A stretch of 64,000 nt of DNA from Stutzerimonas degradans (lineage in GTDB: Bacteria; Pseudomonadota; Gammaproteobacteria; Pseudomonadales; Pseudomonadaceae): positions 1-64,000 of the forward strand of contig NZ_JAMOHV010000010.1 in the NCBI RefSeq assembly GCF_024448505.1, read 5' to 3'. Position numbers and translations under genes: made by a program. Under the pieces are notes generated by a model. That model had not been told where the DNA came from. It searched no databases and was given only the letters and a program-made list of their open reading frames with translations. This document shows, piece by piece, positions 1 through 64,000 of the stretch; position 1 is the first letter of the stretch, and each line of letters opens with the position of its first letter.

Positions 1-3000
1 AGGTCGGCTTCGGCTTCGGCTTCGGCTTCGGCTTCGGCTTCGGCTTCGGCTTCGGCTTCGGCTTCGGCTTCGGCTTCGGCTTCGAGGGTATCCGACATCG
101 CGGTATCGCCGGCGTCGATATCGAGCTGCAGATCGTCGTCGTGATCGCCCGTGCTCAGCTCCTCGCTCGCAGCATCCGCATCGGCCACCGACTCGCTGGC
201 ATGTTCCTGCGACATGACCGACACGCCGTCTGAATCGTCAGCGGCGACGCTGGGCAGGTCGCCCTGCCGATAGGCACGGATCGTCCGCACCAGCTCCTCG
301 GCGGCGCTCATGGGCGTGCCTGATTGCAGCTGCTCGAGCTGCAGCGCCAGCTGATCGTGACTGCGTTGAAGCAATGCGGCCAGATCCGGCGCATAGGCAT
401 AGCGGCCGTCCGACAAGCCTTCGTAGAGCGATTCCAGTTCGTGCGCCAGATCACCGACCGGACGCACTCCGGCCATACGGGCGCCGCCCTTGAGCGTGTG
501 CAGGTCACGCAGTAGCGCCGACAACGCCAACTGGTTGGCTGGCTCGCTCAGCCAGCGCTCCAGCGCCTCGCCGGCACTCTCCAGCAGGTCAACCGCCTCG
601 TCGAGGAAGATGTCCACCATCTCCTGGTCGAAACTGTCTTCGGCGGCGACGGCCTCGTCACATTCGTTCGCGATCTCGGGGTATCCGTCAACTATCGGCT
701 GTACGGCTGGGAGTAACGTCTCCTCGGGTGCGACTAGCGTATCGATGGCCTGCGCCGCCAGCGCTGCGAGCCGCTCGACCAGCTCCGGCTGTGCGGTCAC
801 CTGCAGCGCGGCAGCGACCTGGTCCATCATGCCGACCAGCGCCTCGTGTCCCTCCTCGACGGTATCGAAGAAATGCGCATCGACCGCCAGGCGGCCTTCC
901 TGCACCACGCCGTACAGCTTGAGCAGCGCCTGGCAGAGCGCGTCGACCTGCGGCAGGTCGGCCATCCGCGCACTGTGGCCCAGGCTGCTCAACTCCTGCA
1001 GCAGTGCCGATAGCTCCTGGCGCTCGGTGGGATGCTCGCGCCAGCGCTGCAGCAGATCCGCGGCATCGAGCAGGATATTCATCCCCTCGGACAGGAACGC
1101 AGCGATCAGGCTCGGATCGCGCGCTTCCCCCTTGGCACTCTCGCGCCGTACGCCAGCCTCGGTGAGGCGGGCCTGATGCAGCGCCTGCACGCGCGCAAGA
1201 AACTCCGGCGCACCGTCGATCGCTGCAAGCGGCCGCTCCTGCAGATTGTCCAGGCCCTGGCGCAGCAGCTGCTCGGCATCGTGCAGCAGCTGAGCGTCGG
1301 CGAGCTCGATCTGGATCAGGTTGTTCTTAAACTCCTTGACCAACTTTTCCAGCGGTGTGGCGATCTCCGCCATCGGCAGGATACCCGCCATGTGCGCGCT
1401 GCCCTTGAGCGTGTGCAGTGCGCGCTGCAGCGCGTCGGTCACCGGTTGTGGAAGGCGCTGGGCGCAGTCGGCGAGATAGTCGACCAGCGTGGTCAGGTGA
1501 GCCTCGGCCTCGTTGCGAAAGATCTCGAGCAACTGCGGATCCAACCCGTCCGCGGCCGGCTCATGTTCGCCAGCCACGTCTACGCTCGGTTCCGACTGCT
1601 CTACCGCAGCGACGGGCGCCAGGTTAGGGAGCGGCTCGCCCTTGGCCAGGGCATGCGCGCGGGCAGCCAGCTGATCGACATCGCTGCGCTGGCGCTGCGC
1701 ATGAGCGGCGAACTCTTCGACCAGCGCCGGCAACAAGTCAACGACATCAACAGCCACCTGCTTGACCGCTTCGGTCGTCTCGATGCTGCGATCCAGCACG
1801 CGATTGAGCAGGTTCTCGATGGACCAGGCCAGCTCGCCAACGACCAGCGCGCGCACCATGCGCCCGCTGCCTTTGAGCGTATGGAAGGCGCGTCGCACTT
1901 CACCGAGCGCAGTCTTGTCGTCGGGCTCGGCCAGCCACGCGGGCAGCTGCTCGCGGATCGTCTCCAGAACCTCTGCCGCCTCTTCGATGAAGACCTCGGC
2001 CAATTCGTCGTCGACCGGCTCCTCCCCGTCCGGCGGCGGGAGCAGGCTCGGCGGTACATCCTGGGCCGGCGGATTGATCGCCAGTACCGGGGCGGCCATG
2101 ATCTGCTCCAGATCCGGTGCCGGTTCCGGGGTTTCGAGATTCTCGTTCAAAGGCGGCAGAGTGATCTCAGGCAGCCCGAGATCGGCGATCTCGACCTCGC
2201 TCCAACTGGTGGCCGGGGCACCCTCATCCAGAATCTCGAACTCCAGCGTCGGCAATTCCGACGCCGAGTCATCGAGCTCAGCATCGAGGGAAAGGTATTC
2301 CACCGCGACGACGCCGTCGTTCGCTGGCAAGGCCGCCGCTGGCGGTTCGTCCTCCCCGAGCGTTACGTCGCCAGCCCCTTGCTCCTCAAAATATTCTCGC
2401 TGGTGCGACGCCACCTCCGCCGGCTCAGGATCGGCCTCGGGCAACAGGAACTCGATTTCGTCCAGCGGATCGCCGGACAGGTCCGGTTCCGGTTGCGATT
2501 GCTCTTTTTCAGATACAGATGGGTTAGTAGAAGCCAGCGGATAGCCCAGATGCTGCAGACTTTCCTCTGCGACATCGAGAATCAGGTCGCCCTGACTACC
2601 GCAATCCTCACTGAGCCGCTCCAGGTAATATTCAACGCTGGTGATCGCATCGGCCAGCGTATCCAGACTCTGCCAATCCGGCACCGCGCGCAGCGCCAGC
2701 AGCTGCTCTTGGATATAGCGATTGCAGGCATCGAGCAGCGCGGCGGCGCGCTGCAGCGGGATCATCGCCAGCCCGCCGCGCGCCTGGGTCAACAACTCCG
2801 GAACGCGGGCCAGATGATCATGATTCCACTGCGATGCGATGAATTCGATGATCGCATCCTTGGCCTGTTCAAGCGCCGTGCGCGCCTCTTTGATCACCAG
2901 TTGGTGGATCTGCGCAACATCGGTCGTGGGCAGATGACGTGCCTCGTCCTGCTCCTCGGTGGTTGTTCCCACCATGCCGGCCAGGGTCGCCTCAACGTAA

Positions 3001-4214
3001 AGCAACGCGCCAGCGATATCCATCAGCGTGGCATCGTCAGGCTGGCGCAGACCCGAGGTCAGCGCCTGGATCAGCCCGGTCTGGTCGACGATGATCTTGC
3101 GCGGCTGGGCAAAGCCCAGCACCGCGAGGGTGTCGGCAATCTGCTTCAACGGGGCATGCAGACTGGCCAGATCGTCCAGTGCGCGGCGGTCGCTACGCAC
3201 GAATAGATCGAGACTGTCCTTAACCCGCACCAGCTCCTCGCACAATGCCGCAACCACCGAGCGCATGGCGCCCCGATCGGGACCGGAGAGCTGTGCGCGC
3301 TCCTGATCGACGATCGTCATGTCGGGCAGCGCATCGTCGAGCCGATAGAGCTCTCTCAGGGCGCGCAGGCGCGGCGTATCGGCCGGAGCCTTGGCTACGT
3401 AGAACAACAAATTCTTAATCAGCTCATCGGGAGCCGGCTGGTTCAGCCCGTCGACACCCTGCTCGACCAGCCGCTTGAACTCCTTGTCCACCTGGCGCAA
3501 CAGCGTGCGCACCGACGCTCCGTTGCTGACCGCACCGCTGGCTAGCCCTTCGATCATGCCCGAAGTGATCTGCCAGAGGGCGCCGAGCGGCGCGTCCTTG
3601 CACAGCGACTCCAATCGCGCGAAGACCCGGGCCATGTAGCCGAGGTTGGTGGGCAGGTCCTGATTGCGAATCACCCCAACCAGGGCGACCTGCAGCATCT
3701 GCCGCATCTTGCGCAGCAGCACCGGCAGCTCCTCGGTCCGCAGGCGCTCAACGGATTCGCTCGGCAGTATCGGCGTACGCTCAGACAGATCGGGTGCGAA
3801 CAGGCTGGTTTCCGACAGCAGCTTTTCACCCCGCGCAGCCCGTAGGTCGTTGAGCAGCGGCAACACCACCATCGGCAGATCGCGACGGGCGCTCTGGATG
3901 CGATCGAGGTAAACCGGCATCTGCAGAATGGCCTGCATCAGGACCTCGAGCGCCTCGGCGCGATTGGCGACCCGCTCCTCCAGCAGCGCGCGCGCGAGCT
4001 GTTCCATTTCCTCGGCCAGCAAGGCCGCGCCGAAGAACTCGACCATCTGCAAGGTGCCATGCACCTGATGCACATAGGTCATGCAGAAGCGCATCCGCGT
4101 CGAATCTTGCGGAGCCTCTACGTAGGCTTCCAAGGCTTGACGTGCCTGCTTGAGGGTTTCGGCGATCTCGCCTTTCACCCATTCCAGGGCGACATAATCG
4201 TGCCGATCACCCAT
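1..4214 (-). CDS. chpA: ChpA, hybrid chemotaxis kinase of the Pil-Chp system (N-terminal part, cut by left edge)
   Basis: CheA-type histidine kinase that phosphorylates the PilG and PilH response regulators to control type IV pilus extension and retraction. The reading frame is open from the ATG at 4214 to the window edge (about 1404 codons), and its first residues (MGDRHDYVALEW) are typical of ChpA. Three histidine phosphotransfer domains are visible by their HTLKG cores, with the phosphoacceptor His near residues 778, 934 and 1239. The family is about 2,500 residues long, so the CheA kinase core and C-terminal receiver lie outside the window. The linker near residues 1378-1403 is a pure Glu-Ala dipeptide run. 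The gene follows pilK as the last visible gene of the pilGHIJK-chpA operon. The start overlaps no other gene. Confidence 0.95.
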   Translation of the reverse strand, partial: MGDRHDYVALEWVKGEIAETLKQARQALEAYVEAPQDSTRMRFCMTYVHQVHGTLQMVEFFGAALLAEEMEQLARALLEERVANRAEALEVLMQAILQMPVYLDRIQSARRDLPMVVLPLLNDLRAARGEKLLSETSLFAPDLSERTPILPSESVERLRTEELPVLLRKMRQMLQVALVGVIRNQDLPTNLGYMARVFARLESLCKDAPLGALWQITSGMIEGLASGAVSNGASVRTLLRQVDKEFKRLVEQGVDGLNQPAPDELIKNLLFYVAKAPADTPRLRALRELYRLDDALPDMTIVDQERAQLSGPDRGAMRSVVAALCEELVRVKDSLDLFVRSDRRALDDLASLHAPLKQIADTLAVLGFAQPRKIIVDQTGLIQALTSGLRQPDDATLMDIAGALLYVEATLAGMVGTTTEEQDEARHLPTTDVAQIHQLVIKEARTALEQAKDAIIEFIASQWNHDHLARVPELLTQARGGLAMIPLQRAAALLDACNRYIQEQLLALRAVPDWQSLDTLADAITSVEYYLERLSEDCGSQGDLILDVAEESLQHLGYPLASTNPSVSEKEQSQPEPDLSGDPLDEIEFLLPEADPEPAEVASHQREYFEEQGAGDVTLGEDEPPAAALPANDGVVAVEYLSLDAELDDSASELPTLEFEILDEGAPATSWSEVEIADLGLPEITLPPLNENLETPEPAPDLEQIMAAPVLAINPPAQDVPPSLLPPPDGEEPVDDELAEVFIEEAAEVLETIREQLPAWLAEPDDKTALGEVRRAFHTLKGSGRMVRALVVGELAWSIENLLNRVLDRSIETTEAVKQVAVDVVDLLPALVEEFAAHAQRQRSDVDQLAARAHALAKGEPLPNLAPVAAVEQSEPSVDVAGEHEPAADGLDPQLLEIFRNEAEAHLTTLVDYLADCAQRLPQPVTDALQRALHTLKGSAHMAGILPMAEIATPLEKLVKEFKNNLIQIELADAQLLHDAEQLLRQGLDNLQERPLAAIDGAPEFLARVQALHQARLTEAGVRRESAKGEARDPSLIAAFLSEGMNILLDAADLLQRWREHPTERQELSALLQELSSLGHSARMADLPQVDALCQALLKLYGVVQEGRLAVDAHFFDTVEEGHEALVGMMDQVAAALQVTAQPELVERLAALAAQAIDTLVAPEETLLPAVQPIVDGYPEIANECDEAVAAEDSFDQEMVDIFLDEAVDLLESAGEALERWLSEPANQLALSALLRDLHTLKGGARMAGVRPVGDLAHELESLYEGLSDGRYAYAPDLAALLQRSHDQLALQLEQLQSGTPMSAAEELVRTIRAYRQGDLPSVAADDSDGVSVMSQEHASESVADADAASEELSTGDHDDDLQLDIDAGDTAMSDTLEAEAEAEAEAEAEAEAEAEAEAEAEAD
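6..83. repeat. Perfect hexanucleotide microsatellite, 13 x GGCTTC (GAAGCC on the coding strand)
   Basis: Thirteen uninterrupted copies of GGCTTC run from 6 to 83. The array is in frame with chpA on the minus strand and encodes (Glu-Ala)13 in an acidic inter-domain linker. Because the unit is six bases, gain or loss of copies changes linker length without shifting frame. The array begins right after a leading AGGTC at the window edge, so both flanks of the array are seen. Confidence 0.97.
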
Positions 4215-4225
4215 AGCGACTCCGC

Positions 4226-5119
4226 TCATAAACTCTTCCGGGTAAAGGCCAGAACCTGATCATCGGCCACCGGCACCAGGTCCGGATGCTGCCAACCCAC
4301 CACCTCGCCGACACCGACCACCAGCAATCCTCCCGGCGCGAGTCGCTCGGCCAGACGGTTCAGGATTTCGCGGCGGCGCCAGCGACGAAAATAGATCAGC
4401 AGGTTCTGACAGAAAATGACGTCCAGTCCTGCAAGCGGCGCGCTGGCCAGCTCCAGAACATTTAGCTTGGCGAAGCAGACCCGCGCCACCAACTCAGGCG
4501 CGACCTGGGCACGGTTGTGCGGCATGCTGACGAAATAACGCTCACGCAAGGGCGCTGCTACCTGTTCCAGACGACGCTCGTCGTAAATAGCATTGCGCCC
4601 CTTCTCCAGAGCACTGAGGCTGATATCGGTGCCGGTTACACCGAAACGATCGACAGCGGCGCAATCGCGCAGGACTTCGGAGGCGCTGATGGCCAACGAG
4701 TAAGTCTCCTCGCCGCTGGCACAACCGACGCTCCAGAGGCTCCAGGGCCGCTCGATGCCTTCGTGGCGCAAACGCTGCGCCAGATAGCGTTCAAGCAGCG
4801 TGAACGACTCGGGATGCCGAAAGAACCGAGTTTCCTGCACCGTCAGCCGGTCCATGAGCAGCGACCATTCCACCGCACCACGCGGGCCGGCCGTGACCTG
4901 GCGGTAGTAACTCGAATAGTCGGCGGCGCCGATTTCGCGCATGCGCGCACTGAGATTGGTCTGCAGAAAGACGCGACGCCCCTCGGAAACCACCATGCCC
5001 GAACGCTCTTCGAGCAGGGCCTGCCAGACATGGAATTCCGCTGCCGACATCTCGGCAATCGGCTCCAAAGCCCAGTCCAGTCTTGACTGCATGCTGCCCT
5101 GCCCCTCGCTCATGATCAT
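4226..5119 (-). CDS. pilK: PilK, CheR-type protein-glutamate methyltransferase
   Basis: Predicted to methylate glutamates of the PilJ receptor using S-adenosylmethionine, setting adaptation of the Pil-Chp system. The N-terminal helical CheR domain is followed by a Rossmann methyltransferase domain with the SAM-binding motif GCASGEETY and the family hallmark FCQNLLIYF. Three in-frame ATGs lie at the start (5119, 5113, 5092). The one at 5092 (MQSRLDW) has the best-placed Shine-Dalgarno (GAGGGG about 9 nt upstream), so the protein may be 288 rather than 297 residues. It lies between pilJ and chpA on the same strand, with a strong hairpin just upstream. Confidence 0.93.
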   Translation of the reverse strand: MIMSEGQGSMQSRLDWALEPIAEMSAAEFHVWQALLEERSGMVVSEGRRVFLQTNLSARMREIGAADYSSYYRQVTAGPRGAVEWSLLMDRLTVQETRFFRHPESFTLLERYLAQRLRHEGIERPWSLWSVGCASGEETYSLAISASEVLRDCAAVDRFGVTGTDISLSALEKGRNAIYDERRLEQVAAPLRERYFVSMPHNRAQVAPELVARVCFAKLNVLELASAPLAGLDVIFCQNLLIYFRRWRRREILNRLAERLAPGGLLVVGVGEVVGWQHPDLVPVADDQVLAFTRKSL

Positions 5120-5120
5120 G

Positions 5121-5146
5121 AGCGGCGGCCGCCAGCGGCCGCCGCT
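5121..5146. other. Perfect GC-rich hairpin between pilJ and pilK
   Basis: AGCGGCGGCCG and CGGCCGCCGCT form an 11-bp perfect stem around a CCAG loop. It occupies nearly the whole pilJ-pilK gap. No T-run follows on the minus strand, so it is not a classical intrinsic terminator. It would sequester the region upstream of the first pilK ATG and could modulate pilK/chpA expression or processing of the operon mRNA. Confidence 0.7.
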
Positions 5147-5155
5147 GCGGTCGAA

Positions 5156-7204
5156 TCACGCCCGATCCTGAGCGTCCGGCAGAGTGAAGCCGGAAACCGA
5201 CTGGCGCATCTCGTTGGCCATCTTGGCAAGGTTACCAATGCTTCTGGCAGTGGCGCTGGTACCGGACGAGGTCTGCGAGGTGATCTCCTGAATCACGTTC
5301 ATGGTGTTGGAGATGTGACCGGCAGAGGAGGCCTGCTGGCGCGCTGCGTTGGAAATGTTCTGGATAAGCGCCGCAAGGGTCTTGGACACTTTCTCGATCT
5401 CCTCCAGCGCCACACCGGCATCCTGCGCAAGGCGTGCACCGCGTACCACTTCCGACGTGGTCTGCTCCATCGAGATTACGGCCTCGTTGGTATCGGTCTG
5501 AATGGTCTTGACCAGCGCCTCGATCTGCTTGGTCGCAGCGGACGAGCGTTCCGCCAGGCGTTGAACCTCATCCGCAACCACCGCGAAGCCGCGACCCGCG
5601 TCGCCGGCCATCGATGCCTGGATCGCGGCGTTCAACGCAAGGATGTTGGTCTGGTCGGCGATGTCGTTGATCAGGCTGACGATGTCACCGATCTCCTGCG
5701 AGGACTCGCCCAAGCGCTTGATCCGCTTGGAAGTGTCCTGGATCTGCTCGCGGATGTTATCCATGCCGGTGATGGTGTTGTGCACCACTTCGTTACCCTT
5801 GTTGGCAATCGCAACCGAGCGCTCTGCTACCGCGGACGATTCAGCGGCGTTGGCGGATACCTGGTCAATGGAAACGGCCATCTCGTTGATTGCCGCCGAA
5901 GCCCCGGCGATCTCCTGTGCCTGATGTTCGGACGCCTCGGCCAGGTGCATGGCGGTCGCCTGGGTTTCCTGGGCCGCGCCGGAAACCTGTACCGCAGTCT
6001 GGTTGATGGTTTCCACCAGTTCGCGCAGCTGGTCGATGGAGTAGTTGATGGAGTCAGCAATCGCGCCGGTGAAGTCCTCGGTTACAGTCGCCGCCACGGT
6101 GAGGTCACCGTCGGCGAGGTCGCCGATTTCATCGAGCAGGCGCAGAATCGCGGCCTGGTTGCGCTCGTTTTTCTCGGCCGTTTCGCTCAAGCGACGACGC
6201 GCTTCCTGCACCATCACGAGACCGATCAGGATGATCGACGCCAGCGCCAAGGCGCCCAGCACGTAGCCGGCGATGGTATTGAGATAGCGGGCATCGGCAC
6301 GATTCTGCAGGCCCTCGCCAAGCGCGGACGTCTTATCGAGCAGCGTCTGCGACACCTCGAAAATGCTGGTGGCCGACTCGCGTACCTGGAACAGTTCGGG
6401 CGAGGTTTCCAGAATCTCGTCCACCGAACCCGAGACAAACTGGAACAGTTCGGCGATCTCGGCCAGGCGATCAAGCGCCTCGGCATCCGTCGCGCGACTG
6501 ATCCCCATTGCCACGTTGCCTTCGATCATCGCATTTAGAACGCGGCCGAAGAGGCTGGCATCACGGCCGAACATGTCTGCAGCCTGCACCGAATCCTGGT
6601 CGCCGGAAAGCACCTTGTTCACCGAGCCGAGAATACGTTCCGCCAGCAGAGACTGGCGCTGCGCGACCGAAACCTGGGCGGCGGGTGCCCCGCTTTCCAA
6701 CAGGATGTCCACGACCTCTTCGTATTCAACCTGCAGCTGTGGGATGGTTTCAGCCAGAGTGGTCGCCACCTGATGCAGCGACAGCACCGTCTGCTCGCTG
6801 GCCAGAATGGCGTCAGTGTTGCGACGCAGCGTGTTCCAATCCTGCTGCACCGCATCGATCTCGACCTGCAGGCTCTGCGGTACGGCGGGCAGGCCGATGC
6901 TTTCGTCACCCTTGGACAAATAACCCCAGCGCCGGTCGAAGTCGTTGCGGGCCGCCTTCAACGAGGCGAAGGCTTCCTTCGTACCGGCCGCTGCTTCCAC
7001 CGCGTTCTTTGCGATGTGCTGTGACAGTACGCGCAGTTCGCCAGCGTGCGCGATGTACTCGTTATCATGGTCGGCCTGCCGATTGACGTACGCGAAATTC
7101 GCGAACAACAGTACGATCGAAACGATCAGAACAACGAACAGCCCAGTGATGAGCGTATTGCTACGCAGGCCGCTCAACAAAGCAATCGCTTTCATTTTTT
7201 TCAT
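5156..7204 (-). CDS. pilJ: PilJ, methyl-accepting chemoreceptor of the Pil-Chp system
   Basis: Membrane chemoreceptor for twitching motility and surface sensing. After a short cytoplasmic start ([12 protein letters not shown]) there is a first membrane segment near residues 17-37, a periplasmic sensing region, a second membrane segment near 320, a HAMP-like linker, and a long MCP signalling coiled coil. The conserved hairpin tip is seen ([30 protein letters not shown]). The frame could extend to 7261, but the ATG at 7204 gives 682 residues, the usual family length, and starts with the typical MKK sequence. It ends 37 nt before the first pilK ATG. Confidence 0.95.
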
Positions 7205-7279
7205 TATCCGGCCCCCGCCTGGACCCCCGTGCGCTTCCATCAAAAACCAAAAGGCCGGCACCTTGCCGGCCCACCAACA

Positions 7280-7816
7280 TCAGAAAGCAACATCCATGAA
7301 AGTCGGATGCGCCGCCAGCGCATGCGGGCTGAAGACCAGCCAAGGCTGTTCCCGCTGAAATACGCCGTGAATAAAAGGCTGAATTGCCGCCTCTACCGGT
7401 GGTACTTGCTCCGAGAACGCCTCCACGGGAAAGTGCTGCATGCCGAAGACCTCGTCGACCGTCAGCCCTGCGAAGACGTCCTGATGATCAACGACGAGTA
7501 GCCGACGCTGTTTGCGTAAAGGCGATAGCTCGTAGCCCAAGTAGCCGCACAGATCCATTACCGGCAACAATCGGCCGCGCACGTTGGCAACCCCTTTAAC
7601 CCAGCTTTTGACGCCAGGCAGCAAGGTATAGCGCGGTTCATGCAGGATCTCGCCGACCTCCCCCATCGGCGCGACGAACAACCGCCCCCCCATACGAAAA
7701 CCGATCCCGCCCCAGGTCTGCACTACCTCTTGCTGAGAGGGCAGCCCTGCTGCCAGCTGACGGCAACGACCATCGATCTCCAGCAATCGCTGAAATGGTG
7801 TCTGCTTATCCGACAT
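7280..7816 (-). CDS. pilI: PilI, CheW-like coupling protein
   Basis: Adaptor that links the PilJ receptor to the ChpA kinase. The 178-residue protein is a single CheW domain, with a typical core around PGVKSWVKGVANVRGRLLPVMDL. It lies in operon order between pilH and pilJ, with gaps of about 60-75 nt on either side. I see no alternative function; PilI is the usual CheW-like product at this position in Pseudomonas. Confidence 0.95.
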   Translation of the reverse strand: MSDKQTPFQRLLEIDGRCRQLAAGLPSQQEVVQTWGGIGFRMGGRLFVAPMGEVGEILHEPRYTLLPGVKSWVKGVANVRGRLLPVMDLCGYLGYELSPLRKQRRLLVVDHQDVFAGLTVDEVFGMQHFPVEAFSEQVPPVEAAIQPFIHGVFQREQPWLVFSPHALAAHPTFMDVAF

Positions 7817-7878
7817 TACCGACCACTCCCCTGCTCTGTCAGGTCGTTGAAACCACCTGCAATCGGGATGATCCGGTG

Positions 7879-8244
7879 TCAGCCAGCCAGCACGGCGTTC
7901 AAGGTCTGCAACAGCGTCGCCTCGTCCACTGGCTTGGTCAGGTAATCCTTGGCCCCCTGGCGCTTGCCCCAGACCTTATCGGTTTCCTGATCCTTGGTGG
8001 TGACGATGATCACCGGAATGTGACTGGTTTCCGAATCTTTGGTCAGCTGCCGCGTCGCCTGGAAACCGTTAAGTCCCGGCATGACGATATCCATCAGTAC
8101 CGCGTCCGGCTTTTCCTGCCGAGCCAGCGCCACGCCGTCAGCACCATTCTCGGCCTTGAGCACGACATGTCCGTGCTTCTCCAGCATGGCAGCCAGCTTG
8201 TACATTTCGGTCGGCGAGTCATCAACAATCAGAACGCGAGCCAT
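7879..8244 (-). CDS. pilH: PilH, single-domain response regulator
   Basis: CheY-like receiver thought to govern pilus retraction through PilT or to act as a phosphate sink for ChpA. The receiver fold is complete: acidic pair in ILIVDDSP-like MARVLIVDDSP, phosphoacceptor Asp in VLMDIVMPGLNG, Thr in VIIVTTKD, and Lys in YLTKPVD. The frame extends upstream to 8274, but starting at the ATG at 8244 gives the normal 121 residues with the expected MARVLIVDD start. It lies 41 nt after pilG. Confidence 0.95.
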   Translation of the reverse strand: MARVLIVDDSPTEMYKLAAMLEKHGHVVLKAENGADGVALARQEKPDAVLMDIVMPGLNGFQATRQLTKDSETSHIPVIIVTTKDQETDKVWGKRQGAKDYLTKPVDEATLLQTLNAVLAG

Positions 8245-8285
8245 GTTTTCTCCATTAGAAGGCTTCAACAGCACACAACACGGAA

Positions 8286-8693
8286 TCAGGATGCCTGCTC
8301 GACGGGTACGAAATCAGGAACGTGAGCCTTGATGGCGCCGAGCAGCTCTTCCTTGCTGAAAGGTTTGGTGAGGTATTGATCGGAGCCGACGATGCGCCCT
8401 TTCGCCTTGTCGAACAAGCCATCCTTGGAGGACAGCATGATCACCGGCGTCGATTTGAACGAGCTGTTGTTCTTGATCAAGGCGCAGGTCTGATAACCAT
8501 CGAGTCGAGGCATCATGATATCGACAAAGATGATACGCGGATGGGTATCGGCGATCTTGGCGAGCGCATCGAAGCCATCCACCGCCGTGATGACGTCACA
8601 ACCTACTTTCTTCAGCAGGGTTTCAGCGGTGCGACGAATCGTTTTCGAATCATCGATCACCATGACCTTCAAGCCCTCGGAGTGCTGTTCCAT
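8286..8693 (-). CDS. pilG: PilG, single-domain response regulator
   Basis: First gene of the Pil-Chp operon. PilG is a CheY-like receiver needed for pilus extension and for raising cAMP through CyaB in P. aeruginosa. The 135-residue length equals the family norm. The receiver signature is intact: VMVIDDSKTIRR at the N terminus, phosphoacceptor Asp in IIFVDIMMPRLDG, and Lys in YLTKPFSKEE. It is divergent from gshB across a 232-nt region that must hold both promoters. Confidence 0.96.
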   Translation of the reverse strand: MEQHSEGLKVMVIDDSKTIRRTAETLLKKVGCDVITAVDGFDALAKIADTHPRIIFVDIMMPRLDGYQTCALIKNNSSFKSTPVIMLSSKDGLFDKAKGRIVGSDQYLTKPFSKEELLGAIKAHVPDFVPVEQAS

Positions 8694-8821
8694 TTCGCCC
8701 TACCATCGCCTCGATGAGTCGTAATTTTTCGTTAAGCCAGAGTGCCGCAAGGCCCTGAAACCGATAGGCCCCGCCCATCGCGCGACCTTTGTAGCACACT
8801 CATTCTGCACAGGCTATCGAC

Positions 8822-8868
8822 GGGAAAATCACTCGGATTTTCCTTGACCCAGCGCACAACCGTCGCCA
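8822..8868 (+). promoter_or_regulatory. Putative gshB promoter with an abutting palindrome
   Basis: GGAAAATC-ACTCG-GATTTTCC (8822-8842) is a perfect 8-bp inverted repeat. It directly abuts a TTGACC box (8843-8848) which, 18 nt later, is followed by AATCTG, a weak -10. The geometry suggests a sigma-70 promoter reading toward gshB with an operator-like palindrome upstream. The -10 match is poor, so the promoter call is tentative. Confidence 0.35.
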
Positions 8869-8925
8869 ATCTGCGTCGGCACTTCACGCCTCGGCGGCCA
8901 CGCCCACCACCTGCGGAGAACCGAT

Positions 8926-9876
8926 ATGACCGTTCGCGTCGGGATCATCATGGACCCTATCGCGCAGATCTCCTTCAAGAAGGACAGCTCGCTGGCCATG
9001 CTGTTGGCCGCCCAGGCTCGCGGCTGGGAGTTGCACTACATGGAGCAGCGCGACCTCTACCAACAGGGCAGCCAGGCCCGCGCGCGAATGCGCCCGCTAA
9101 CGGTCTTCAATGACCCGACGCACTGGTTCGAAACCGGAGAGGAGCGCGACACCGCACTGGCCGAACTGAATGTGATCCTCATGCGCAAGGATCCGCCATT
9201 CAACAGCGAATACGTCTACGCCACCTACCTGCTGGAACTGGCCGAACAGGCTGGCACCCTGGTAGTCAATCGCCCCCAGAGCCTGCGCGACTGCAACGAG
9301 AAATTCTTCGCCACGCAGTTTCCGCAATGCACTCCGCCAACGCTGGTCAGTCGCCGGTCGGACATTCTGCGCGAGTTCGCCCGCGAGCAGCGTGACATCA
9401 TTCTCAAACCCCTAGATGAAATGGGCGGCGCCTCGATATTCCGCCACCGCGAAGGCGACCCGAACCTCTCGGTGATCCTAGAGGTGCTAACCGAGCACGG
9501 CAGTCGCCAGATCATGGCGCAGCGCTATATTCCAGCCATCAAGGATGGCGACAAGCGCATTCTGATGATCGACGGGGAGCCGGTGCCGTATTGTCTGGCA
9601 CGCATCCCGGCCGCTGGCGAGACGCGCGGCAACCTCGCCGCTGGCGGCCGCGGCGTCGCCCAACCGCTATCGGAGCGCGACCGCGAGATCGCCGCCATCG
9701 TCGGCCCGGAGCTGCGCAAGCGCGGCCTGCTGTTCGTCGGACTGGATGTCATCGGCGACTACCTCACGGAAATCAACATCACCAGCCCGACCTGCATCCG
9801 CGAGATCGACAGCGCCTTCGACACGCGTATCGCCGAGCGCCTGATGGAGGCCATCGCCGCCAAGCTGCAAGCTTGA
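8926..9876 (+). CDS. gshB: Glutathione synthetase
   Basis: Joins gamma-glutamylcysteine and glycine with ATP to make glutathione, in the cytoplasm. The 316-residue protein has the prokaryotic GshB N-terminal domain (MDPIAQISFKKDS) and an ATP-grasp domain with ILKPLDEMGGASIFR and the metal-binding end DYLTEINITSPT. The start has a GGAG Shine-Dalgarno (CGGAGAACCGATATG). It is the first gene of the plus-strand block and is divergent from pilG, the usual arrangement in Pseudomonas. Confidence 0.97.
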   Translation: MTVRVGIIMDPIAQISFKKDSSLAMLLAAQARGWELHYMEQRDLYQQGSQARARMRPLTVFNDPTHWFETGEERDTALAELNVILMRKDPPFNSEYVYATYLLELAEQAGTLVVNRPQSLRDCNEKFFATQFPQCTPPTLVSRRSDILREFAREQRDIILKPLDEMGGASIFRHREGDPNLSVILEVLTEHGSRQIMAQRYIPAIKDGDKRILMIDGEPVPYCLARIPAAGETRGNLAAGGRGVAQPLSERDREIAAIVGPELRKRGLLFVGLDVIGDYLTEINITSPTCIREIDSAFDTRIAERLMEAIAAKLQA

Positions 9877-9888
9877 ACCAGCTAACAC

Positions 9889-9923
9889 CTTTGAGCTTGA
9901 AGCTTGCGGCTTGAAGCTCAAAG
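9889..9923 (+). terminator. Hairpin after gshB built from AGCTTGA-type repeats
   Basis: CTTTGAGCTTGAAGC (9889-9903) pairs with GCTTGAAGCTCAAAG (9909-9923) around a TTGCG loop: a 15-bp stem with one mismatch. The gshB stop codon itself lies in a similar AAGCTTGAA string. There is no downstream T-run, so it may be a weak terminator or a dispersed repeat element rather than a classical terminator. Confidence 0.5.
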
Positions 9924-9963
9924 CCGGCAGACTGCGCGGCACTTTCGAGCCGACCGAAACGCG

Positions 9964-10857
9964 ATGAACGCAGCAATCCGCCAGCCATCCTCAGTATCAC
10001 CCCGCGTCCGCCCGGCCGATCGACTAGGTTTCACCCTGTTTCTCGCCGCCGTATTGCACGTCGCCTTGATCCTCGGCCTGGGCTTTTCGATTGCCGAGCC
10101 CCAGCAGATCAGCAAGACCCTGGAAATCACGCTGTCCACCTTCAAGAGCAAGGAAAAGCCCAAGGAGGCGGACTTCCTGGCCCAGGATAACCAGCAGGGC
10201 AGCGGTACGCTCGAGCACAAGGCATCGCCCAAGACCAACGTGCAGGCACCGTTTCAGGACACCGAGGTACGCAAGGTTTCCCCACCACCCAGCCGCCCGC
10301 AGGCAACCCGCCAGGAAGCGCCGAAGGCAGCGATTGCCACACGCAGCCCGCAACCCGACAAGACTCCGACCAAGCAACAGCGTCAACCGCAGCCCAAACC
10401 GCAAGCGGCGCCCGCATTCGACAGCTCCCAGCTGAGCGCCGAGATTGCCAGCCTAGAAGCCGAGCTGGCACAGGACGTCGAGCGCTACGCCAAGCGACCG
10501 CGCGTCAATCGGCAGAACAGCGCGGCAACGATGCGTGACATCAGCGCTTGGTATCGCGACGAATGGCGCAAGAAGGTCGAGCGCATCGGCAACCTCAACT
10601 ATCCGGACGAGGCCCGCCGCCAGCGCATCTACGGCAGCCTGCGGATGCTGGTAACCATCAACCGAGACGGCACGGTGCAGGAATTGCGCGTGCTTGAATC
10701 ATCCGGCCAGCCCGTACTGGACGAGGCCGCACTCCGCATCGTTCGCCTGGCAGCCCCCTTCGCGCCGTTCACCGGCGAGCTGGGGCAGAAGTTCGACCAG
10801 GTCGAGATCATCCGCACCTGGCGCTTCGAGCGTGGCGACCGACTGTCCAGTCGCTGA
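9964..10857 (+). CDS. tonB3: TonB-family energy transducer (TonB3-like)
   Basis: Periplasm-spanning protein that transmits proton-motive-force energy to outer-membrane transporters. In P. aeruginosa the TonB homologue at this locus (tonB3) is linked to twitching motility. From the ATG at 9964 there are 297 residues: a cytoplasmic start, one membrane helix near residues 20-40 (LFLAAVLHVALILGLGF), a long Lys/Pro/Gln-rich periplasmic stretch, and a C-terminal TonB domain (YPDEARRQRIYGSLRMLV, ending in a TWRFER-like strand). The frame is open upstream to 9904, but that part overlaps the gshB hairpin. The start lacks a strong Shine-Dalgarno. The gene follows gshB. Confidence 0.88.
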   Translation: MNAAIRQPSSVSPRVRPADRLGFTLFLAAVLHVALILGLGFSIAEPQQISKTLEITLSTFKSKEKPKEADFLAQDNQQGSGTLEHKASPKTNVQAPFQDTEVRKVSPPPSRPQATRQEAPKAAIATRSPQPDKTPTKQQRQPQPKPQAAPAFDSSQLSAEIASLEAELAQDVERYAKRPRVNRQNSAATMRDISAWYRDEWRKKVERIGNLNYPDEARRQRIYGSLRMLVTINRDGTVQELRVLESSGQPVLDEAALRIVRLAAPFAPFTGELGQKFDQVEIIRTWRFERGDRLSSR

Positions 10858-10930
10858 GCCGGCACGACGGACGGTCTCAACGCGAGCATGCCAGTAGCCT
10901 GCCGCCCCGGCAGGCCTTAAGCTAGCCGGC

Positions 10931-11500
10931 ATGAAAAGCACCGCGCCCAGCTACCTCAAGCATCATTTCTTGATTGCCATGCCACACATGGCCGACCCGA
11001 ATTTCGCCCAGGCGCTGATCTACCTGATCGAGCATGGCCCTCAGGGCGCGATGGGACTGGTAATCAACCGCCCCAGCGGCCTCAATCTGGCCGATGTGCT
11101 CGAGCAGCTGCGTCCCGAAGAACCTATCGCGCCAGCTTGCCATGAGCTCACCGTTTACAGCGGCGGCCCGGTCCAGAGCGACCGTGGCTTCGTCCTGCAT
11201 CCGTCAGAGGAGCAGTTCCAGGCGACCCTGGCGCTCGGCGAGCTGGGCATGTCCACCTCGCAGGACGTGCTGTTCGCCATCGCCGATGGCCACGGGCCGC
11301 AGCAACATTTCATCGCCCTCGGCTACGCCGGTTGGGACGCCGGCCAGCTGGAGGCCGAACTGGCCGACAACGCCTGGTTGAGCTGTCCGGCGGATCCCCG
11401 AATCCTGTTCGAATTGCCAGCCGAACAGCGACTGCAGGCCGCCGCCGCCAGTCTTGGCATCGACCTGCGACTGTTGAGTAGCCAGGTGGGCCACGCATGA
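10931..11500 (+). CDS. algH: AlgH, YqgE/AlgH family protein
   Basis: Cytoplasmic protein of the UPF0301 family. In Pseudomonas it was named for an effect on alginate regulation, but its biochemical role is not settled. The 189-residue length is typical. The family signature is clear: HFLIAMPHMADPNFAQALIY and GAMGLVINRPSGL near the N terminus, and GYAGWDAGQLEAEL further on. It overlaps ruvX by 4 nt (ATGA), so the two are probably co-translated. Confidence 0.95.
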   Translation: MKSTAPSYLKHHFLIAMPHMADPNFAQALIYLIEHGPQGAMGLVINRPSGLNLADVLEQLRPEEPIAPACHELTVYSGGPVQSDRGFVLHPSEEQFQATLALGELGMSTSQDVLFAIADGHGPQQHFIALGYAGWDAGQLEAELADNAWLSCPADPRILFELPAEQRLQAAAASLGIDLRLLSSQVGHA

Positions 11501-11925
11501 GCGCACCGCGTCTGCTGCTCGGCTTCGACTTCGGCACCAAGCAGATCGGCGTGGCAGTAGGCCAGGCCATCACCGGACAGGCACGTGAGCTCTGCGTGCT
11601 GAAGGCGCAGAACGGCACACCTGACTGGAGCCGGATCGAGGCACTGCTGCGCGAATGGCAACCCGACGCACTGGTGGTGGGCCTGCCGTTGAACATGGAC
11701 GGCAGCCCGAGCGAGATGAGCGCCCGCGCGGAAAAATTCGCCCGGCGCCTGGCGGGGCGTTTCAACCTGCCGGTGCACACCCACGACGAACGCCTGACCA
11801 CCTTCGAGGCCAAGGGCGAACGCCTGCGCCAGGGCCAGCACGGCGGCTATCGCGAACGCCCGGTCGATGCGCTGGCGGCCGCACTTTTACTGGAGGGCTG
11901 GCTGAGCGAACACGCCACGGCCTGA
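11497..11925 (+). CDS. ruvX: RuvX (YqgF), putative Holliday-junction resolvase / pre-16S rRNA nuclease
   Basis: RNase H-fold nuclease. The E. coli homologue processes the 5' end of 16S rRNA; the resolvase name comes from structural similarity to RuvC. The 142-residue protein begins with the signature [17 protein letters not shown], has a central [10 protein letters not shown], and ends with the Asp in [16 protein letters not shown]. It is translationally coupled to algH by an ATGA overlap and is followed 22 nt later by pyrR. Confidence 0.95.
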
Positions 11926-11947
11926 CCCGCACGAGCGAGGAGAATCC

Positions 11948-12460
11948 ATGACCCTGCCCAATCCCGAGCAGCTGCTACCCGAGATGGCGGCTGCCCTGCG
12001 CCAGCACTTGCACAGCCGCGCCATCGTCGCACCGCGCTTCATCGGTATACGCACCGGCGGTATCTGGGTCGCCCAGGCGCTGCTCGATGAAGGCAGCTGG
12101 GACGAGCCGCTGGGCATCCTCGACGTATCCTTCTACCGTGACGACTTCACCCAGAGCGGCTTGCACCCGCAGGTGCGGCCGTCGGAGCTGCCGTTCGAGA
12201 TCGAAGGACAGCACCTGGTGCTGATCGATGACGTGCTGATGACCGGTCGCACCATACGCGCGGCGCTCAACGAGCTGTTCGACTATGGCCGCCCGGCCAG
12301 CGTGACGCTGGTCTGCCTGCTCGATCTGAACGCTCGCGAGCTGCCGATCTGCCCGGACGTGGTCGGCGCCACGTTGTCGCTGACACCCCAGCAGCGCATA
12401 AAATTGCTCGGCCCCGCACCGCTCGCCCTCGAGCTGCAGACCCTCGATTCCGCCAACTGA
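11948..12460 (+). CDS. pyrR: PyrR, bifunctional pyrimidine regulator / uracil phosphoribosyltransferase
   Basis: Type I phosphoribosyltransferase-fold protein. Family members bind pyr mRNA or influence pyr gene transcription, and have uracil phosphoribosyltransferase activity. The PRPP-binding loop [18 protein letters not shown] is intact in this 170-residue protein. A GAGGAG Shine-Dalgarno precedes the ATG. The position directly upstream of pyrB and the dihydroorotase-like gene supports a role in pyrimidine control. Confidence 0.95.
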
Positions 12461-12469
12461 GACCTCGCG

Positions 12470-13486
12470 ATGACGCAACCCGACGTTAAGCGCCCGCTGC
12501 AGCTGAACGACAACGGCCAGCTGCGCCACTTCCTCTCGCTGGACGGCCTGTCCTGCGAGCTGCTCACCGAAATCCTCGACACCGCCGACTCCTTCCTCGA
12601 GGTAGGCGCGCGGGCAGTGAAGAAGGTCCCGCTGCTGCGCGGACGGACGGTGTGCAATGTGTTCTTCGAGAACTCCACACGCACCCGCACCACCTTCGAG
12701 CTGGCCGCCCAGCGGCTGTCGGCAGACGTCATCACGCTCAACGTATCGACCTCGTCAACCAGCAAGGGCGAGACGCTGACTGACACCCTGCGCAATCTCG
12801 AGGCAATGGCCGCCGATATGTTCGTGGTACGCCATGCCGATTCCGGCGCGGCGCATTTTATTGCCGAGCACGTCTGCCCCAACGTGGCGGTGATCAACGG
12901 CGGTGACGGCCGCCATGCGCACCCGACCCAGGGCATGCTCGACATGCTGACCATTCGCCGGCACAAGGGCGGCTTCGAAAACCTCTCAGTGGCGATCGTC
13001 GGCGACATCCTGCACTCGCGGGTAGCGCGCTCGAACATGCTGGCGCTGAAGACCCTGGGCTGCCCGGACATCCGCGTGATCGGTCCGAAGACCTTGCTGC
13101 CCAGCGGGCTCGAGCAGTACGGCGTGCGCGTGTTCCATGACATGGACGAAGGCATCCGCGATGTCGACGTGGTGATCATGCTGCGCCTGCAGCGCGAACG
13201 CATGCAGGGTGGCCTGCTGCCCAGCGAGGGCGAGTTCTACAAGCTCTATGGTCTGACCGCGCAGCGCCTGCGCCTCACCAAGCCGGACGCCATCGTCATG
13301 CATCCGGGGCCGATCAACCGCGGGGTGGAAATCGAATCGGCGGTGGCCGACGGTCCGCAATCGGTGATTCTCAACCAGGTCACCTACGGCATCGCCATTC
13401 GCATGGCGGTGCTGTCGATGGCCATGAGCGGGCAGGCGACACAGCGTCAGCTCGAGTCCGAATCCGTCTCCGAGGAGCAGAACTGA
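12470..13486 (+). CDS. pyrB: Aspartate carbamoyltransferase catalytic subunit
   Basis: Catalyses carbamoyl phosphate + L-aspartate to N-carbamoyl-L-aspartate, the first committed step of UMP synthesis. The 338-residue protein carries the carbamoyl-phosphate loop [13 protein letters not shown], the HPTQ motif in [13 protein letters not shown], and the late [13 protein letters not shown] loop. In Pseudomonas this enzyme assembles as a dodecamer with the inactive dihydroorotase-like partner encoded next door. Its stop overlaps the start of that gene (TGATG), which fits the need for matched amounts of both subunits. Confidence 0.97.
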
Positions 13487-14757
13487 TGCTTACCCACATC
13501 CTCGGCGCGCGCGTGATCGACCCAGTCAGCAGGCGGGACGAAGTCGCCGACATCTATATCGAAGCCGGCAAAATCATCGCAATCGGCGCCCAGCCCGCCG
13601 GCTTCGTCGCGCAGCAGAGCATCGACGCCAACGGCCTGATCGCAGCTCCAGGGCTGGTCGATCTGTCCGTGGCCCTGCGCGAACCCGGCTACAGCCGCAA
13701 GGGCAGCATTGCCAGCGAAACCCTCGCCGCGGCGGCGGGTGGCACCACCACGCTGTGCTGCCCACCGCTGACCAAGCCGGTGCTGGATACCGCGGCGGTC
13801 ACCGAGCTGATCCTCGATCGCGCCCGCGAATCCGGCCACACCAAGGTCTATCCGATCGGCGCGCTGACCCGCAATCTCGCCGGCGAGCAGTTGTCCGAGC
13901 TGGTCGCTCTGCGCGAAGCCGGCTGCGTCGCGTTCGGCAACGGCCTCGCCGATTTCGCCAGCAACCGCAACCTGCGGCGCGCGCTGGAATACGCCGCGAC
14001 CTTCGACCTGACCATCGTTCTGCACTCGCAGGACCGCGACCTGGCCGAGGGCGGTCTCGCCCACGAGGGCCCGGCGGCCAGCTTTCTCGGCCTGTCGGGG
14101 ATTCCGGAGAGCGCCGAGACCGTGGCCCTGGCGCGCAACCTGCTGCTGGTGGAGCAGGCCGGCGTCCGCGCGCATTTCAGCCAGCTGACCAGTGCGCGCG
14201 GCGCGCAGATGATCGCTGACGCCCAGGCACGCGGCCTGCGGGTGACCGCTGACGTGGCGTTGTATCAGCTGATTCTCACCGACGAGGCGCTGCACGGTTT
14301 CTCCAGCCTGTATCACGTGCAGCCGCCGCTGCGCAGCCGTGCCGATCGCGACGGTCTGCGCGAGGCGCTGAAGGCGGGTGTCATCTCGGCGATTGCCAGC
14401 CATCACCAGCCGCATGAAGTCGATGCCAAGCTGGCACCGTTCGGCGAGACCGAGCCGGGCATCAGCAGCGCAGAAATTCTCCTGCCGCTGGCCATGACCC
14501 TGGTGGAAGACGGTCTGCTCGATCTGCCGACGCTGCTGGCGCGCCTGTCCAGCGGCCCGGCGGCCGCCCTGCGCCTGCCGGCGGGCCGTCTCGCCGTCGG
14601 CCAGGCAGCGGATCTGGTGCTGTTCGACCCACGCAGCTCGACGCTGGTCGGCGAAACCTGGCTTTCCAAGGGGCGCAATTGCCCGTTCATGGGCCACTGC
14701 CTGCCGAGCGCTGTGCGCTACACCATCGTCGACGGACACATCAGTTTCCAGGGCTGA
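13486..14757 (+). CDS. pyrX: Dihydroorotase-like non-catalytic subunit of aspartate transcarbamoylase (PyrX / PyrC')
   Basis: Amidohydrolase-fold protein of 423 residues, related to PyrC but apparently without the active site. In active dihydroorotases the first strand carries an HxH metal-binding pair before LREPG. Here the same place reads DLSVALREPG, so the His residues are replaced by Ser (about 61) and Ala (about 63). The partner role in a PyrB-PyrX dodecamer is established for Pseudomonas aspartate transcarbamoylase. The gene is translationally coupled to pyrB and ends just before a strong hairpin. Confidence 0.93.
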   Translation: MLTHILGARVIDPVSRRDEVADIYIEAGKIIAIGAQPAGFVAQQSIDANGLIAAPGLVDLSVALREPGYSRKGSIASETLAAAAGGTTTLCCPPLTKPVLDTAAVTELILDRARESGHTKVYPIGALTRNLAGEQLSELVALREAGCVAFGNGLADFASNRNLRRALEYAATFDLTIVLHSQDRDLAEGGLAHEGPAASFLGLSGIPESAETVALARNLLLVEQAGVRAHFSQLTSARGAQMIADAQARGLRVTADVALYQLILTDEALHGFSSLYHVQPPLRSRADRDGLREALKAGVISAIASHHQPHEVDAKLAPFGETEPGISSAEILLPLAMTLVEDGLLDLPTLLARLSSGPAAALRLPAGRLAVGQAADLVLFDPRSSTLVGETWLSKGRNCPFMGHCLPSAVRYTIVDGHISFQG

Positions 14758-14764
14758 AAGCACA

Positions 14765-14798
14765 GCGCGACCGGTGCGGAAACCCGCACCGGTCGCGC
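14765..14798 (+). terminator. Strong hairpin closing the pyrR-pyrB-pyrX block
   Basis: A perfect 15-bp stem (GCGCGACCGGTGCGG with its complement) around an AAAC loop, 7 nt after the pyrX stop. No T-run follows, so termination may be partly Rho-assisted, but stem strength and position support a transcript end. Confidence 0.7.
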
Positions 14799-14840
14799 GC
14801 TCACCGCAGACCGACGTCAGCAGCCACCGCTGCGTTCACC

Positions 14841-15236
14841 TCAGCGTTGCTGCGCGTTGCGCAGGGAAATCTGGTCGTTCAGCGTCCAGAAGTCATAGAG
14901 CACGCCGAGGAAGAACAGCCCGCCGGTGCACAGGTAGATGATCCCGCTGATCCATTTGCCCTGATACATGCGATGTACGCCGAACACGCCGAGGAAAGTC
15001 AGCAGGATCCAGGCGACGTTGTAGTCGATGGAACCGGACTGGAAGCGCAGGTCGGCTTCGCGGTCCATCGACGGGATCAGGAACAGGTCGATGATCCAGC
15101 CGATGAAGAACAGGCCGAGCGTGAAGAACCAGATGGTCCCGGTGACTGGCCGACCGTAGTAGAAACGGTGCGACCCTAGAAAACCGAATATCCATAGAAG
15201 ATATCCGATCACCTTGCTGTGTGTGTCCTGCTGCAC
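14841..15236 (-). CDS. TM2-domain inner-membrane protein
   Basis: Small membrane protein of 131 residues that appears to contain two TM2-like units. Each has a hydrophobic pair of helices and a G-x-HR-[FM]-Y motif (FLGSHRFYYG near residue 20; FGVHRMYQG near 87). The protein is almost wholly hydrophobic apart from a short loop near residues 58-68. The role of TM2 proteins in bacteria is not known. It lies downstream of pilU on the same strand, 109 nt away, so co-transcription is possible but not shown. Confidence 0.8.
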   Translation of the reverse strand: MQQDTHSKVIGYLLWIFGFLGSHRFYYGRPVTGTIWFFTLGLFFIGWIIDLFLIPSMDREADLRFQSGSIDYNVAWILLTFLGVFGVHRMYQGKWISGIIYLCTGGLFFLGVLYDFWTLNDQISLRNAQQR

Positions 15237-15345
15237 GTTTGCCCCCTTGGCTGCGATGGATCAGCGTCTCGACTGTATCGCCGCGCGCGCATCCGGCACA
15301 ACCGGACCTGCTGCTCCGTTCGCGGCGCGGCGCGGGACGGCAGCG

Positions 15346-16491
15346 CTAGCGGAAGCTACGCCCCGGATCGTCGTCGCTGACTTCCAGGCTCAGGCCCTGC
15401 GACACACTGGTCAGATGCTCGCCGTCGGTTTCCGAACCCAGCTTGATCAGCAGACGCAGGTCGTTGGCCGAGTCGGCATGAGCCAGCGCGTCTTCGTAGG
15501 TGATCTCGCCCTGGACGTAGAGGTTGTACAGCGCCTGGTCGAAGGTCTGCATGCCCAGTTCGGTGGAGCGCTTCATCAGATTCTTCAGCTCGTGCACCTC
15601 ACCCTTGCGGATCAGGTCGGCGGCCAGCGGAGTATTGATCAGCACCTCGATGACCGCACGGCGACCCTTGCCATCCGGCGTCGGCACCAGCTGCTGGGCG
15701 ACGATGGCCTTGAGGTTCAGCGACAGATCCATCCACACCTGCTGCTGCCGGTCGGCGGGGAAGAAGTTGATGATGCGGTCCAGCGCCTGGTTGGCGTTGT
15801 TGGCGTGCAGGGTGGCCAGGCACAGGTGGCCGGTCTCGGCGAAGGCCACGGCGTAGTCCATCGTCTCGCGGGTCCGCACCTCGCCGATGAGGATCACGTC
15901 CGGCGCCTGGCGCAGGGTGTTCTTCAGCGCCACATCGAACGATTCGGTGTCGATGCCGACCTCGCGCTGAGTGACGATGCAGCTCTGATGCTGGTGGATG
16001 AACTCGATCGGGTCCTCGATGGAAATGATGTGACCGCTCGAGTTCTTGTTGCGGTAGCCGATCATCGCCGCCAGCGAGGTGGACTTGCCGGTACCCGTGG
16101 CGCCGACGAACAGCACCAGACCGCGCTTGGTCATCGCCAGCTTCTTCAGCACATCGGGCAGCTTTAGGTCTTCGATGGTCGGGATGTTGGTTTCGATGCG
16201 ACGCAGCACCATGCCGGCCAGGTTGCGCTGGTAGAAGGCACTGACGCGGAAACGCCCGATACCGCGGGCGCTGATGGCGAAGTTGCACTCGTGGTTTTCG
16301 GTGAACTCGCGACGCTGCTGTTCGTTCATCACGCCGTGCACCGTTTCGCGGGTCATCTCCGGCGACATCGGCGTTTTGCTCACCGGCATGATCTTGCCGT
16401 TGATCTTCATCGACGGCGGTACACCGGCCGTGATGAACAGATCGGAGCCGCCTTTTTCCACCATCAGGCGCAACAGTTTCTCGAATTCCAT
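15346..16491 (-). CDS. pilU: PilU, type IV pilus retraction ATPase
   Basis: PilT-dependent retraction motor that boosts force and supports twitching. The 381-residue protein has an N-terminal PAS-like domain and a RecA-like domain with Walker A GATGTGKSTS, the Asp box IISIEDPIEF, Walker B PDVILIGEVRTRE, and the His box GHLCLATLHANN. It lies 55 nt downstream of pilT on the same strand, the usual pilTU arrangement. Confidence 0.96.
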   Translation of the reverse strand: MEFEKLLRLMVEKGGSDLFITAGVPPSMKINGKIMPVSKTPMSPEMTRETVHGVMNEQQRREFTENHECNFAISARGIGRFRVSAFYQRNLAGMVLRRIETNIPTIEDLKLPDVLKKLAMTKRGLVLFVGATGTGKSTSLAAMIGYRNKNSSGHIISIEDPIEFIHQHQSCIVTQREVGIDTESFDVALKNTLRQAPDVILIGEVRTRETMDYAVAFAETGHLCLATLHANNANQALDRIINFFPADRQQQVWMDLSLNLKAIVAQQLVPTPDGKGRRAVIEVLINTPLAADLIRKGEVHELKNLMKRSTELGMQTFDQALYNLYVQGEITYEDALAHADSANDLRLLIKLGSETDGEHLTSVSQGLSLEVSDDDPGRSFR

Positions 16492-16546
16492 CGTCGTACT
16501 CGCAAGCGTGGCGCCGCTGTATCCAGGCGGGCGCGACGGGTGATTG

Positions 16547-17581
16547 TCAGAAGTTTTCCGGCTGCTTGGCCTTTTCCTTGGCGCTGTCGCGGCTGATCAG
16601 CCCCTTGGCGAGCAGGCCCTTGAGGCACGCATCGAGGGTCTGCATGCCCAGCGCGCCACCGGTCTGGATCGACGAGTACATCTGCGCGACCTTGTCCTCG
16701 CGGATCAGGTTACGGATCGCCGGGGTGCCGATCATGATCTCGTGCGCCGCCACCCGTCCGCCGCCGACCTTCTTCAGCAGGGTCTGGGAAACCACCGCCT
16801 GCAGCGACTCGGACAGCATGGAGCGCACCATCGACTTTTCCTCGGCTGGGAACACGTCGACCACGCGGTCGATGGTCTTGGCGGCCGAGGTGGTGTGCAG
16901 CGTGCCGAATACCAGGTGACCGGTTTCCGCGGCGGTCAGCGCCAGGCGGATGGTTTCCAGGTCGCGCATCTCGCCGACCAGGATGATGTCCGGGTCTTCA
17001 CGCAGCGCCGAACGCAGCGCTTCGGCGAAGCCCAGCGTGTCGCGGTGCACTTCGCGCTGGTTGACCAGGCACTTCTTCGATTCGTGAACGAATTCGATCG
17101 GGTCCTCGATGGTGAGGATGTGGTGGTACTTGGTGTTGTTCAGGTAATCAAGCATCGCCGCCAGGGTGGTCGACTTGCCCGAGCCGGTCGGACCGGTGAC
17201 CAGCACCAGACCGCGCGGTACGTCGGTGATCTTGCGGAAGACCTCGCCCATGCCCAGGTCTTCCATCGTCAGCACCTTGGAGGGAATGGTCCGGAACACC
17301 GCACCGGCGCCGCGGTTCTGGTTGAACGCGTTGACCCGGAAGCGCGCGACGCCGGGCACCTCGAAGGAGAAGTCGGTCTCGAGGAATTCTTCGTAATCCT
17401 TGCGCTGCTTGTCGTTCATGATGTCGTAGATAAGCGCGTGCACCTGCTTGTGGTCCATCGCCGGCAGGTTGATCCGCCGCACGTCGCCGTCGACGCGGAT
17501 CATCGGCGGCAGGCCGGAGGAAAGGTGCAGGTCGGACGCGCCCTGCTTGGCGCTGAAGGCCAGCAGTTCTGTGATATCCAT
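16547..17581 (-). CDS. pilT: PilT, type IV pilus retraction ATPase
   Basis: Hexameric ATPase at the pilus base that depolymerises pilin during twitching, DNA uptake and surface sensing. It has Walker A GPTGSGKSTT, Walker B PDIILVGEMRD, and the PilT-specific AIRNLIRE motif. The frame reaches a TTG at 17593, but the ATG at 17581 has a good Shine-Dalgarno (GGGGAG) and gives the family-typical 344 residues. It is divergent from yggS, with 66 nt between the two starts. Confidence 0.97.
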   Translation of the reverse strand: MDITELLAFSAKQGASDLHLSSGLPPMIRVDGDVRRINLPAMDHKQVHALIYDIMNDKQRKDYEEFLETDFSFEVPGVARFRVNAFNQNRGAGAVFRTIPSKVLTMEDLGMGEVFRKITDVPRGLVLVTGPTGSGKSTTLAAMLDYLNNTKYHHILTIEDPIEFVHESKKCLVNQREVHRDTLGFAEALRSALREDPDIILVGEMRDLETIRLALTAAETGHLVFGTLHTTSAAKTIDRVVDVFPAEEKSMVRSMLSESLQAVVSQTLLKKVGGGRVAAHEIMIGTPAIRNLIREDKVAQMYSSIQTGGALGMQTLDACLKGLLAKGLISRDSAKEKAKQPENF

Positions 17582-17647
17582 GGGACTCCCCAATTACAGG
17601 CAAGCGGGTAGAATGCCGCGCAGACCCTCAGGCGGCGGGCGCAGGTA

Positions 17648-18337
17648 ATGTCCACGATAGCGAACAATATTGCAAAGGTCGCAGCGCGCATCCGTGAGGC
17701 GGCGCAAGCTGCGGGGCGCGAGCCTTCCACGGTCGGTCTGCTGGCCGTCAGCAAGACCCAGCCGGCCGGCGCCGTGCGCGAAGCATTCGCCGCTGGCCTG
17801 GGCGATTTTGGCGAGAACTATCTGCAGGAAGCGCTGGAAAAGCAGGCGCTGCTCGCCGACCTTCCGCTGAATTGGCACTTCATCGGCCCCATCCAGTCGA
17901 ACAAGACCAAGGCGATCGCCGAGCATTTCGACTGGGTGCATTCGGTGGATCGACTGAAGATCGCCCAGCGCCTGTCCGACCAGCGTCCCGCGCATCTACC
18001 GCCGCTGAACGTGTGCCTGCAGGTCAATGTCAGCGACGAGCAGAGCAAATCCGGCTGCAGCGAAAGCGAGGCGCGGGAACTGGTCGCCGCGATCTCCGCG
18101 CTGCCGCGCCTGCGCCTGCGCGGACTGATGTGCATTCCCGCGCCGAGCGACGATGCCGCCGTGCAGCGCGCCGCCTTCGCCCGCCTGCGCCATCTGCGCG
18201 ACGAACTGGATCTCTGCATGGACACGCTGTCGATGGGCATGAGCCAGGATCTCGAAGCGGCCATCGCCGAAGGCGCCACCTGGGTGCGCATCGGTACTGC
18301 CCTGTTCGGCGCCCGTGACTACGGCCGCCCTCAATAA
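17648..18337 (+). CDS. yggS: YggS-family pyridoxal-phosphate homeostasis protein
   Basis: PLP-binding TIM-barrel protein (PROSC/PLPBP family) that keeps free PLP and amino-acid pools balanced and has no known catalytic activity. The 229-residue sequence has the PLP-lysine motif LLAVSKTQ, then FGENYLQEA, WHFIGPIQSNK, and a phosphate-binding end LSMGMSQDLEAAIAEG / VRIGTALFG. It precedes proC with 10 nt between genes, the usual order in gammaproteobacteria. Confidence 0.95.
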   Translation: MSTIANNIAKVAARIREAAQAAGREPSTVGLLAVSKTQPAGAVREAFAAGLGDFGENYLQEALEKQALLADLPLNWHFIGPIQSNKTKAIAEHFDWVHSVDRLKIAQRLSDQRPAHLPPLNVCLQVNVSDEQSKSGCSESEARELVAAISALPRLRLRGLMCIPAPSDDAAVQRAAFARLRHLRDELDLCMDTLSMGMSQDLEAAIAEGATWVRIGTALFGARDYGRPQ

Positions 18338-18347
18338 AGGAATTGCT

Positions 18348-19172
18348 ATGACTTCTCCCCGCATCGCTTTCATCGGCGCCGGCAACATGGCGGCCAGCCT
18401 GATCGGCGGTCTGCGCGCCCAGGGTGTCGCCGCCGACGCCATCCGCGCCAGCGATCCTGGTGCCGAGCAGCGCGCGCGAATCAGCGCAGAGCACGGCATC
18501 CAGACCTTCGCCGACAACCGCGACGCGCTGACGAATGCCGATGTGGTGGTGCTGGCGGTCAAACCGCAGGTGATGCAGGCCGTCTGCCGCGACCTGTCAG
18601 CGCAGCTTGCACCGACCACGCTGATCGTTTCCATCGCTGCCGGCATCACCTGCGACAGCCTGCAGCGCTGGCTCGGCCCGCAGCCGCGGGCCATCGTGCG
18701 CTGCATGCCGAACACCCCGGCGCTGCTGCGCCAGGGCGTCAGCGGCCTGTTCGCCAATGCACAGGTCAGCACTATGCAGAAGCACCAGGCCGAACAGCTG
18801 CTTTCGGCGGTCGGCGTGGCCCTGTGGCTGGACGAAGAACAGCTGATCGACGCGGTCACTGCCGTGTCCGGCAGCGGCCCGGCCTACTTCTTCCTGCTCA
18901 TCGAGGCGATGACCGCGGCCGGCGAACAACTCGGGCTGCCACGCGCAACCGCCGCGCAACTGACGCTGCAGACGGCCCTGGGCGCGGCGCGCATGGCCTG
19001 CGAAAGCGACGTCGACGCCGCCGAGCTGCGGCGCCGCGTCACCTCGCCGAACGGAACCACCGAAGCGGCGATCAAAGCCTTCCAGGCTGGCGGCTTCGAG
19101 CAACTGGTGCAGCAGGCGCTGAACGCCGCCGCGCACCGCTCGGCCGAGCTGGCCGAACAACTGGGCCAATAA
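18348..19172 (+). CDS. proC: Pyrroline-5-carboxylate reductase
   Basis: Last step of proline synthesis: NAD(P)H-dependent reduction of pyrroline-5-carboxylate. It has the N-terminal Rossmann motif FIGAGNMAASLIGG and the C-terminal signature SGSGPAYFFLLIEAM. Although the frame is open from 18315, the ATG at 18348 has a clear AAAGGA Shine-Dalgarno and gives 274 residues. It sits between yggS and yggT. Confidence 0.96.
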   Translation: MTSPRIAFIGAGNMAASLIGGLRAQGVAADAIRASDPGAEQRARISAEHGIQTFADNRDALTNADVVVLAVKPQVMQAVCRDLSAQLAPTTLIVSIAAGITCDSLQRWLGPQPRAIVRCMPNTPALLRQGVSGLFANAQVSTMQKHQAEQLLSAVGVALWLDEEQLIDAVTAVSGSGPAYFFLLIEAMTAAGEQLGLPRATAAQLTLQTALGAARMACESDVDAAELRRRVTSPNGTTEAAIKAFQAGGFEQLVQQALNAAAHRSAELAEQLGQ

Positions 19173-19181
19173 GGAGCATTC

Positions 19182-19772
19182 ATGTCCCAACTTTCGCAAG
19201 CCCTGATCCTGATCATCCAGACGCTCGGCAGCCTCTACCTGCTGATCGTCCTGCTGCGCTTCATCCTGCAGCTGGTGCGCGCTGACTTCTACAACCCGCT
19301 CAGCCAGTTCATCGTCAAGGCCACCCACCCGCTGCTGCGGCCGATGCGCCGGGTGATTCCGAGCATGGGCACGCTGGACCTGTCGTCGCTGCTGCTCGCG
19401 CTGATCGTGCAAATCGTGCTGATGGCGCTGATCCTGCTGGTCGCCTACGGCACCACCGGCAACCCGATTCTGCTGCTGATATGGGCACTGATCGGCATCA
19501 CCGGGCTGTTTCTCAACATCTTCTTCTGGGCACTGATCATCAGCGTGATCCTCTCCTGGGTCGCGCCGGGCAGCCACAACCCGGGCGCGCAGCTGGTCAG
19601 CCAGCTGTGCGAGCCAGTGCTGGCTCCGTTCCGTCGCCTGCTGCCGAATCTCGGCGGGCTCGACATCTCGCCGATCTTCGCCTTCCTGGCGATCAAGCTG
19701 CTGGACATGCTGGTGGTCAACAACCTGGCGACCATGACGCACATGCCCAACATTCTGCGCATGCTGATCTGA
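19182..19772 (+). CDS. yggT: YggT family membrane protein
   Basis: Inner-membrane protein of 196 residues with two YGGT units. Each pairs a hydrophobic helix with an amphipathic stretch containing a P-[LV]-L-x-P-x-R-R-like motif (HPLLRPMRRVIPSMG; EPVLAPFRRLLPNLGG). Function is unproven; family members are linked to osmotic tolerance in E. coli and to envelope or division processes in other bacteria. It lies 9 nt after proC, with a good AAGGAG Shine-Dalgarno, so it belongs to that operon. Confidence 0.93.
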   Translation: MSQLSQALILIIQTLGSLYLLIVLLRFILQLVRADFYNPLSQFIVKATHPLLRPMRRVIPSMGTLDLSSLLLALIVQIVLMALILLVAYGTTGNPILLLIWALIGITGLFLNIFFWALIISVILSWVAPGSHNPGAQLVSQLCEPVLAPFRRLLPNLGGLDISPIFAFLAIKLLDMLVVNNLATMTHMPNILRMLI

Positions 19773-19831
19773 GCCTGACGACCGTCCGGGGGCTTCACAG
19801 GCCCACCGGGCGGCCAACCGGCGGTCGCGGA

Positions 19832-19861
19832 TTGACCGTCTGTCAGCGAATCGGATAAATC
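19832..19861 (+). promoter_or_regulatory. Putative sigma-70 promoter for the dynamin-like GTPase gene
   Basis: TTGACC at 19832-19837 and TAAATC at 19856-19861 are 18 nt apart and end 28 nt upstream of the GTPase start. The match to the consensus is moderate. It suggests that the inserted GTPase gene has its own promoter and is not read only from yggS-proC-yggT. Confidence 0.4.
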
Positions 19862-19888
19862 GCCGTACCACTTCCCCAGGGACCCGGG

Positions 19889-21856
19889 ATGAGCATGGAA
19901 CGACTCGATCGACAGGTGGACGCCTACGTCACCTGGAAACGCGACCTGATCCGCGAGATCACCCGCTATCGCAGCTGGCTGCTGCACAACCGCCTCGGCA
20001 GCGAGGCGGTCGATGCCCGTCTCGAGCGTGCGCTGCGCATCCTGCGCACCGATCAGATCACCCTGGCGTTCGTCGGCGAGTATTCACGCGGCAAGACCGA
20101 GCTGATCAACAGCTTGCTGTTTTCCAGCTACGGCCAACGCATCCTGCCGTCACGCGCGGGGCGCACCACCATGTGCCCGACCGAGCTGTTCTTCGACCCG
20201 CGGGCCGAGCGCTGCTACATCCGCCTGCTGCCCATCGAATCACGCCTGGAAGACACCAGCATCGCGCAGTTCAAGCGCACGCCGCGGCACTGGCTGAACA
20301 TCCCGCTGTACCCGCACGATCCGCAAAGCATGGTCGAGGCCTTCACCCAGGTCGCCCGGACCAAGGCCGTGTCGGTCGAGCAGGCGATCGAACTGGGATT
20401 CCAGGCCGAGACGCTGGAGCGCGCCGACGGCACCGAGCAGGTGCTGGTGCCGGCCTGGCGCCATGCGCTGGTCAGCTTCGATCATCCGCTGCTGCGCCAG
20501 GGCCTGCGCATTCTCGATACCCCGGGCCTGAACGCGCTGGGCAGCGAACCGGAGCTGACCCTGTCGATGCTGCCCAACGCCCAAGCCGTCCTGTTCATGC
20601 TGTCCGCCGATGCCGGCGTCACTGCCAGCGACATGGACATCTGGCGACGGCACGTCTGCCAGCTCGACAGCGATACCCGCGGCAACCTGTTCGCCGTGCT
20701 GAACAAGATCGACGTGCTGTGGGACGACCCTGCCGGCGACGAGTTCGTCCGCGAAGCGATTGACCAGATGCGCGCCAGCACCGCCCAGCAACTGGGCATC
20801 GACAGTGACCAGGTGCTGCCGTTGTCGGCCAAGCAGGCCCTGCTGGGTAAGGTGCGCGGCGATCAGGCGCTGCTCGAGCGCAGCCAGCTCGAAGCGCTGG
20901 AGCAGCTGCTTGCCGCGCGCATCCTGGCGCAGAAGGAGCGACTGCTCGAAGAGCAGGTAGTGCGCCAGGTGCTCGCCCTGTTGCACAACAGCCAGCAGGT
21001 GCTGCAGCTACGCCGCGAGAAGGTCAACGAGCAGCGCGCGCTGCTGGAGAACCACCAGGAAGGCAACGGGCAGATGTTGCTGGAGCTGACCGCGCGCACC
21101 CGTCACGACCACAACCGCCATCACAAACGCCTGCTCGAACTGCGTACCAATCAGCACCTGCTGCAGCGTCAGGGCGAGCTGCTCGGCGCGGCCATTCGCG
21201 CCGAGCGCCTGGAGGAGCACCTGGCCCGTCTGCGTCGCGGCCTCACCGGCAGCCTGACGACGCTGGGTATCAACCTGGCCATCCTGCATTTCTTCCGCTG
21301 CGTCGAGCAGGACCTGCACGCGCTGGAACTCGAAGCCGCACGCGCCAACAAGGTGGTCGTTGCCATCTACCAGCGGCACAACGAGGAAAACCCGCTGCAG
21401 GGCCTCGATGCGCCGCTGTTCGAGCTCCAGCCGTTCCAGCACGAACTGCGCAGCCTGCAGGGCAAGGCCGACCAGTTCCGCCTGCAGCTCAAGACCCTGC
21501 TCACCGAACAGAGCGCGCTCACCCGGCGCTTCTTCGCCACGCTGGTGCAGGAGGTGATCGGCCTGCACCAGCGCCTGCGGCAGGAGGCCAAGAGCTGGGC
21601 TGGCGACGCGCTGACGCCCTTGCTGCAGCATGCGCTGGAGAACAAGCAACAGCTGGAGATCCACATGCTGCGCCTCAAGACACTGGCGCAGACCAGCCAG
21701 CAGGACAGCCAGCGCGGCCAGCTGCTGACCCGCTACAGCGGCGAGCTGGACCAGCAGCTGGCGCAGGCGGCAGAAATGCTGCGCGTGCTGCGCCTGCCCG
21801 CGCCGCGGCGGCGCCAGGCCAAGGTGGTCAACCTGACGGATGCGGCTCGGTGCTGA
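19889..21856 (+). CDS. Dynamin-like large GTPase
   Basis: Protein of 655 residues with a dynamin-type GTPase domain: G1 P-loop GEYSRGKT (residues 63-70), a Thr-containing switch I (GRTTMCPTE), G3 DTPG (210-213) and G4 NKID (272-275). The rest is long, helical and rich in Gln, Leu, Arg and Glu, consistent with coiled coils. A mildly hydrophobic stretch near residues 460-475 could be a membrane-contact segment. Bacterial dynamin-like proteins remodel membranes or respond to envelope stress and phage; which applies here is unknown. I do not recall a homologue at this position in P. aeruginosa, so it is probably a lineage-specific insertion between yggT and metX. Confidence 0.85.
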   Translation: MSMERLDRQVDAYVTWKRDLIREITRYRSWLLHNRLGSEAVDARLERALRILRTDQITLAFVGEYSRGKTELINSLLFSSYGQRILPSRAGRTTMCPTELFFDPRAERCYIRLLPIESRLEDTSIAQFKRTPRHWLNIPLYPHDPQSMVEAFTQVARTKAVSVEQAIELGFQAETLERADGTEQVLVPAWRHALVSFDHPLLRQGLRILDTPGLNALGSEPELTLSMLPNAQAVLFMLSADAGVTASDMDIWRRHVCQLDSDTRGNLFAVLNKIDVLWDDPAGDEFVREAIDQMRASTAQQLGIDSDQVLPLSAKQALLGKVRGDQALLERSQLEALEQLLAARILAQKERLLEEQVVRQVLALLHNSQQVLQLRREKVNEQRALLENHQEGNGQMLLELTARTRHDHNRHHKRLLELRTNQHLLQRQGELLGAAIRAERLEEHLARLRRGLTGSLTTLGINLAILHFFRCVEQDLHALELEAARANKVVVAIYQRHNEENPLQGLDAPLFELQPFQHELRSLQGKADQFRLQLKTLLTEQSALTRRFFATLVQEVIGLHQRLRQEAKSWAGDALTPLLQHALENKQQLEIHMLRLKTLAQTSQQDSQRGQLLTRYSGELDQQLAQAAEMLRVLRLPAPRRRQAKVVNLTDAARC

Positions 21857-21936
21857 TCGGCCGCAGCGATTGCAGATGAATTGCGGCGCGCTTCCCTTTA
21901 GACTTTGCCGCCTTCTTTTCGCAAGAGCCAGGGTCG

Positions 21937-23076
21937 ATGCCCACTGCCATTCCAGCCGATTCCGTTGGCCTGGTGAGTCCGAAGGTCGCGCATTTCGCCG
22001 AACCGCTGGCACTCGCCTGTGGCCGCACGCTGGCTGACTACCAGCTGATCTACGAAACCTACGGCCAACTGAACGCCGCGCGCAGCAATGCCGTGCTGAT
22101 CTGCCATGCGCTGTCCGGCCATCACCATGCCGCCGGCTACCACAGCCCGGACGATCGCAAGCCGGGCTGGTGGGATAGCTGCATCGGGCCAGGCAAGGCG
22201 ATCGACACGGAGCGCTTCTTCGTCGTCAGCCTGAACAACCTCGGCGGCTGCAACGGCTCGACCGGCCCGAGCAGCCTCAATCCGGCGACCGGCAAGGTCT
22301 ATGGTGCCGACTTCCCGGTGGTCACCGTGGAGGACTGGGTGCACAGCCAGGCACGTCTGGCCGACCAGCTCGGCATCGCACAATGGGCCGCCGTGGTGGG
22401 TGGCAGCCTGGGCGGCATGCAGGCGCTGCAATGGACCATCAGCTACCCCGAGCGCGTGCGCCACTGCCTGGCGATCGCCTCGGCGCCCAAGCTGTCGGCA
22501 CAGAACATCGCCTTCAACGAAGTCGCGCGCCAGGCGATTCTCTCCGACCCGGAATTTCACGGCGGGCACTTCCAGGATCTGGGCGTGATTCCCAAGCGCG
22601 GCCTGATGCTGGCGCGCATGGTCGGCCACATCACCTACCTGTCCAACGATGCGATGGGCACCAAGTTCGGTCGCGGCCTGCGCAGCGAGAAGCTCAACTA
22701 CGACTTCAACAGCGTGGAATTCCAGGTCGAGAGTTACCTGCGTTACCAGGGCGAGGAATTCTCCAGCCGCTTCGACGCCAACACCTACCTACTGATGACC
22801 AAGGCGCTGGACTACTTCGACCCGGCCGCCGCGCACGATGACGACCTGGCCAAGACCTTCGCCGATGCCAAGGCCGATTTCTGCGTGATGTCCTTTACCA
22901 CCGACTGGCGCTTCTCGCCGGAGCGCTCGCGGGAAATCGTCGACGCGCTGCTCGCCGCACGCAAGAACGTCTGCTACCTGGAGATCGACGCGCCGCAAGG
23001 CCACGATGCTTTCCTGATCCCCAATCCCCGCTACCTGCAGGCCTTTCGCGGTTACATGAACCGCATCGCCGTATAA
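21937..23076 (+). CDS. metX: Homoserine O-acyltransferase (MetX)
   Basis: Acylates homoserine to begin direct-sulfhydrylation methionine synthesis. Pseudomonas MetX enzymes have been reported to use succinyl-CoA; the acyl donor cannot be fixed from sequence alone. The 379-residue alpha/beta hydrolase has the nucleophile elbow [12 protein letters not shown], the conserved [12 protein letters not shown] loop, and the catalytic His in QGHDAFL. It is followed 9 nt later by metW, the usual Pseudomonas pairing. Confidence 0.96.
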
Positions 23077-23085
23077 GGAACCTCC

Positions 23086-23685
23086 ATGCGCGCCGACCTG
23101 GACATCATCCAAGACTGGATTCCGACCGGCAGCCGGGTGCTCGACCTCGGCTGCGGCAACGGCGAGCTGCTGGCCTGGCTGCGCGACCACAAGCAGGTCA
23201 GCGGCTACGGCCTGGAGATCGACCCCGACAACATCGCCGCCTGCATCGAAAAGGGCGTCAACGTCATCGAGCAGGACCTGGACAAGGGTCTGGGCAACTT
23301 CGCCAGCGACAGCTTCGACATGGTGGTGATGACCCAGGCGCTGCAGGCCGTGCACTACCCCGACCTGCTGATGAAGGAAATGCTGCGCGTCGGTCGCCAG
23401 TGCATCATCACCTTCCCCAACTTCGGCCACTGGCGCTGTCGCTGGTACCTGGCGAGCAAGGGCCGCATGCCGGTTTCCGAGTTCCTCCCCTACACTTGGT
23501 ACAACACGCCGAACATTCACTTCTGCACCTTCGAGGACTTCGAACGGCTCTGCCATGAACGTGGCGCGCGGGTGCTGGAGCGACTGGCGGTGGATCGCGA
23601 TCACCGACACGGCTGGGGCAGTCGCCTGTGGCCCAACCTGCTGGGCGAGATCGGCATCTACCGCGTTACCGGACCGGCCCGATGA
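23086..23685 (+). CDS. metW: MetW, methionine biosynthesis protein
   Basis: Class I methyltransferase-fold protein of 199 residues that acts with MetX in methionine synthesis. SAM-binding motif I is [14 protein letters not shown], and there is a conserved [11 protein letters not shown] segment. Work on metXW pairs indicates that MetW supports MetX activity, though its own chemistry is uncertain. It is in an operon with metX (AAGGAA Shine-Dalgarno right after the metX stop). Confidence 0.95.
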
Positions 23686-23711
23686 CCGGCTGCACTGCTG
23701 GAGGAGAGACC

Positions 23712-24134
23712 ATGAAACGTGCCCTGATCTGCCTGCTGGTCGCGCTGTTCGCGCTGCCGGCGTTCGCCGAGCGCAAGCACAGCGCCGGCGAGTACGACAT
23801 TCACTACATCGCCTTCAATTCCGGCTTCCTGCAGCCGGACGTCGCCGCCGCGGCCGGCCTGGTGCGCAGCAAAACGCAGGGCGTGGTCAACGTCTCCGTG
23901 CTCAAGCAGGGCAAGGCGGTGCCGGCGCAGGTCAGCGGCACGGTGAAGAACCTGCTCGGGCAGGACCGGCCGCTGACCTTCAAGCAGCTCAAGGAAGGCG
24001 ATGCGGCGCTGTACTACCTGGCGCAGTTCCCCATCGACTCCCAGGAAACCCTGCGCTTCAGCCTGACGGTCAAGCCGCAGGATGGCGAGCCGGTGACCTT
24101 CGACTTCAACCAGGAAATCTTCCCCGACGAATGA
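23712..24134 (+). CDS. DUF4426 exported protein
   Basis: Predicted periplasmic protein of 140 residues. It has a clear signal peptide ([19 protein letters not shown], cleavage after AFA) and a beta-rich domain of the DUF4426 type. The frame is open from 23628, but the ATG at 23712 has a strong GGAGGAG Shine-Dalgarno and begins the signal peptide. It lies between metW and rdgB, the order usual in Pseudomonas; function is unknown. Its stop overlaps the rdgB start. Confidence 0.88.
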
Positions 24135-24727
24135 TGCCTTTCAAAGAACTGGTGCTTGCCAGCCACAACGCCGGCAAGCTCAAGGAACTCCAGGCCATGC
24201 TCGGCGATAGCGTGCGCGTCCGCTCGATCGCCGAGTTCAGCACCATCGAGCCGGAAGAGACCGGCCTGTCGTTCATCGAGAACGCCATTCTCAAGGCGCG
24301 TAACGCCGCGCGGCTATCCGGACTGCCGGCACTGGCCGACGACTCCGGTCTGGCGGTCGATGCGCTTGGCGGCGCGCCGGGCATCTATTCGGCGCGCTAT
24401 GCCGACGGCCAGGGCGACGCGGCGAACAACGCCAAGCTGCTGCACGTTCTGCAGGGCGTGCCGGACGCCGAGCGCGACGCCCAGTTCGTCTGCGCACTGG
24501 CGCTGGTGCGGCACGCCGATGACCCGCTGCCGATCATCTGCGAAGGCCTGTGGCACGGGCGCATCCTGCACGCCCCGCGCGGTGAGCACGGTTTCGGCTA
24601 CGACCCACTGTTCTGGGTGCCCGAATGCGACTGCTCCAGCGCCGAGCTGCCGGCAGCCGAGAAGAACCAGCTCAGCCACCGCGCGCGGGCCATGTCACTG
24701 CTCAAGCAGCGCCTGGGCATCGCGTGA
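24131..24727 (+). CDS. rdgB: Non-canonical purine NTP pyrophosphatase (RdgB/HAM1)
   Basis: Hydrolyses dITP, ITP and XTP to monophosphates, keeping deaminated purines out of DNA and RNA. It has the family motifs [12 protein letters not shown] (SxNxxK), the catalytic ADDSGL, and a late SHRARA. Two adjacent ATGs (24131, 24134) overlap the stop of the DUF4426 gene, giving 198 or 197 residues. A much longer in-frame extension upstream overlaps metW and is not credible. It is followed by hemW with a 4-nt overlap. Confidence 0.96.
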
Positions 24728-25923
24728 TCATTGCCTCGGACACGGCAGCCAGCGCGGTATCCGGGCAACACCAAACGGCGCCGCTCGACCCGCTGCCGCC
24801 ACTGGCGGCGTATGTGCACATCCCCTGGTGCGTGCGCAAATGCCCGTACTGCGACTTCAACTCCCACGCCGCCGGCGCCGAGTTGCCAGAAGCCGCCTAT
24901 GCCGACGCGCTGCTGGCCGACCTGGACGAGGATCTCGAACAGGTACAGCAGCGCCGGCTGACCTCGATCTTCTTCGGCGGCGGCACGCCGAGCCTGTTCA
25001 GCGCGTCGGCGCTGGGGCACATCCTCGACGGGCTGGAGCGGCAGGTGGGCTTCGCCGATGACATCGAGATCACCCTGGAAGCCAACCCGGGCACCTTCGA
25101 GCAGGCCAAGTTCCACGACTATCGCCAGCTCGGCATCAATCGCCTGTCGATCGGCGTGCAGAGTTTCCAGGCCGACAAGCTCAAGGCACTGGGCCGCATC
25201 CACGATGGCGACGAGGCCGTCCGCGCCGCCGACATGGCGCGCGCCGCCGGCTTCGACAACTTCAATCTGGACCTGATGCACGGCCTGCCGCAGCAGAGTC
25301 TGGACGACGCGCTGGCAGACCTGCGCACCGCCATCGCCCAGCAGCCGACGCACCTGTCCTGGTACCAGCTGACCGTCGAGCCGAACACCGAGTTCTGGAG
25401 CCGACCGCCGTTGCTGCCGGACGACGACATCCTCTGGGACATTCAGGAAGCCGGACAGGCACTGCTCGCCGAACACGGCTACCGCCAGTACGAGACCTCT
25501 GCCTATGCCCAGCCCGGTCGGCAGGCGCGACACAACCTGAACTACTGGACCTTCGGCGACTTTCTCGGCATCGGCGCCGGCGCCCACGCCAAGCTCACCC
25601 AGACCGACGGGCGCATCCTGCGCAGCTGGAAGACCCGCACACCAAAGGACTACCTCGACCCGGGTAAACCCTTTCGTGCCGGCGAAAAGCAGCTGCAGAC
25701 GGACGAGCTGCCCTTCGAATTCCTGATGAATGTGCTGCGCCTCACCGACGGCGTGCCGGCACTGCTGTTCACTCAGCGCACCGGCCTGTCGCTCGACCTG
25801 CTCGCCGCCGGGCGTCGCGAGGCCGAGGCGCGCGGCCTGCTGGTCGCCGATCCGCAGCGGCTGGTGGCGACGCCCAAGGGCCAGCTGTTTCTCAACGACC
25901 TGCTCCAACTCTTCCTGCCCTAA
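24724..25923 (+). CDS. hemW: HemW, radical-SAM heme chaperone (HemN-like)
   Basis: Radical SAM protein once annotated as oxygen-independent coproporphyrinogen oxidase; characterised family members bind and transfer heme instead. The [4Fe-4S] cluster motif is CVRKCPYC (Cx3Cx2C), followed by FGGGTPSLF and the HemW-type GVQSF and YQLTVEPNT. The most likely start is the GTG at 24724, which overlaps the rdgB stop (GTGA) and gives 399 residues. The gene belongs to the DUF4426-rdgB-hemW-DUF3392 run. Confidence 0.94.
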
Positions 25924-25932
25924 GGAACCCGC

Positions 25933-26256
25933 ATGGATTTGCTACTCGACCTGATCGCCAGCCTGTCGCGCTGGAGCCGCAGTCACCTGTCGGATATCTC
26001 GCTGGCGATCATGGCCACACTGTTCGTGCTGTTCGGCCCGGCGCTCAATGCCTGGGTACAGAAGAACATCGGCGGACTCAACTTCGTGCTGCGCACCCTG
26101 CTGTTCGTGATCTTCTGCGCCATCGTCTACGGCTTGGGGATCATCTACCTGAGCCCCTGGCTGGCGAAGGGGCTGGCGCAGTTCAACAACTACACGCTGG
26201 CACCGGTGCTGCTGGTGGTGCTGTTCATCGTCGGAGTGATCGCCGATCGCAACTGA
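25933..26256 (+). CDS. DUF3392 small membrane protein
   Basis: Inner-membrane protein of 107 residues with three predicted membrane helices (about residues 24-42, 50-72 and 85-104). It matches the DUF3392 pattern, including NFVLRTLLFV and a polar C terminus ADRN. It is the last gene of the rdgB-hemW operon, with an AAGGAA Shine-Dalgarno, and is followed by a bidirectional terminator. Function unknown. Confidence 0.88.
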   Translation: MDLLLDLIASLSRWSRSHLSDISLAIMATLFVLFGPALNAWVQKNIGGLNFVLRTLLFVIFCAIVYGLGIIYLSPWLAKGLAQFNNYTLAPVLLVVLFIVGVIADRN

Positions 26257-26277
26257 GCACGCATCGCCACACATGAA

Positions 26278-26299
26278 AACGCCGCCCGAGGGCGGCGTT
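26278..26299. terminator. Bidirectional terminator between DUF3392 and DUF1329 genes
   Basis: AACGCCGCC-CGAG-GGCGGCGTT forms a perfect 9-bp stem. On the minus strand it is followed by TTTTC, and on the plus strand by CTTGTG. It lies between two convergent genes and serves best as the terminator of the minus-strand DUF1329 gene. Confidence 0.8.
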
Positions 26300-26316
26300 C
26301 TTGTGTGGCGTTCGAC

Positions 26317-27654
26317 TCAGTTCGCGCCGCGGCGTAGCGCCTGTGGCGAGAAGTCGTGGGGGCTCAGGCGCACGCCGAAGTCGTACATCGGTTCGCCGTT
26401 GTCCAGCCCATCGACGAAGTAATTGCCGTCCTTGAGGTGATACAGCGTCTCCAGGGTGCTGTTGAACATCGGCACCTCGTAGTAACTGATCGGATGGCTT
26501 TCCTGCAGGCCGATCAGCTGGCCGCCGTCATCGAACAGATCCACGGCGAGAATCTGCCAGCTGTCCTCGTCGAGGTAGAAGCGCCGCTTGGCGTAAGGAT
26601 GGGTGAAGCCGGTACGCAGGGTCGCCTCGACCACCCACACGCGATGCAGCTCGTAACGCAGCAGCTCGGGGTTGAGCGTGCGCGGCAGGACGATGTCGTC
26701 GTAAGGAATGCCCTGCTGGTGCACCGCATAGCTGTTGTAGGGCATCAGCATTTCGCGCTTGCCCAGCAGCTGCCAGTCGTAGCGATCCGGCGCGCCGTTG
26801 AACGAGTCGACCACGTCGGCGGTGGCCAGGCCGCTGGTGTCCGGTTGCACCGAATCGTAGGCCAGCGACGGCAGGCGCCGCACTCGGCGGTCACCCGGGC
26901 TGTAGCGCCAGGCCTTGCGCGTAGTCAGCACCTGATCCATCGGGTCCTGTACCACCAGCGAGGTGCCGGCCAGCTTGGCCGGTGCGGTCACCCGGTATTT
27001 GTAGTACAGCAGGGTGTTGTTCAGATCACCCTGCTCCATACCCTCGCGGTTGTAGACGTAATACACGTGACGATCGCGCTTGATGTAGTTGGCACGGCCG
27101 CCGATCACCACCGCCTGGTGGTTGATCATGTGGGTCTGATCGCCCTTGTAGTGCAGCACGTGGTTCCAGATCGCCTCCATGCCGTTCTGCGGCAGCGGGA
27201 AGGGAATGCCGGCCGCCGCGCCCTGGATGCCATTACCGTTGGCAATCAGCTCGGCGGATTGGGCATTGGCCCGGGTAGCCTCGTAGATACGCTGCGGCGC
27301 TGCAGCGCTGCGACGGGTCGGGAAGACGCGCAGATGGAAGTCGGGATAGCGCTCGAGCAGCGCCGCCAGACCCTCGGGTAGCCGCGCGGCATGCTCGGCG
27401 AGGTTGTTCTTGTCGACGCGATAGAGCGGCGCATCATCGGCGAACGGATCGGGATGGTGCATGCCCGGCTGGTAGCTCGCCGGCGGGGTGACACCGCCGG
27501 TCCACGCCGGGATGGTGCCGTCCGCGTTGCCGGCCCGCTCGGCGCCGAGCGGCGTGAGGTCCTGTCCCAGGCGCGCCGCCTGGCTCGCATCCACCGCGGC
27601 GAGTACCGGCCAACTGGCACAGGCCGTCAGCAGCACTGCAATCTTCACGTACAT
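26317..27654 (-). CDS. DUF1329 exported lipoprotein-localisation-like protein
   Basis: Exported protein of 445 residues with a signal peptide (MYVKIAVLLTACASWPVLA, cleavage before AVDAS). The mature start DASQAARLGQDLTPLGAERAGNADGTIPAW is characteristic of DUF1329. This family resembles LolA/LolB-type lipid-binding folds and often occurs near RND-type transporters in Pseudomonas; no such transporter is present here. The ATG has a GGGGGAAG Shine-Dalgarno. I do not recall it at this place in P. aeruginosa, so it may be a lineage-specific insertion. Confidence 0.88.
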   Translation of the reverse strand: MYVKIAVLLTACASWPVLAAVDASQAARLGQDLTPLGAERAGNADGTIPAWTGGVTPPASYQPGMHHPDPFADDAPLYRVDKNNLAEHAARLPEGLAALLERYPDFHLRVFPTRRSAAAPQRIYEATRANAQSAELIANGNGIQGAAAGIPFPLPQNGMEAIWNHVLHYKGDQTHMINHQAVVIGGRANYIKRDRHVYYVYNREGMEQGDLNNTLLYYKYRVTAPAKLAGTSLVVQDPMDQVLTTRKAWRYSPGDRRVRRLPSLAYDSVQPDTSGLATADVVDSFNGAPDRYDWQLLGKREMLMPYNSYAVHQQGIPYDDIVLPRTLNPELLRYELHRVWVVEATLRTGFTHPYAKRRFYLDEDSWQILAVDLFDDGGQLIGLQESHPISYYEVPMFNSTLETLYHLKDGNYFVDGLDNGEPMYDFGVRLSPHDFSPQALRRGAN

Positions 27655-27812
27655 CGTCTACTTCCCCCTTGTGGCGGACGACGACGGCCGTGCATGTGCA
27701 GGCTCGCGGCCATCCGCTGGCATTGTTGTTCGGTTCGGGCAGGCGAGCCGTCCTGGCGTTGTGCATCCTGCGGCCGCTTGGCTGCGGCTCTTGTGCGGCG
27801 GTGCGTGCCGAC

Positions 27813-28526
27813 TCAGTCGACGCGCTGGAACTTCAGGTCCCAGACGCCGTGACCGAGGCGCTCGCCGCGGCGCTCGAACTTGGTCACCGGACGCTCCGCG
27901 GGCCGCGGCACGTAAGCGCCGTCGGTTGCGAGATTGCGGTAGCCCGGCGCTGCGCTCAGCACCTCGAGCATGTGCTCGGCATACGGCTGCCAGTCGGTCG
28001 CCATGTGCAGCACGCCACCGACCTTGAGCTTCTGCCGGATCAGCTCGGCAAAAGCCGGTTGCACGATACGGCGTTTATGGTGACGGCTTTTGTGCCAAGG
28101 ATCGGGGAAAAACAGCAGAACCCGATCGAGGCTGGCGTCGGCGACGCATTCACGCAGGACCTCGAGCGCGTCGCAACTGTAGACGCGAACATTCTGCAGG
28201 TTTTGTGACAGAAGTCCGCTGAGCAGCGCCCCCACCCCCGGCTTGTGCACTTCAACGCCGATGAAGTCCTGCTCGGGCGCGGCGGCGGCCATTTCCAGCG
28301 TCGAATGGCCCATGCCGAAGCCGATCTCGAAGGTACGCGGCGCCTGGCGGCCGAACACCTGGTCGAAGTCGCGCAGGCCGTCGCTCAGCTCCAGGCCGAA
28401 CTTCGGCCAGCCCAGTTCGATGCCGCGCTGCTGGCCGAGGGTGGTGCGGCCGGCGCGCATCACGAAGCTCTTGATGGTGCGCCGATGTTCGAGCGGCTGC
28501 TCGGGCGTGGAGGTCGGTTCAGTCAT
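27813..28526 (-). CDS. trmB: tRNA (guanine-N7-)-methyltransferase
   Basis: Makes m7G46 in the tRNA variable loop using SAM. The Rossmann SAM site is [15 protein letters not shown], and the TrmB hallmark [15 protein letters not shown] is intact. The frame is open from 28568, inside the thiG terminator, but the ATG at 28526 gives the expected 237 residues. It is downstream of thiG on the same strand, separated by a terminator, so it probably has its own promoter or depends on read-through. Confidence 0.96.
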
Positions 28527-28541
28527 GGGATACCTGCGAAA

Positions 28542-28579
28542 ACAAAAAAGCCGGCCCCGACTCGACATCGGGACCGGCC
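28542..28579 (-). terminator. Intrinsic terminator of thiS-thiG
   Basis: On the minus strand GCCGGTCCCGA pairs with TCGGGGCCGGC (one G-U pair) around a short loop and is followed by a run of six T (TTTTTTG). It lies just after the thiG stop: a classical Rho-independent terminator. Confidence 0.88.
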
Positions 28580-28589
28580 ACGAGAGGAA

Positions 28590-29384
28590 TCAGCGGATCA
28601 GTCCTTCCAGAGGCGACGAAGCGCTGGCGTAAAGCTTCTTCGGCATGCGTCCGGCGAGATAGGCCAGACGCCCAGCCTCGATGGCGTATTTCATCGCCTC
28701 GGCCATCAGCACCGGGTGCTGCGCATGGGCGATGGCGCTGTTCATCAGCACCGCCTCGCAACCCAACTCCATGGCGATGGTGGCGTCGGACGCGGTACCC
28801 ACGCCGGCATCCACCAGCACCGGTACGGTAGCCTCCTCGAGGATGATGCGCAGGTTGTACGGGTTGCAGATGCCCAGGCCGGTGCCGATCAGGCCGGCCA
28901 GCGGCATCACCGCGATGCAGCCCATCTCCGCCAGCTGGCGGGCGATGATCGGGTCGTCGCTGGTGTAGACCATCACGTCGAAGCCGTCCTTGACCAGGAC
29001 TTCGGCGGCCTTGAGGGTTTCGATCACGTTGGGGAACAGGGTTTTCTGGTCGGCCAGCACTTCCAGCTTGACCAGTTTGTGGCCGTCGAGCAGCTCACGC
29101 GCCAGGCGACAGGTGCGCACCGCATCCTCGGCGGTGTAGCAGCCGGCTGTATTCGGCAGGATGGTGTAGCGCTCGGGGCTGATCACGTCGAGCAGGTTCG
29201 GCTCGCCGGGGTTCTGGCCGATGTTGGTACGGCGCACGGCGACGGTGACGATCTCCGCGCCGGAGGCCTCGATGGCGTCGCGCGTCTCGTCGAGGTCCTT
29301 GTATTTGCCGGTGCCTACCAGCAGCCGTGATTGATAGGTGCGGCCAGCCAGGATGAAGGGCTTGTCGTTCGGAACTGCGCGCAT
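28590..29384 (-). CDS. thiG: Thiazole synthase
   Basis: Builds the thiazole phosphate ring of thiamine from deoxyxylulose phosphate, dehydroglycine or glycine imine, and ThiS thiocarboxylate. The TIM-barrel protein has GTGKYKD, the Schiff-base Lys in LVKLEVL, and phosphate-binding GIGTGLGI / [17 protein letters not shown] loops. The ATG at 29384 has a GAGGA Shine-Dalgarno and gives 264 residues; the upstream in-frame extension to 29417 is not needed. It follows thiS, which supplies the sulfur carrier. Confidence 0.96.
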
Positions 29385-29466
29385 GGGTAATCCTCGTTCG
29401 GAGGTTGAACAGCACAACGGCCGCCGTCACGGCAGCGGACGCTTCGAATCTAGGTGGCTGGGAGCG

Positions 29467-29667
29467 CTAGCCGCCGCCGATGGCGTGCACCACCTCGACG
29501 TGATCGCCCTCGCTGAGCGCCGTCGCGGCATGCGCGCTGCGTGGCACGATGTCGCGATTGAGCTCGACTGCCAGGCGCCGCCCGCTCAGTTCCAGGCGCA
29601 CGAGCAGATCGGCGACCGTCTGGCCGGCGGGCAGCTGGTAGGGTTCGCCATTCAACTGAATCAGCAT
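29467..29667 (-). CDS. thiS: Sulfur carrier protein ThiS
   Basis: Ubiquitin-like protein whose C-terminal glycine is thiocarboxylated to deliver sulfur to ThiG. The 66-residue product (start MLIQLNGEPYQL) ends in AIGGG, with the required Gly-Gly. An ATG five codons earlier (29682) is also in frame. It directly precedes thiG. Confidence 0.93.
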   Translation of the reverse strand: MLIQLNGEPYQLPAGQTVADLLVRLELSGRRLAVELNRDIVPRSAHAATALSEGDHVEVVHAIGGG

Positions 29668-29746
29668 GGGGTTCGCCGCCATTGCGAAAGGGGGTCGGCA
29701 TTCTAGCCCGAACCACCCGGCACACCAAAGCGCCGGCGGCGGCCGT

Positions 29747-30130
29747 TCATCCCGCTCGACGAGGCAGGCGCCAGCCGGCCAGCCCCAGGCACAGCCAGCC
29801 GGCGAGGAAGGCGGTACCGCCCAGCGGCGTGACGATACCGAGCTTGCCGATGCCGGTCAGAGTCAGCAGGTAGAGGCTGCCGCTGAACAGCACGACACCG
29901 ATGGCGAACAACGCCCCGGCCGCACGCAGCAGCCGGCCCGGCGCGTGCAGGCTCAGCAACGCGACACCGAACAATGCCAGGGCATGGATCAGCTGGTACA
30001 GCACGGCAGTCTGGAAGATGGCCAGGTACTCGGCGCTCAGGCTGGCTTTCAGGCCATGCGCGGCGAAGGCGCCGAGCGCAACGCCGGTGAGGCCGAAGCC
30101 GGCGGCGAGCGGCAGGTATGCACGAATCAT
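29747..30130 (-). CDS. DUF423 small membrane protein
   Basis: Inner-membrane protein of 127 residues with four predicted helices and the DUF423 signature GAFAAHGLK near residues 21-29, followed by YQLIHALAL. Function unknown. It lies upstream of thiS on the same strand with an 79-nt gap and is divergent from mtgA. This order (DUF423, thiS, thiG, trmB) is conserved in Pseudomonas as I recall it. Confidence 0.9.
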   Translation of the reverse strand: MIRAYLPLAAGFGLTGVALGAFAAHGLKASLSAEYLAIFQTAVLYQLIHALALFGVALLSLHAPGRLLRAAGALFAIGVVLFSGSLYLLTLTGIGKLGIVTPLGGTAFLAGWLCLGLAGWRLPRRAG

Positions 30131-30141
30131 CGGGTCGTCCG

Positions 30142-30170
30142 GGTGGTGGCTGCGTAACGGCCGCTATAAT
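30142..30170 (+). promoter_or_regulatory. Putative mtgA promoter (-10 TATAAT)
   Basis: A consensus TATAAT lies at 30165-30170, 30 nt upstream of the mtgA ATG. The -35 position (30142-30147, GGTGGT) matches poorly. The -10 box is convincing; the rest is inferred. Confidence 0.45.
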
Positions 30171-30200
30171 GCCGGCTCTTTTTGCCTGCGACCACGCCAC

Positions 30201-30905
30201 ATGCTCCGCTTCCTGCTGCGCCGCTTGATCAAGTTGCTGCTCTGGACCGCCGCCCTGTCGGCCGCGCTGGTCCTGCTGCTGCGCTGGGTGCCGCCGCCGT
30301 TCACCGCGCTGATGGTCGAGCGCAAGATCGAATCCTGGATCGACGGCAAGCCCATCGACCTGCAGCGAGAATGGCGACCGTGGCAGGAGCTGCCGGACGA
30401 TCTGAAGATGGCGGTGATCGCCGCCGAGGACCAGAAGTTCGCCGAGCACTGGGGGTTCGATGTCGCCGCGATCCGCGCGGCCTTCAGCCACAACGCCAGC
30501 GGCGGTTCGCTGCGCGGCGCCTCCACGCTGAGCCAGCAGGTGGCCAAGAACCTGTTCCTGTGGTCCGGTCGCAGCTGGCTGCGCAAGGGCGTCGAAGCCT
30601 GGTTTACAGCACTGATCGAACTGCTGTGGCCGAAGCAGCGCATCCTTGAGGTCTACCTCAACAGCGTCGAATGGGGCACGGGCATCTTCGGAGCGCAAGC
30701 GGCCGCACGGCAGCACTTCGGTGTGGGTGCGCCGTACCTGTCGACCCGCCAGGCCTGCCTGCTCGCCGCGGTGCTGCCCAACCCGCGCGAGTGGAGCGCC
30801 GGCCGCCCCAGCGCCTACGTGAGCAATCGAGCGAACTGGATCCGCCGGCAGATGCGTCAGTTGGGCGGCAGCCATTATCTGCAGCGCCTGGAAGTCGAGC
30901 GCTGA
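30201..30905 (+). CDS. mtgA: Monofunctional biosynthetic peptidoglycan transglycosylase
   Basis: Family 51 glycosyltransferase that polymerises lipid II into glycan strands at the outer face of the inner membrane. One N-terminal membrane helix (about residues 9-29) is followed by the GT51 domain, with the catalytic Glu in AAEDQKFAEHWGFD, the STLSQQVAKNLFL motif, and KQRILEVYLNSVEWG. There is no transpeptidase domain, so it is the monofunctional MtgA. Length is 234 residues from the ATG at 30201; upstream in-frame sequence overlaps DUF423 and is rejected. Confidence 0.96.
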   Translation: MLRFLLRRLIKLLLWTAALSAALVLLLRWVPPPFTALMVERKIESWIDGKPIDLQREWRPWQELPDDLKMAVIAAEDQKFAEHWGFDVAAIRAAFSHNASGGSLRGASTLSQQVAKNLFLWSGRSWLRKGVEAWFTALIELLWPKQRILEVYLNSVEWGTGIFGAQAAARQHFGVGAPYLSTRQACLLAAVLPNPREWSAGRPSAYVSNRANWIRRQMRQLGGSHYLQRLEVER

Positions 30906-31054
30906 GCGACCGCCGGCACTGCGATCGGCGTGACACCCGCGGCTCGACCGACGTCTAGCAGTACGGCGATCATCGTCGACCGCACCGCAACCCCTGGCAC
31001 CACAGCGCACTGTGGCTTTCTTCGAGCAGTACCTCTACGGATCCGAAGCAGGAC

Positions 31055-32995
31055 ATGAATACGCCTCTCCTCCGGCTGTGCCTGGGTTACTTCCTGCTGG
31101 CCATGACTTGGGTGCTGATCAGCGATCCGCTGCTGCTGGCCCTCACCGATGGCCGCCAGGCCGGCTGGCATAGCCTCAAGGGCGGGCTGTTCGTACTGGT
31201 CACCAGCACGCTGCTGTATCTGCTCGGGCGCCAGCATATCCGTCGGGCCGCCGCGCAACAGCAGACCCAGCGCCAACAGGAAACCAGCCTGCGACAGGCC
31301 GCCGCGGTGTTCGACAGCACCCAGGAAGGCGTGTTGGTGACCGATCCCGAACAGCGCATCGTGCACGTCAATCCGGCGTTCAGCCGCATCACCGGCTACG
31401 CCATCGACGAAGTGCTCGGCCAGACCCCCAAGTTGTTCGCGTCCGGGCAGCATGACCGGCACTTCTATCGCGACATGTGGCGTTCCCTGCGCAGCACCGG
31501 CGCCTGGAGCGGCGAGATCTGGAATCGTCGCAAGAGCGGCGAGGTATACCCGCAGTGGCAGAACCTGCGCGCCATCCACGACGAGCACGGGCAACTCAGC
31601 CATTACGTCGCGGTATTTTCCGACCTCACCGCACTCAAACGCTCGCGCGAGGAGCTGGAGCAGCTGGCGCACTACGATCCGCTGGTGCAGCTGCCCAACC
31701 GCCTGCTGTTCAGCGAGCGCGCCAAACAGGACATCGAGCGCGCCCGTGCGCACAAGCGTGGCGGGGCGATGCTGCTGATCGACCTCGACCACTTCAAGGA
31801 CATCAACGAGAGCCTCGGCCCCAGTCTCGGCGACGCGCTGTTGCAAGCCGTCGCGCGCCGGCTTGGGGAGCTGGTACGCGAGGGCATGACTCTCGCCCGC
31901 CTGGGCGGCGACGAGTTCGCCCTGCTCTGTGAGAACTGCGGTGCCGACCAGGCCGCGTCACTCGCGCTACGCATCCTCGGTGCGCTGAACCAACCCTTTC
32001 GCCTCGGCGAGGTCGAGCTGTTCAGCAGTGCCAGCATCGGCATCGTGCTGTATCCCTCGCCGACCAACGTGCAGAACGTCGAGCAGCTGATGCGCAACGC
32101 CGATTCCGCGCTGTTCAAGGCCAAGCACGACGGCCGCGGCAGTTATGCCTTTTACTCCGAGGAGCTGACCCGTCAGGCCCGCCAGCGCGTCGAACTGATC
32201 ACCGCCTTGCGCCAGGCGCTGGAGCAGCATCAGCTGCAAGTGCACTATCAGGCGATCTACGACCTCACCGACGGCACGATCGTCGGCTTCGAGGCGCTGG
32301 TGCGCTGGACGCATCCGCAGCAGGGGCCGATCTCGCCAGCCGTTTTCATCCCCCTCGCCGAGGACAGCGGGCTGATCGGCGCCATCGATCACTGGGTGAT
32401 GACCCAAGCCTGCGGGCAGATGCGGGACTGGCTGAACGCCGGCCGGGCGCTGCACTTCATGGCGGTCAACGTCTCCAGCCGCATGTTCAGTTACGGCGAA
32501 CTCGATGCGCAGGTCGCCGGCATCCTCGGCGAAACCGGCCTGGCGGCCCAGTATCTGGAGTTGGAAATCACCGAAAGCGCGATGATGCAGGACCCGGACG
32601 CCGCCAGCGAGCAGCTGCGCCGACTGCGCGAACTCGGCGTGCGCCTGGCGATCGACGATTTCGGCACCGGCTATTCGTCGCTGCTGCGCCTCAAGCGCAT
32701 GAACGTGCACAAGCTCAAGCTCGATCAGGGCTTCGTCCGCGGCCTGCCGCAAAGCCTGGAAGACGCGGCGATCACCCGCTCGGTCATCAGCCTGGCACAC
32801 AACCTCGGGCTGCAGGTCGTCGCCGAAGGTATCGAACAGGCTTACCAGGCGGCCTTCCTGCTGGAGCACGGCTGCGATTATGGCCAGGGCTACGGCTTCG
32901 CCCGCCCGCGTGCCGCGCAGGAGATCGACTGGCAGATCACCCGTATGGAGTACGGCCAGTCGCAGGTCGTTGCCGGGCGCCATATGTCAGTCTGA
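31055..32995 (+). CDS. PAS-GGDEF-EAL c-di-GMP signalling protein
   Basis: Membrane-bound protein of 646 residues. There are two N-terminal membrane helices (about 5-28 and 43-60), a PAS domain (about 80-195), a GGDEF domain with intact LGGDEF (residues 284-288), and an EAL domain with intact EAL at 413-415 in GFEALVRW, ITES, DDFGTGYSS, KLDQGF and EGIE. Both diguanylate cyclase and phosphodiesterase motifs look competent, so the net activity cannot be predicted. It is followed by a CHASE hybrid kinase on the same strand; both appear inserted between mtgA and rpoH. Confidence 0.92.
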   Translation: MNTPLLRLCLGYFLLAMTWVLISDPLLLALTDGRQAGWHSLKGGLFVLVTSTLLYLLGRQHIRRAAAQQQTQRQQETSLRQAAAVFDSTQEGVLVTDPEQRIVHVNPAFSRITGYAIDEVLGQTPKLFASGQHDRHFYRDMWRSLRSTGAWSGEIWNRRKSGEVYPQWQNLRAIHDEHGQLSHYVAVFSDLTALKRSREELEQLAHYDPLVQLPNRLLFSERAKQDIERARAHKRGGAMLLIDLDHFKDINESLGPSLGDALLQAVARRLGELVREGMTLARLGGDEFALLCENCGADQAASLALRILGALNQPFRLGEVELFSSASIGIVLYPSPTNVQNVEQLMRNADSALFKAKHDGRGSYAFYSEELTRQARQRVELITALRQALEQHQLQVHYQAIYDLTDGTIVGFEALVRWTHPQQGPISPAVFIPLAEDSGLIGAIDHWVMTQACGQMRDWLNAGRALHFMAVNVSSRMFSYGELDAQVAGILGETGLAAQYLELEITESAMMQDPDAASEQLRRLRELGVRLAIDDFGTGYSSLLRLKRMNVHKLKLDQGFVRGLPQSLEDAAITRSVISLAHNLGLQVVAEGIEQAYQAAFLLEHGCDYGQGYGFARPRAAQEIDWQITRMEYGQSQVVAGRHMSV

Positions 32996-33132
32996 CATCA
33001 TCCATGGGTAGGCTTTCTCGCGCCGGTGCACTACCCTGCGGCGAAGGCAGGGCTGCGCACGGCTGAGCCGAAACGCCCGGCAACCCATTGAATCCGTCTC
33101 CATTCGCGTCTGGTGGCGCCTTGCAGTCAATT

Positions 33133-35688
33133 ATGGGCGATCCCGCAATCGACAATGATTCCTCGACCGGCTGGCGCCAACTGATCGGCTGGCGCAACGG
33201 CATTGCCTGGCTGGTCCTGCTGTTCACGCTGCTGGTGCAGCTGGTGGTGTTCCAACACCTGCGCAGCAACGAGGAGCAGGCGGCCAGCCAGCAGTTCGAC
33301 CTGCTCAGCGAAAAGGTCATCGAGGCCATCCAGCGTCGCCTGCATAACCACGAGCAGATCCTGCTCGGCGGTGCCGGCCTGTTCGACGCCAGCGGCCTGG
33401 TCAGCCGCGAGCAGTGGCACACCTATACGCAGCGCCTGCGCCTCGACGAGCGTTACCCGGGCATCCAGGGCGTCGGCTTCGCCCAGGCGATCCGGCCCGC
33501 CGAGCGCGCGGCGCACGAGGCGGCGATACGTGCCGAAGGTTTTCCCGACTACGCCATTCGCCCCGAGGGCCAGCGCCCGCTGTATACCTCGATCGTCTAT
33601 CTGGAGCCGTTCGATGCGCGCAACCGCGCAGCCTTCGGCTATGACATGTACGCCGAACCAGCGCGCCACCAGGCAATGCTGCGGGCGGCGCGGGAGGGCA
33701 AGACCAGCATCACCGGCAAGGTCACCCTGATGCAGGAGATCGATGGCAACGTGCAGGCCGGCGTGCTGCTCTACGTGCCGGTGTACCGCCCAGGGCTACC
33801 GCTGGACACCGCCGAGCAGCGCATGACGGCGCTGCGCGGCTTCGTCTACAGCCCTTACCGGCTGGGCGATCTGATGCAGGGCATTCTCGGCGATGTCGAC
33901 CTGCCGCTGGATCTGAGCGTCTATGCCAGCGACCGCGAACAGTCCGAGCACCTGCTGTTCACCACCCATCAGGCGCCCGACAATGCCCACCAGCCCGTCT
34001 ACAGCCGTCTGCAACAGCTGCAGCTGTACGGTCAGACCTGGACCCTGCGCCTGAACAGCCTGCCGGAATTCGAGGCGCGCTTTCACACCAACGACGCACT
34101 GGTGGTCGGCCTGGGGCTGGGCCTGAGCCTGCTGCTGTTCTTCCTCACCGCCTCGCTGGCGCTGCGCCACCAGCGCGCCCAGGCGCTCGCCGAACAAATG
34201 ACCCGGCACATCCGCTGCAACAAGCAGGCCCTGCGGCTGAGCGAGGAGCGTCTGTCGCTCGCGCTCAAGGGCAGCAATGACGGCCTCTGGGACCTCGATC
34301 TGGAAGCCGGCACGCTCTACGCCTCGCCGCGCGCCTGGGAGATGCTCGGTTATCGCCCCGGCGAACTACCTTCCGATCTCAAGCTGTGGGAACGGGTCAT
34401 GGTCGCCGAAGACCTCGCGCGCGAACGTGCCCGTCTGGCCCGGACGATGCTGTCGGACGTCGACCACTTCACCACCGAACTGCGCCTGCAGCACAAGCAC
34501 GGCGAGGTGATGCCGGTCCTGCTGCGCGGTTACATCCAGCGCGACGCGAACGGCCAGGCGCAACGCATCAGCGGCACCCTGATGGACCTGACTGAACGCA
34601 AGCGCATCGAGCAGATGAAGAACGAGTTCGTCTCCACCGTCAGCCATGAACTGCGCACGCCGCTGACCTCGATCAGCGGCGCGCTCGGACTGATCACCGG
34701 CGGCGCTCTGGGCGAAGCTCCGGCGGCGATGCAGCAGATGCTCGAGATCGCCTACCGCAACAGCCAGCGCCTCGGTCACCTGATCAACGACCTGCTCGAC
34801 ATGGAGAAGATGGCCGCCGGCAAGATGACCTTCGAGCTGCGCGAACACGACCTGGCGCGCCTGCTGGAGGACGCCGTGGCGAGCAACCGGGGCTTCGCCG
34901 AGCAGCACGGCGTACGCTGCGTGCTCGAAGCGCCGCCGCGGGTCAACGTCTGGGTCGACGGCCTGCGCCTGCAACAGGTGCTGAACAACTTCCTCTCCAA
35001 CGCCATCAAGTTCACCCCCGAACACGGCGAAGTGCGTGTACACGCCAACATGCGCGGCAATCAGGTGCGCGTCTGCGTCAGCGATCAGGGTCCGGGCATC
35101 CCGCAGGCGTTCCGTCAGCACGTGTTCGAGAAGTTCGCCCAGGCCGATGCCTCGGACAGCCGCAAGATCGCCGGGACCGGCCTGGGCCTGGCGATCAGCA
35201 AGGAACTGATCGAGCGCATGGGCGGCAGCGTCGGCTTCGAGTGCGTGGACGGCCAGGGCACGACGTTCTGGTGCCAACTGCCGGTGCAGACCTCGCTGTA
35301 CGGCGACAGCAACGACGATGACGGACGTCCGCGCCTGCTGGTAGTCGAGGACGAACCGGACACCGGCCGTCTGCTGCACCTGATGCTGCGCGAGGGCGGT
35401 TATGCGGTGGATCGCGTGCAGAGCCTGTACCAAGCGCGGGAACGGCTGGCAGCCGGCGGCTATCAGGCGATGACCCTGGACCTGCACCTGCCCGATGGCA
35501 GCGGCCGCCAACTGATCGAGGAGATCCGCCGCGATCCGGCGCTGCGCAGCCTGCCGGTGATCGTCATTTCCGCCGCCAACCAGCTCGACCCCGGCATTGC
35601 CGACGAGCACACCATCTGGCTGCACAAGCCGATCACCAGCACTCAGCTACTGACCTCCGTGCAGCATGCACTCGCACCGTCGCGCTGA
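33133..35688 (+). CDS. CHASE-PAS hybrid histidine kinase with C-terminal receiver
   Basis: Sensor kinase of 851 residues. A membrane helix (about 20-42), an extracytoplasmic CHASE domain (about 60-280), a second helix (about 322-346), a PAS domain, a HisKA domain with His505 in VSHELRTPL, a HATPase domain with NNFLSNAIKF and GTGLGLAISK, and a C-terminal receiver with Asp783 in LDLHLPDGSG. The CHASE core matches a form with GVGFAQ and YEPF-like LEPFDARNRAAFGYD. The start is chosen at the ATG at 33133; a TTG at 33088 is an alternative adding 15 residues. No partner response regulator is adjacent. The preceding c-di-GMP protein may be a functional neighbour. Confidence 0.9.
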   Translation: MGDPAIDNDSSTGWRQLIGWRNGIAWLVLLFTLLVQLVVFQHLRSNEEQAASQQFDLLSEKVIEAIQRRLHNHEQILLGGAGLFDASGLVSREQWHTYTQRLRLDERYPGIQGVGFAQAIRPAERAAHEAAIRAEGFPDYAIRPEGQRPLYTSIVYLEPFDARNRAAFGYDMYAEPARHQAMLRAAREGKTSITGKVTLMQEIDGNVQAGVLLYVPVYRPGLPLDTAEQRMTALRGFVYSPYRLGDLMQGILGDVDLPLDLSVYASDREQSEHLLFTTHQAPDNAHQPVYSRLQQLQLYGQTWTLRLNSLPEFEARFHTNDALVVGLGLGLSLLLFFLTASLALRHQRAQALAEQMTRHIRCNKQALRLSEERLSLALKGSNDGLWDLDLEAGTLYASPRAWEMLGYRPGELPSDLKLWERVMVAEDLARERARLARTMLSDVDHFTTELRLQHKHGEVMPVLLRGYIQRDANGQAQRISGTLMDLTERKRIEQMKNEFVSTVSHELRTPLTSISGALGLITGGALGEAPAAMQQMLEIAYRNSQRLGHLINDLLDMEKMAAGKMTFELREHDLARLLEDAVASNRGFAEQHGVRCVLEAPPRVNVWVDGLRLQQVLNNFLSNAIKFTPEHGEVRVHANMRGNQVRVCVSDQGPGIPQAFRQHVFEKFAQADASDSRKIAGTGLGLAISKELIERMGGSVGFECVDGQGTTFWCQLPVQTSLYGDSNDDDGRPRLLVVEDEPDTGRLLHLMLREGGYAVDRVQSLYQARERLAAGGYQAMTLDLHLPDGSGRQLIEEIRRDPALRSLPVIVISAANQLDPGIADEHTIWLHKPITSTQLLTSVQHALAPSR

Positions 35689-35714
35689 GCGGCGCTGACC
35701 GAGCGCCCATGAAA

Positions 35715-35747
35715 AACGCGGGAGGGTCGTCAGACCACTCCCGCGTT
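35715..35747. terminator. Bidirectional terminator between the hybrid kinase and rpoH
   Basis: AACGCGGGAG pairs with CTCCCGCGTT, and GGTC-GTCA-GACC continues the stem inside. On the minus strand it is followed by TTTTTC, making it a good rpoH terminator; on the plus strand it follows the kinase stop by 26 nt. Confidence 0.85.
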
Positions 35748-35773
35748 CAACAGAACCTTCGCCGCGTTATGCG

Positions 35774-36628
35774 TCAGGCCTGGATCGAGCCTTTGAGCTT
35801 GTTCATCGCATTCTTTTCCAGCTGGCGAATGCGCTCCGCGGAGACGTTGTACTTGGCGGCCAGGTCATGCAGCGTCGCCTTGTCCTCGCTCAGCCAGCGC
35901 TGCTGGAGAATGTCGCGGCTGCGCTCGTCGAGGCCTTCCAGCGCTTCGTGCAGGCTGGAGGTGGAACTGTCGCTCCAGTCGGCATCTTCCAGCTGGCGGG
36001 CCGGGTCGTAGCGATGGTCTTCCAGATAGTGCGCCGGCGACTGGAATGCGCTGTCGTCGTCGGCGTCGGCAGCCGGATCGAAGGCCATGTCGTGGCCGGT
36101 CAGACGGCTTTCCATCTCGCGGACCTCGTGCGGCTCGACGCCGAGGCTGTCCGCCACGCGGTTGACTTCCTCGTTGTTCAGCCAGGCCAGACGCTTCTTC
36201 TGGCTGCGCAGATTGAAGAACAGCTTGCGCTGCGCCTTGGTCGTGGCGACCTTGACGATGCGCCAGTTGCGCAGGATGAATTCGTGGATTTCCGCCTTGA
36301 TCCAGTGCACAGCGAAGGACACCAGGCGCACACCCATTTCCGGGTTGAAGCGCTTGACCGCCTTCATCAGGCCGACGTTGCCTTCCTGGATCAGGTCGGC
36401 CTGGGCCAGCCCATAGCCGGAATAGCTGCGGGCGATGTGCACGACGAAGCGCAGATGCGCCAGAACCATCTGCCGCGCGGCCTCGAGGTCCTGCTGGTAG
36501 AACAGCCGCTCAGCCAGTTCGCGCTCCTGCTCGACGGTAAGCAGCGGCAGGCTGTTTACGGTGTGCACGTAGGCCTCGAGATTGGCTCCCGGGACCAGCG
36601 CGTGAACAGGTTGCAGAGTCGTGGTCAT
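35774..36628 (-). CDS. rpoH: Heat-shock sigma factor sigma-32
   Basis: Directs RNA polymerase to heat-shock promoters. It has sigma regions 2 ([19 protein letters not shown]), the RpoH box QRKLFFNLR unique to sigma-32, and region 4.2 with the helix-turn-helix ([16 protein letters not shown]). The ATG at 36628 has an excellent GGAGGAA Shine-Dalgarno and yields 284 residues, the family norm. It follows ftsX on the same strand and has its own upstream promoter-like sequences. Confidence 0.97.
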
Positions 36629-36656
36629 GCAGTTCCTCCGATAGTGAAGCTGCAGC

Positions 36657-36684
36657 AGTTTAGCACTGCCGCATGAGACTTCAA
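36657..36684 (-). promoter_or_regulatory. Putative rpoH promoter
   Basis: On the minus strand TTGAAG (36684-36679) and TAAACT (36662-36657) are spaced by 16 nt, ending 28 nt before the rpoH start. A second candidate (TTGATA, 16 nt, TAACGT) lies further upstream in an AT-rich patch near 36700-36735. rpoH is known to have several promoters in other bacteria; which is used here is not shown. Confidence 0.45.
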
Positions 36685-36739
36685 GCACACCGAAAAGTTC
36701 ACTTACGTTACCGATAAGCTCTTATATATCAACGAGTTA

Positions 36740-37755
36740 TCAGCGCGGCGCCAATTCGCTCAAATGCCTCGCCACGGCCAGCCAGGCACCGATATAACCC
36801 AGCAGTACGGCACCGATCACCAGCGACAGGGCATCGCCCGAAGGCACGCCGGCCAGGCCGAAATCACTGCCGTAGAGCCCCGCCAGCCGCGTGACCGCCT
36901 CGTTCAGCCAGCCCAGACCGTAGGCCAGCAACAGCCAGGCGATGAGGCCGGCGCCCAGACCGTAGAGCGCGCCCATGTAGAGGAACGGACGCCGCACGTA
37001 GCCGTCGGTGCCGCCGACCAGCTTGACCACCTCGATCTCGGTGCGTCGGTTCTCGATATGCAGGCGGATGGTGTTGCCGATCACCAGCAGCAGTGTGGCG
37101 ATCAGCAGCAGGCTGAGGCCGAAGACGAAGCGGTCGCCGAGCTTGAGGATCGCCGTCAGCCGCTCCACCCACAGCAGGTCGAGCTGCGCCTGCTCGACGC
37201 CGGGCAGCGCCGCCAGCCGCGTACGCAGGGCTTCGAGCTTGTCCTTGTCGACTTCCTCGGGCGTAACCAGCACCACGCCGGGCAGCGGGTTTTCCGGTAG
37301 TTCCTTGAGTGCTTCGCCGAGCCCGGACAGTTGCTGGAATTCCTCCAGCGCCGCCTCGCGGCTGATCCACGTCGCCTCGGCGACATCGGGCAGCGCCGCC
37401 ACTTGGTCGCGCAGCTTCTCGCCGCGTGCCGCATCGATGTCCAGCTTGAGGAACAGCGAGATCTGCGCCGCGCGCTGCCAGGAGCCGCCGAGGCGTTCGA
37501 CGTTGTCCAGCAGCAGCGCCAGCCCCATTGGCAGGCTCAGCGCCACCGCCATCACCAGACAGGTGAAGAAACTGCCGATCGGCTGCTTGAACAACCGACT
37601 GACGCTGTCCACCAGACTGGCGCGATGGCTTTCCAGCCAGGCATGCAGCAGCGTCTGGAAATCCGGCTCGTCGCTCTTGTGCTCGGTTTTCTTCACCGAG
37701 CCGCCGACGCGCTCGGCCGCGCTGGTATTGGATTTGGCTTTGCGTTCGTCGCTCA

Positions 37756-37756
<1 letters not shown>
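36740..37756 (-). CDS. ftsX: Cell-division membrane protein FtsX
   Basis: Permease-like partner of FtsE that transmits ATP hydrolysis across the membrane to activate septal peptidoglycan hydrolases. The 338-residue protein has a long charged cytoplasmic N terminus, a first membrane helix near residues 63-85, a periplasmic loop, and three more helices near 205-330 with FtsX-type TRRTEIEVVKLVGGTDGYVRRPF-like text (seen as RTEIEVVKLVGGT). Its start overlaps the ftsE stop (TGATG). Confidence 0.95.
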
Positions 37757-38420
<664 letters not shown>

Positions 38421-38424
<4 letters not shown>

Positions 38425-39719
38425 TTGCCGTCCTGCTGGCCGAACAGCGCCCGCACGAAGGCATCCGCCTCGAAGGTGCGCAGGTCATCGATACCCTCGC
38501 CGACGCCGATGTAGCGGATCGGCGTGCCGAACTGCTTGGCCAGGGCGAAGATCACCCCGCCCTTGGCGGTGCCGTCGAGCTTGGTCAGCGCCAGCCCGGT
38601 GAGCTCGACCGCCTGATTGAACTGGCGGGTCTGATTGATCGCGTTCTGTCCGGTGCCGGCGTCGAGCACCAGTAGCACCTCGTGCGGCGCCGTCTCGTCG
38701 AGCTTGCCGATCACCCGACGGACCTTCTTGAGCTCCTCCATCAGGTTGTCCTTGGTGTGCAGACGGCCGGCGGTGTCGGCGATCAGCACGTCGACACCAC
38801 GGGCCTTGGCGGCCTGCACCGCATCGAAGATCACCGAGGCCGAATCGGCGCCGGTGTGCTGGGCGATCACCGCGATGTTGTTGCGCTCGCCCCACACCTG
38901 CAGCTGCTCGACGGCGGCGGCGCGGAAGGTGTCGCCAGCAGCGAGCATGACCTTCTTGCCCTCCTGCTGCAGCTTGCGCGCCAGCTTGCCGATGGTGGTG
39001 GTCTTGCCGACGCCGTTCACGCCGACCACCAGAATCACGTAGGGCCGCGCCTGGCTGTCGATGATCAGCGGCTGCTCGACCGGTTGCAGCAGGCTCGCCA
39101 GCTCTTCCTGCAGCGCCTTGTACAGCGCACCGCTGTCGGCCAGTTCCTTGCGCGACACGCGGCGGGTGAGGTTCTGCATGATCACGCCGGTGGCTTCGAC
39201 GCCGACGTCGGCGGTCAGCAGGCGGGTTTCCAGCTCTTCGAGCAGGTCGTCGTCGATGGCCTTCTTGCCGAGGAACAGGCTGGCCATCCCCTCGCCGATG
39301 CTGGCGCTGGTCTTCGACAGGCCCTGGCGCAGGCGGGCGAAGAAGCCCAGCTTGGCCGGGGCCTCGGACGCCGGCGCGGCAGCGGCCGGCTGCGGTTCGG
39401 GCTGCGCTTCGAGCGGAGGCTCGACTTCTGGCTCGATTTCTAGCTGGGGCTCTTCAGGAACGGGTTCTGCGAGAACGGGTGCTGGGGAGGCAATGGGCTG
39501 CTCCGGCTCGGCAGTGCGCTCGGACTGTGCGGCCAGCGCCTCGGCCGTCTCGGCAGCCTGGATATCCGCGTGTTCGGCCAGTGGCTGGCTGTCTTCCGGC
39601 GGCTCACTGGCGGGCGGTTCGGCGGCCGGCGCCTGCGGCTTCTTGCGCAGCCAGCCGAACAGGCCCTTCTTCTCGCCGGGCTCGGCCGGCGTCTTCTTGT
39701 CGTCGTTGGAACCAAACAT
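38421..39719 (-). CDS. ftsY: Signal recognition particle receptor FtsY
   Basis: GTPase receptor that docks SRP-ribosome complexes at the inner membrane. An acidic, Ala/Glu/Pro-rich N-terminal A domain (about residues 1-130) is followed by the NG domain with [24 protein letters not shown] and [10 protein letters not shown]. The frame continues far upstream to 40103, but that stretch lacks FtsY character and overlaps the next gene's promoter. The ATG at 39719 (MFGSNDDKK) gives 432 residues. It is divergent from the M16 peptidase pair, as in other pseudomonads. Confidence 0.95.
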
Positions 39720-39930
39720 GGAGAAGATATTCTCAAGGATGCGAAACGCCGGCAGCCACGCGGCCGGCTGGACGGGCGCTATCCTAGCACCTCCCCGCCG
39801 GGGTGCGCTAAGCACGGGCGCAGGCCCCACGGCACTGCACGCTTTGCCTGTTCCGCCCTCGCCAGTACCATGTTCGGCGCTTTGCCCGCCCTGCCAGCCG
39901 CTTCGGCGCCATTGACCCGGGAAACCTGCT

Positions 39931-41283
39931 ATGCACCTGACGTTACGCCGCGCTGCGGCCCTGTTGCTCGGCGCGCTGTACCTGCCGCTGGTCGCCGCGA
40001 CCGACAGCCAGCCGACCCACGAATTCTTCCTCGACAACGGCCTGAAGGTGATCGTGCGCGAGGACCACCGCGCGCCGGTGGTGGTCTCCCAGCTCTGGTA
40101 CAAGGTCGGCTCCAGCTACGAGACGCCCGGCCAGACCGGCCTTTCGCACGCGCTCGAACACATGATGTTCAAGGGCAGCCGCAAGCTCGGTCCCGGCGAA
40201 GCCTCGCGCATCCTGCGCGAGCTGGGTGCCGAGGAAAACGCCTTCACCAGCGACGACTACACCGCCTATTACCAGGTGCTGGCGCGCGATCGCCTGGCGG
40301 TGGCCTTCGAGCTGGAAGCCGATCGCCTGGCCAGCCTCAAGCTGCCGGTCGAGGAATTCACCCGCGAGATCGAGGTGATCAAGGAAGAGCGCCGCCTGCG
40401 CACCGACGACAAGCCCAACGCGCTGGCCTTCGAGCGCTTCAAGACCGTCACCTACCCGGCCAGCGGCTACCGCAACCCAACCATCGGCTGGATGGCCGAT
40501 CTCGAACGCATGCAGGCCGACGAGCTGCGCGCCTGGTACGAGCAGTGGTACGCGCCGAACAACGCCACCCTGGTGGTGGTCGGCGACGTTACCCAGGACG
40601 AGGTGCGCGGCCTGGCCGAGCGCTACTTCGGTCCAATCGCCAAGCGCCCGCTGCCGTCGGCCAAGGCGCCGCTGGAACTGGACGAACCCGGCGAGCGGCG
40701 CCTGCAGCTGCACGTCAACACACAGCTGCCGACTCTGCTGATGGCGTTCAACGTGCCGAGCCTGTCGACCAAGGCGGACGCCCGCCAGATCCACGCCCTG
40801 CGCCTGATCGCCGCGCTGCTCGACGGCGGCTACAGCGCGCGCCTGCCGGAACGCCTGGAACGCGGCGAGGAGCTGGTGACCAGCGCCTCCGCCTGGTACA
40901 ACGCCTACGCCCGCGGCGACAGCCTGTTCATGCTCTCGGCGGTGCCCAACGTGCAGAAGGGCCGCAGCCTGGCCGATGTCGAAAGCCGCCTGTGGGCCGA
41001 GCTGGACCTGCTCAAGCAGCACGCGCCGAGCCGCGAGGAACTGGAGCGCGTGCGCGCCCAGGTGATCGCCGGACTGGTCTACGAGCGCGACTCGATCACC
41101 CAGCAGGCCACCACCATCGGCCAGCTGGAAACCGTCGGCCTTTCCTGGCGACTGATGGACGACGAACTGGCCGCGCTGGAGGCCGTCACCCCCGAGGACA
41201 TCCAGCAGGCGGCGCGCACCTACTTCACCCCCACGCGCCTGAGTGTCGCCCACGTGCTGCCCGAGGAGAGCGCCGATGAATGA
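39931..41283 (+). CDS. Zinc M16 (pitrilysin-type) peptidase, catalytic partner
   Basis: Exported peptidase of 450 residues with a signal peptide (cleavage near residue 22, LPLVAA). The M16 inverted zinc motif HxxEH is present as HALEHMMF, with a downstream Glu in EVIKEERR. Such M16B proteins work as heterodimers with a second subunit that lacks the metal site, and the next gene encodes just that. It overlaps that gene by 8 nt. The substrate is unknown. Confidence 0.93.
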   Translation: MHLTLRRAAALLLGALYLPLVAATDSQPTHEFFLDNGLKVIVREDHRAPVVVSQLWYKVGSSYETPGQTGLSHALEHMMFKGSRKLGPGEASRILRELGAEENAFTSDDYTAYYQVLARDRLAVAFELEADRLASLKLPVEEFTREIEVIKEERRLRTDDKPNALAFERFKTVTYPASGYRNPTIGWMADLERMQADELRAWYEQWYAPNNATLVVVGDVTQDEVRGLAERYFGPIAKRPLPSAKAPLELDEPGERRLQLHVNTQLPTLLMAFNVPSLSTKADARQIHALRLIAALLDGGYSARLPERLERGEELVTSASAWYNAYARGDSLFMLSAVPNVQKGRSLADVESRLWAELDLLKQHAPSREELERVRAQVIAGLVYERDSITQQATTIGQLETVGLSWRLMDDELAALEAVTPEDIQQAARTYFTPTRLSVAHVLPEESADE

Positions 41284-42787
41284 TTCCCGCACCCTGCGCC
41301 GCAGCCTGCCTGGCGTGCTGCTGGCCGCCTGCCTGGCCCTGACCGGTTGCGATCAGGACGCCCCCGTCCCGCCACCCCAGGCGGCGCCGGCGGCCACCGA
41401 GACCCGCCCGGCGGCGACCGGCGGCGACGCACCGCGCCTGGAATCGCTGGCCAGCCTCGACGAGCAGCCACTGGCGCGACGCAAACTCGACATCCAGACC
41501 TGGCAGACCGCCGAAGGCGCCAAGGTGCTGTTCGTCGAGGCTCACGAGCTACCGATGTTCGACCTGCGCCTGACCTTCGCCGCCGGCAGCAGCCAGGACG
41601 CCGGTACGCCAGGGCTGGCCCTGCTGACCAACGCGATGCTCAACGAAGGCGTCGCCGGCAAGGATGTCACCGCCATTGCCCAGGGCTTCGAGGGGCTCGG
41701 CGCCGACTTCAGCAACGGCTCCTACCGCGACATGGCGGTGGCCAGCCTGCGCAGCCTGAGCGCCGCGGACAAGCGCGCGGCGGCGCTCGAGCTGTTCAGC
41801 GAAGTGGTCGGCCGTCCGACCTTCCCCGAGGATTCGCTGCAGCGGATCAAGAACCAGCTGCTGGCCGGCTTCGAATTCCAGAAGCAGAACCCCGGCAAGC
41901 TGGCCAGCCTCGAACTGTTCGAGCAGCTCTATGGTGCGCATCCCTACGCGCACTCCAGCGAAGGCACTGCCGAGTCGGTGCCGGGCATCGGCGTGCAGCA
42001 GCTGCGCGAGTTCCATGCGCGCGCCTATGCCGCCGGCAATCTGGTGATCGCGCTGGTCGGCGACCTCGACCGTACCCAGGCCGAGGCCGTCGCCGCGCAG
42101 GTATCCGCCGCGCTGCCGCAGGGCCCGGCTTTGCCGGCGACCCCGGTACCCGAAGCACCGCCGGCCGGCAAGCACCACATCGAATACCCGTCCAACCAGA
42201 CCCACCTGCTGCTGGCCCAGCTCGGCATCCCGCGCGGCCATCCGGACTACGCGGCGCTGTACCTGGGCAACCAGATTCTCGGCGGCGGCGGTTTCGGCAC
42301 CCGGTTGATGGAAGAAGTGCGCGAGAAGCGCGGCCTGACCTACGGCATCTACTCGGGCTTCAGCCCGATGCGCGCCGCCGGGCCGTTCATGATCAGCATG
42401 CAGACCCGCGCCGAGCTGACCGACGGCTCACTGCAGCTGGTGCAGCAGCTGGTACGCGACTACCTCGCCGAAGGCCCGACCGAGGCCGAGCTGGAGCGCA
42501 GCAAGCGCGAAATCGCCGGCAGCTTCCCGCTCTCGACCGCGAGCAACGCCGACATTGTCGGCCAGCTCGGCAGCATCGGCTTCTACGACCTGCCGCTGAC
42601 CTATCTGGAAGATTTCATGGGCGAAATCCAGACGCTGACGGTCGAACAGGTCAAGGCGGCGATGAACAAGCACCTGCAACCGGACGGTTTCGTCATCGTC
42701 ACCGCCGGCCCCAGCGTCGAGCAGCAACCGCTGCCGCCGCCCACCGAACGACCTGTCGAACAGCCCAGCGCGGTTCCGGAGCATTGA
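41276..42787 (+). CDS. M16-family protein lacking the zinc motif, predicted lipoprotein
   Basis: Second subunit of the M16 pair, 503 residues from the ATG at 41276. It begins with a lipoprotein signal ending in LALTGC, so the mature protein is probably lipid-anchored. The M16 fold is evident (FDLRLTFAAGSSQDAGTPGLALLTNAMLNEG; EVREKRGLTYGIYSGF). The position of HxxEH reads LTNAMLNEG, with no metal ligands, so it is non-catalytic, while the C-terminal R/Y substrate-binding loop is kept. Its stop overlaps the rsmD start (TGATG). Confidence 0.92.
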   Translation: MNDSRTLRRSLPGVLLAACLALTGCDQDAPVPPPQAAPAATETRPAATGGDAPRLESLASLDEQPLARRKLDIQTWQTAEGAKVLFVEAHELPMFDLRLTFAAGSSQDAGTPGLALLTNAMLNEGVAGKDVTAIAQGFEGLGADFSNGSYRDMAVASLRSLSAADKRAAALELFSEVVGRPTFPEDSLQRIKNQLLAGFEFQKQNPGKLASLELFEQLYGAHPYAHSSEGTAESVPGIGVQQLREFHARAYAAGNLVIALVGDLDRTQAEAVAAQVSAALPQGPALPATPVPEAPPAGKHHIEYPSNQTHLLLAQLGIPRGHPDYAALYLGNQILGGGGFGTRLMEEVREKRGLTYGIYSGFSPMRAAGPFMISMQTRAELTDGSLQLVQQLVRDYLAEGPTEAELERSKREIAGSFPLSTASNADIVGQLGSIGFYDLPLTYLEDFMGEIQTLTVEQVKAAMNKHLQPDGFVIVTAGPSVEQQPLPPPTERPVEQPSAVPEH

Positions 42788-43380
42788 TGGCCAACCCACC
42801 GATTCGACCCAGCGCCCATGGCGGCCAGGGCCAGCTACGCATCATCGGCGGCGACTGGCGCTCGCGCCGCTTCAGCTTCCCCGACGCCGAAGGGCTGCGG
42901 CCGACGCCCGACCGCGTGCGCGAAACGCTGTTCAACTGGCTGATGCCGTACCTCTCCGGCGCGCGGGTACTCGACCCGTTCGCCGGCAGCGGCGCGCTCT
43001 ATCTCGAGGCGCTGTCGCGCGGCGCCGGCATAGCGCTGGCGCTGGACCTCAACGCCAACGCCATCGCCAGCCTGCGCAAGCATCTGGACACGCTGAGCTG
43101 CGGCAACGGCCAGCTGCTGCAGAGCGATGCCCTGCGCTACCTGGAAACCCAGACACCGTCTCCGTTCGATCTGGTGTTCCTCGATCCGCCGTTCAACAAG
43201 AACCTGCTGCAACCGGCGTGCGCGCTGCTCGAAGACAAGGGCTGGCTGGCCGAACGCGCCTGGATCTACACCGAAAGCGAAGCGGCGCCGTCGAGCCTGG
43301 GGCTGCCGGGCAACTGGCGTCTGCATCGCGAGAAGAAGGCCGGCAAGGTGTTTTACGCGCTGTGGGAGCGCACGGCCTGA
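42787..43380 (+). CDS. rsmD: 16S rRNA (guanine(966)-N(2))-methyltransferase
   Basis: Methylates G966 of 16S rRNA in the 30S subunit. The 197-residue protein has the RsmD start LRIIGGDWRSRRF, the LRPTPDRVRETLFNWL motif, SAM-binding DPFAGSGALYLEALSRGA, and the catalytic motif FLDPPFN. It is translationally coupled to the preceding M16 gene. The ftsY / M16 pair / rsmD neighbourhood is conserved in pseudomonads. Confidence 0.95.
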   Translation: MANPPIRPSAHGGQGQLRIIGGDWRSRRFSFPDAEGLRPTPDRVRETLFNWLMPYLSGARVLDPFAGSGALYLEALSRGAGIALALDLNANAIASLRKHLDTLSCGNGQLLQSDALRYLETQTPSPFDLVFLDPPFNKNLLQPACALLEDKGWLAERAWIYTESEAAPSSLGLPGNWRLHREKKAGKVFYALWERTA

Positions 43381-43388
43381 GCGGATCA

Positions 43389-43413
43389 GGTGCCGCGGCT
43401 GACGCGCGGCACC
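43389..43413. terminator. Terminator-like hairpin between rsmD and a convergent gene
   Basis: GGTGCCGCG pairs perfectly with CGCGGCACC around a 7-nt loop. It lies in the 40-nt gap between two convergent genes, and no T-run is visible on either side. Confidence 0.6.
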
Positions 43414-43420
43414 CTGCGGT

Positions 43421-43825
43421 TCAGTAGAAGTCGACCGTCTGCCCGTCGCGGTCGAAAGCCAGGAAGCGACCGATATTGCCGGTCTCGATGGCAGCGACCA
43501 TCATCTTCAGCGGCTCCTCGGCGTCGTCCGCGCCGGGCGTGATGCCGGCCAGCCCCGGCAGTGCGGCGGCGAAGAACAGGTCCCAAGCCACGCCGGTACG
43601 CTGCGATTCCTCGCGCAACGCGGCGAAGCTGCTCAGTTCCTCGGGTAGTTTGTCGACGCAGAGCACCGGCTTGAGCGAGCCGCCGGCATTCTCCTCGAAG
43701 CGCTGGCGCTCCTCCTCGGTGGCGTCGTCGGGCAGTTCCGCCGTGACGAAAACGAACAGCAGCCGCTGCGGCTCGCGTTCCTGCCGCGCGGCATTCAGGA
43801 GTTCATCGAACGGGGTGGTGGTCAT
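43421..43825 (-). CDS. Conserved hypothetical protein (small Pseudomonas family)
   Basis: Acidic 134-residue cytoplasmic protein starting at the ATG at 43825 (MTTTPFDELLNAARQ). I recognise it as a small conserved Pseudomonas family that databases have sometimes labelled ribonucleotide reductase subunit alpha. Nothing in the sequence supports that name: it is far too short and lacks reductase motifs. No signal peptide or membrane segment is seen. It is convergent with rsmD. Confidence 0.75.
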   Translation of the reverse strand: MTTTPFDELLNAARQEREPQRLLFVFVTAELPDDATEEERQRFEENAGGSLKPVLCVDKLPEELSSFAALREESQRTGVAWDLFFAAALPGLAGITPGADDAEEPLKMMVAAIETGNIGRFLAFDRDGQTVDFY

Positions 43826-44001
43826 GGCTTGGTTTCCAGGCTGCGAATTCACCGTGCACTGTTTACCCGCCGCGGCGCGCTGGCCATATCTCCAAAGGTG
43901 TACGTCCGCCGAAAGGCCTGCACCATTCAAGCCGCACATGGTGCTGTTCTTCGCCCATTGCAGGCACTAACGTCGAGCCAACCCAAGCGCTGCGAGCAAC
44001 C

Positions 44002-44982
44002 GTGACCGACCTCTTCCAACCCGCCTGGTGGCTGCCGGGGCCGCATCTGCAGACCCTGTGGAACCCGTTCTTCCGCACCACGCCGACACTCGCGCGCCGG
44101 CGCGAACGGCTGTGGCTGGCCGATGGCGATTTCATCGACCTCGACTGGCACGGCCCGCACGACGCCACGGCGCCGCTGGTGCTGGTGCTGCACGGGCTCA
44201 CCGGCTCGTCCAGCTCGCTTTACGTGCTGGGCCTGCAGCAACAGCTGGCCGCACGCGGCTGGACCAGCGTGGCGATCAACTGGCGCGGCTGTTCGGGCGA
44301 GCCCAACCTGCTGCCGCGCGCCTACCATTCCGGCGCCAGCGATGACCTCGGCGAAGTCATCACCCACCTGCAGGCCAGCCGCCCGCTGGCGCCGCTGCAC
44401 GCGGTCGGCTATTCGCTGGGCGGCAACGTGCTGCTCAAGTACCTGGGCGAAACTGCCGGCAGCTGCCCGCTGCGCAAGGCGGTCGCGGTGTCGGTGCCGT
44501 TTCGCCTGGACCAGTGCGCCGACCGCATTGGCCTGGGCTTCTCACGCGTTTATCAGGCGCATTTCATGAAGGCGATGGTCGCCTACGTGAAGGACAAGCA
44601 GCGGCTGTTCCGCGAACGCGACCTGCAGCAGCACCTGGCCACTCTCAGCGGCCTGGGCACGCTCGACGGCATGCGCACCTTCTGGGACTTCGACGGCCGC
44701 ATCACCGCCCCGCTGCATGGCTACCGGGACGCCGAGGACTACTACCGGCGCGCGTCGAGCCGCTATTTCCTGCCCGACATCGCGATCCCGACGCTGCTGA
44801 TCCAGGCCGCCGACGACCCCTTCGTGTTCCGCCACAGCGTGCCGGAAACCAGCGAACTGTCAGCGACCACCACGCTAGAACTGCACGCCCACGGCGGGCA
44901 CGTCGGCTTCATCGAGGGCACACCACGCCGTCCGCGCTACTACCTGGAGCGGCGCATTCCGCAGTGGCTGGCGGGTGCCTGA
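44002..44982 (+). CDS. YheT-family alpha/beta hydrolase
   Basis: Predicted esterase or hydrolase of 326 residues with the YheT-type N terminus (WWLPGPHLQTLWNPFF), the oxyanion region LVLVLHGLTGSS, the nucleophile elbow GYSLGGN, and the catalytic His in HGGHVGFIEG near the C terminus. The likely start is GTG at 44002. Substrate unknown. It is convergent with the exopolysaccharide-type cluster, whose last gene ends 7 nt away. Confidence 0.9.
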   Translation: MTDLFQPAWWLPGPHLQTLWNPFFRTTPTLARRRERLWLADGDFIDLDWHGPHDATAPLVLVLHGLTGSSSSLYVLGLQQQLAARGWTSVAINWRGCSGEPNLLPRAYHSGASDDLGEVITHLQASRPLAPLHAVGYSLGGNVLLKYLGETAGSCPLRKAVAVSVPFRLDQCADRIGLGFSRVYQAHFMKAMVAYVKDKQRLFRERDLQQHLATLSGLGTLDGMRTFWDFDGRITAPLHGYRDAEDYYRRASSRYFLPDIAIPTLLIQAADDPFVFRHSVPETSELSATTTLELHAHGGHVGFIEGTPRRPRYYLERRIPQWLAGA

Positions 44983-44988
44983 GCGATC

Positions 44989-46005
44989 TCAGCTGCCGAA
45001 CGGCAGCCACGCGTGCGGGAATCGTGCCTTGAGGCCGAGCCGGTCGATGCGCCACTCGGGCGGCAGCCCATCCTGCACCCGTGCTATCACCCGCAGGCTG
45101 CGCGTCGGTGCGCTGAACGGCGGGCGCAGTTCGACCGGGACCGGCGCTGCGTCGTCCACCGCCTGGATCACCACCGCCAGGCGCTGGCTGTGGTCCGGGA
45201 AAACCAGCATCAGCGACTTGCCGGGCATGGCCTCGGCGGCATGCCGCGGGTCGAGATAGACCCACACCTGCGGCTCGCCGTCGCTTTCCACGCGCAGCAG
45301 CGGCGTACCCGGTCCGACGTTCTCGCCAGGCGCGACGAGGATTTCGCCGACACGGCCGTCATTCTCGGCGCGCAGCTCCAGCCCCTGCAAACGGCTATCC
45401 AGCCAGGCCAGCTCAAGGTCGCGCTGACGCTGCTCGGGGCCGACCTCCGGCTGGCGACGCTGCTCCAGCTGATACAGCTCGCGCAGCCGTACATCACGCA
45501 GATCGGTCGCCGCCAGCAACTCGCCACGGGTGGCCGCGCCGGCATCGAGCAGCCGCTGGACCTGCCGTACGCGCGCTTCGGCACCTGCCAGCGACTCCTG
45601 CAGCAGCGCCCGTTCGGCTTCCAGGCTGGCGGCATTCGGGCTTTCCATCGGCGTGCTCGCCGCCTCCAGCAGGAAGCGCCGTGCCCGCCACTCCGGGTTG
45701 TCCAGACGCACCAGCAGCTCGCCGGCCGTGACCCGCTGCCCCGGCTGTACCAGCAGCTGCTGGACCTGCGCGGCGTCACGCGCGCGCAGCTCGCTGCCCG
45801 GCAGATGCAGCTGAGCCGGCGCCTCGATCAGCCACAGGGTGAGCACCCAGCGGCCGATCAGCCAAAGCAGCGGACTGAGTACCGCCAGCAGAATGAGGTA
45901 CCAGCGCACTCGGAAGGCCAGGCGCTTGCCCGGCGCATAGAGCACCTGCAGGCCCTGCTCCTGGGTGGGTTGTTGCTCCTTGGCGCTGGAGAATTTGATC
46001 TTCAT
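44989..46005 (-). CDS. HlyD-like membrane fusion protein of the putative polysaccharide export cluster
   Basis: Inner-membrane periplasmic adaptor of 338 residues: a cytoplasmic N terminus, one membrane helix (about 34-58), a first half-lipoyl motif (LLVQPGQRVTAGELLVRLD), an alpha-helical hairpin rich in Glu, Arg, Leu and Gln (about 115-205), a second half-lipoyl motif (GRVGEILVAPGENVGPGTPL), and a beta-barrel end. It is the last of four tightly packed genes, starting 9 nt after the TolC-like gene. It is predicted to bridge the glycosyltransferase and the outer-membrane factor. No ABC or RND pump is encoded nearby, which argues that the synthase itself moves the polymer. Confidence 0.85.
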   Translation of the reverse strand: MKIKFSSAKEQQPTQEQGLQVLYAPGKRLAFRVRWYLILLAVLSPLLWLIGRWVLTLWLIEAPAQLHLPGSELRARDAAQVQQLLVQPGQRVTAGELLVRLDNPEWRARRFLLEAASTPMESPNAASLEAERALLQESLAGAEARVRQVQRLLDAGAATRGELLAATDLRDVRLRELYQLEQRRQPEVGPEQRQRDLELAWLDSRLQGLELRAENDGRVGEILVAPGENVGPGTPLLRVESDGEPQVWVYLDPRHAAEAMPGKSLMLVFPDHSQRLAVVIQAVDDAAPVPVELRPPFSAPTRSLRVIARVQDGLPPEWRIDRLGLKARFPHAWLPFGS

Positions 46006-46014
46006 GCGATGTGC

Positions 46015-48099
46015 TCAATGGGGATAGTGAGACCAGTCCTGCCAGTCGATGCCGGCAACGGCCTGTGGCTGCAACTGCTGGCGCCAGCGCTCGGTCTGCG
46101 CCTGCAATTGCGCGCGCGAGGCGGCGCTCCAGCTTTCATCCGCCGCCAGCTGCGGCTCCACGCTCTGCGCCAGGCGGAACGACAGTCCCGGCCAGCGGCG
46201 CGCAATATCCGCCGCCAGCTCGGCGCTGCGTGCGGCGTTGCGGGTGTAGATCATCAGGCTGACCTGGCGCACACCGCGCTGGTGCAGCTCGCAGGGCACG
46301 CAGTACGCGCCAGCGCGCGGTGTGGCGAACCAGCGGTGATGGCTGGACAGTTCGAGCGGCCAGGGACTGACACGCGCGACCGCCGCCAGCGTGTCGATCC
46401 AGTCGTGCAGCCGTATCTCGGGCACCGGCCAGCCGAGCTGCTCGACCTCCAGATCCAGATGCAGACCGGCGAACGGCAGCGCGCGCAGCTCGCCGAGCAG
46501 ATCGAGCAGCCCCTTACGCCCGTCGGGCTGCAGCCAGTGCGGATCGCCGAGCAGCAGCAGCACCTCGAAGCCCTGTGCGCGCGCGGCCTCCAGCAACCCG
46601 CGCAACTGGCCGCGCAGGTGCTCCGGCTGCGCCACCTGGGTGGCGTCGAGGCCGAGATAGAGGCGCTGCATGCCGGCCACGCGCAGCTGCGCGAGTGCCT
46701 CGGCGCGGCGCTGTTCATCGAGCAGCGCGTGACTCTTCCAGACGTAGACACCCTGCTGCCAACGCGCGGCACGGGGCGCCGCCGAGGTACGCGCCTCGGC
46801 CTGCGGTGCCTGCCAGTCGAGCGTGCCCGGCCCCAGCAGCGACGCGTGCGCCACGCTGTCGTCGACGAACAGGCGCAGAGCCGCTTCCCGCAGCCACAAC
46901 CCGTGCCAGGCGGCGATCAGGCGCAACCCGGCGTAGCCGTGCTCCAGCTCCGCCGCCAGGCTGCCCAGATAGGCCTGATCGACGTCGCCAGCGCGCCGCA
47001 GACGTTGCTCGCGCACGGCCAGCGCCGCCGTTTCCAGCTGCTGGCGCGCCTGCAGCAGGTCTTCGGCGGCCGCGCGCTGCGCACGCAGCGCCTGGCCGAG
47101 GCCCTGCACCAGGCGCTCACGCTCGGCATCGAGCTGCGCCAGCGCCATCTGGTGACGTGCCGCGCCCTCATCGCCGCGCGCCTGCCCGTAGGACAGCGGG
47201 TCGAAGGGCGCCGACAAGCTGATGCTGGCCACCAATCCATTGCCCGGCTCGTTGCCGCCGCTGCGGTCTTCGTAGCTCTGCGCGACGCTGAAGCTCGAGT
47301 CGACCGCCGCATACCACGGACTCTGACGATTGCGCTCGGCCTGACGCAGTTGCTCGCGGCGCTCCTGCAGCCGCGGATGCCGCTCGAGCTGCTGCAACCA
47401 GGCGCCCAGCGGCTGCGCGGCGTTCGCCAGCGCCTCGGCACGGGCCTGCTGGCGCACCTCGATCGACTGTCCACTCAGCGCCTGCAGGCTGTAGCGGGTT
47501 TCTTCCAGCAGCGGCCCGGCGGCGGCGCAACGGCGCTGCAGCGCTTGCCAGCGGCCGTCCTGCAGGCGCGCCTCGGAAGCCAGCAGCCAGCCTTCGCGCA
47601 GGCGCGCCGCCAGCTGCTCGCGCGCGCGTTGCGCAGGCTCGGCGATGCCGTCGCACCAGCGCAGCTCCTCCTGCGCCCGCCACCAGTCGGCATAGGCGCT
47701 GCGCAGCGCCAGGCGCTGCTCGAGGCGAGCCAGCTGCAGCCGCGCCTGCTGTTGCTGGCGCTGGTCTTCGACGCTGCGCAGCGCATCCTGCTGACGCTTC
47801 AGGCTGCCCAGCAGCGGATGGCGCAAGCCGAGCGCCAGATCGCGACCGTAGTAGTCGTCGCGCACCTCTTCGGTCACCAGCTCCCGATAGCGCCCGGTCC
47901 CTGCCGAGGCGAACCATTGCCAGCCGGCTTCGGCCTCGCGCTGGCGCTGCAATGCCTCGAGCGCCGCACCTTCGGCCTCGGCCGCGCGCAGCAGCGGCGT
48001 GCTGTCGGCGCCATCGAGCAGCGCCGGTAGCGGCAATACCTCGGCCAGACAGGATGAAGCCAGTCCCAGCAGACCCAGCAATAGGAATACTCGCCGCAT
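46015..48099 (-). CDS. TolC-like outer-membrane factor fused to a TIM-barrel-like (glycosidase-like) domain
   Basis: Exported protein of 694 residues with a signal peptide (MRRVFLLLGLLGLASSCLA). Residues about 25-430 look like a TolC-family channel: long Gln/Leu/Arg/Ala helices and a duplicated pattern. Residues about 445-694 form an alternating strand-helix domain: RLYLGLD, EVLLLLGDPHW, GLHLDLEVEQL (Asp549, Glu551), LELSSHHRWF, VSLMIYTRN and GIDWQDW. The strand-end acids and late Trp/Tyr resemble TIM-barrel glycosidase-like domains of the HLDxEP type. A channel carrying such a domain is unusual. The start overlaps the glycosyltransferase stop (TGATG). The ORF could reach 48129, but the ATG at 48099 begins the signal peptide. 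Confidence 0.8.
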   Translation of the reverse strand: MRRVFLLLGLLGLASSCLAEVLPLPALLDGADSTPLLRAAEAEGAALEALQRQREAEAGWQWFASAGTGRYRELVTEEVRDDYYGRDLALGLRHPLLGSLKRQQDALRSVEDQRQQQQARLQLARLEQRLALRSAYADWWRAQEELRWCDGIAEPAQRAREQLAARLREGWLLASEARLQDGRWQALQRRCAAAGPLLEETRYSLQALSGQSIEVRQQARAEALANAAQPLGAWLQQLERHPRLQERREQLRQAERNRQSPWYAAVDSSFSVAQSYEDRSGGNEPGNGLVASISLSAPFDPLSYGQARGDEGAARHQMALAQLDAERERLVQGLGQALRAQRAAAEDLLQARQQLETAALAVREQRLRRAGDVDQAYLGSLAAELEHGYAGLRLIAAWHGLWLREAALRLFVDDSVAHASLLGPGTLDWQAPQAEARTSAAPRAARWQQGVYVWKSHALLDEQRRAEALAQLRVAGMQRLYLGLDATQVAQPEHLRGQLRGLLEAARAQGFEVLLLLGDPHWLQPDGRKGLLDLLGELRALPFAGLHLDLEVEQLGWPVPEIRLHDWIDTLAAVARVSPWPLELSSHHRWFATPRAGAYCVPCELHQRGVRQVSLMIYTRNAARSAELAADIARRWPGLSFRLAQSVEPQLAADESWSAASRAQLQAQTERWRQQLQPQAVAGIDWQDWSHYPH

Positions 48100-49427
48100 C
48101 AGAACCTCTTCGCCTTGCGCAGCACCCACCAGGGCGCCATCGAGGTTTCCTCATGGCCACGCCGGATCATTTCGTTGAGGATCGCCACTGCGCTCCAGCA
48201 GCGCATGACGAACATGAACAGCGGAAACAGCGGCACCACCCAGCACAGCCACAGGTCCTGCCGCGGCCGCTCGGACACCATGCACACCGCTACCACGTAG
48301 GCCAGCAGGGTGTTGGCCAAGTACACCAGATAGACCAGCCAGGCGAGCACCAGGAAGGTCGACAGCGTCAGCGAGTACAGTCCGACGATGAAGTAGCCGA
48401 GGATGATGAACGGCAGCACCAGCTGGAAGAAGAACCCGCTGACCAGCACCACCAGAAAGTTCGGCCAGCCGAGCAGGCGCGGCGTGAAACTGTGGCGATG
48501 CTTGCGCACATAGAGGAAGAACAGATCGCCATCCCAGCGCAGGCGCTGCATGAGGAACTGGCGGAACGTCACCGGCGCGTCAGTGTGGCCGATGGCGCAC
48601 GGCTCGAATGGAATGCGCAGCGGCCGGCGGCCGAAGTAGTTCTTGATGCGCAGGGTGATATCCAGATCCTCGGCGGTATGGGTATCCCAGCCACCGATTT
48701 TCTGCAGAAAGCTGCGACGAAAGGCGCCGAACGCGCCGGATACGTTATTCACCACGTTCCACTCGCTGAGCCCGATCTTGGCCAGCTGGATCGACAGCAG
48801 GTATTCCAGCGCCTGCATCGCCGTGGTCAGCGAGGCGCGAGCGTTGCGCACCCGCAGGCTGCCCGCCACCGCCGGCACGTCCGGGTCCTGGAAATGGCGC
48901 ACCACGTTGACCACCATGTCGTTGTCGAACGAGGTATCGCCGTCCAGCGCCATGACGATCTCACCGGTGCTGTATTCCAGCCCGGCGTTCAGTGAGGACA
49001 CCCGGCCGCCACGCTGCCATTTGGCGATCGGCCGCAGAAAGCGCCGCGGATACAGCTGCGCATCGAGGCGAAAATCCCGCACGGCCTGCATCGTCGCGTG
49101 ATTGGCCGTCGCGCCGTCGACCACCGGAATCATCTCGATCTCGCCGCGATAGGTCTGCTCGCACAGGCTGAGCAGCGTGGTCTGCACATCCCGACCTTCG
49201 CTATAGCAGGTGATCACGCAGGACACGCGCGGCTGGTAACTGTTGCCTTCCGGCAGCTCGAAGGGTTTGCGCGCGAACCAGCGCAGCACGCCGAGCAGGA
49301 TCACCAGGCTGAGCGGCACCTCCAGCAACAGAAACGCCGGAAACAGCATCACCAGCAGATAGCCCAGGCCGTCGGGCTTGTCGATTTCGCCGAGAATCCC
49401 CAGCCACTGCAGCCAGAAACCCTCCAT
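48099..49427 (-). CDS. Processive-type family 2 glycosyltransferase (polysaccharide synthase)
   Basis: Membrane glycosyltransferase of 442 residues. A first membrane helix (about 22-48) is followed by the GT-A domain with VSCVITCYSEG, the sugar-nucleotide and metal motif DGD (162-164), the base region TAED (Asp254), and the QxxRW motif Q294-R-L-R-W298 that marks processive synthases such as PgaC, BcsA and hyaluronan synthase. Four or so C-terminal helices follow. No PilZ domain is present. It overlaps the TolC-like gene and lies 1 nt after the zinc-ribbon regulator. The product sugar cannot be read from the sequence. Confidence 0.88.
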   Translation of the reverse strand: MEGFWLQWLGILGEIDKPDGLGYLLVMLFPAFLLLEVPLSLVILLGVLRWFARKPFELPEGNSYQPRVSCVITCYSEGRDVQTTLLSLCEQTYRGEIEMIPVVDGATANHATMQAVRDFRLDAQLYPRRFLRPIAKWQRGGRVSSLNAGLEYSTGEIVMALDGDTSFDNDMVVNVVRHFQDPDVPAVAGSLRVRNARASLTTAMQALEYLLSIQLAKIGLSEWNVVNNVSGAFGAFRRSFLQKIGGWDTHTAEDLDITLRIKNYFGRRPLRIPFEPCAIGHTDAPVTFRQFLMQRLRWDGDLFFLYVRKHRHSFTPRLLGWPNFLVVLVSGFFFQLVLPFIILGYFIVGLYSLTLSTFLVLAWLVYLVYLANTLLAYVVAVCMVSERPRQDLWLCWVVPLFPLFMFVMRCWSAVAILNEMIRRGHEETSMAPWWVLRKAKRF

Positions 49428-49428
49428 C

Positions 49429-50820
49429 TCAGCCCAGCTCCCCGTTCAGGCGCGCCAGCAGCAACGCGGCATCTTCCTGTTCGAGCAGGTCGGCCGGTGC
49501 GGTGAAGCCGATCTGACGCAGCTGCAGCTGGCCGATTTGCTCGCTGGCCAGACGCTCGGCACCTTCCTGCAGGCGTTTACGCACCACTGCCAGGCCGGCC
49601 GCATCGGTGTGCGGCATCATGATCCAGAGGATCTCTTCGCTGACCCGGCTGCAGCGATCGGTGTCGCGCACGGCTTCCTGCAAGCGTTCGACCAGGCTGT
49701 CCACCAACGCATGGCCGCGCAGCTCGCCGAGTGCGCTGATGGTCGCCGCCAGGTTGACGAACCGCAGCCCCAGCAGGGAGAACGCCGGCTGCTTGTAGCG
49801 CCGCACCAGCTGCAGCTGCCAGTTGAGCAGCTCGTGAAAGGACTTCTGGTTGAGCAGGTTGAGCGCACCGAACTGGTCGGTCTCGGCGACACTGGCCGAG
49901 TAACCCTGCCGACAGCGCAGCCGGCCGGCCTCGGCGAGGCGGAAGTGACGCACCTCGCGCACGCGCAGCTTGTCCGGCGCATGGGCCTGGCCACAGTCCA
50001 GGCAGCGCGCCTCGACTTCGGCATCGACGAAGAACGCCTGGCAGCTGCGGCAGCGATAGTTCTCCAGCGGCCGGTCGTAATCGCTGCCGATGTGACGCAG
50101 GCGCGAGAAACAGTTCGGGCAGAGCAGCAGGCCATCCTTGAGGAAGTGCTCCTGGGCGCCGACGTGGCCGCAGGTGAAGCAGTGCAGCGACGGCTGACGG
50201 GCGATTTCCAGCGTCTGGCACTCCGGGCAGACGTCCACGTAGTTCAGCCGGCCGGAGCCACAACCGACGCACAGGCGCACCCGATCGACCAGCTCGCCCT
50301 CTTCCAGCCAGCCTTGCTGGGTCATCAGCTGCAGCCAGGCGAAGGCGTTCGGCGACTCGTCGTCTTCCAGCGCCTCCAGCAGCGGGTAGTGATAGTGCTG
50401 CGCCACACCGGCATCGCGCACCGCATGGATGGCACCGTGCGGCCGCAACCACAGCCAGGCAAGCACGCGCGACTCGAAACGCTCCGGCGCCACCCCACGA
50501 TTGAATAGCGCGAAGCGCTCCTGCCACAGCCGCCAGAGCGGCACCAGCGCACTCAGATCAGCCGGCGGCGCACCGTCGCCCAGCGACTTGCAGGATGCGT
50601 CCTGCTCCTGGCAGCAGTAGATCAGGCTGAAGCGATAACGCTTGTCCATACGCAGGCTGCGCAAGGCTTCGCCGGCGCGCACCGCCGGCAGATCGAGCAG
50701 AACGATGTCATACGCCGGCAGCGCCGCGAGCGCGGACCACTCGGGGTGCCGCTCGTATTCGATACCGACAACAGGGGAAGAAGACGCACCAAGGACGGCG
50801 ACGCGTGGCATGGGGGACAT
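49429..50820 (-). CDS. Zinc-ribbon protein with degenerate receiver-like and GGDEF-like domains, putative regulator of the polysaccharide cluster
   Basis: Cytoplasmic protein of 463 residues. Residues 5-80 resemble a receiver lacking the usual acidic cluster. Six CxxC pairs at 184/187, 198/201, 214/217, 234/237, 257/260 and 273/276 make three zinc ribbons. Residues about 320-460 follow a GGDEF fold, but the signature is RVSEEI (392-397), so cyclase activity is very unlikely. The zinc region may belong to the TackOD1 output-domain family; I cannot confirm that. It is the first gene of the cluster and lies 1 nt from the glycosyltransferase, suggesting a c-di-GMP or nucleotide sensing, or scaffold, role. 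The start may be at 50820 or 50811; neither has a strong Shine-Dalgarno. Confidence 0.75.
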   Translation of the reverse strand: MSPMPRVAVLGASSSPVVGIEYERHPEWSALAALPAYDIVLLDLPAVRAGEALRSLRMDKRYRFSLIYCCQEQDASCKSLGDGAPPADLSALVPLWRLWQERFALFNRGVAPERFESRVLAWLWLRPHGAIHAVRDAGVAQHYHYPLLEALEDDESPNAFAWLQLMTQQGWLEEGELVDRVRLCVGCGSGRLNYVDVCPECQTLEIARQPSLHCFTCGHVGAQEHFLKDGLLLCPNCFSRLRHIGSDYDRPLENYRCRSCQAFFVDAEVEARCLDCGQAHAPDKLRVREVRHFRLAEAGRLRCRQGYSASVAETDQFGALNLLNQKSFHELLNWQLQLVRRYKQPAFSLLGLRFVNLAATISALGELRGHALVDSLVERLQEAVRDTDRCSRVSEEILWIMMPHTDAAGLAVVRKRLQEGAERLASEQIGQLQLRQIGFTAPADLLEQEDAALLLARLNGELG

Positions 50821-50838
50821 GGGAAGGAAAACCGGATA

Positions 50839-50864
50839 ATGGCGATGTGATACTTGATCGCCAT
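50839..50864 (-). promoter_or_regulatory. Inverted repeat in the leader of the polysaccharide cluster
   Basis: ATGGCGAT (50839-50846) and ATCGCCAT (50857-50864) form a perfect 8-bp inverted repeat with a 10-nt spacer, about 20 nt upstream of the first gene. The surrounding 50830-50945 is clearly more AT-rich than its neighbours, as expected for a promoter region. It may be a DNA operator or an mRNA hairpin near the ribosome-binding region. Confidence 0.4.
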
Positions 50865-50945
50865 CATTCTAAGAGTTCTTCTAGGATTATTCGCCAGCTA
50901 TTCGTCGCCTCGACGCATGAATATTGATCAGGCTCAGCGTGAGCG

Positions 50946-51614
50946 TCATAAATCCGACGAAATACCTCGACAACCATCCGACAGATACTTGTGCAGCAGC
51001 TCGGAAACCTCCGCTGAAGCGCCCGGAGACACGAAGCCCACCTCCAATGCCAGCAACTGATAGATACCGCGGCGCAACTGCTCCGGACCGAGCTGCGCGG
51101 ACGGCTCGCCGACGGTGCCGAGAAAGCGCACCCAGGAGGTGAGGATGATCCAGGCATTGAGCGCCAGCGCTTCGACCTCGGCGGGGCCCATGCGCAGGAT
51201 GCCGGCGTCGACGAATCCCTGATAGATAGCCCGCGCGTTGTCCAGGCAACGCGCCGCAAAGGCGCGGTAGCGCTGTGCCAGCGCTTCGTCGGCGGCGAGT
51301 AGCGCTTCCAGGTCGCGATGCAAGAAACGGAAGTCCCACATCGCTGCCAGCAGCGCCTCCAGATAGACGGCCTTGTCCGCCACCGTCAACGCCCGTTGCG
51401 GCGGGCGCAGGAACTCGTCGATGCGAGCCTCGTAACGCCTGAACAGCTCGGCGACGATCGCCTGCTTGTTGGCGAAGTGGTAGTACAGGTTGCCCGGCGA
51501 TATGCCCAGATGCGCCGCGATGTGATTAGTGCTGACGCCGCGCTCGCCCTGGGCATTGAACAGCTCGAGGCTGGCATCGAGGATGCGGTCGCGGGTCTTT
51601 GCTCGGGGCGCCAT
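50946..51614 (-). CDS. TetR-family transcriptional regulator
   Basis: DNA-binding repressor type protein of 222 residues from the ATG at 51614. The N-terminal helix-turn-helix is clear (TRDRILDASLELFNAQGERGVSTNHIA, then ISPGNLYYHFANKQAIVAELF). The C-terminal domain is the ligand-binding type found in the Pseudomonas regulator next to coniferyl aldehyde dehydrogenase. It is divergent from that gene across a 126-nt region holding a TTGACA promoter with an embedded palindrome, so it probably represses the aldehyde dehydrogenase cluster. The polysaccharide cluster lies downstream on the same strand. Confidence 0.9.
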   Translation of the reverse strand: MAPRAKTRDRILDASLELFNAQGERGVSTNHIAAHLGISPGNLYYHFANKQAIVAELFRRYEARIDEFLRPPQRALTVADKAVYLEALLAAMWDFRFLHRDLEALLAADEALAQRYRAFAARCLDNARAIYQGFVDAGILRMGPAEVEALALNAWIILTSWVRFLGTVGEPSAQLGPEQLRRGIYQLLALEVGFVSPGASAEVSELLHKYLSDGCRGISSDL

Positions 51615-51682
51615 GGGCGTCGGTCTCGTGGGGTCTGCGAGGGTGCAACGGTACAGCCCCGCACCGGCGCAGGCGAGTCGCG

Positions 51683-51711
51683 TTGACACTTTAGAGCAAT
51701 TACTCTAGAAA
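51683..51711 (+). promoter_or_regulatory. Promoter of the aldehyde dehydrogenase cluster with embedded TetR-type operator
   Basis: A consensus -35 TTGACA (51683-51688) and TAGAAA (51706-51711) are exactly 17 nt apart. Between them TAGAG-CAATTA-CTCTA (51692-51707) is an inverted repeat that overlaps the -10 box. A repressor bound there would block polymerase. The divergent TetR gene is the obvious candidate. Confidence 0.6.
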
Positions 51712-51740
51712 ACACTCTCTCGCCGCCCCCAGGAGCCGCC

Positions 51741-53168
51741 ATGCCTGTCGAAACGCCCGCCGCGCACGTGCCGCTCGCCGCTGAGCACTTGCAGCAGATC
51801 CTCGCCGCGCAGCGCAGCGCCTGCGCCGCCGCACCGTTGCCCGACGCGCAGAGCCGTCGGCAATGGCTGGACGCGCTACGCGACGTGCTGACGGGCAACC
51901 AGCAGGCGCTGATCGAGGCCATCTCGGCGGACTTCGGCAACCGCTCGGCCGACGAGACGCTACTGGCCGAAATCATGCCGAGCCTGCATGGCATCCGTTA
52001 CGCTCGCCGCCATCTGCGTGGCTGGATGAAACCGTCGCGGCGCCGCGTCGGGATGGCGTTCCAGCCGGCCAGCGCGCGGGTGATCTACCAGCCGCTGGGC
52101 GTGGTCGGGATCATCGTGCCGTGGAACTACCCGCTGTATCTGGCCATCGGCCCGCTGGTCGGCGCACTGGCCGCCGGCAACCGGGTAATGCTGAAGATGA
52201 GCGAATCGACCCCGGCCACCGGCGCGCTGCTCCAGCGGCTGCTGGCGCAGGTCTTCCCGGAGAATCAGGTGGCCGTGGTGCTCGGCGATGTCGAGGTCGG
52301 CAAGGCCTTCGCGCGGCTGCCGTTCGATCACCTGCTGTTCACCGGATCGACGCAGATCGGCCGCGACGTGATGCGCGCCGCTGCGGACAATCTGACGCCG
52401 GTGACGCTGGAGCTGGGCGGCAAATCGCCGGCCATCGTCTCGCCCACAGTGCCGCTGGCCGACGCCGCCGAGCGCATCGCCTTCGGCAAGACGCTCAACG
52501 CCGGGCAGACCTGCGTCGCACCCGACTACGTGCTGGTGCCGCGCGCACGTCTGGACGCCTTCGCCGAGGCCTACCGCGCGGCGGTGCGCCGCCTGCTGCC
52601 GAAGCTGGCGGACAATCCGGACTACACCACGATCATCAACGCCCGCCAGCTCGCCCGCCTGCAGGACTATCTGGACGATGCACGCAGCAAGGGCGCCCGC
52701 GTGCTGCCGCTGTTCGACGACAGCGCGCCGGGCCGCCTCGCGCACCACCTGCTGCTCGACGTCAACGAGCACATGCGCGTGATGCACGAGGAAATCTTCG
52801 GCCCGTTGCTGCCGCTGGTGCCGTACGACGATCTCGACGCGGCCATCGCCTACGTCAACGCACGGCCGCGACCGCTGGCGCTGTACTTCTTCGGCTACGA
52901 CCGCGCCGAGCAGCAGCGCGTGCTGCAGGGCACGCTGTCCGGTGGCGTATGCCTGAACGACACCCTGCTGCACGTCGCTCAGGACGACCTGCCGTTCGGC
53001 GGCGTCGGCGCCTCGGGCATGGGCCATTACCACGGGCACGAGGGCTTCCTGACCTTCAGCAAGGCGCGCGGGGTGTTCAGCAAGCCGCGCCTGAACGCGG
53101 CACGCCTGATCTATCCGCCCTACGGCAAGTGGTGGCAGAAGCTGCTCTACCGCCTGCTGATACGCTGA
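51741..53168 (+). CDS. calB: Coniferyl aldehyde dehydrogenase family protein
   Basis: NAD(P)-dependent aldehyde dehydrogenase of 475 residues. It has VPWNYPLYLAIGP, the catalytic Glu in ELGGKSP, the catalytic Cys in NAGQTCVAPDYVL, and the EEIFGPLLPLV end. The sequence type matches the coniferyl aldehyde dehydrogenase (CalB) group, which oxidises aromatic or long-chain aldehydes; the natural substrate here is unknown. Its stop overlaps the next gene (TGATG). A GGAG Shine-Dalgarno precedes the ATG. Confidence 0.9.
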   Translation: MPVETPAAHVPLAAEHLQQILAAQRSACAAAPLPDAQSRRQWLDALRDVLTGNQQALIEAISADFGNRSADETLLAEIMPSLHGIRYARRHLRGWMKPSRRRVGMAFQPASARVIYQPLGVVGIIVPWNYPLYLAIGPLVGALAAGNRVMLKMSESTPATGALLQRLLAQVFPENQVAVVLGDVEVGKAFARLPFDHLLFTGSTQIGRDVMRAAADNLTPVTLELGGKSPAIVSPTVPLADAAERIAFGKTLNAGQTCVAPDYVLVPRARLDAFAEAYRAAVRRLLPKLADNPDYTTIINARQLARLQDYLDDARSKGARVLPLFDDSAPGRLAHHLLLDVNEHMRVMHEEIFGPLLPLVPYDDLDAAIAYVNARPRPLALYFFGYDRAEQQRVLQGTLSGGVCLNDTLLHVAQDDLPFGGVGASGMGHYHGHEGFLTFSKARGVFSKPRLNAARLIYPPYGKWWQKLLYRLLIR

Positions 53169-53698
53169 TGAGCGGCCTGCCGCTGAATCGCCGCGGGCTG
53201 CTGCGCATCGGCTTGCTCGGCGGCGCGCTGCTGGCCACCTCGGGCCTGGCCGCCAGCCTGAGCGGCTGCAGTCGCGAGCTGGCGGCGGCGAACTTCAGCC
53301 TGTTGCGGCCCAGTGACCTGCCGCTGCTGCGGCGGCTGATTCCCGTGCTGCTGACCGGTGCGGTGGCAGCGCCGGACGCGCCGGCGGTGGTCGAGGGCAC
53401 GCTGAGCAGCCTCGACCGCAACCTGCAACAGCTGTCGCCGGCGCTGGCCGCACAGGTGCTGCAGCTATTCGACCTGCTCAGCCTGCCATTGACCCGCGGC
53501 CCGCTGACCGGCATCTGGGGCAGCTGGGACGCGTCGAGCGATCAGGCCATGCAGGATTTCCTGCAGCGCTGGCAGAACGCTCCGCTGGCGCTGCTGCGCC
53601 AGGGTCACGCCGTCCTGCTGCAGCTGGTGCTGATGGCCTGGTACGGCCGGCCCGAAGCCTGGGCGCATTGCGGCTACCCCGGCCCGCCCACGGTCTGA
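53168..53698 (+). CDS. Tat-exported hypothetical protein, possible lipoprotein
   Basis: Protein of 176 residues with a twin-arginine start (PLNRRGLLRIGLLGG) followed by a hydrophobic stretch and SLSGCS, which could be a lipobox cleaved before Cys. The rest is Leu-rich and helical. Its place between an aldehyde dehydrogenase and a GMC oxidoreductase recalls the small Tat subunits that accompany membrane sugar or alcohol dehydrogenases. It may help export or anchor the GMC enzyme, which has no signal peptide of its own. That role is inference. Confidence 0.82.
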   Translation: MSGLPLNRRGLLRIGLLGGALLATSGLAASLSGCSRELAAANFSLLRPSDLPLLRRLIPVLLTGAVAAPDAPAVVEGTLSSLDRNLQQLSPALAAQVLQLFDLLSLPLTRGPLTGIWGSWDASSDQAMQDFLQRWQNAPLALLRQGHAVLLQLVLMAWYGRPEAWAHCGYPGPPTV

Positions 53699-53714
53699 CC
53701 CTCTGGAGCTAACG

Positions 53715-55899
<2,185 letters not shown>

Positions 55900-55973
55900 G
55901 GAATCCGCCGGTGGGCAGCAGGCCCACCGATGCGGCACAATTGCGCGTCGTTATCTGCTGTGCCGCGGCCTGA

Positions 55974-56245
<272 letters not shown>

Positions 56246-56246
<1 letters not shown>

Positions 56247-57967
56247 TGCCCGCGGTGCGGCCGGCTCGCCGACGCGCACTGCGCGAGGGCGTGCGGGCCT
56301 GTCTCGCCGCCTTCCTGCTGTTCTCCTTCTGCGCCCAGGCGCAACCGCCGGCACAGGGTGCCGTTGCCACCGCGCACCCGCTCGCCAGCGCAGTCGGCCG
56401 GGAAATTCTCCAGGCCGGCGGTAATGCCTTCGATGCCGCCGTGGCAGTCAGCGCCGCGCTGGCGGTGGTCGAGCCCTATGGCTCGGGCCTCGGCGGCGGT
56501 GGTTTTTTCCTCCTGCGCGAAGCCGGCGAACCGGCTCGCTTCAGCTTCCTCGACGCCCGCGAGCGCGCACCGCTGGCGGCCACTCCCGATCTTTATCTGC
56601 GCGACGGCGAGGTGCAGCGCAAGCTGTCGCTGGACGGTGCGCTGGCGGCGGCGATTCCCGGCACCCCGGCGGCGCTGACGGAACTGTCGCAGCAGCGCGG
56701 CCGGCTACCGCTGGCGCAAACCCTGGCGCCGGCCATCGCCTTGGCGCGCGACGGCTTCAGCGTCGATGCGGTCTACCGCCAGCGCGCCAGCTGGCGTCTC
56801 GATGCGTTACGCGCCGATGCCGAAAGCGCGCGGCTGTTCCTCCGCGACGGCAAGTTGCCGGCCGAAGGCCAGCACCTACGTCAGCCGGAGCTGGCCGCCA
56901 CCCTCGAACGCCTGGCACGCGAAGGTCGTGACGGCTTCTATCGTGGTGAGCTGGCCGAGCGCCTGGTGCAGGGCGTGCGCGCCGCCGGCGGCATCTGGAC
57001 GCTGCGGGATCTGGCCGAGTACCAGACCGTCGAGCGCGCGCCGCTGCGTTTCCCGCTGGCCGAAGGCCGCGAGCTGATCGGCGCACCGCCGCCCTCGGCC
57101 GGCGGCGTGATCCTCGCGCAGAGCCTGGGCATGCTCGAACGCCTGTCCTGGCGCGAAGCTGCGCCGGTGCAGCGCAGCCACCTGGTAGTCGAGGCGCTAC
57201 GCCGCGCCTATCGCGACCGCAGCCAGCTGGGCGATCCCGACTTCGTCCGCGCGCCGCTGCAGCGGCTGCTGTCGGCGGACTATCTGCAGACGCTGGCGGC
57301 CGGCATCGATCCGGCGCGCGCCACGCCGAGCAGCGCTCTGCCGCCGGCGCCACGCTGGCGCGAGGGCGAGCACACCACCCACTTCGCGGTGATCGATACC
57401 GAAGGCAACGCGGTGGCAGCCACCCTCTCGCTAAACATGATGTTCGGTGCGGCCTTCACCGTGCCCGGCACCGGCGTGCTGCTCAACGACGAGATGGACG
57501 ACTTCGCCGCCGACATCGCCGGCAGCAATGCCTATCAGCTCAAGGGCAGCAGCGCCAACGCGATTTCCGGCGGCAAGCGCCCGCTGTCGAGCATGAGCCC
57601 GACCTTCATCGAGAGCGCCAGCGAGTTCACCAGCTTCGGCACGCCCGGCGGCAGCCGCATCCCGAGCATGGTGCTGCTGTCGGTGCTGGCCTACCTGGAC
57701 GGCGAGCCGGTATCCGCCTGGCCGGCAGCACCGCGTTATCACCATCAGTACCTGCCCGACGTGCTGCAGTACGAGGCCGCCACCTTCAGCCCGGCGCAAC
57801 TGCAGGCGCTGCGCGCGCTCGGCCACCAGCCGAAGCTGATCGAGCGCGATTACGGCAACCAGCAGGTGCTCTACTGGAACAAGCGCAGCGGCGCAGTCGA
57901 CGCCGCCAGCGATCCGCGCGGCATCGGCCGGGCGCTCCTGGTGTCGCCGCTCAGGGCCGCTGAATGA
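56246..57967 (+). CDS. ggt: Gamma-glutamyltransferase
   Basis: Periplasmic enzyme that cleaves or transfers the gamma-glutamyl group of glutathione. From the ATG at 56246 there are 573 residues with a signal peptide (hydrophobic AFLLFSFCAQAQ, cleavage near residue 33). The autoprocessing and catalytic Thr lies in EHTTHFAVID, and GKRPLSSMSPT and TPGGSRIP are conserved. The start overlaps the ferredoxin stop. Its 3' end overlaps the 3' end of the convergent Na/Pi transporter gene by 17 nt. Confidence 0.95.
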
Positions 57968-59801
57968 TCGGACCGTCGTCGTCGGTCGACAGCTGGCGCA
58001 GCTGGCGGATTGGCTCCTGCCCGTCGGCCAGCAACAGAGCGTTGCGCAGGCTCTGGATGATGCGACTGGCGTAGCCCAGGTCGTTCATCAGCGAGCTGGT
58101 CTGCAGACCGTCCAGGTCGTGGTTGCGCACGGCGACGAACAGGCGCTTGCGAAACGCACCGTCGAATTCGGCGGCCCGCTCGTCGAGCCACTGCAGCCGC
58201 TCGCGCCAGCGCTCCTCCGGCAGCTCCGAATGGGTCAGCGCACGAATCTCGCGCAGTGCCTCGAGCAGATGCCGGCGCAGCTCGACGTACGAGCGGCGCA
58301 CCGTCGAGGCCTCCTGGCGCAGGTAGTGACCGAGGTTTTTCTGCAGGTGCTTGGCGTCCTTGACCGCATCCACCAGCTGCAGCGCGGCGATCTGGCCGCT
58401 CAGCCAGAACGTCTGGTGCTGCTCGTCCAGCGGCACCTCGAGGCGGCCCATGAAGCTCAGCAGGTCGGCGTACACACCCTTGATGTGGCGCTGGTAGAGC
58501 TGCTCGGCATCCAGCGCACCGGGCTCCGGCGGCGCGGCCATCAGGGCGTCGTCGATGCGTCCCTGGCGCATCAGCTGGTCCACCGGCAGGAACAGCGCAT
58601 GGCAGATCACTTCCAGGCTCAGCCGGGTCATGTGCTGCAGCTCCTGCGCCACCGCACAGGTGGCGGCATCCGCCGAATCCAGCGCGCGGGCGTTGAGGTA
58701 ACGCGCGCGGGTGCGCTGCTGCGGTTCGTCCGGCTGCGCCAGCTCGGTGATTAGCACCGTCGGCTCGACCCGATCGGGCAAGAGGCGAATCAGCAGCGCT
58801 GCCAGGCGCGCCTGCCACGGCCAGAACAGCAGCACGCCCAACCCGTTGAACAGCGTGTGGAACAACGCCAGCTGCAGCAGCACGTTGTCGCCCAGGCCCA
58901 CCGCCTCCACCAGCCAGCGCACCAGCGCGGTCAATGGCAGCAGCAGGACCAGCGCCACCAGCGCCGTGAGCGCATTGAACAGCACGTGCGCCAGCGCCAG
59001 ACGCTGCCCGCTGCGGTTGCCGCCGAGCGAACCGACGAAGGCGGTGGTGACGCTGCTGCCGACGTTGGCACCGATGGCGATGGCCAGTGCCGGGCCGAGC
59101 GTCAGCTGGCCGGCACCCAGCGCGGCGAGCGTCAGCATCAGCGTTGCGTGACTGGACTGCAGCACCACCGTGGCCGCCAGGCCGATGCCGACGAACAGCA
59201 GCTGGCCGATCAGCCCCTCGGCCTGGTAGGCCGACATGTCCACGTCGCTGCCGAAGCTGGAGAAGCCGACCTTGATCTGATCGATGCCGAGGAAGATGAA
59301 GGCGATCCCCAACACGATGCGCCCGGCCGCCTTGCCCTTGTCACCGAGGAAGCTCGCCAGCACGCCGAACACCAGTAGCGGCAGCGCCAGCGGCGACAGG
59401 CTGAGATTGTGCCCAGCCAGCGCCAGCAGCCAGATGCCGCTGGTGGCGCCGAGATTGGCGCCGAACAGGATCGGGATGCCGCCGGCCAGCTTGATCAGTC
59501 CGGTACTGATGAAGGCGATGGTCAGCAGCGACACCAGCGTGCTCGACTGCAGCAGCATGGTGCCGCCGACGCCGAACAGCAGCCCCTTGAACGGCGTCGC
59601 GGTGGTCCGCGCCAGCAGCTGTTCGAGCTTGCCACCGGCCAGCTGGCGCAGGCCTTCCTCCAGGCACTGCATGCCGAACAGGAACAGCGCCAGACCGGCG
59701 CACAGCTCCAGCCAGGGCTGGCTGCTCCAGAACGCTGCCCCGAGCAGAAGGCTCCCCGCCACGATCAGGAATGTCCTGACGTGCTTCTTGAACGTGCCCA
59801 T
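57951..59801 (-). CDS. Na/Pi cotransporter family protein with PhoU-like domain
   Basis: Membrane protein of 616 residues. The N-terminal half has eight or so membrane helices in two repeats, each with the QSS motif (LLQSSTLVSLL near residue 84; LQSSHATLML near 216), diagnostic of the PF02690 transporter family. The C-terminal half (about 370-600) is soluble and helical, resembling PhoU. Such NptA/YjbB-like proteins move phosphate, outward in E. coli YjbB. It is convergent with ggt. Confidence 0.92.
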   Translation of the reverse strand: MGTFKKHVRTFLIVAGSLLLGAAFWSSQPWLELCAGLALFLFGMQCLEEGLRQLAGGKLEQLLARTTATPFKGLLFGVGGTMLLQSSTLVSLLTIAFISTGLIKLAGGIPILFGANLGATSGIWLLALAGHNLSLSPLALPLLVFGVLASFLGDKGKAAGRIVLGIAFIFLGIDQIKVGFSSFGSDVDMSAYQAEGLIGQLLFVGIGLAATVVLQSSHATLMLTLAALGAGQLTLGPALAIAIGANVGSSVTTAFVGSLGGNRSGQRLALAHVLFNALTALVALVLLLPLTALVRWLVEAVGLGDNVLLQLALFHTLFNGLGVLLFWPWQARLAALLIRLLPDRVEPTVLITELAQPDEPQQRTRARYLNARALDSADAATCAVAQELQHMTRLSLEVICHALFLPVDQLMRQGRIDDALMAAPPEPGALDAEQLYQRHIKGVYADLLSFMGRLEVPLDEQHQTFWLSGQIAALQLVDAVKDAKHLQKNLGHYLRQEASTVRRSYVELRRHLLEALREIRALTHSELPEERWRERLQWLDERAAEFDGAFRKRLFVAVRNHDLDGLQTSSLMNDLGYASRIIQSLRNALLLADGQEPIRQLRQLSTDDDGPIIQRP

Positions 59802-59990
59802 GTGTACTTTTCGTTACCTGCCGCGCGCCATAAGGAAAGAACCGGCTGAGCCGGTCACATAGCGAGGGTCGTCGCTGCAGCACTGGCGCACGACCGCCGG
59901 GCATTCTAGGGGATTCGCCATGCGGCGACGATGCCTCGCCGAGGTGGCGGGCCGGACGCGGACAATAGCGGCGGGGGTATTTAGGAGAAT

Positions 59991-60011
59991 GCAGCCTGCA
60001 GGGCAGGCTGC
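59991..60011. other. Hairpin in the 59802-60059 gap
   Basis: GCAGCCTGC pairs with GCAGGCTGC around an AGG loop. It lies 3' of the minus-strand gene ending at 60060 and could act as its terminator, though no T-run follows. I see nothing else in this 258-nt gap apart from presumed promoter sequence for the transporter gene. Confidence 0.4.
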
Positions 60012-60059
60012 GCGATGCGGATTCGGATTACGCGGAGCGAGCGCCCCGCGCCACCGGCA

Positions 60060-60395
60060 TCAGTAAGGTTTTTGCGAAGTGGTGCAACCCAGGCAGCGCA
60101 CGAAGGCCTCACGCGCCGGGTCGCCGACCAGTGCCTGGCCGGCTTCCTTGACGTTGCCGCCGAGCGCGGTGAACGGCAGGCTGACGACGAACGCGACGGC
60201 ACCGACCAGCGTCGCGCCGATCAGCAGCGGACGGGCGACGACCAGGTCGCCGATCATGGCGAACGCCGGCGGTGCCTCGACGGTGTAGGTCGGATCGCCA
60301 CTGGCATTCTGCGTGACTGTTTCCGCCTGTGCCGGCATTGCCAGCAGGCCGGTGGTCAGAGCCAAGACAACAGCGGTGGAGCGGAACAGATTCAT
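60060..60395 (-). CDS. Small exported hypothetical protein
   Basis: Protein of 111 residues from the ATG at 60395. It has a signal peptide ([24 protein letters not shown]) and one internal hydrophobic helix (about residues 58-80, [16 protein letters not shown]). A Cys pair (CLGC) lies near the C terminus. I recall it as a conserved Pseudomonas family of unknown function near mutM. Frame upstream to 60434 is open, but the signal peptide decides the start. Confidence 0.8.
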
Positions 60396-60504
60396 GGTGT
60401 GGTCCTTCAGCTGTGCGAAACGCGGCATTTTCAAGTTGTGCCGGCCACTATAGCAGTGGCCGCTGCCTCGCGAGCGTGAACGCCGTCAACGCGCCGCGCA
60501 GCGA

Positions 60505-61317
60505 TCAGCGCTGGCAACGACTGCAATAGACGCTGGCGCGCTGGCCGAGGCGAACCTCGCGCAGGGTCGTGCCGCAGTGCTTGCAGAACTCGCCGCCGCG
60601 CCCGTAGACGAACAGCTCCTGCTGGAAGTAACCCGGCTTGCCGTCGCCGCCGACGAAATCGCGCAGCGTGGTGCCGCCGCGCTCGATAGCCAGCGCCAGG
60701 ATGCGCTTGATCTCGTCCGCCAGTTTCAGATAGCGCGACCGCGAGATGCCGCCGGCCGGGCGGCGCGGGTCGATGCCGGCGGCGAACAGCGCCTCGCTCG
60801 CATAGATATTGCCGACGCCGACCACTACCGCGTTGTCCATGATGAACGGCTTGACCGCCATGCTGCGCCCACGCGACAGCTGGAACAGCCGTTCGCCGTC
60901 GAACGCCTCGCTCAGCGGTTCCGGGCCGAGGCTGGCGAGCAATACGTGGTTGAGCGGATCGTCGCTCCACAGCAGCGCGCCGAAGCGCCGCGGATCGGTA
61001 TAGCGCAGCGCCTGGCCGGATTCGAGCAGCAGATCGACATGCTCGTGCTTGGCCGGCGGCAACGCGCCCTCGACCAGCCGCAGGCTGCCGGACATGCCCA
61101 GGTGCGCGATCAGCGTGCCGGCCTCGAAGCGGATCAGCAGGTACTTGGCGCGGCGTTCGACCGCCTCGATGCGCTGCCCCGACAGGCGCACATCCAGGTC
61201 CTCGGGAATCGGCCAGCGCAGCCGCCGCTCGCGCACGATCACCCGACTGACGCGCTGACCGACGAGATGCGGGGCGATACCGCGACGAGTGGTTTCGACT
61301 TCGGGAAGTTCGGGCAT
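60505..61317 (-). CDS. mutM: Formamidopyrimidine-DNA glycosylase
   Basis: Bifunctional DNA glycosylase/AP lyase that removes 8-oxoguanine and FapyG. The N-terminal catalytic Pro and Glu are in MPELPEVET, the conserved Lys in KYLLI, the H2TH region in [12 protein letters not shown], and a C-terminal zinc finger in CKHCG / CSRCQR. At 270 residues the length is typical. Confidence 0.97.
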
Positions 61318-61462
61318 GACGGCGGAGCGGGGGCAACGGAAGGGGAACGCATCCTAGCATGGGCCGCCGGCGCCGCCCGGCCGGGACTGGCGAACTTTCG
61401 TGCACGTGCGTGTCCGAAATCAGGTGCCCCGCACATCGCGGGCGAACCGACGGAGGCAGCCC

Positions 61463-62005
61463 ATGAGCCAACCCCTCACAGGCAAACGCGTGGCAATTCT
61501 GGTGACCGATGGCTTCGAGCAGGCGGAACTGACCGGCCCGCGCGAGGCGCTGGAAAACGCCGGCGCGCGCGCCGACATCGTCGCGCCGAAGAACGGCGAA
61601 GTGACCGGCTGGAACCACACCACGCCGGCCACCAAGTTCCATGTCGATCAGACTTTCGACGCCATCCGCATCGCCGATTACGACGCCGTGCTGCTGCCCG
61701 GCGGCGTAGTCAACTCCGACACCATCCGCACCGAGGCCACGGCCCAGCGGCTGGTGCGCGAGGCGGCGCAGGCGGGCAAGCCAATCGCGGTGATCTGCCA
61801 CGGCAGCTGGCTGCTGATCTCCGCCGGGCTGGTCAACGGCCGGCGCATGACCAGCTGGCCCTCGCTCGCCGACGACTTGCGCAACGCCGGCGCCGAGTGG
61901 GTCGACGAGCCGGTGGTGATCGATGGCGGACTGATCAGCAGCCGCAAGCCCGACGACATTCCGGCCTTCAGCAGCGCGCTGATCGAGGCGCTGCAGTCGG
62001 CCTGA
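61463..62005 (+). CDS. pfpI: PfpI/DJ-1-family protein
   Basis: DJ-1 superfamily protein of 180 residues. The nucleophile Cys lies in VICHGSW at the nucleophile elbow, with an upstream Glu in GFEQAELTGP. P. aeruginosa PfpI is linked to stress resistance; family members have been called proteases or deglycases, and the true activity is debated. The ATG at 61463 has a GGAGG Shine-Dalgarno; the open frame extends upstream to 61400 without support. Confidence 0.93.
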   Translation: MSQPLTGKRVAILVTDGFEQAELTGPREALENAGARADIVAPKNGEVTGWNHTTPATKFHVDQTFDAIRIADYDAVLLPGGVVNSDTIRTEATAQRLVREAAQAGKPIAVICHGSWLLISAGLVNGRRMTSWPSLADDLRNAGAEWVDEPVVIDGGLISSRKPDDIPAFSSALIEALQSA

Positions 62006-62084
62006 AGCTCGCGGTTGGCGCGCTTTTCATGTCGCCGGAGCACGGCTCGTTTAGAATGCCCGTCTTTTTCCGGGAGCCCCGCCG

Positions 62085-63281
62085 ATGACCCTGCCCAGCC
62101 TGCGCCTCAAAGCCAATGCCGATCGCCGCCTGCGCGCCGGCCATCTGTGGGTCTACAGCAACGAGGTGGACACCGCCGCCACGCCGCTGTCCGGGTTCGT
62201 CGCCGGCGACCAGGCGATCCTCGAAGCCGCCGGCGGCAAACCGCTGGGCATCGTCGGCGTGTCGCCGAACAACCTGATCTGCGCCCGCCTGCTGTCGCGC
62301 GACCTCAAGCACAGCCTCGACAAGTCGCTGCTGGTGCACCGCATCCAGGTCGCACTGAGCCTGCGCGAGCGGCTGTTCGAGCAGCCGTGCTACCGCCTGG
62401 TCTATGGCGACTCCGATCTGCTGCCGGGGCTGGTGGTCGACCGCTTCTTCGACATCCTCGTCGTGCAGCTCGCCTCGGCGACCATGGAGCGCAACAAGGA
62501 CGCCGTGCTCGAGGCGCTGGTGCAGGTGCTCAAGCCCAGCGGCGTGCTGTGGAAGAACGACTCCAGTGCGCGTGACGCCGAGGGCCTGGAGCGCTACGTC
62601 GACACTGCCTTCGGCGTGGTGCCCGAATGGGTCGCGCTGGAGGAGAACGGCGTGAAGTTCGAGGCGCCGGTGATCGCCGGGCAGAAGACCGGCTGGTTCT
62701 ACGACCACCGCATGAACCGCGCGCGCCTGGCGCCCTACGTCAAGGGCAAGCGCGTACTCGACCTGTTCAGCTACATCGGCGGCTGGGGCGTGCAGGCGGC
62801 GGCGTTCGGCGCCAGCGAGGTGTTCTGCGTCGACGCCTCGGCGTTCGCCCTCGATGGTGTCGAGCGCAACGCGGCGCTCAACGGCGTGGCGGACAGGATG
62901 ACCTGCGTCGAGGGCGATGCCTTCGAGGCGATGAAGGAACTGAAGAACGCCGAGGAGCGCTTCGACGTGGTGATCACCGATCCGCCGGCGTTCATCAAGC
63001 GCAGGAAAGACCTGAAGAACGGCGAGGCGGCCTACCGCCGACTCAACGAACAGGCCATGCGCCTGCTCAACAAGGACGGCATCCTGGTCAGCGCCAGCTG
63101 CTCGATGCACCTGCCCGAAGACGATCTGCAGAACATCCTGCTCGGCAGCGCCCGCCATCTGGACCGCAACATCCAGCTGCTCGAACGCGGCGCGCAGGGG
63201 CCGGACCACCCGGTACACCCGGCGATCCCGGAGACCCGCTACATCAAGAGCCTGACCTGCCGCATCCTGCCCAACAGCTGA
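62085..63281 (+). CDS. rlmI: RlmI-like 23S rRNA (cytosine-C5) methyltransferase
   Basis: SAM-dependent rRNA methyltransferase of 398 residues: N-terminal PUA domain (about 1-75), central EEHEE-like domain, and a C-terminal methyltransferase with VLDLFSYIGGWGVQAA, the motif ITDPPAF, and the catalytic Cys in SASCSMHL. This matches RlmI (m5C1962 in E. coli). A GGGAG Shine-Dalgarno lies upstream. It is convergent with the sigma-54 activator gene, with 6 nt between stops. Confidence 0.9.
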   Translation: MTLPSLRLKANADRRLRAGHLWVYSNEVDTAATPLSGFVAGDQAILEAAGGKPLGIVGVSPNNLICARLLSRDLKHSLDKSLLVHRIQVALSLRERLFEQPCYRLVYGDSDLLPGLVVDRFFDILVVQLASATMERNKDAVLEALVQVLKPSGVLWKNDSSARDAEGLERYVDTAFGVVPEWVALEENGVKFEAPVIAGQKTGWFYDHRMNRARLAPYVKGKRVLDLFSYIGGWGVQAAAFGASEVFCVDASAFALDGVERNAALNGVADRMTCVEGDAFEAMKELKNAEERFDVVITDPPAFIKRRKDLKNGEAAYRRLNEQAMRLLNKDGILVSASCSMHLPEDDLQNILLGSARHLDRNIQLLERGAQGPDHPVHPAIPETRYIKSLTCRILPNS

Positions 63282-63287
63282 TTCGCG

Positions 63288-64000
63288 TCAGTCGTCGGCC
63301 TTGCGCACGTACTGCGCACGGTCGATGCCGTGGCGCTGCAGCTTGTCGTAGAAGGTCTTGCGCGGGATGCCCAGCGTCTCCAGGGTCGAGCGCACGTCGC
63401 CGGCGTTGGCCAGCAGCGCCTCGCGAATCAGGTCCGCCTCGTACTGTTCGAGGCGGGCCGGCAGGCTGGCATGGCCGCTTTCGATCCGCAGTGTCGCCGG
63501 CGGCGCGATGACATCGCCCAGCCCCAGCGCCAGCCGCTCGGCGAAATGCGCCAGCTCGCGCACATTGCCGGGCCAGTCGTGCTGAAACAGGTAGCGGCTG
63601 ACCTGCGGCGAGAGCTGCGGCACCTCGATGCCGAAGCGCGCGGCGGCGCGCTGCATGAAATGCGCGAACAGCAGCGGAATGTCTTCCTTGCGCTCGCGCA
63701 GCGGCGGAATCGACACCGTCACCACATTCAGCCGGTAGTACAGGTCCTCGCGAAAATCGCCGCGCTGCACCGGGTTGCCAAGGTCGATCTTCGACGCGGC
63801 GACCACGCGCAGGCTCAGCTCGCGGCTTTCGTTGCTGCCCAGCGGCTCGATGGTGCGCTGCTCCAGCACGCGCAGCAGGCGTACCTGCGCCGCCGGCGGC
63901 ATGCTCTCGATCTCGTCGAGGAACAGCGTGCCGCCGCTGGAGTGCTCGATGCGGCCGATGCGCTTCTTCTGCGCGCCGGTGAACGCACCCGCCTCGTGGC
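63288..64000 (-). CDS. dctD: Sigma-54-dependent response regulator, DctD-like (C-terminal part, cut by right edge)
   Basis: The visible 237 residues cover the second half of the AAA+ domain and the DNA-binding domain. The sigma-54 contact loop GAFTGA, Walker [11 protein letters not shown], sensor and arginine-finger regions ([12 protein letters not shown]) and WPGNVREL are present. The end (EADLIREAL, then [15 protein letters not shown]) is a Fis-type helix-turn-helix of the kind seen in DctD, activator of C4-dicarboxylate uptake. The receiver domain must lie beyond 64000. Family assignment rests on the C-terminal sequence only. Confidence 0.8.

Follow-up and report, generated by a model that had tools for sequence, protein, structure and literature searches.

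An mxd-type operon of Pseudomonas form in Stutzerimonas degradans: a probable c-di-GMP-gated exopolysaccharide system

We have analyzed a four-gene operon contained in a 64,000-nucleotide stretch of DNA from Stutzerimonas degradans (the window). The operon is the Pseudomonas form of the mxd cluster of Shewanella and does not represent an unknown class. It probably encodes an Mxd-type, synthase-dependent exopolysaccharide system that is gated by c-di-GMP, with receptor, synthase, export and trimming steps. What we show is homology, conserved motifs, a constant order of genes, a polymorphic site and copies on plasmids; the ligand, the polymer and the activity are inferred.

In the proposed mechanism the gene 1 protein would be a cytoplasmic receptor that binds c-di-GMP at an RxTD site, and in its bound form would switch on the neighboring family 2 glycosyltransferase (GT2) by means of its zinc-ribbon TackOD1 domain. 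Gene 2, which carries the motifs of a processive synthase, would polymerize a UDP-sugar, probably an N-acetylhexosamine, and pass the chain through the inner membrane. The gene 4 protein would span the periplasm and gene 3 would provide the outer-membrane duct, whose barrel, at the periplasmic end, probably trims or otherwise edits the outgoing chain. Other synthase systems have periplasmic hydrolases that trim or edit the chain.

The receptor-like character of gene 1, the weak GH18 match of the barrel, the epimerase neighbors, the empty sites and the Aeromonas caviae plasmids are new here. A broader proposal is tentative: that Mxd-type loci are one more widespread kind of synthase-dependent exopolysaccharide system gated by c-di-GMP, in which a zinc-ribbon/degenerate-GGDEF receptor replaces PilZ or PelD, the polymer is an N-acetylhexosamine (perhaps containing GalNAc), the channel in Pseudomonas is fused to a GH18-like enzyme that trims the chain, and the complete machinery has moved onto a mobilizable plasmid. 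The mxd genes of Shewanella have long been recognized as biofilm genes and studied genetically, and in the parts of the literature available we found no description of the polymer of any Mxd system. The shared core, the conserved c-di-GMP site and the channel with its candidate trimming domain in Pseudomonas make the question of the polymer testable in several genetic backgrounds.

The operon and its relation to known systems

Positions 50820 to 44989 contain a genuine operon of four co-directional genes on the minus strand. The first two genes lie 1 nt apart, the second and third overlap in a TGATG, and 9 nt separate the third from the fourth. The original prediction had proposed this packing, and it was reproduced exactly when the open reading frames and junctions were read. 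The predicted types of protein were borne out by domains and motifs, i.e., TackOD1 with GGDEF, GT2 with QxxRW, OEP/TolC and HlyD_3. The features are as follows.

50946..51689, minus strand: TetR-family regulator, the upstream flank and site boundary
49429..50820, minus strand: gene 1, MxdA-like, 463 aa; N-terminal region, TackOD1 zinc-ribbon and degenerate GGDEF
49936..50484, minus strand: TackOD1 domain of gene 1, residues 113-295, with six CxxC pairs
49540..49860, minus strand: degenerate GGDEF domain of gene 1, residues 321-427, with VSEEI where GGDEF is expected
49657..49668, minus strand: RDTD, residues 385-388 of gene 1, a sequence motif of the RxxD inhibitory-site (c-di-GMP binding) type
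48099..49427, minus strand: gene 2, MxdB-like membrane GT2, putative polysaccharide synthase, 442 aa
48534..48548, minus strand: QxxRW motif of processive GT2 in gene 2, QRLRW, residues 294-298
46015..48099, minus strand: gene 3, 694 aa; fusion of a TolC-type channel with a TIM-barrel-like domain
46819..48099, minus strand: N-terminal part of gene 3, about residues 1-427; signal-like hydrophobic N-terminus and TolC/OEP-type outer-membrane channel
46015..46818, minus strand: C-terminal part of gene 3; TIM-barrel-like and weakly GH18-like, with LHLDLE and MxY motifs
44989..46005, minus strand: gene 4, 338 aa, MxdC-like periplasmic adaptor of the HlyD family; hydrophobic stretch at the N-terminus and HlyD_3 (Pfam, 4e-10)
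44002..44982, plus strand: convergent alpha/beta hydrolase (NF008218, PRK10985), the downstream flank and site boundary

The list of open reading frames places the start of gene 3 further upstream, at a GTG at 48129. Promoter, terminator and Rfam scans of the region gave nothing useful.

Almost all the loci read hold the genes together. In all 94 loci (L047 and L133 being one place counted twice, as are L050 and L156) the GT2 adjoins the gene 1 homolog on the same strand with a gap of at most 7 nt, and a HlyD match is present in 92; of the remaining two, L137 ends at a contig edge and L013 has an annotated HlyD. This supports the earlier suggestion of a complete inner- to outer-membrane synthase and export set with a nucleotide-sensing protein. 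In an even sample of 369 Gammaproteobacteria genomes, a GT2 match lay directly downstream in 15 of the 17 TackOD1 loci looked at other than that of the window's genome. The mxd-type core was also found in many records of Pseudomonas, Vibrio, Pseudoalteromonas and Rheinheimera.

The cluster had been thought to stand apart from known loci; this view is not supported: genes 1, 2 and 4 are homologs of MxdA, MxdB and MxdC of S. oneidensis. The likeness to mxdABCD of strain MR-1 extends to the A-B-C order and to the TackOD1 with degenerate GGDEF, the GT2 and the HlyD-type protein. Gene 1 is 33.2% identical to MxdA over 449 aligned residues, with the twelve cysteines of the CxxC pairs and the RxTD motif. 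Gene 2 is 49.2% identical to MxdB, and lies directly downstream of gene 1 as MxdB does of MxdA. The identity of gene 4 to MxdC is low (23.9%), with HlyD_3 in both. In contrast to mxdABCD, the window carries an extra gene, TolC-TIM, between those for B and C, and has no MxdD; the HlyD gene is the last of the operon and is followed by the convergent hydrolase. MxdD of MR-1 is a 122 aa open reading frame with no Pfam match, termed conserved hypothetical in the available text of PMC3691769, and so may not be a defining part of an Mxd system. The clusters of Shewanella, Vibrio and their relatives lack the TolC-TIM gene, and export there would therefore need another channel.

Members of the HlyD and TolC families serve mostly in the export of small molecules and proteins, and this counts toward a different reading, in which the GT2 and a HlyD-TolC efflux path would export a non-polysaccharide such as a glycolipid or small glycoside. 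MxdC is described as efflux-pump-like in the part of PMC3691769 available. Yet the domain search found no ABC, RND or MFS pump encoded among the four genes, and the QxxRW motif and hydrophobic stretches mark gene 2 as a putative synthase that moves its own chain. Moreover, mxdA and mxdB mutants of S. oneidensis lose aggregation and most of their biofilm, including three-dimensional biofilm, according to the same partial source (PMC3691769). We regard the export of a non-polysaccharide as very improbable.

The likeness to Pel is one of working principle, not of membership, with a degenerate GGDEF carrying RxxD as the presumed c-di-GMP receptor for an exopolysaccharide. The Pel system has a TIM-barrel-type hydrolase, PelA. 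The operon has no synthase complex of PelF/PelG type; its synthase is a GT2 with hydrophobic stretches forming its own membrane part, whereas in Pel the GT4 protein PelF is recruited by PelDEG, and the receptor joins GGDEF to TackOD1 where that of Pel joins it to GAF (available text of PMC8461298). For pgaABCD, PgaC/IcaA is the closest named synthase model (137 bits), below its cut-off of 422.3 bits, and a search for a PgaB-type protein (PF14883) gave no match in the same genome at E 1e-10. The pga system uses PgaA where the window has TolC and HlyD. Cellulose (Bcs) and alginate resemble the present system in having a GT2 synthase under c-di-GMP control, and Alg44 of the alginate system is adaptor-like. 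Unlike BcsA, none of the four window proteins contains a PilZ domain in the domain search, and the cellulose synthase (CelA) model gave gene 2 only 26 of 699 bits.

Among the matches listed we found no literature on mxd homologs in Pseudomonas; PMC3945005 and PMC11253619 name mxd in their reference lists only. Nor did we find a publication on one exopolysaccharide operon joining HlyD, TolC, GGDEF and a glycosyltransferase. PMC12175535 was set aside, as it deals with GGDEF-EAL proteins, and PMC5567048 mentions neither BgsB nor HlyD.

Gene 1 as a candidate c-di-GMP receptor

Gene 1 matches the Pfam families TackOD1 (2e-64) and GGDEF (1.6e-8). The sequence GG[DE]EF was found in none of 95 gene 1 proteins, and the GGDEF domain is very probably unable to make c-di-GMP. 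Yet while this active site has drifted freely, both the R and the D of RxxD are present in 93 of the 95 proteins. Gene 1 thus looks like a receptor, following PelD-like logic, that would bind c-di-GMP at the conserved RxTD site. The two proteins missing both residues are alphaproteobacterial (L012 and L013), so that the receptor model leaves part of the family uncovered.

These deductions agree with what is reported for Shewanella in the available parts of the papers. The GGDEF of MxdA is degenerated (PMC3409153), and S. oneidensis MxdA proved to bind c-di-GMP and is likely to act as an activator of the Mxd machinery (PMC7666153). An indirect effect of MxdA on c-di-GMP levels has also been described (PMC3691769, PMC3409153), and MxdA may therefore be more than a receptor.

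The most conserved feature of gene 1 is its six CxxC pairs, each cysteine being present in 92-95 of the 95 proteins and all twelve in 89. TackOD1 has been described as an output domain predicted to bind metal, its function being obscure (PMC5847659, available text), and L012 and L013 lack RxxD while the order of their clusters is retained. All this would fit a protein whose zinc ribbons serve chiefly to sense metal or redox state, or as a scaffold, and in which c-di-GMP binding is vestigial. The persistence of RxTD beside a drifted active site, and the reported binding of c-di-GMP by the Shewanella homolog, argue against such a role, which we consider quite improbable; a c-di-GMP receptor is the preferred interpretation.

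Synthase, barrel and the nature of the polymer

Gene 2 matches GT2 families of Pfam at about 1e-16. The GT2 motifs D104, DxD, ED and QxxRW are all present in 94 of 95 proteins; in the remaining case, L152, the GT2 is split across two open reading frames. After PgaC/IcaA, the best NCBIfam match is NodC (78 bits), also below cut-off.

The N-terminal part of gene 3 matches OEP/TolC (Pfam, 2e-8). The C-terminal section of about 265 aa has no Pfam match above cut-off (best MEDS, E 0.041, 14.1 of 29.8 bits), and the same is true of the L111 barrel (PLDc_2, E 0.3; Docking, E 2.2). No NCBIfam match exceeded cut-off, and comparison with the PDB gave chance-level matches, the best being a keratin (E 0.14). 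A profile search of 5.8 billion proteins, with 7999 candidates scored, found at least 213 relatives of the barrel. Those among the matches listed (120 of the 213) are mostly unnamed or hypothetical; one, which bears a precomputed MEDS label, is called a TolC family protein. The named relatives belong to Pseudomonas, Pseudomonadaceae or Gammaproteobacteria. In 25 of 59 loci the gene 3 position is occupied only by a protein of 277-341 aa, i.e., a barrel with little or no channel.

The barrel resembles GH18 in a profile match that is weak but above the null. The score of 34.05 was reached by none of 60 column shuffles (maximum 22.6). The hhalign probability is low: it was 4% at first and rose to 26% once the alignment had been cleaned by removing fragments of 46 and 41 aa from 12 rows and remade with other MAFFT settings. 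For the PgaB-type and GH114 profiles, 4 and 5 of the 60 shuffles, respectively, did as well as the observed score, which leaves a relation to either family unsupported but conceivable; these control profiles were thinner (5 PgaB-type rows and 4 GH114 rows, the empty L222 having been removed, compared with 10 for GH18). The GH18 motif is DxxDxDxE, and the family acts on N-acetylhexosamine chains. In the HLDLE of the barrel the last D and the E of this motif are invariant in 34 of 34 aligned rows and an invariant H takes the place of the second D; two of the four acidic positions differ.

Predicted sugar C4-epimerases adjoin 19 of the 94 clusters, in three groups. By the adjacency rule these comprise 17 of the 59 TIM/TolC loci, where the gene adjoins on the same strand, plus L012 and L089; earlier neighbor clustering gave 22 loci. 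A galE gene lies downstream in Rhodobacteraceae and 110 nt upstream in Idiomarina. No epimerase lies next to the operon of the window. Three near cases were left uncounted: L088, RmlD-like by eye, L097 (102 nt away) and L158 (2249 nt away). The gene following HlyD in Tolumonas resembled GH16 by eye, and was rejected when no Pfam family was found at E 5.

Taken with the PgaC-like synthase, the adjoining epimerases provide a hint that the polymer could be an N-acetylhexosamine. Could the same export machine instead carry a plain beta-glucan, cellulose-like or of mixed linkage? The motifs of gene 2 are those of processive synthases in general, and the adjacency rule finds no epimerase beside 75 of the 94 clusters. 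However, the cellulose synthase model scores far below PgaC/IcaA and NodC, GalE-like epimerases recur in three groups, and the barrel is weakly GH18-like. A beta-glucan is accordingly judged unlikely, and we favor an N-acetylhexosamine.

Site, history and mobility

The operon had been proposed to be a self-contained inserted module. This is only partly right. Of the 23 non-carriers examined, 18 have nothing at the site. However, six named Pseudomonas records outside the genus are occupied at this site and have both flanks, the distribution on the tree requires 3-4 changes of state, and the flanks differ in three of the ten carriers within the genus. Old presence followed by losses is therefore no less likely than a single recent insertion. 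In L083, which is not among the 18 empty sites, about 900 nt separate the two flanks.

Close copies of the operon are carried by two small Aeromonas caviae plasmids. A complete matrix operon, if placed on a small mobilizable plasmid, would allow a type of matrix to pass from one genus to another.

The operon and its relationship to Shewanella mxd

Reading of the open reading frames bore out exactly the four-gene, minus-strand layout of the original prediction.

Genes of the operon in the window
50820-49429, minus strand: gene 1, TackOD1 zinc-ribbon (E = 2e-64) and GGDEF-family domain (E = 1.6e-8)
49427-48099, minus strand: gene 2, membrane GT2 glycosyltransferase
48099-46015, minus strand: gene 3, weak TolC/OEP match followed by ~265 residues
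46005-44989, minus strand: gene 4, HlyD-type adaptor

No Pfam family matched the C-terminal ~265 residues of gene 3 above cut-off, the best being MEDS (E = 0.041). A simple hydropathy scan gave zero membrane spans for gene 1, four hydrophobic stretches (two of them overlapping) for the GT2, a signal-like stretch at the N terminus of gene 3 and a membrane-anchor-like stretch at that of gene 4. Antisense to genes 3 and 4 lies a 1005-aa ORF (45013-48030, plus strand), of a kind typical of the shadow ORFs of high-GC DNA.

Judged by protein similarity, genes 1, 2 and 4, i.e., all but the channel gene, correspond to Shewanella mxdA, mxdB and mxdC. In locus L180, which we take to be the mxd locus of S. 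oneidensis MR-1, the gene order is that of the window, with identities of 33.2% (MxdA), 49.2% (MxdB) and 23.9% (MxdC). The Shewanella literature describes mxdABCD as a putative exopolysaccharide cluster on which aggregation and three-dimensional biofilm depend (PMC3691769). Among the matches listed for open-licence PMC papers, no description of the present operon was found.

Relatives of gene 1 were collected with a 13-protein profile against genome contigs, retaining the best 80 of 212; nine loci from the genus and five from plasmids brought these to 94. The same place was taken twice in L047/L133 and L050/L156, L137 is cut by a contig end and L009 spans the start of its record. The proposal that the genes form a set was upheld in that gene 1 has a GT2 as its immediate same-strand neighbour in 94/94 loci. 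HlyD was recognized by similarity in 92/94; L137 ends before it, and in L013 it is annotated. GT2 and HlyD are separated by a TIM or TolC-TIM protein in 59/94 loci (49/80 of the named loci), 34 being long fusions (573-762 aa) and 25 being proteins of 277-341 aa, comprising the barrel with little or no channel. Apart from a Marinobacter MAG and a record labelled Pantoea, the named carriers are Pseudomonas or Stutzerimonas. Among the 35 loci without this protein are those of Shewanella, Vibrio, Aliivibrio, Photobacterium, Pseudoalteromonas, Rheinheimera and Plesiomonas, two of Alphaproteobacteria and the truncated L137.

In an even draw of Gammaproteobacteria TackOD1 was present in 17/369 genomes, and among the loci examined outside the genome of the window a GT2 match lay just downstream in 15/17. 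The stretches examined in L188 (genome G404) and L202 (G476) have TackOD1 with no adjoining GT2 match, so that the domain may serve another purpose there. Of 129 Shewanella genomes, 16 have a gene-1 relative at E 1e-30. Decay of gene 1 is possible in Shewanella indica (L090, 6701-8137), where it is split into two ORFs, and in G098, where an in-frame TAG interrupts it. Aliivibrio fischeri emors.2.1 has two different Mxd-like clusters ~14 kb apart on one contig (L102 and L140). Those of Pseudomonas frederiksbergensis 36C6 (L116 and L122) lie ~86 kb apart on 'Joined_contig'; their gene-1 proteins are identical, and the duplication may be an assembly artefact.

Gene 1 as a candidate c-di-GMP receptor

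We have aligned 95 gene-1 proteins (92 distinct sequences), including those of the window and MR-1. GG[DE]EF was found in 0/95, while both R and D of the RxTD motif are present in 93/95. The twelve cysteines, forming six CxxC pairs, are each retained in 92-95 of the proteins, and all twelve in 89/95. PelD likewise combines a lost active site with a retained inhibitory site, and a degenerate GGDEF-like domain is also present in BcsE (PMC8461298). From this pattern we infer that the gammaproteobacterial gene-1 proteins would be c-di-GMP receptors. In the mxd literature, MxdA is reported to have a degenerated GGDEF domain (PMC3409153), to bind c-di-GMP and probably trigger the Mxd machinery (PMC7666153), and to alter c-di-GMP levels indirectly (PMC3691769, PMC3409153). 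TackOD1 is described as a domain whose function is obscure and which is predicted to bind metal (PMC5847659).

R and D are missing only in alphaproteobacterial L012 (Rhodobacteraceae) and L013 (Aminobacter), plasmid clusters that retain the A-B-C order. Are these a differently controlled version?

The polymer and the barrel domain

Synthase scores, epimerase neighbours and the barrel faintly suggest that the polymer might be an N-acetylhexosamine. The top models for the synthase were PgaC/IcaA (137 bits, cut-off 422) and NodC (78), with cellulose synthase at 26. In 17/59 of the loci with a TIM/TolC protein, all 17 titled Pseudomonas, the cluster has a GalE-like epimerase as same-strand neighbour; that of L111 scores 197 bits, under the galE cut-off of 262. 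Epimerases above this cut-off adjoin the cluster in Rhodobacteraceae L012 and lie 110 nt upstream in Idiomarina L089. No epimerase adjoins the operon of the window. In 20 Pseudomonas loci the cluster is followed by a same-strand lipoprotein-like gene (in L111 16252-17319, no Pfam family), which may be a mere chromosomal neighbour.

The barrel alignment (34 rows, <85% identity, the window replacing L133) has invariant positions H-L-D-L-E, M-I-Y and Q-S-x-E. Against GH18 it scored 34.05, with a column-shuffle maximum of 22.6 (0/60 reaching the observed value); for the thinner PgaB-type and GH114 profiles the observed scores were reached by 4/60 and 5/60 shuffles. Because the hhalign probability is low (26%, and 4% before cleaning of the GH18 alignment), the possible resemblance of the barrel to GH18 is only a lead.

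Chromosomal site and plasmid copies

A full gene 1 is present in 10/56 Stutzerimonas genomes, the remaining matches being to the GGDEF part alone. The upstream TetR gene was found in seven of the ten carriers (not in G034, G050 or G051), and the hydrolase stretch had no match in G044 and G051. Thirty of the TetR loci, from the 47/56 genomes with a homologue, were read, seven being carriers. In 18 of the 23 non-carriers the hydrolase lies ≤120 nt from the TetR gene, and in L083 ~900 nt separate them; the stretches examined in L073, L077, L078 and L079 showed no hydrolase.

The original prediction took the operon to be a module inserted between these neighbours. Outside the genus, six named Pseudomonas records (L143, L145, L155, L158, L162 and L163) also have the operon bordered by both flanks. 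On a quick tree of the two upstream flank proteins, with the six outside rows picked as carriers, carrier state changes four times, three within the genus, below all 500 shuffles (mean 11). One recent insertion would explain this no better than old presence with losses, or than recombinational exchange between the flanks. The majority of the 80 named loci are found at other positions.

In Aeromonas caviae KAM329 and KAM345 (Kanagawa) the operon is carried on a 29,020-base mobilizable plasmid. That of NZ_AP024139.1 (L185) has 95.2% DNA identity over its full length, and that of NZ_AP024951.1 (L009) is the one spanning the record start. The homologous segment corresponds to 44557-50933 of the window (94.1%), from inside the hydrolase gene, of which the plasmids hold a truncated piece, to just beyond gene 1. 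The nine other carriers resemble it less than the window does, and its G+C content is 67%, compared with 57% for the remaining plasmid. The comparison points to a Stutzerimonas-like donor and a fairly recent transfer. Three-gene clusters of more distant relationship occur in plasmid records from Plesiomonas, Rhodobacteraceae and Aminobacter.
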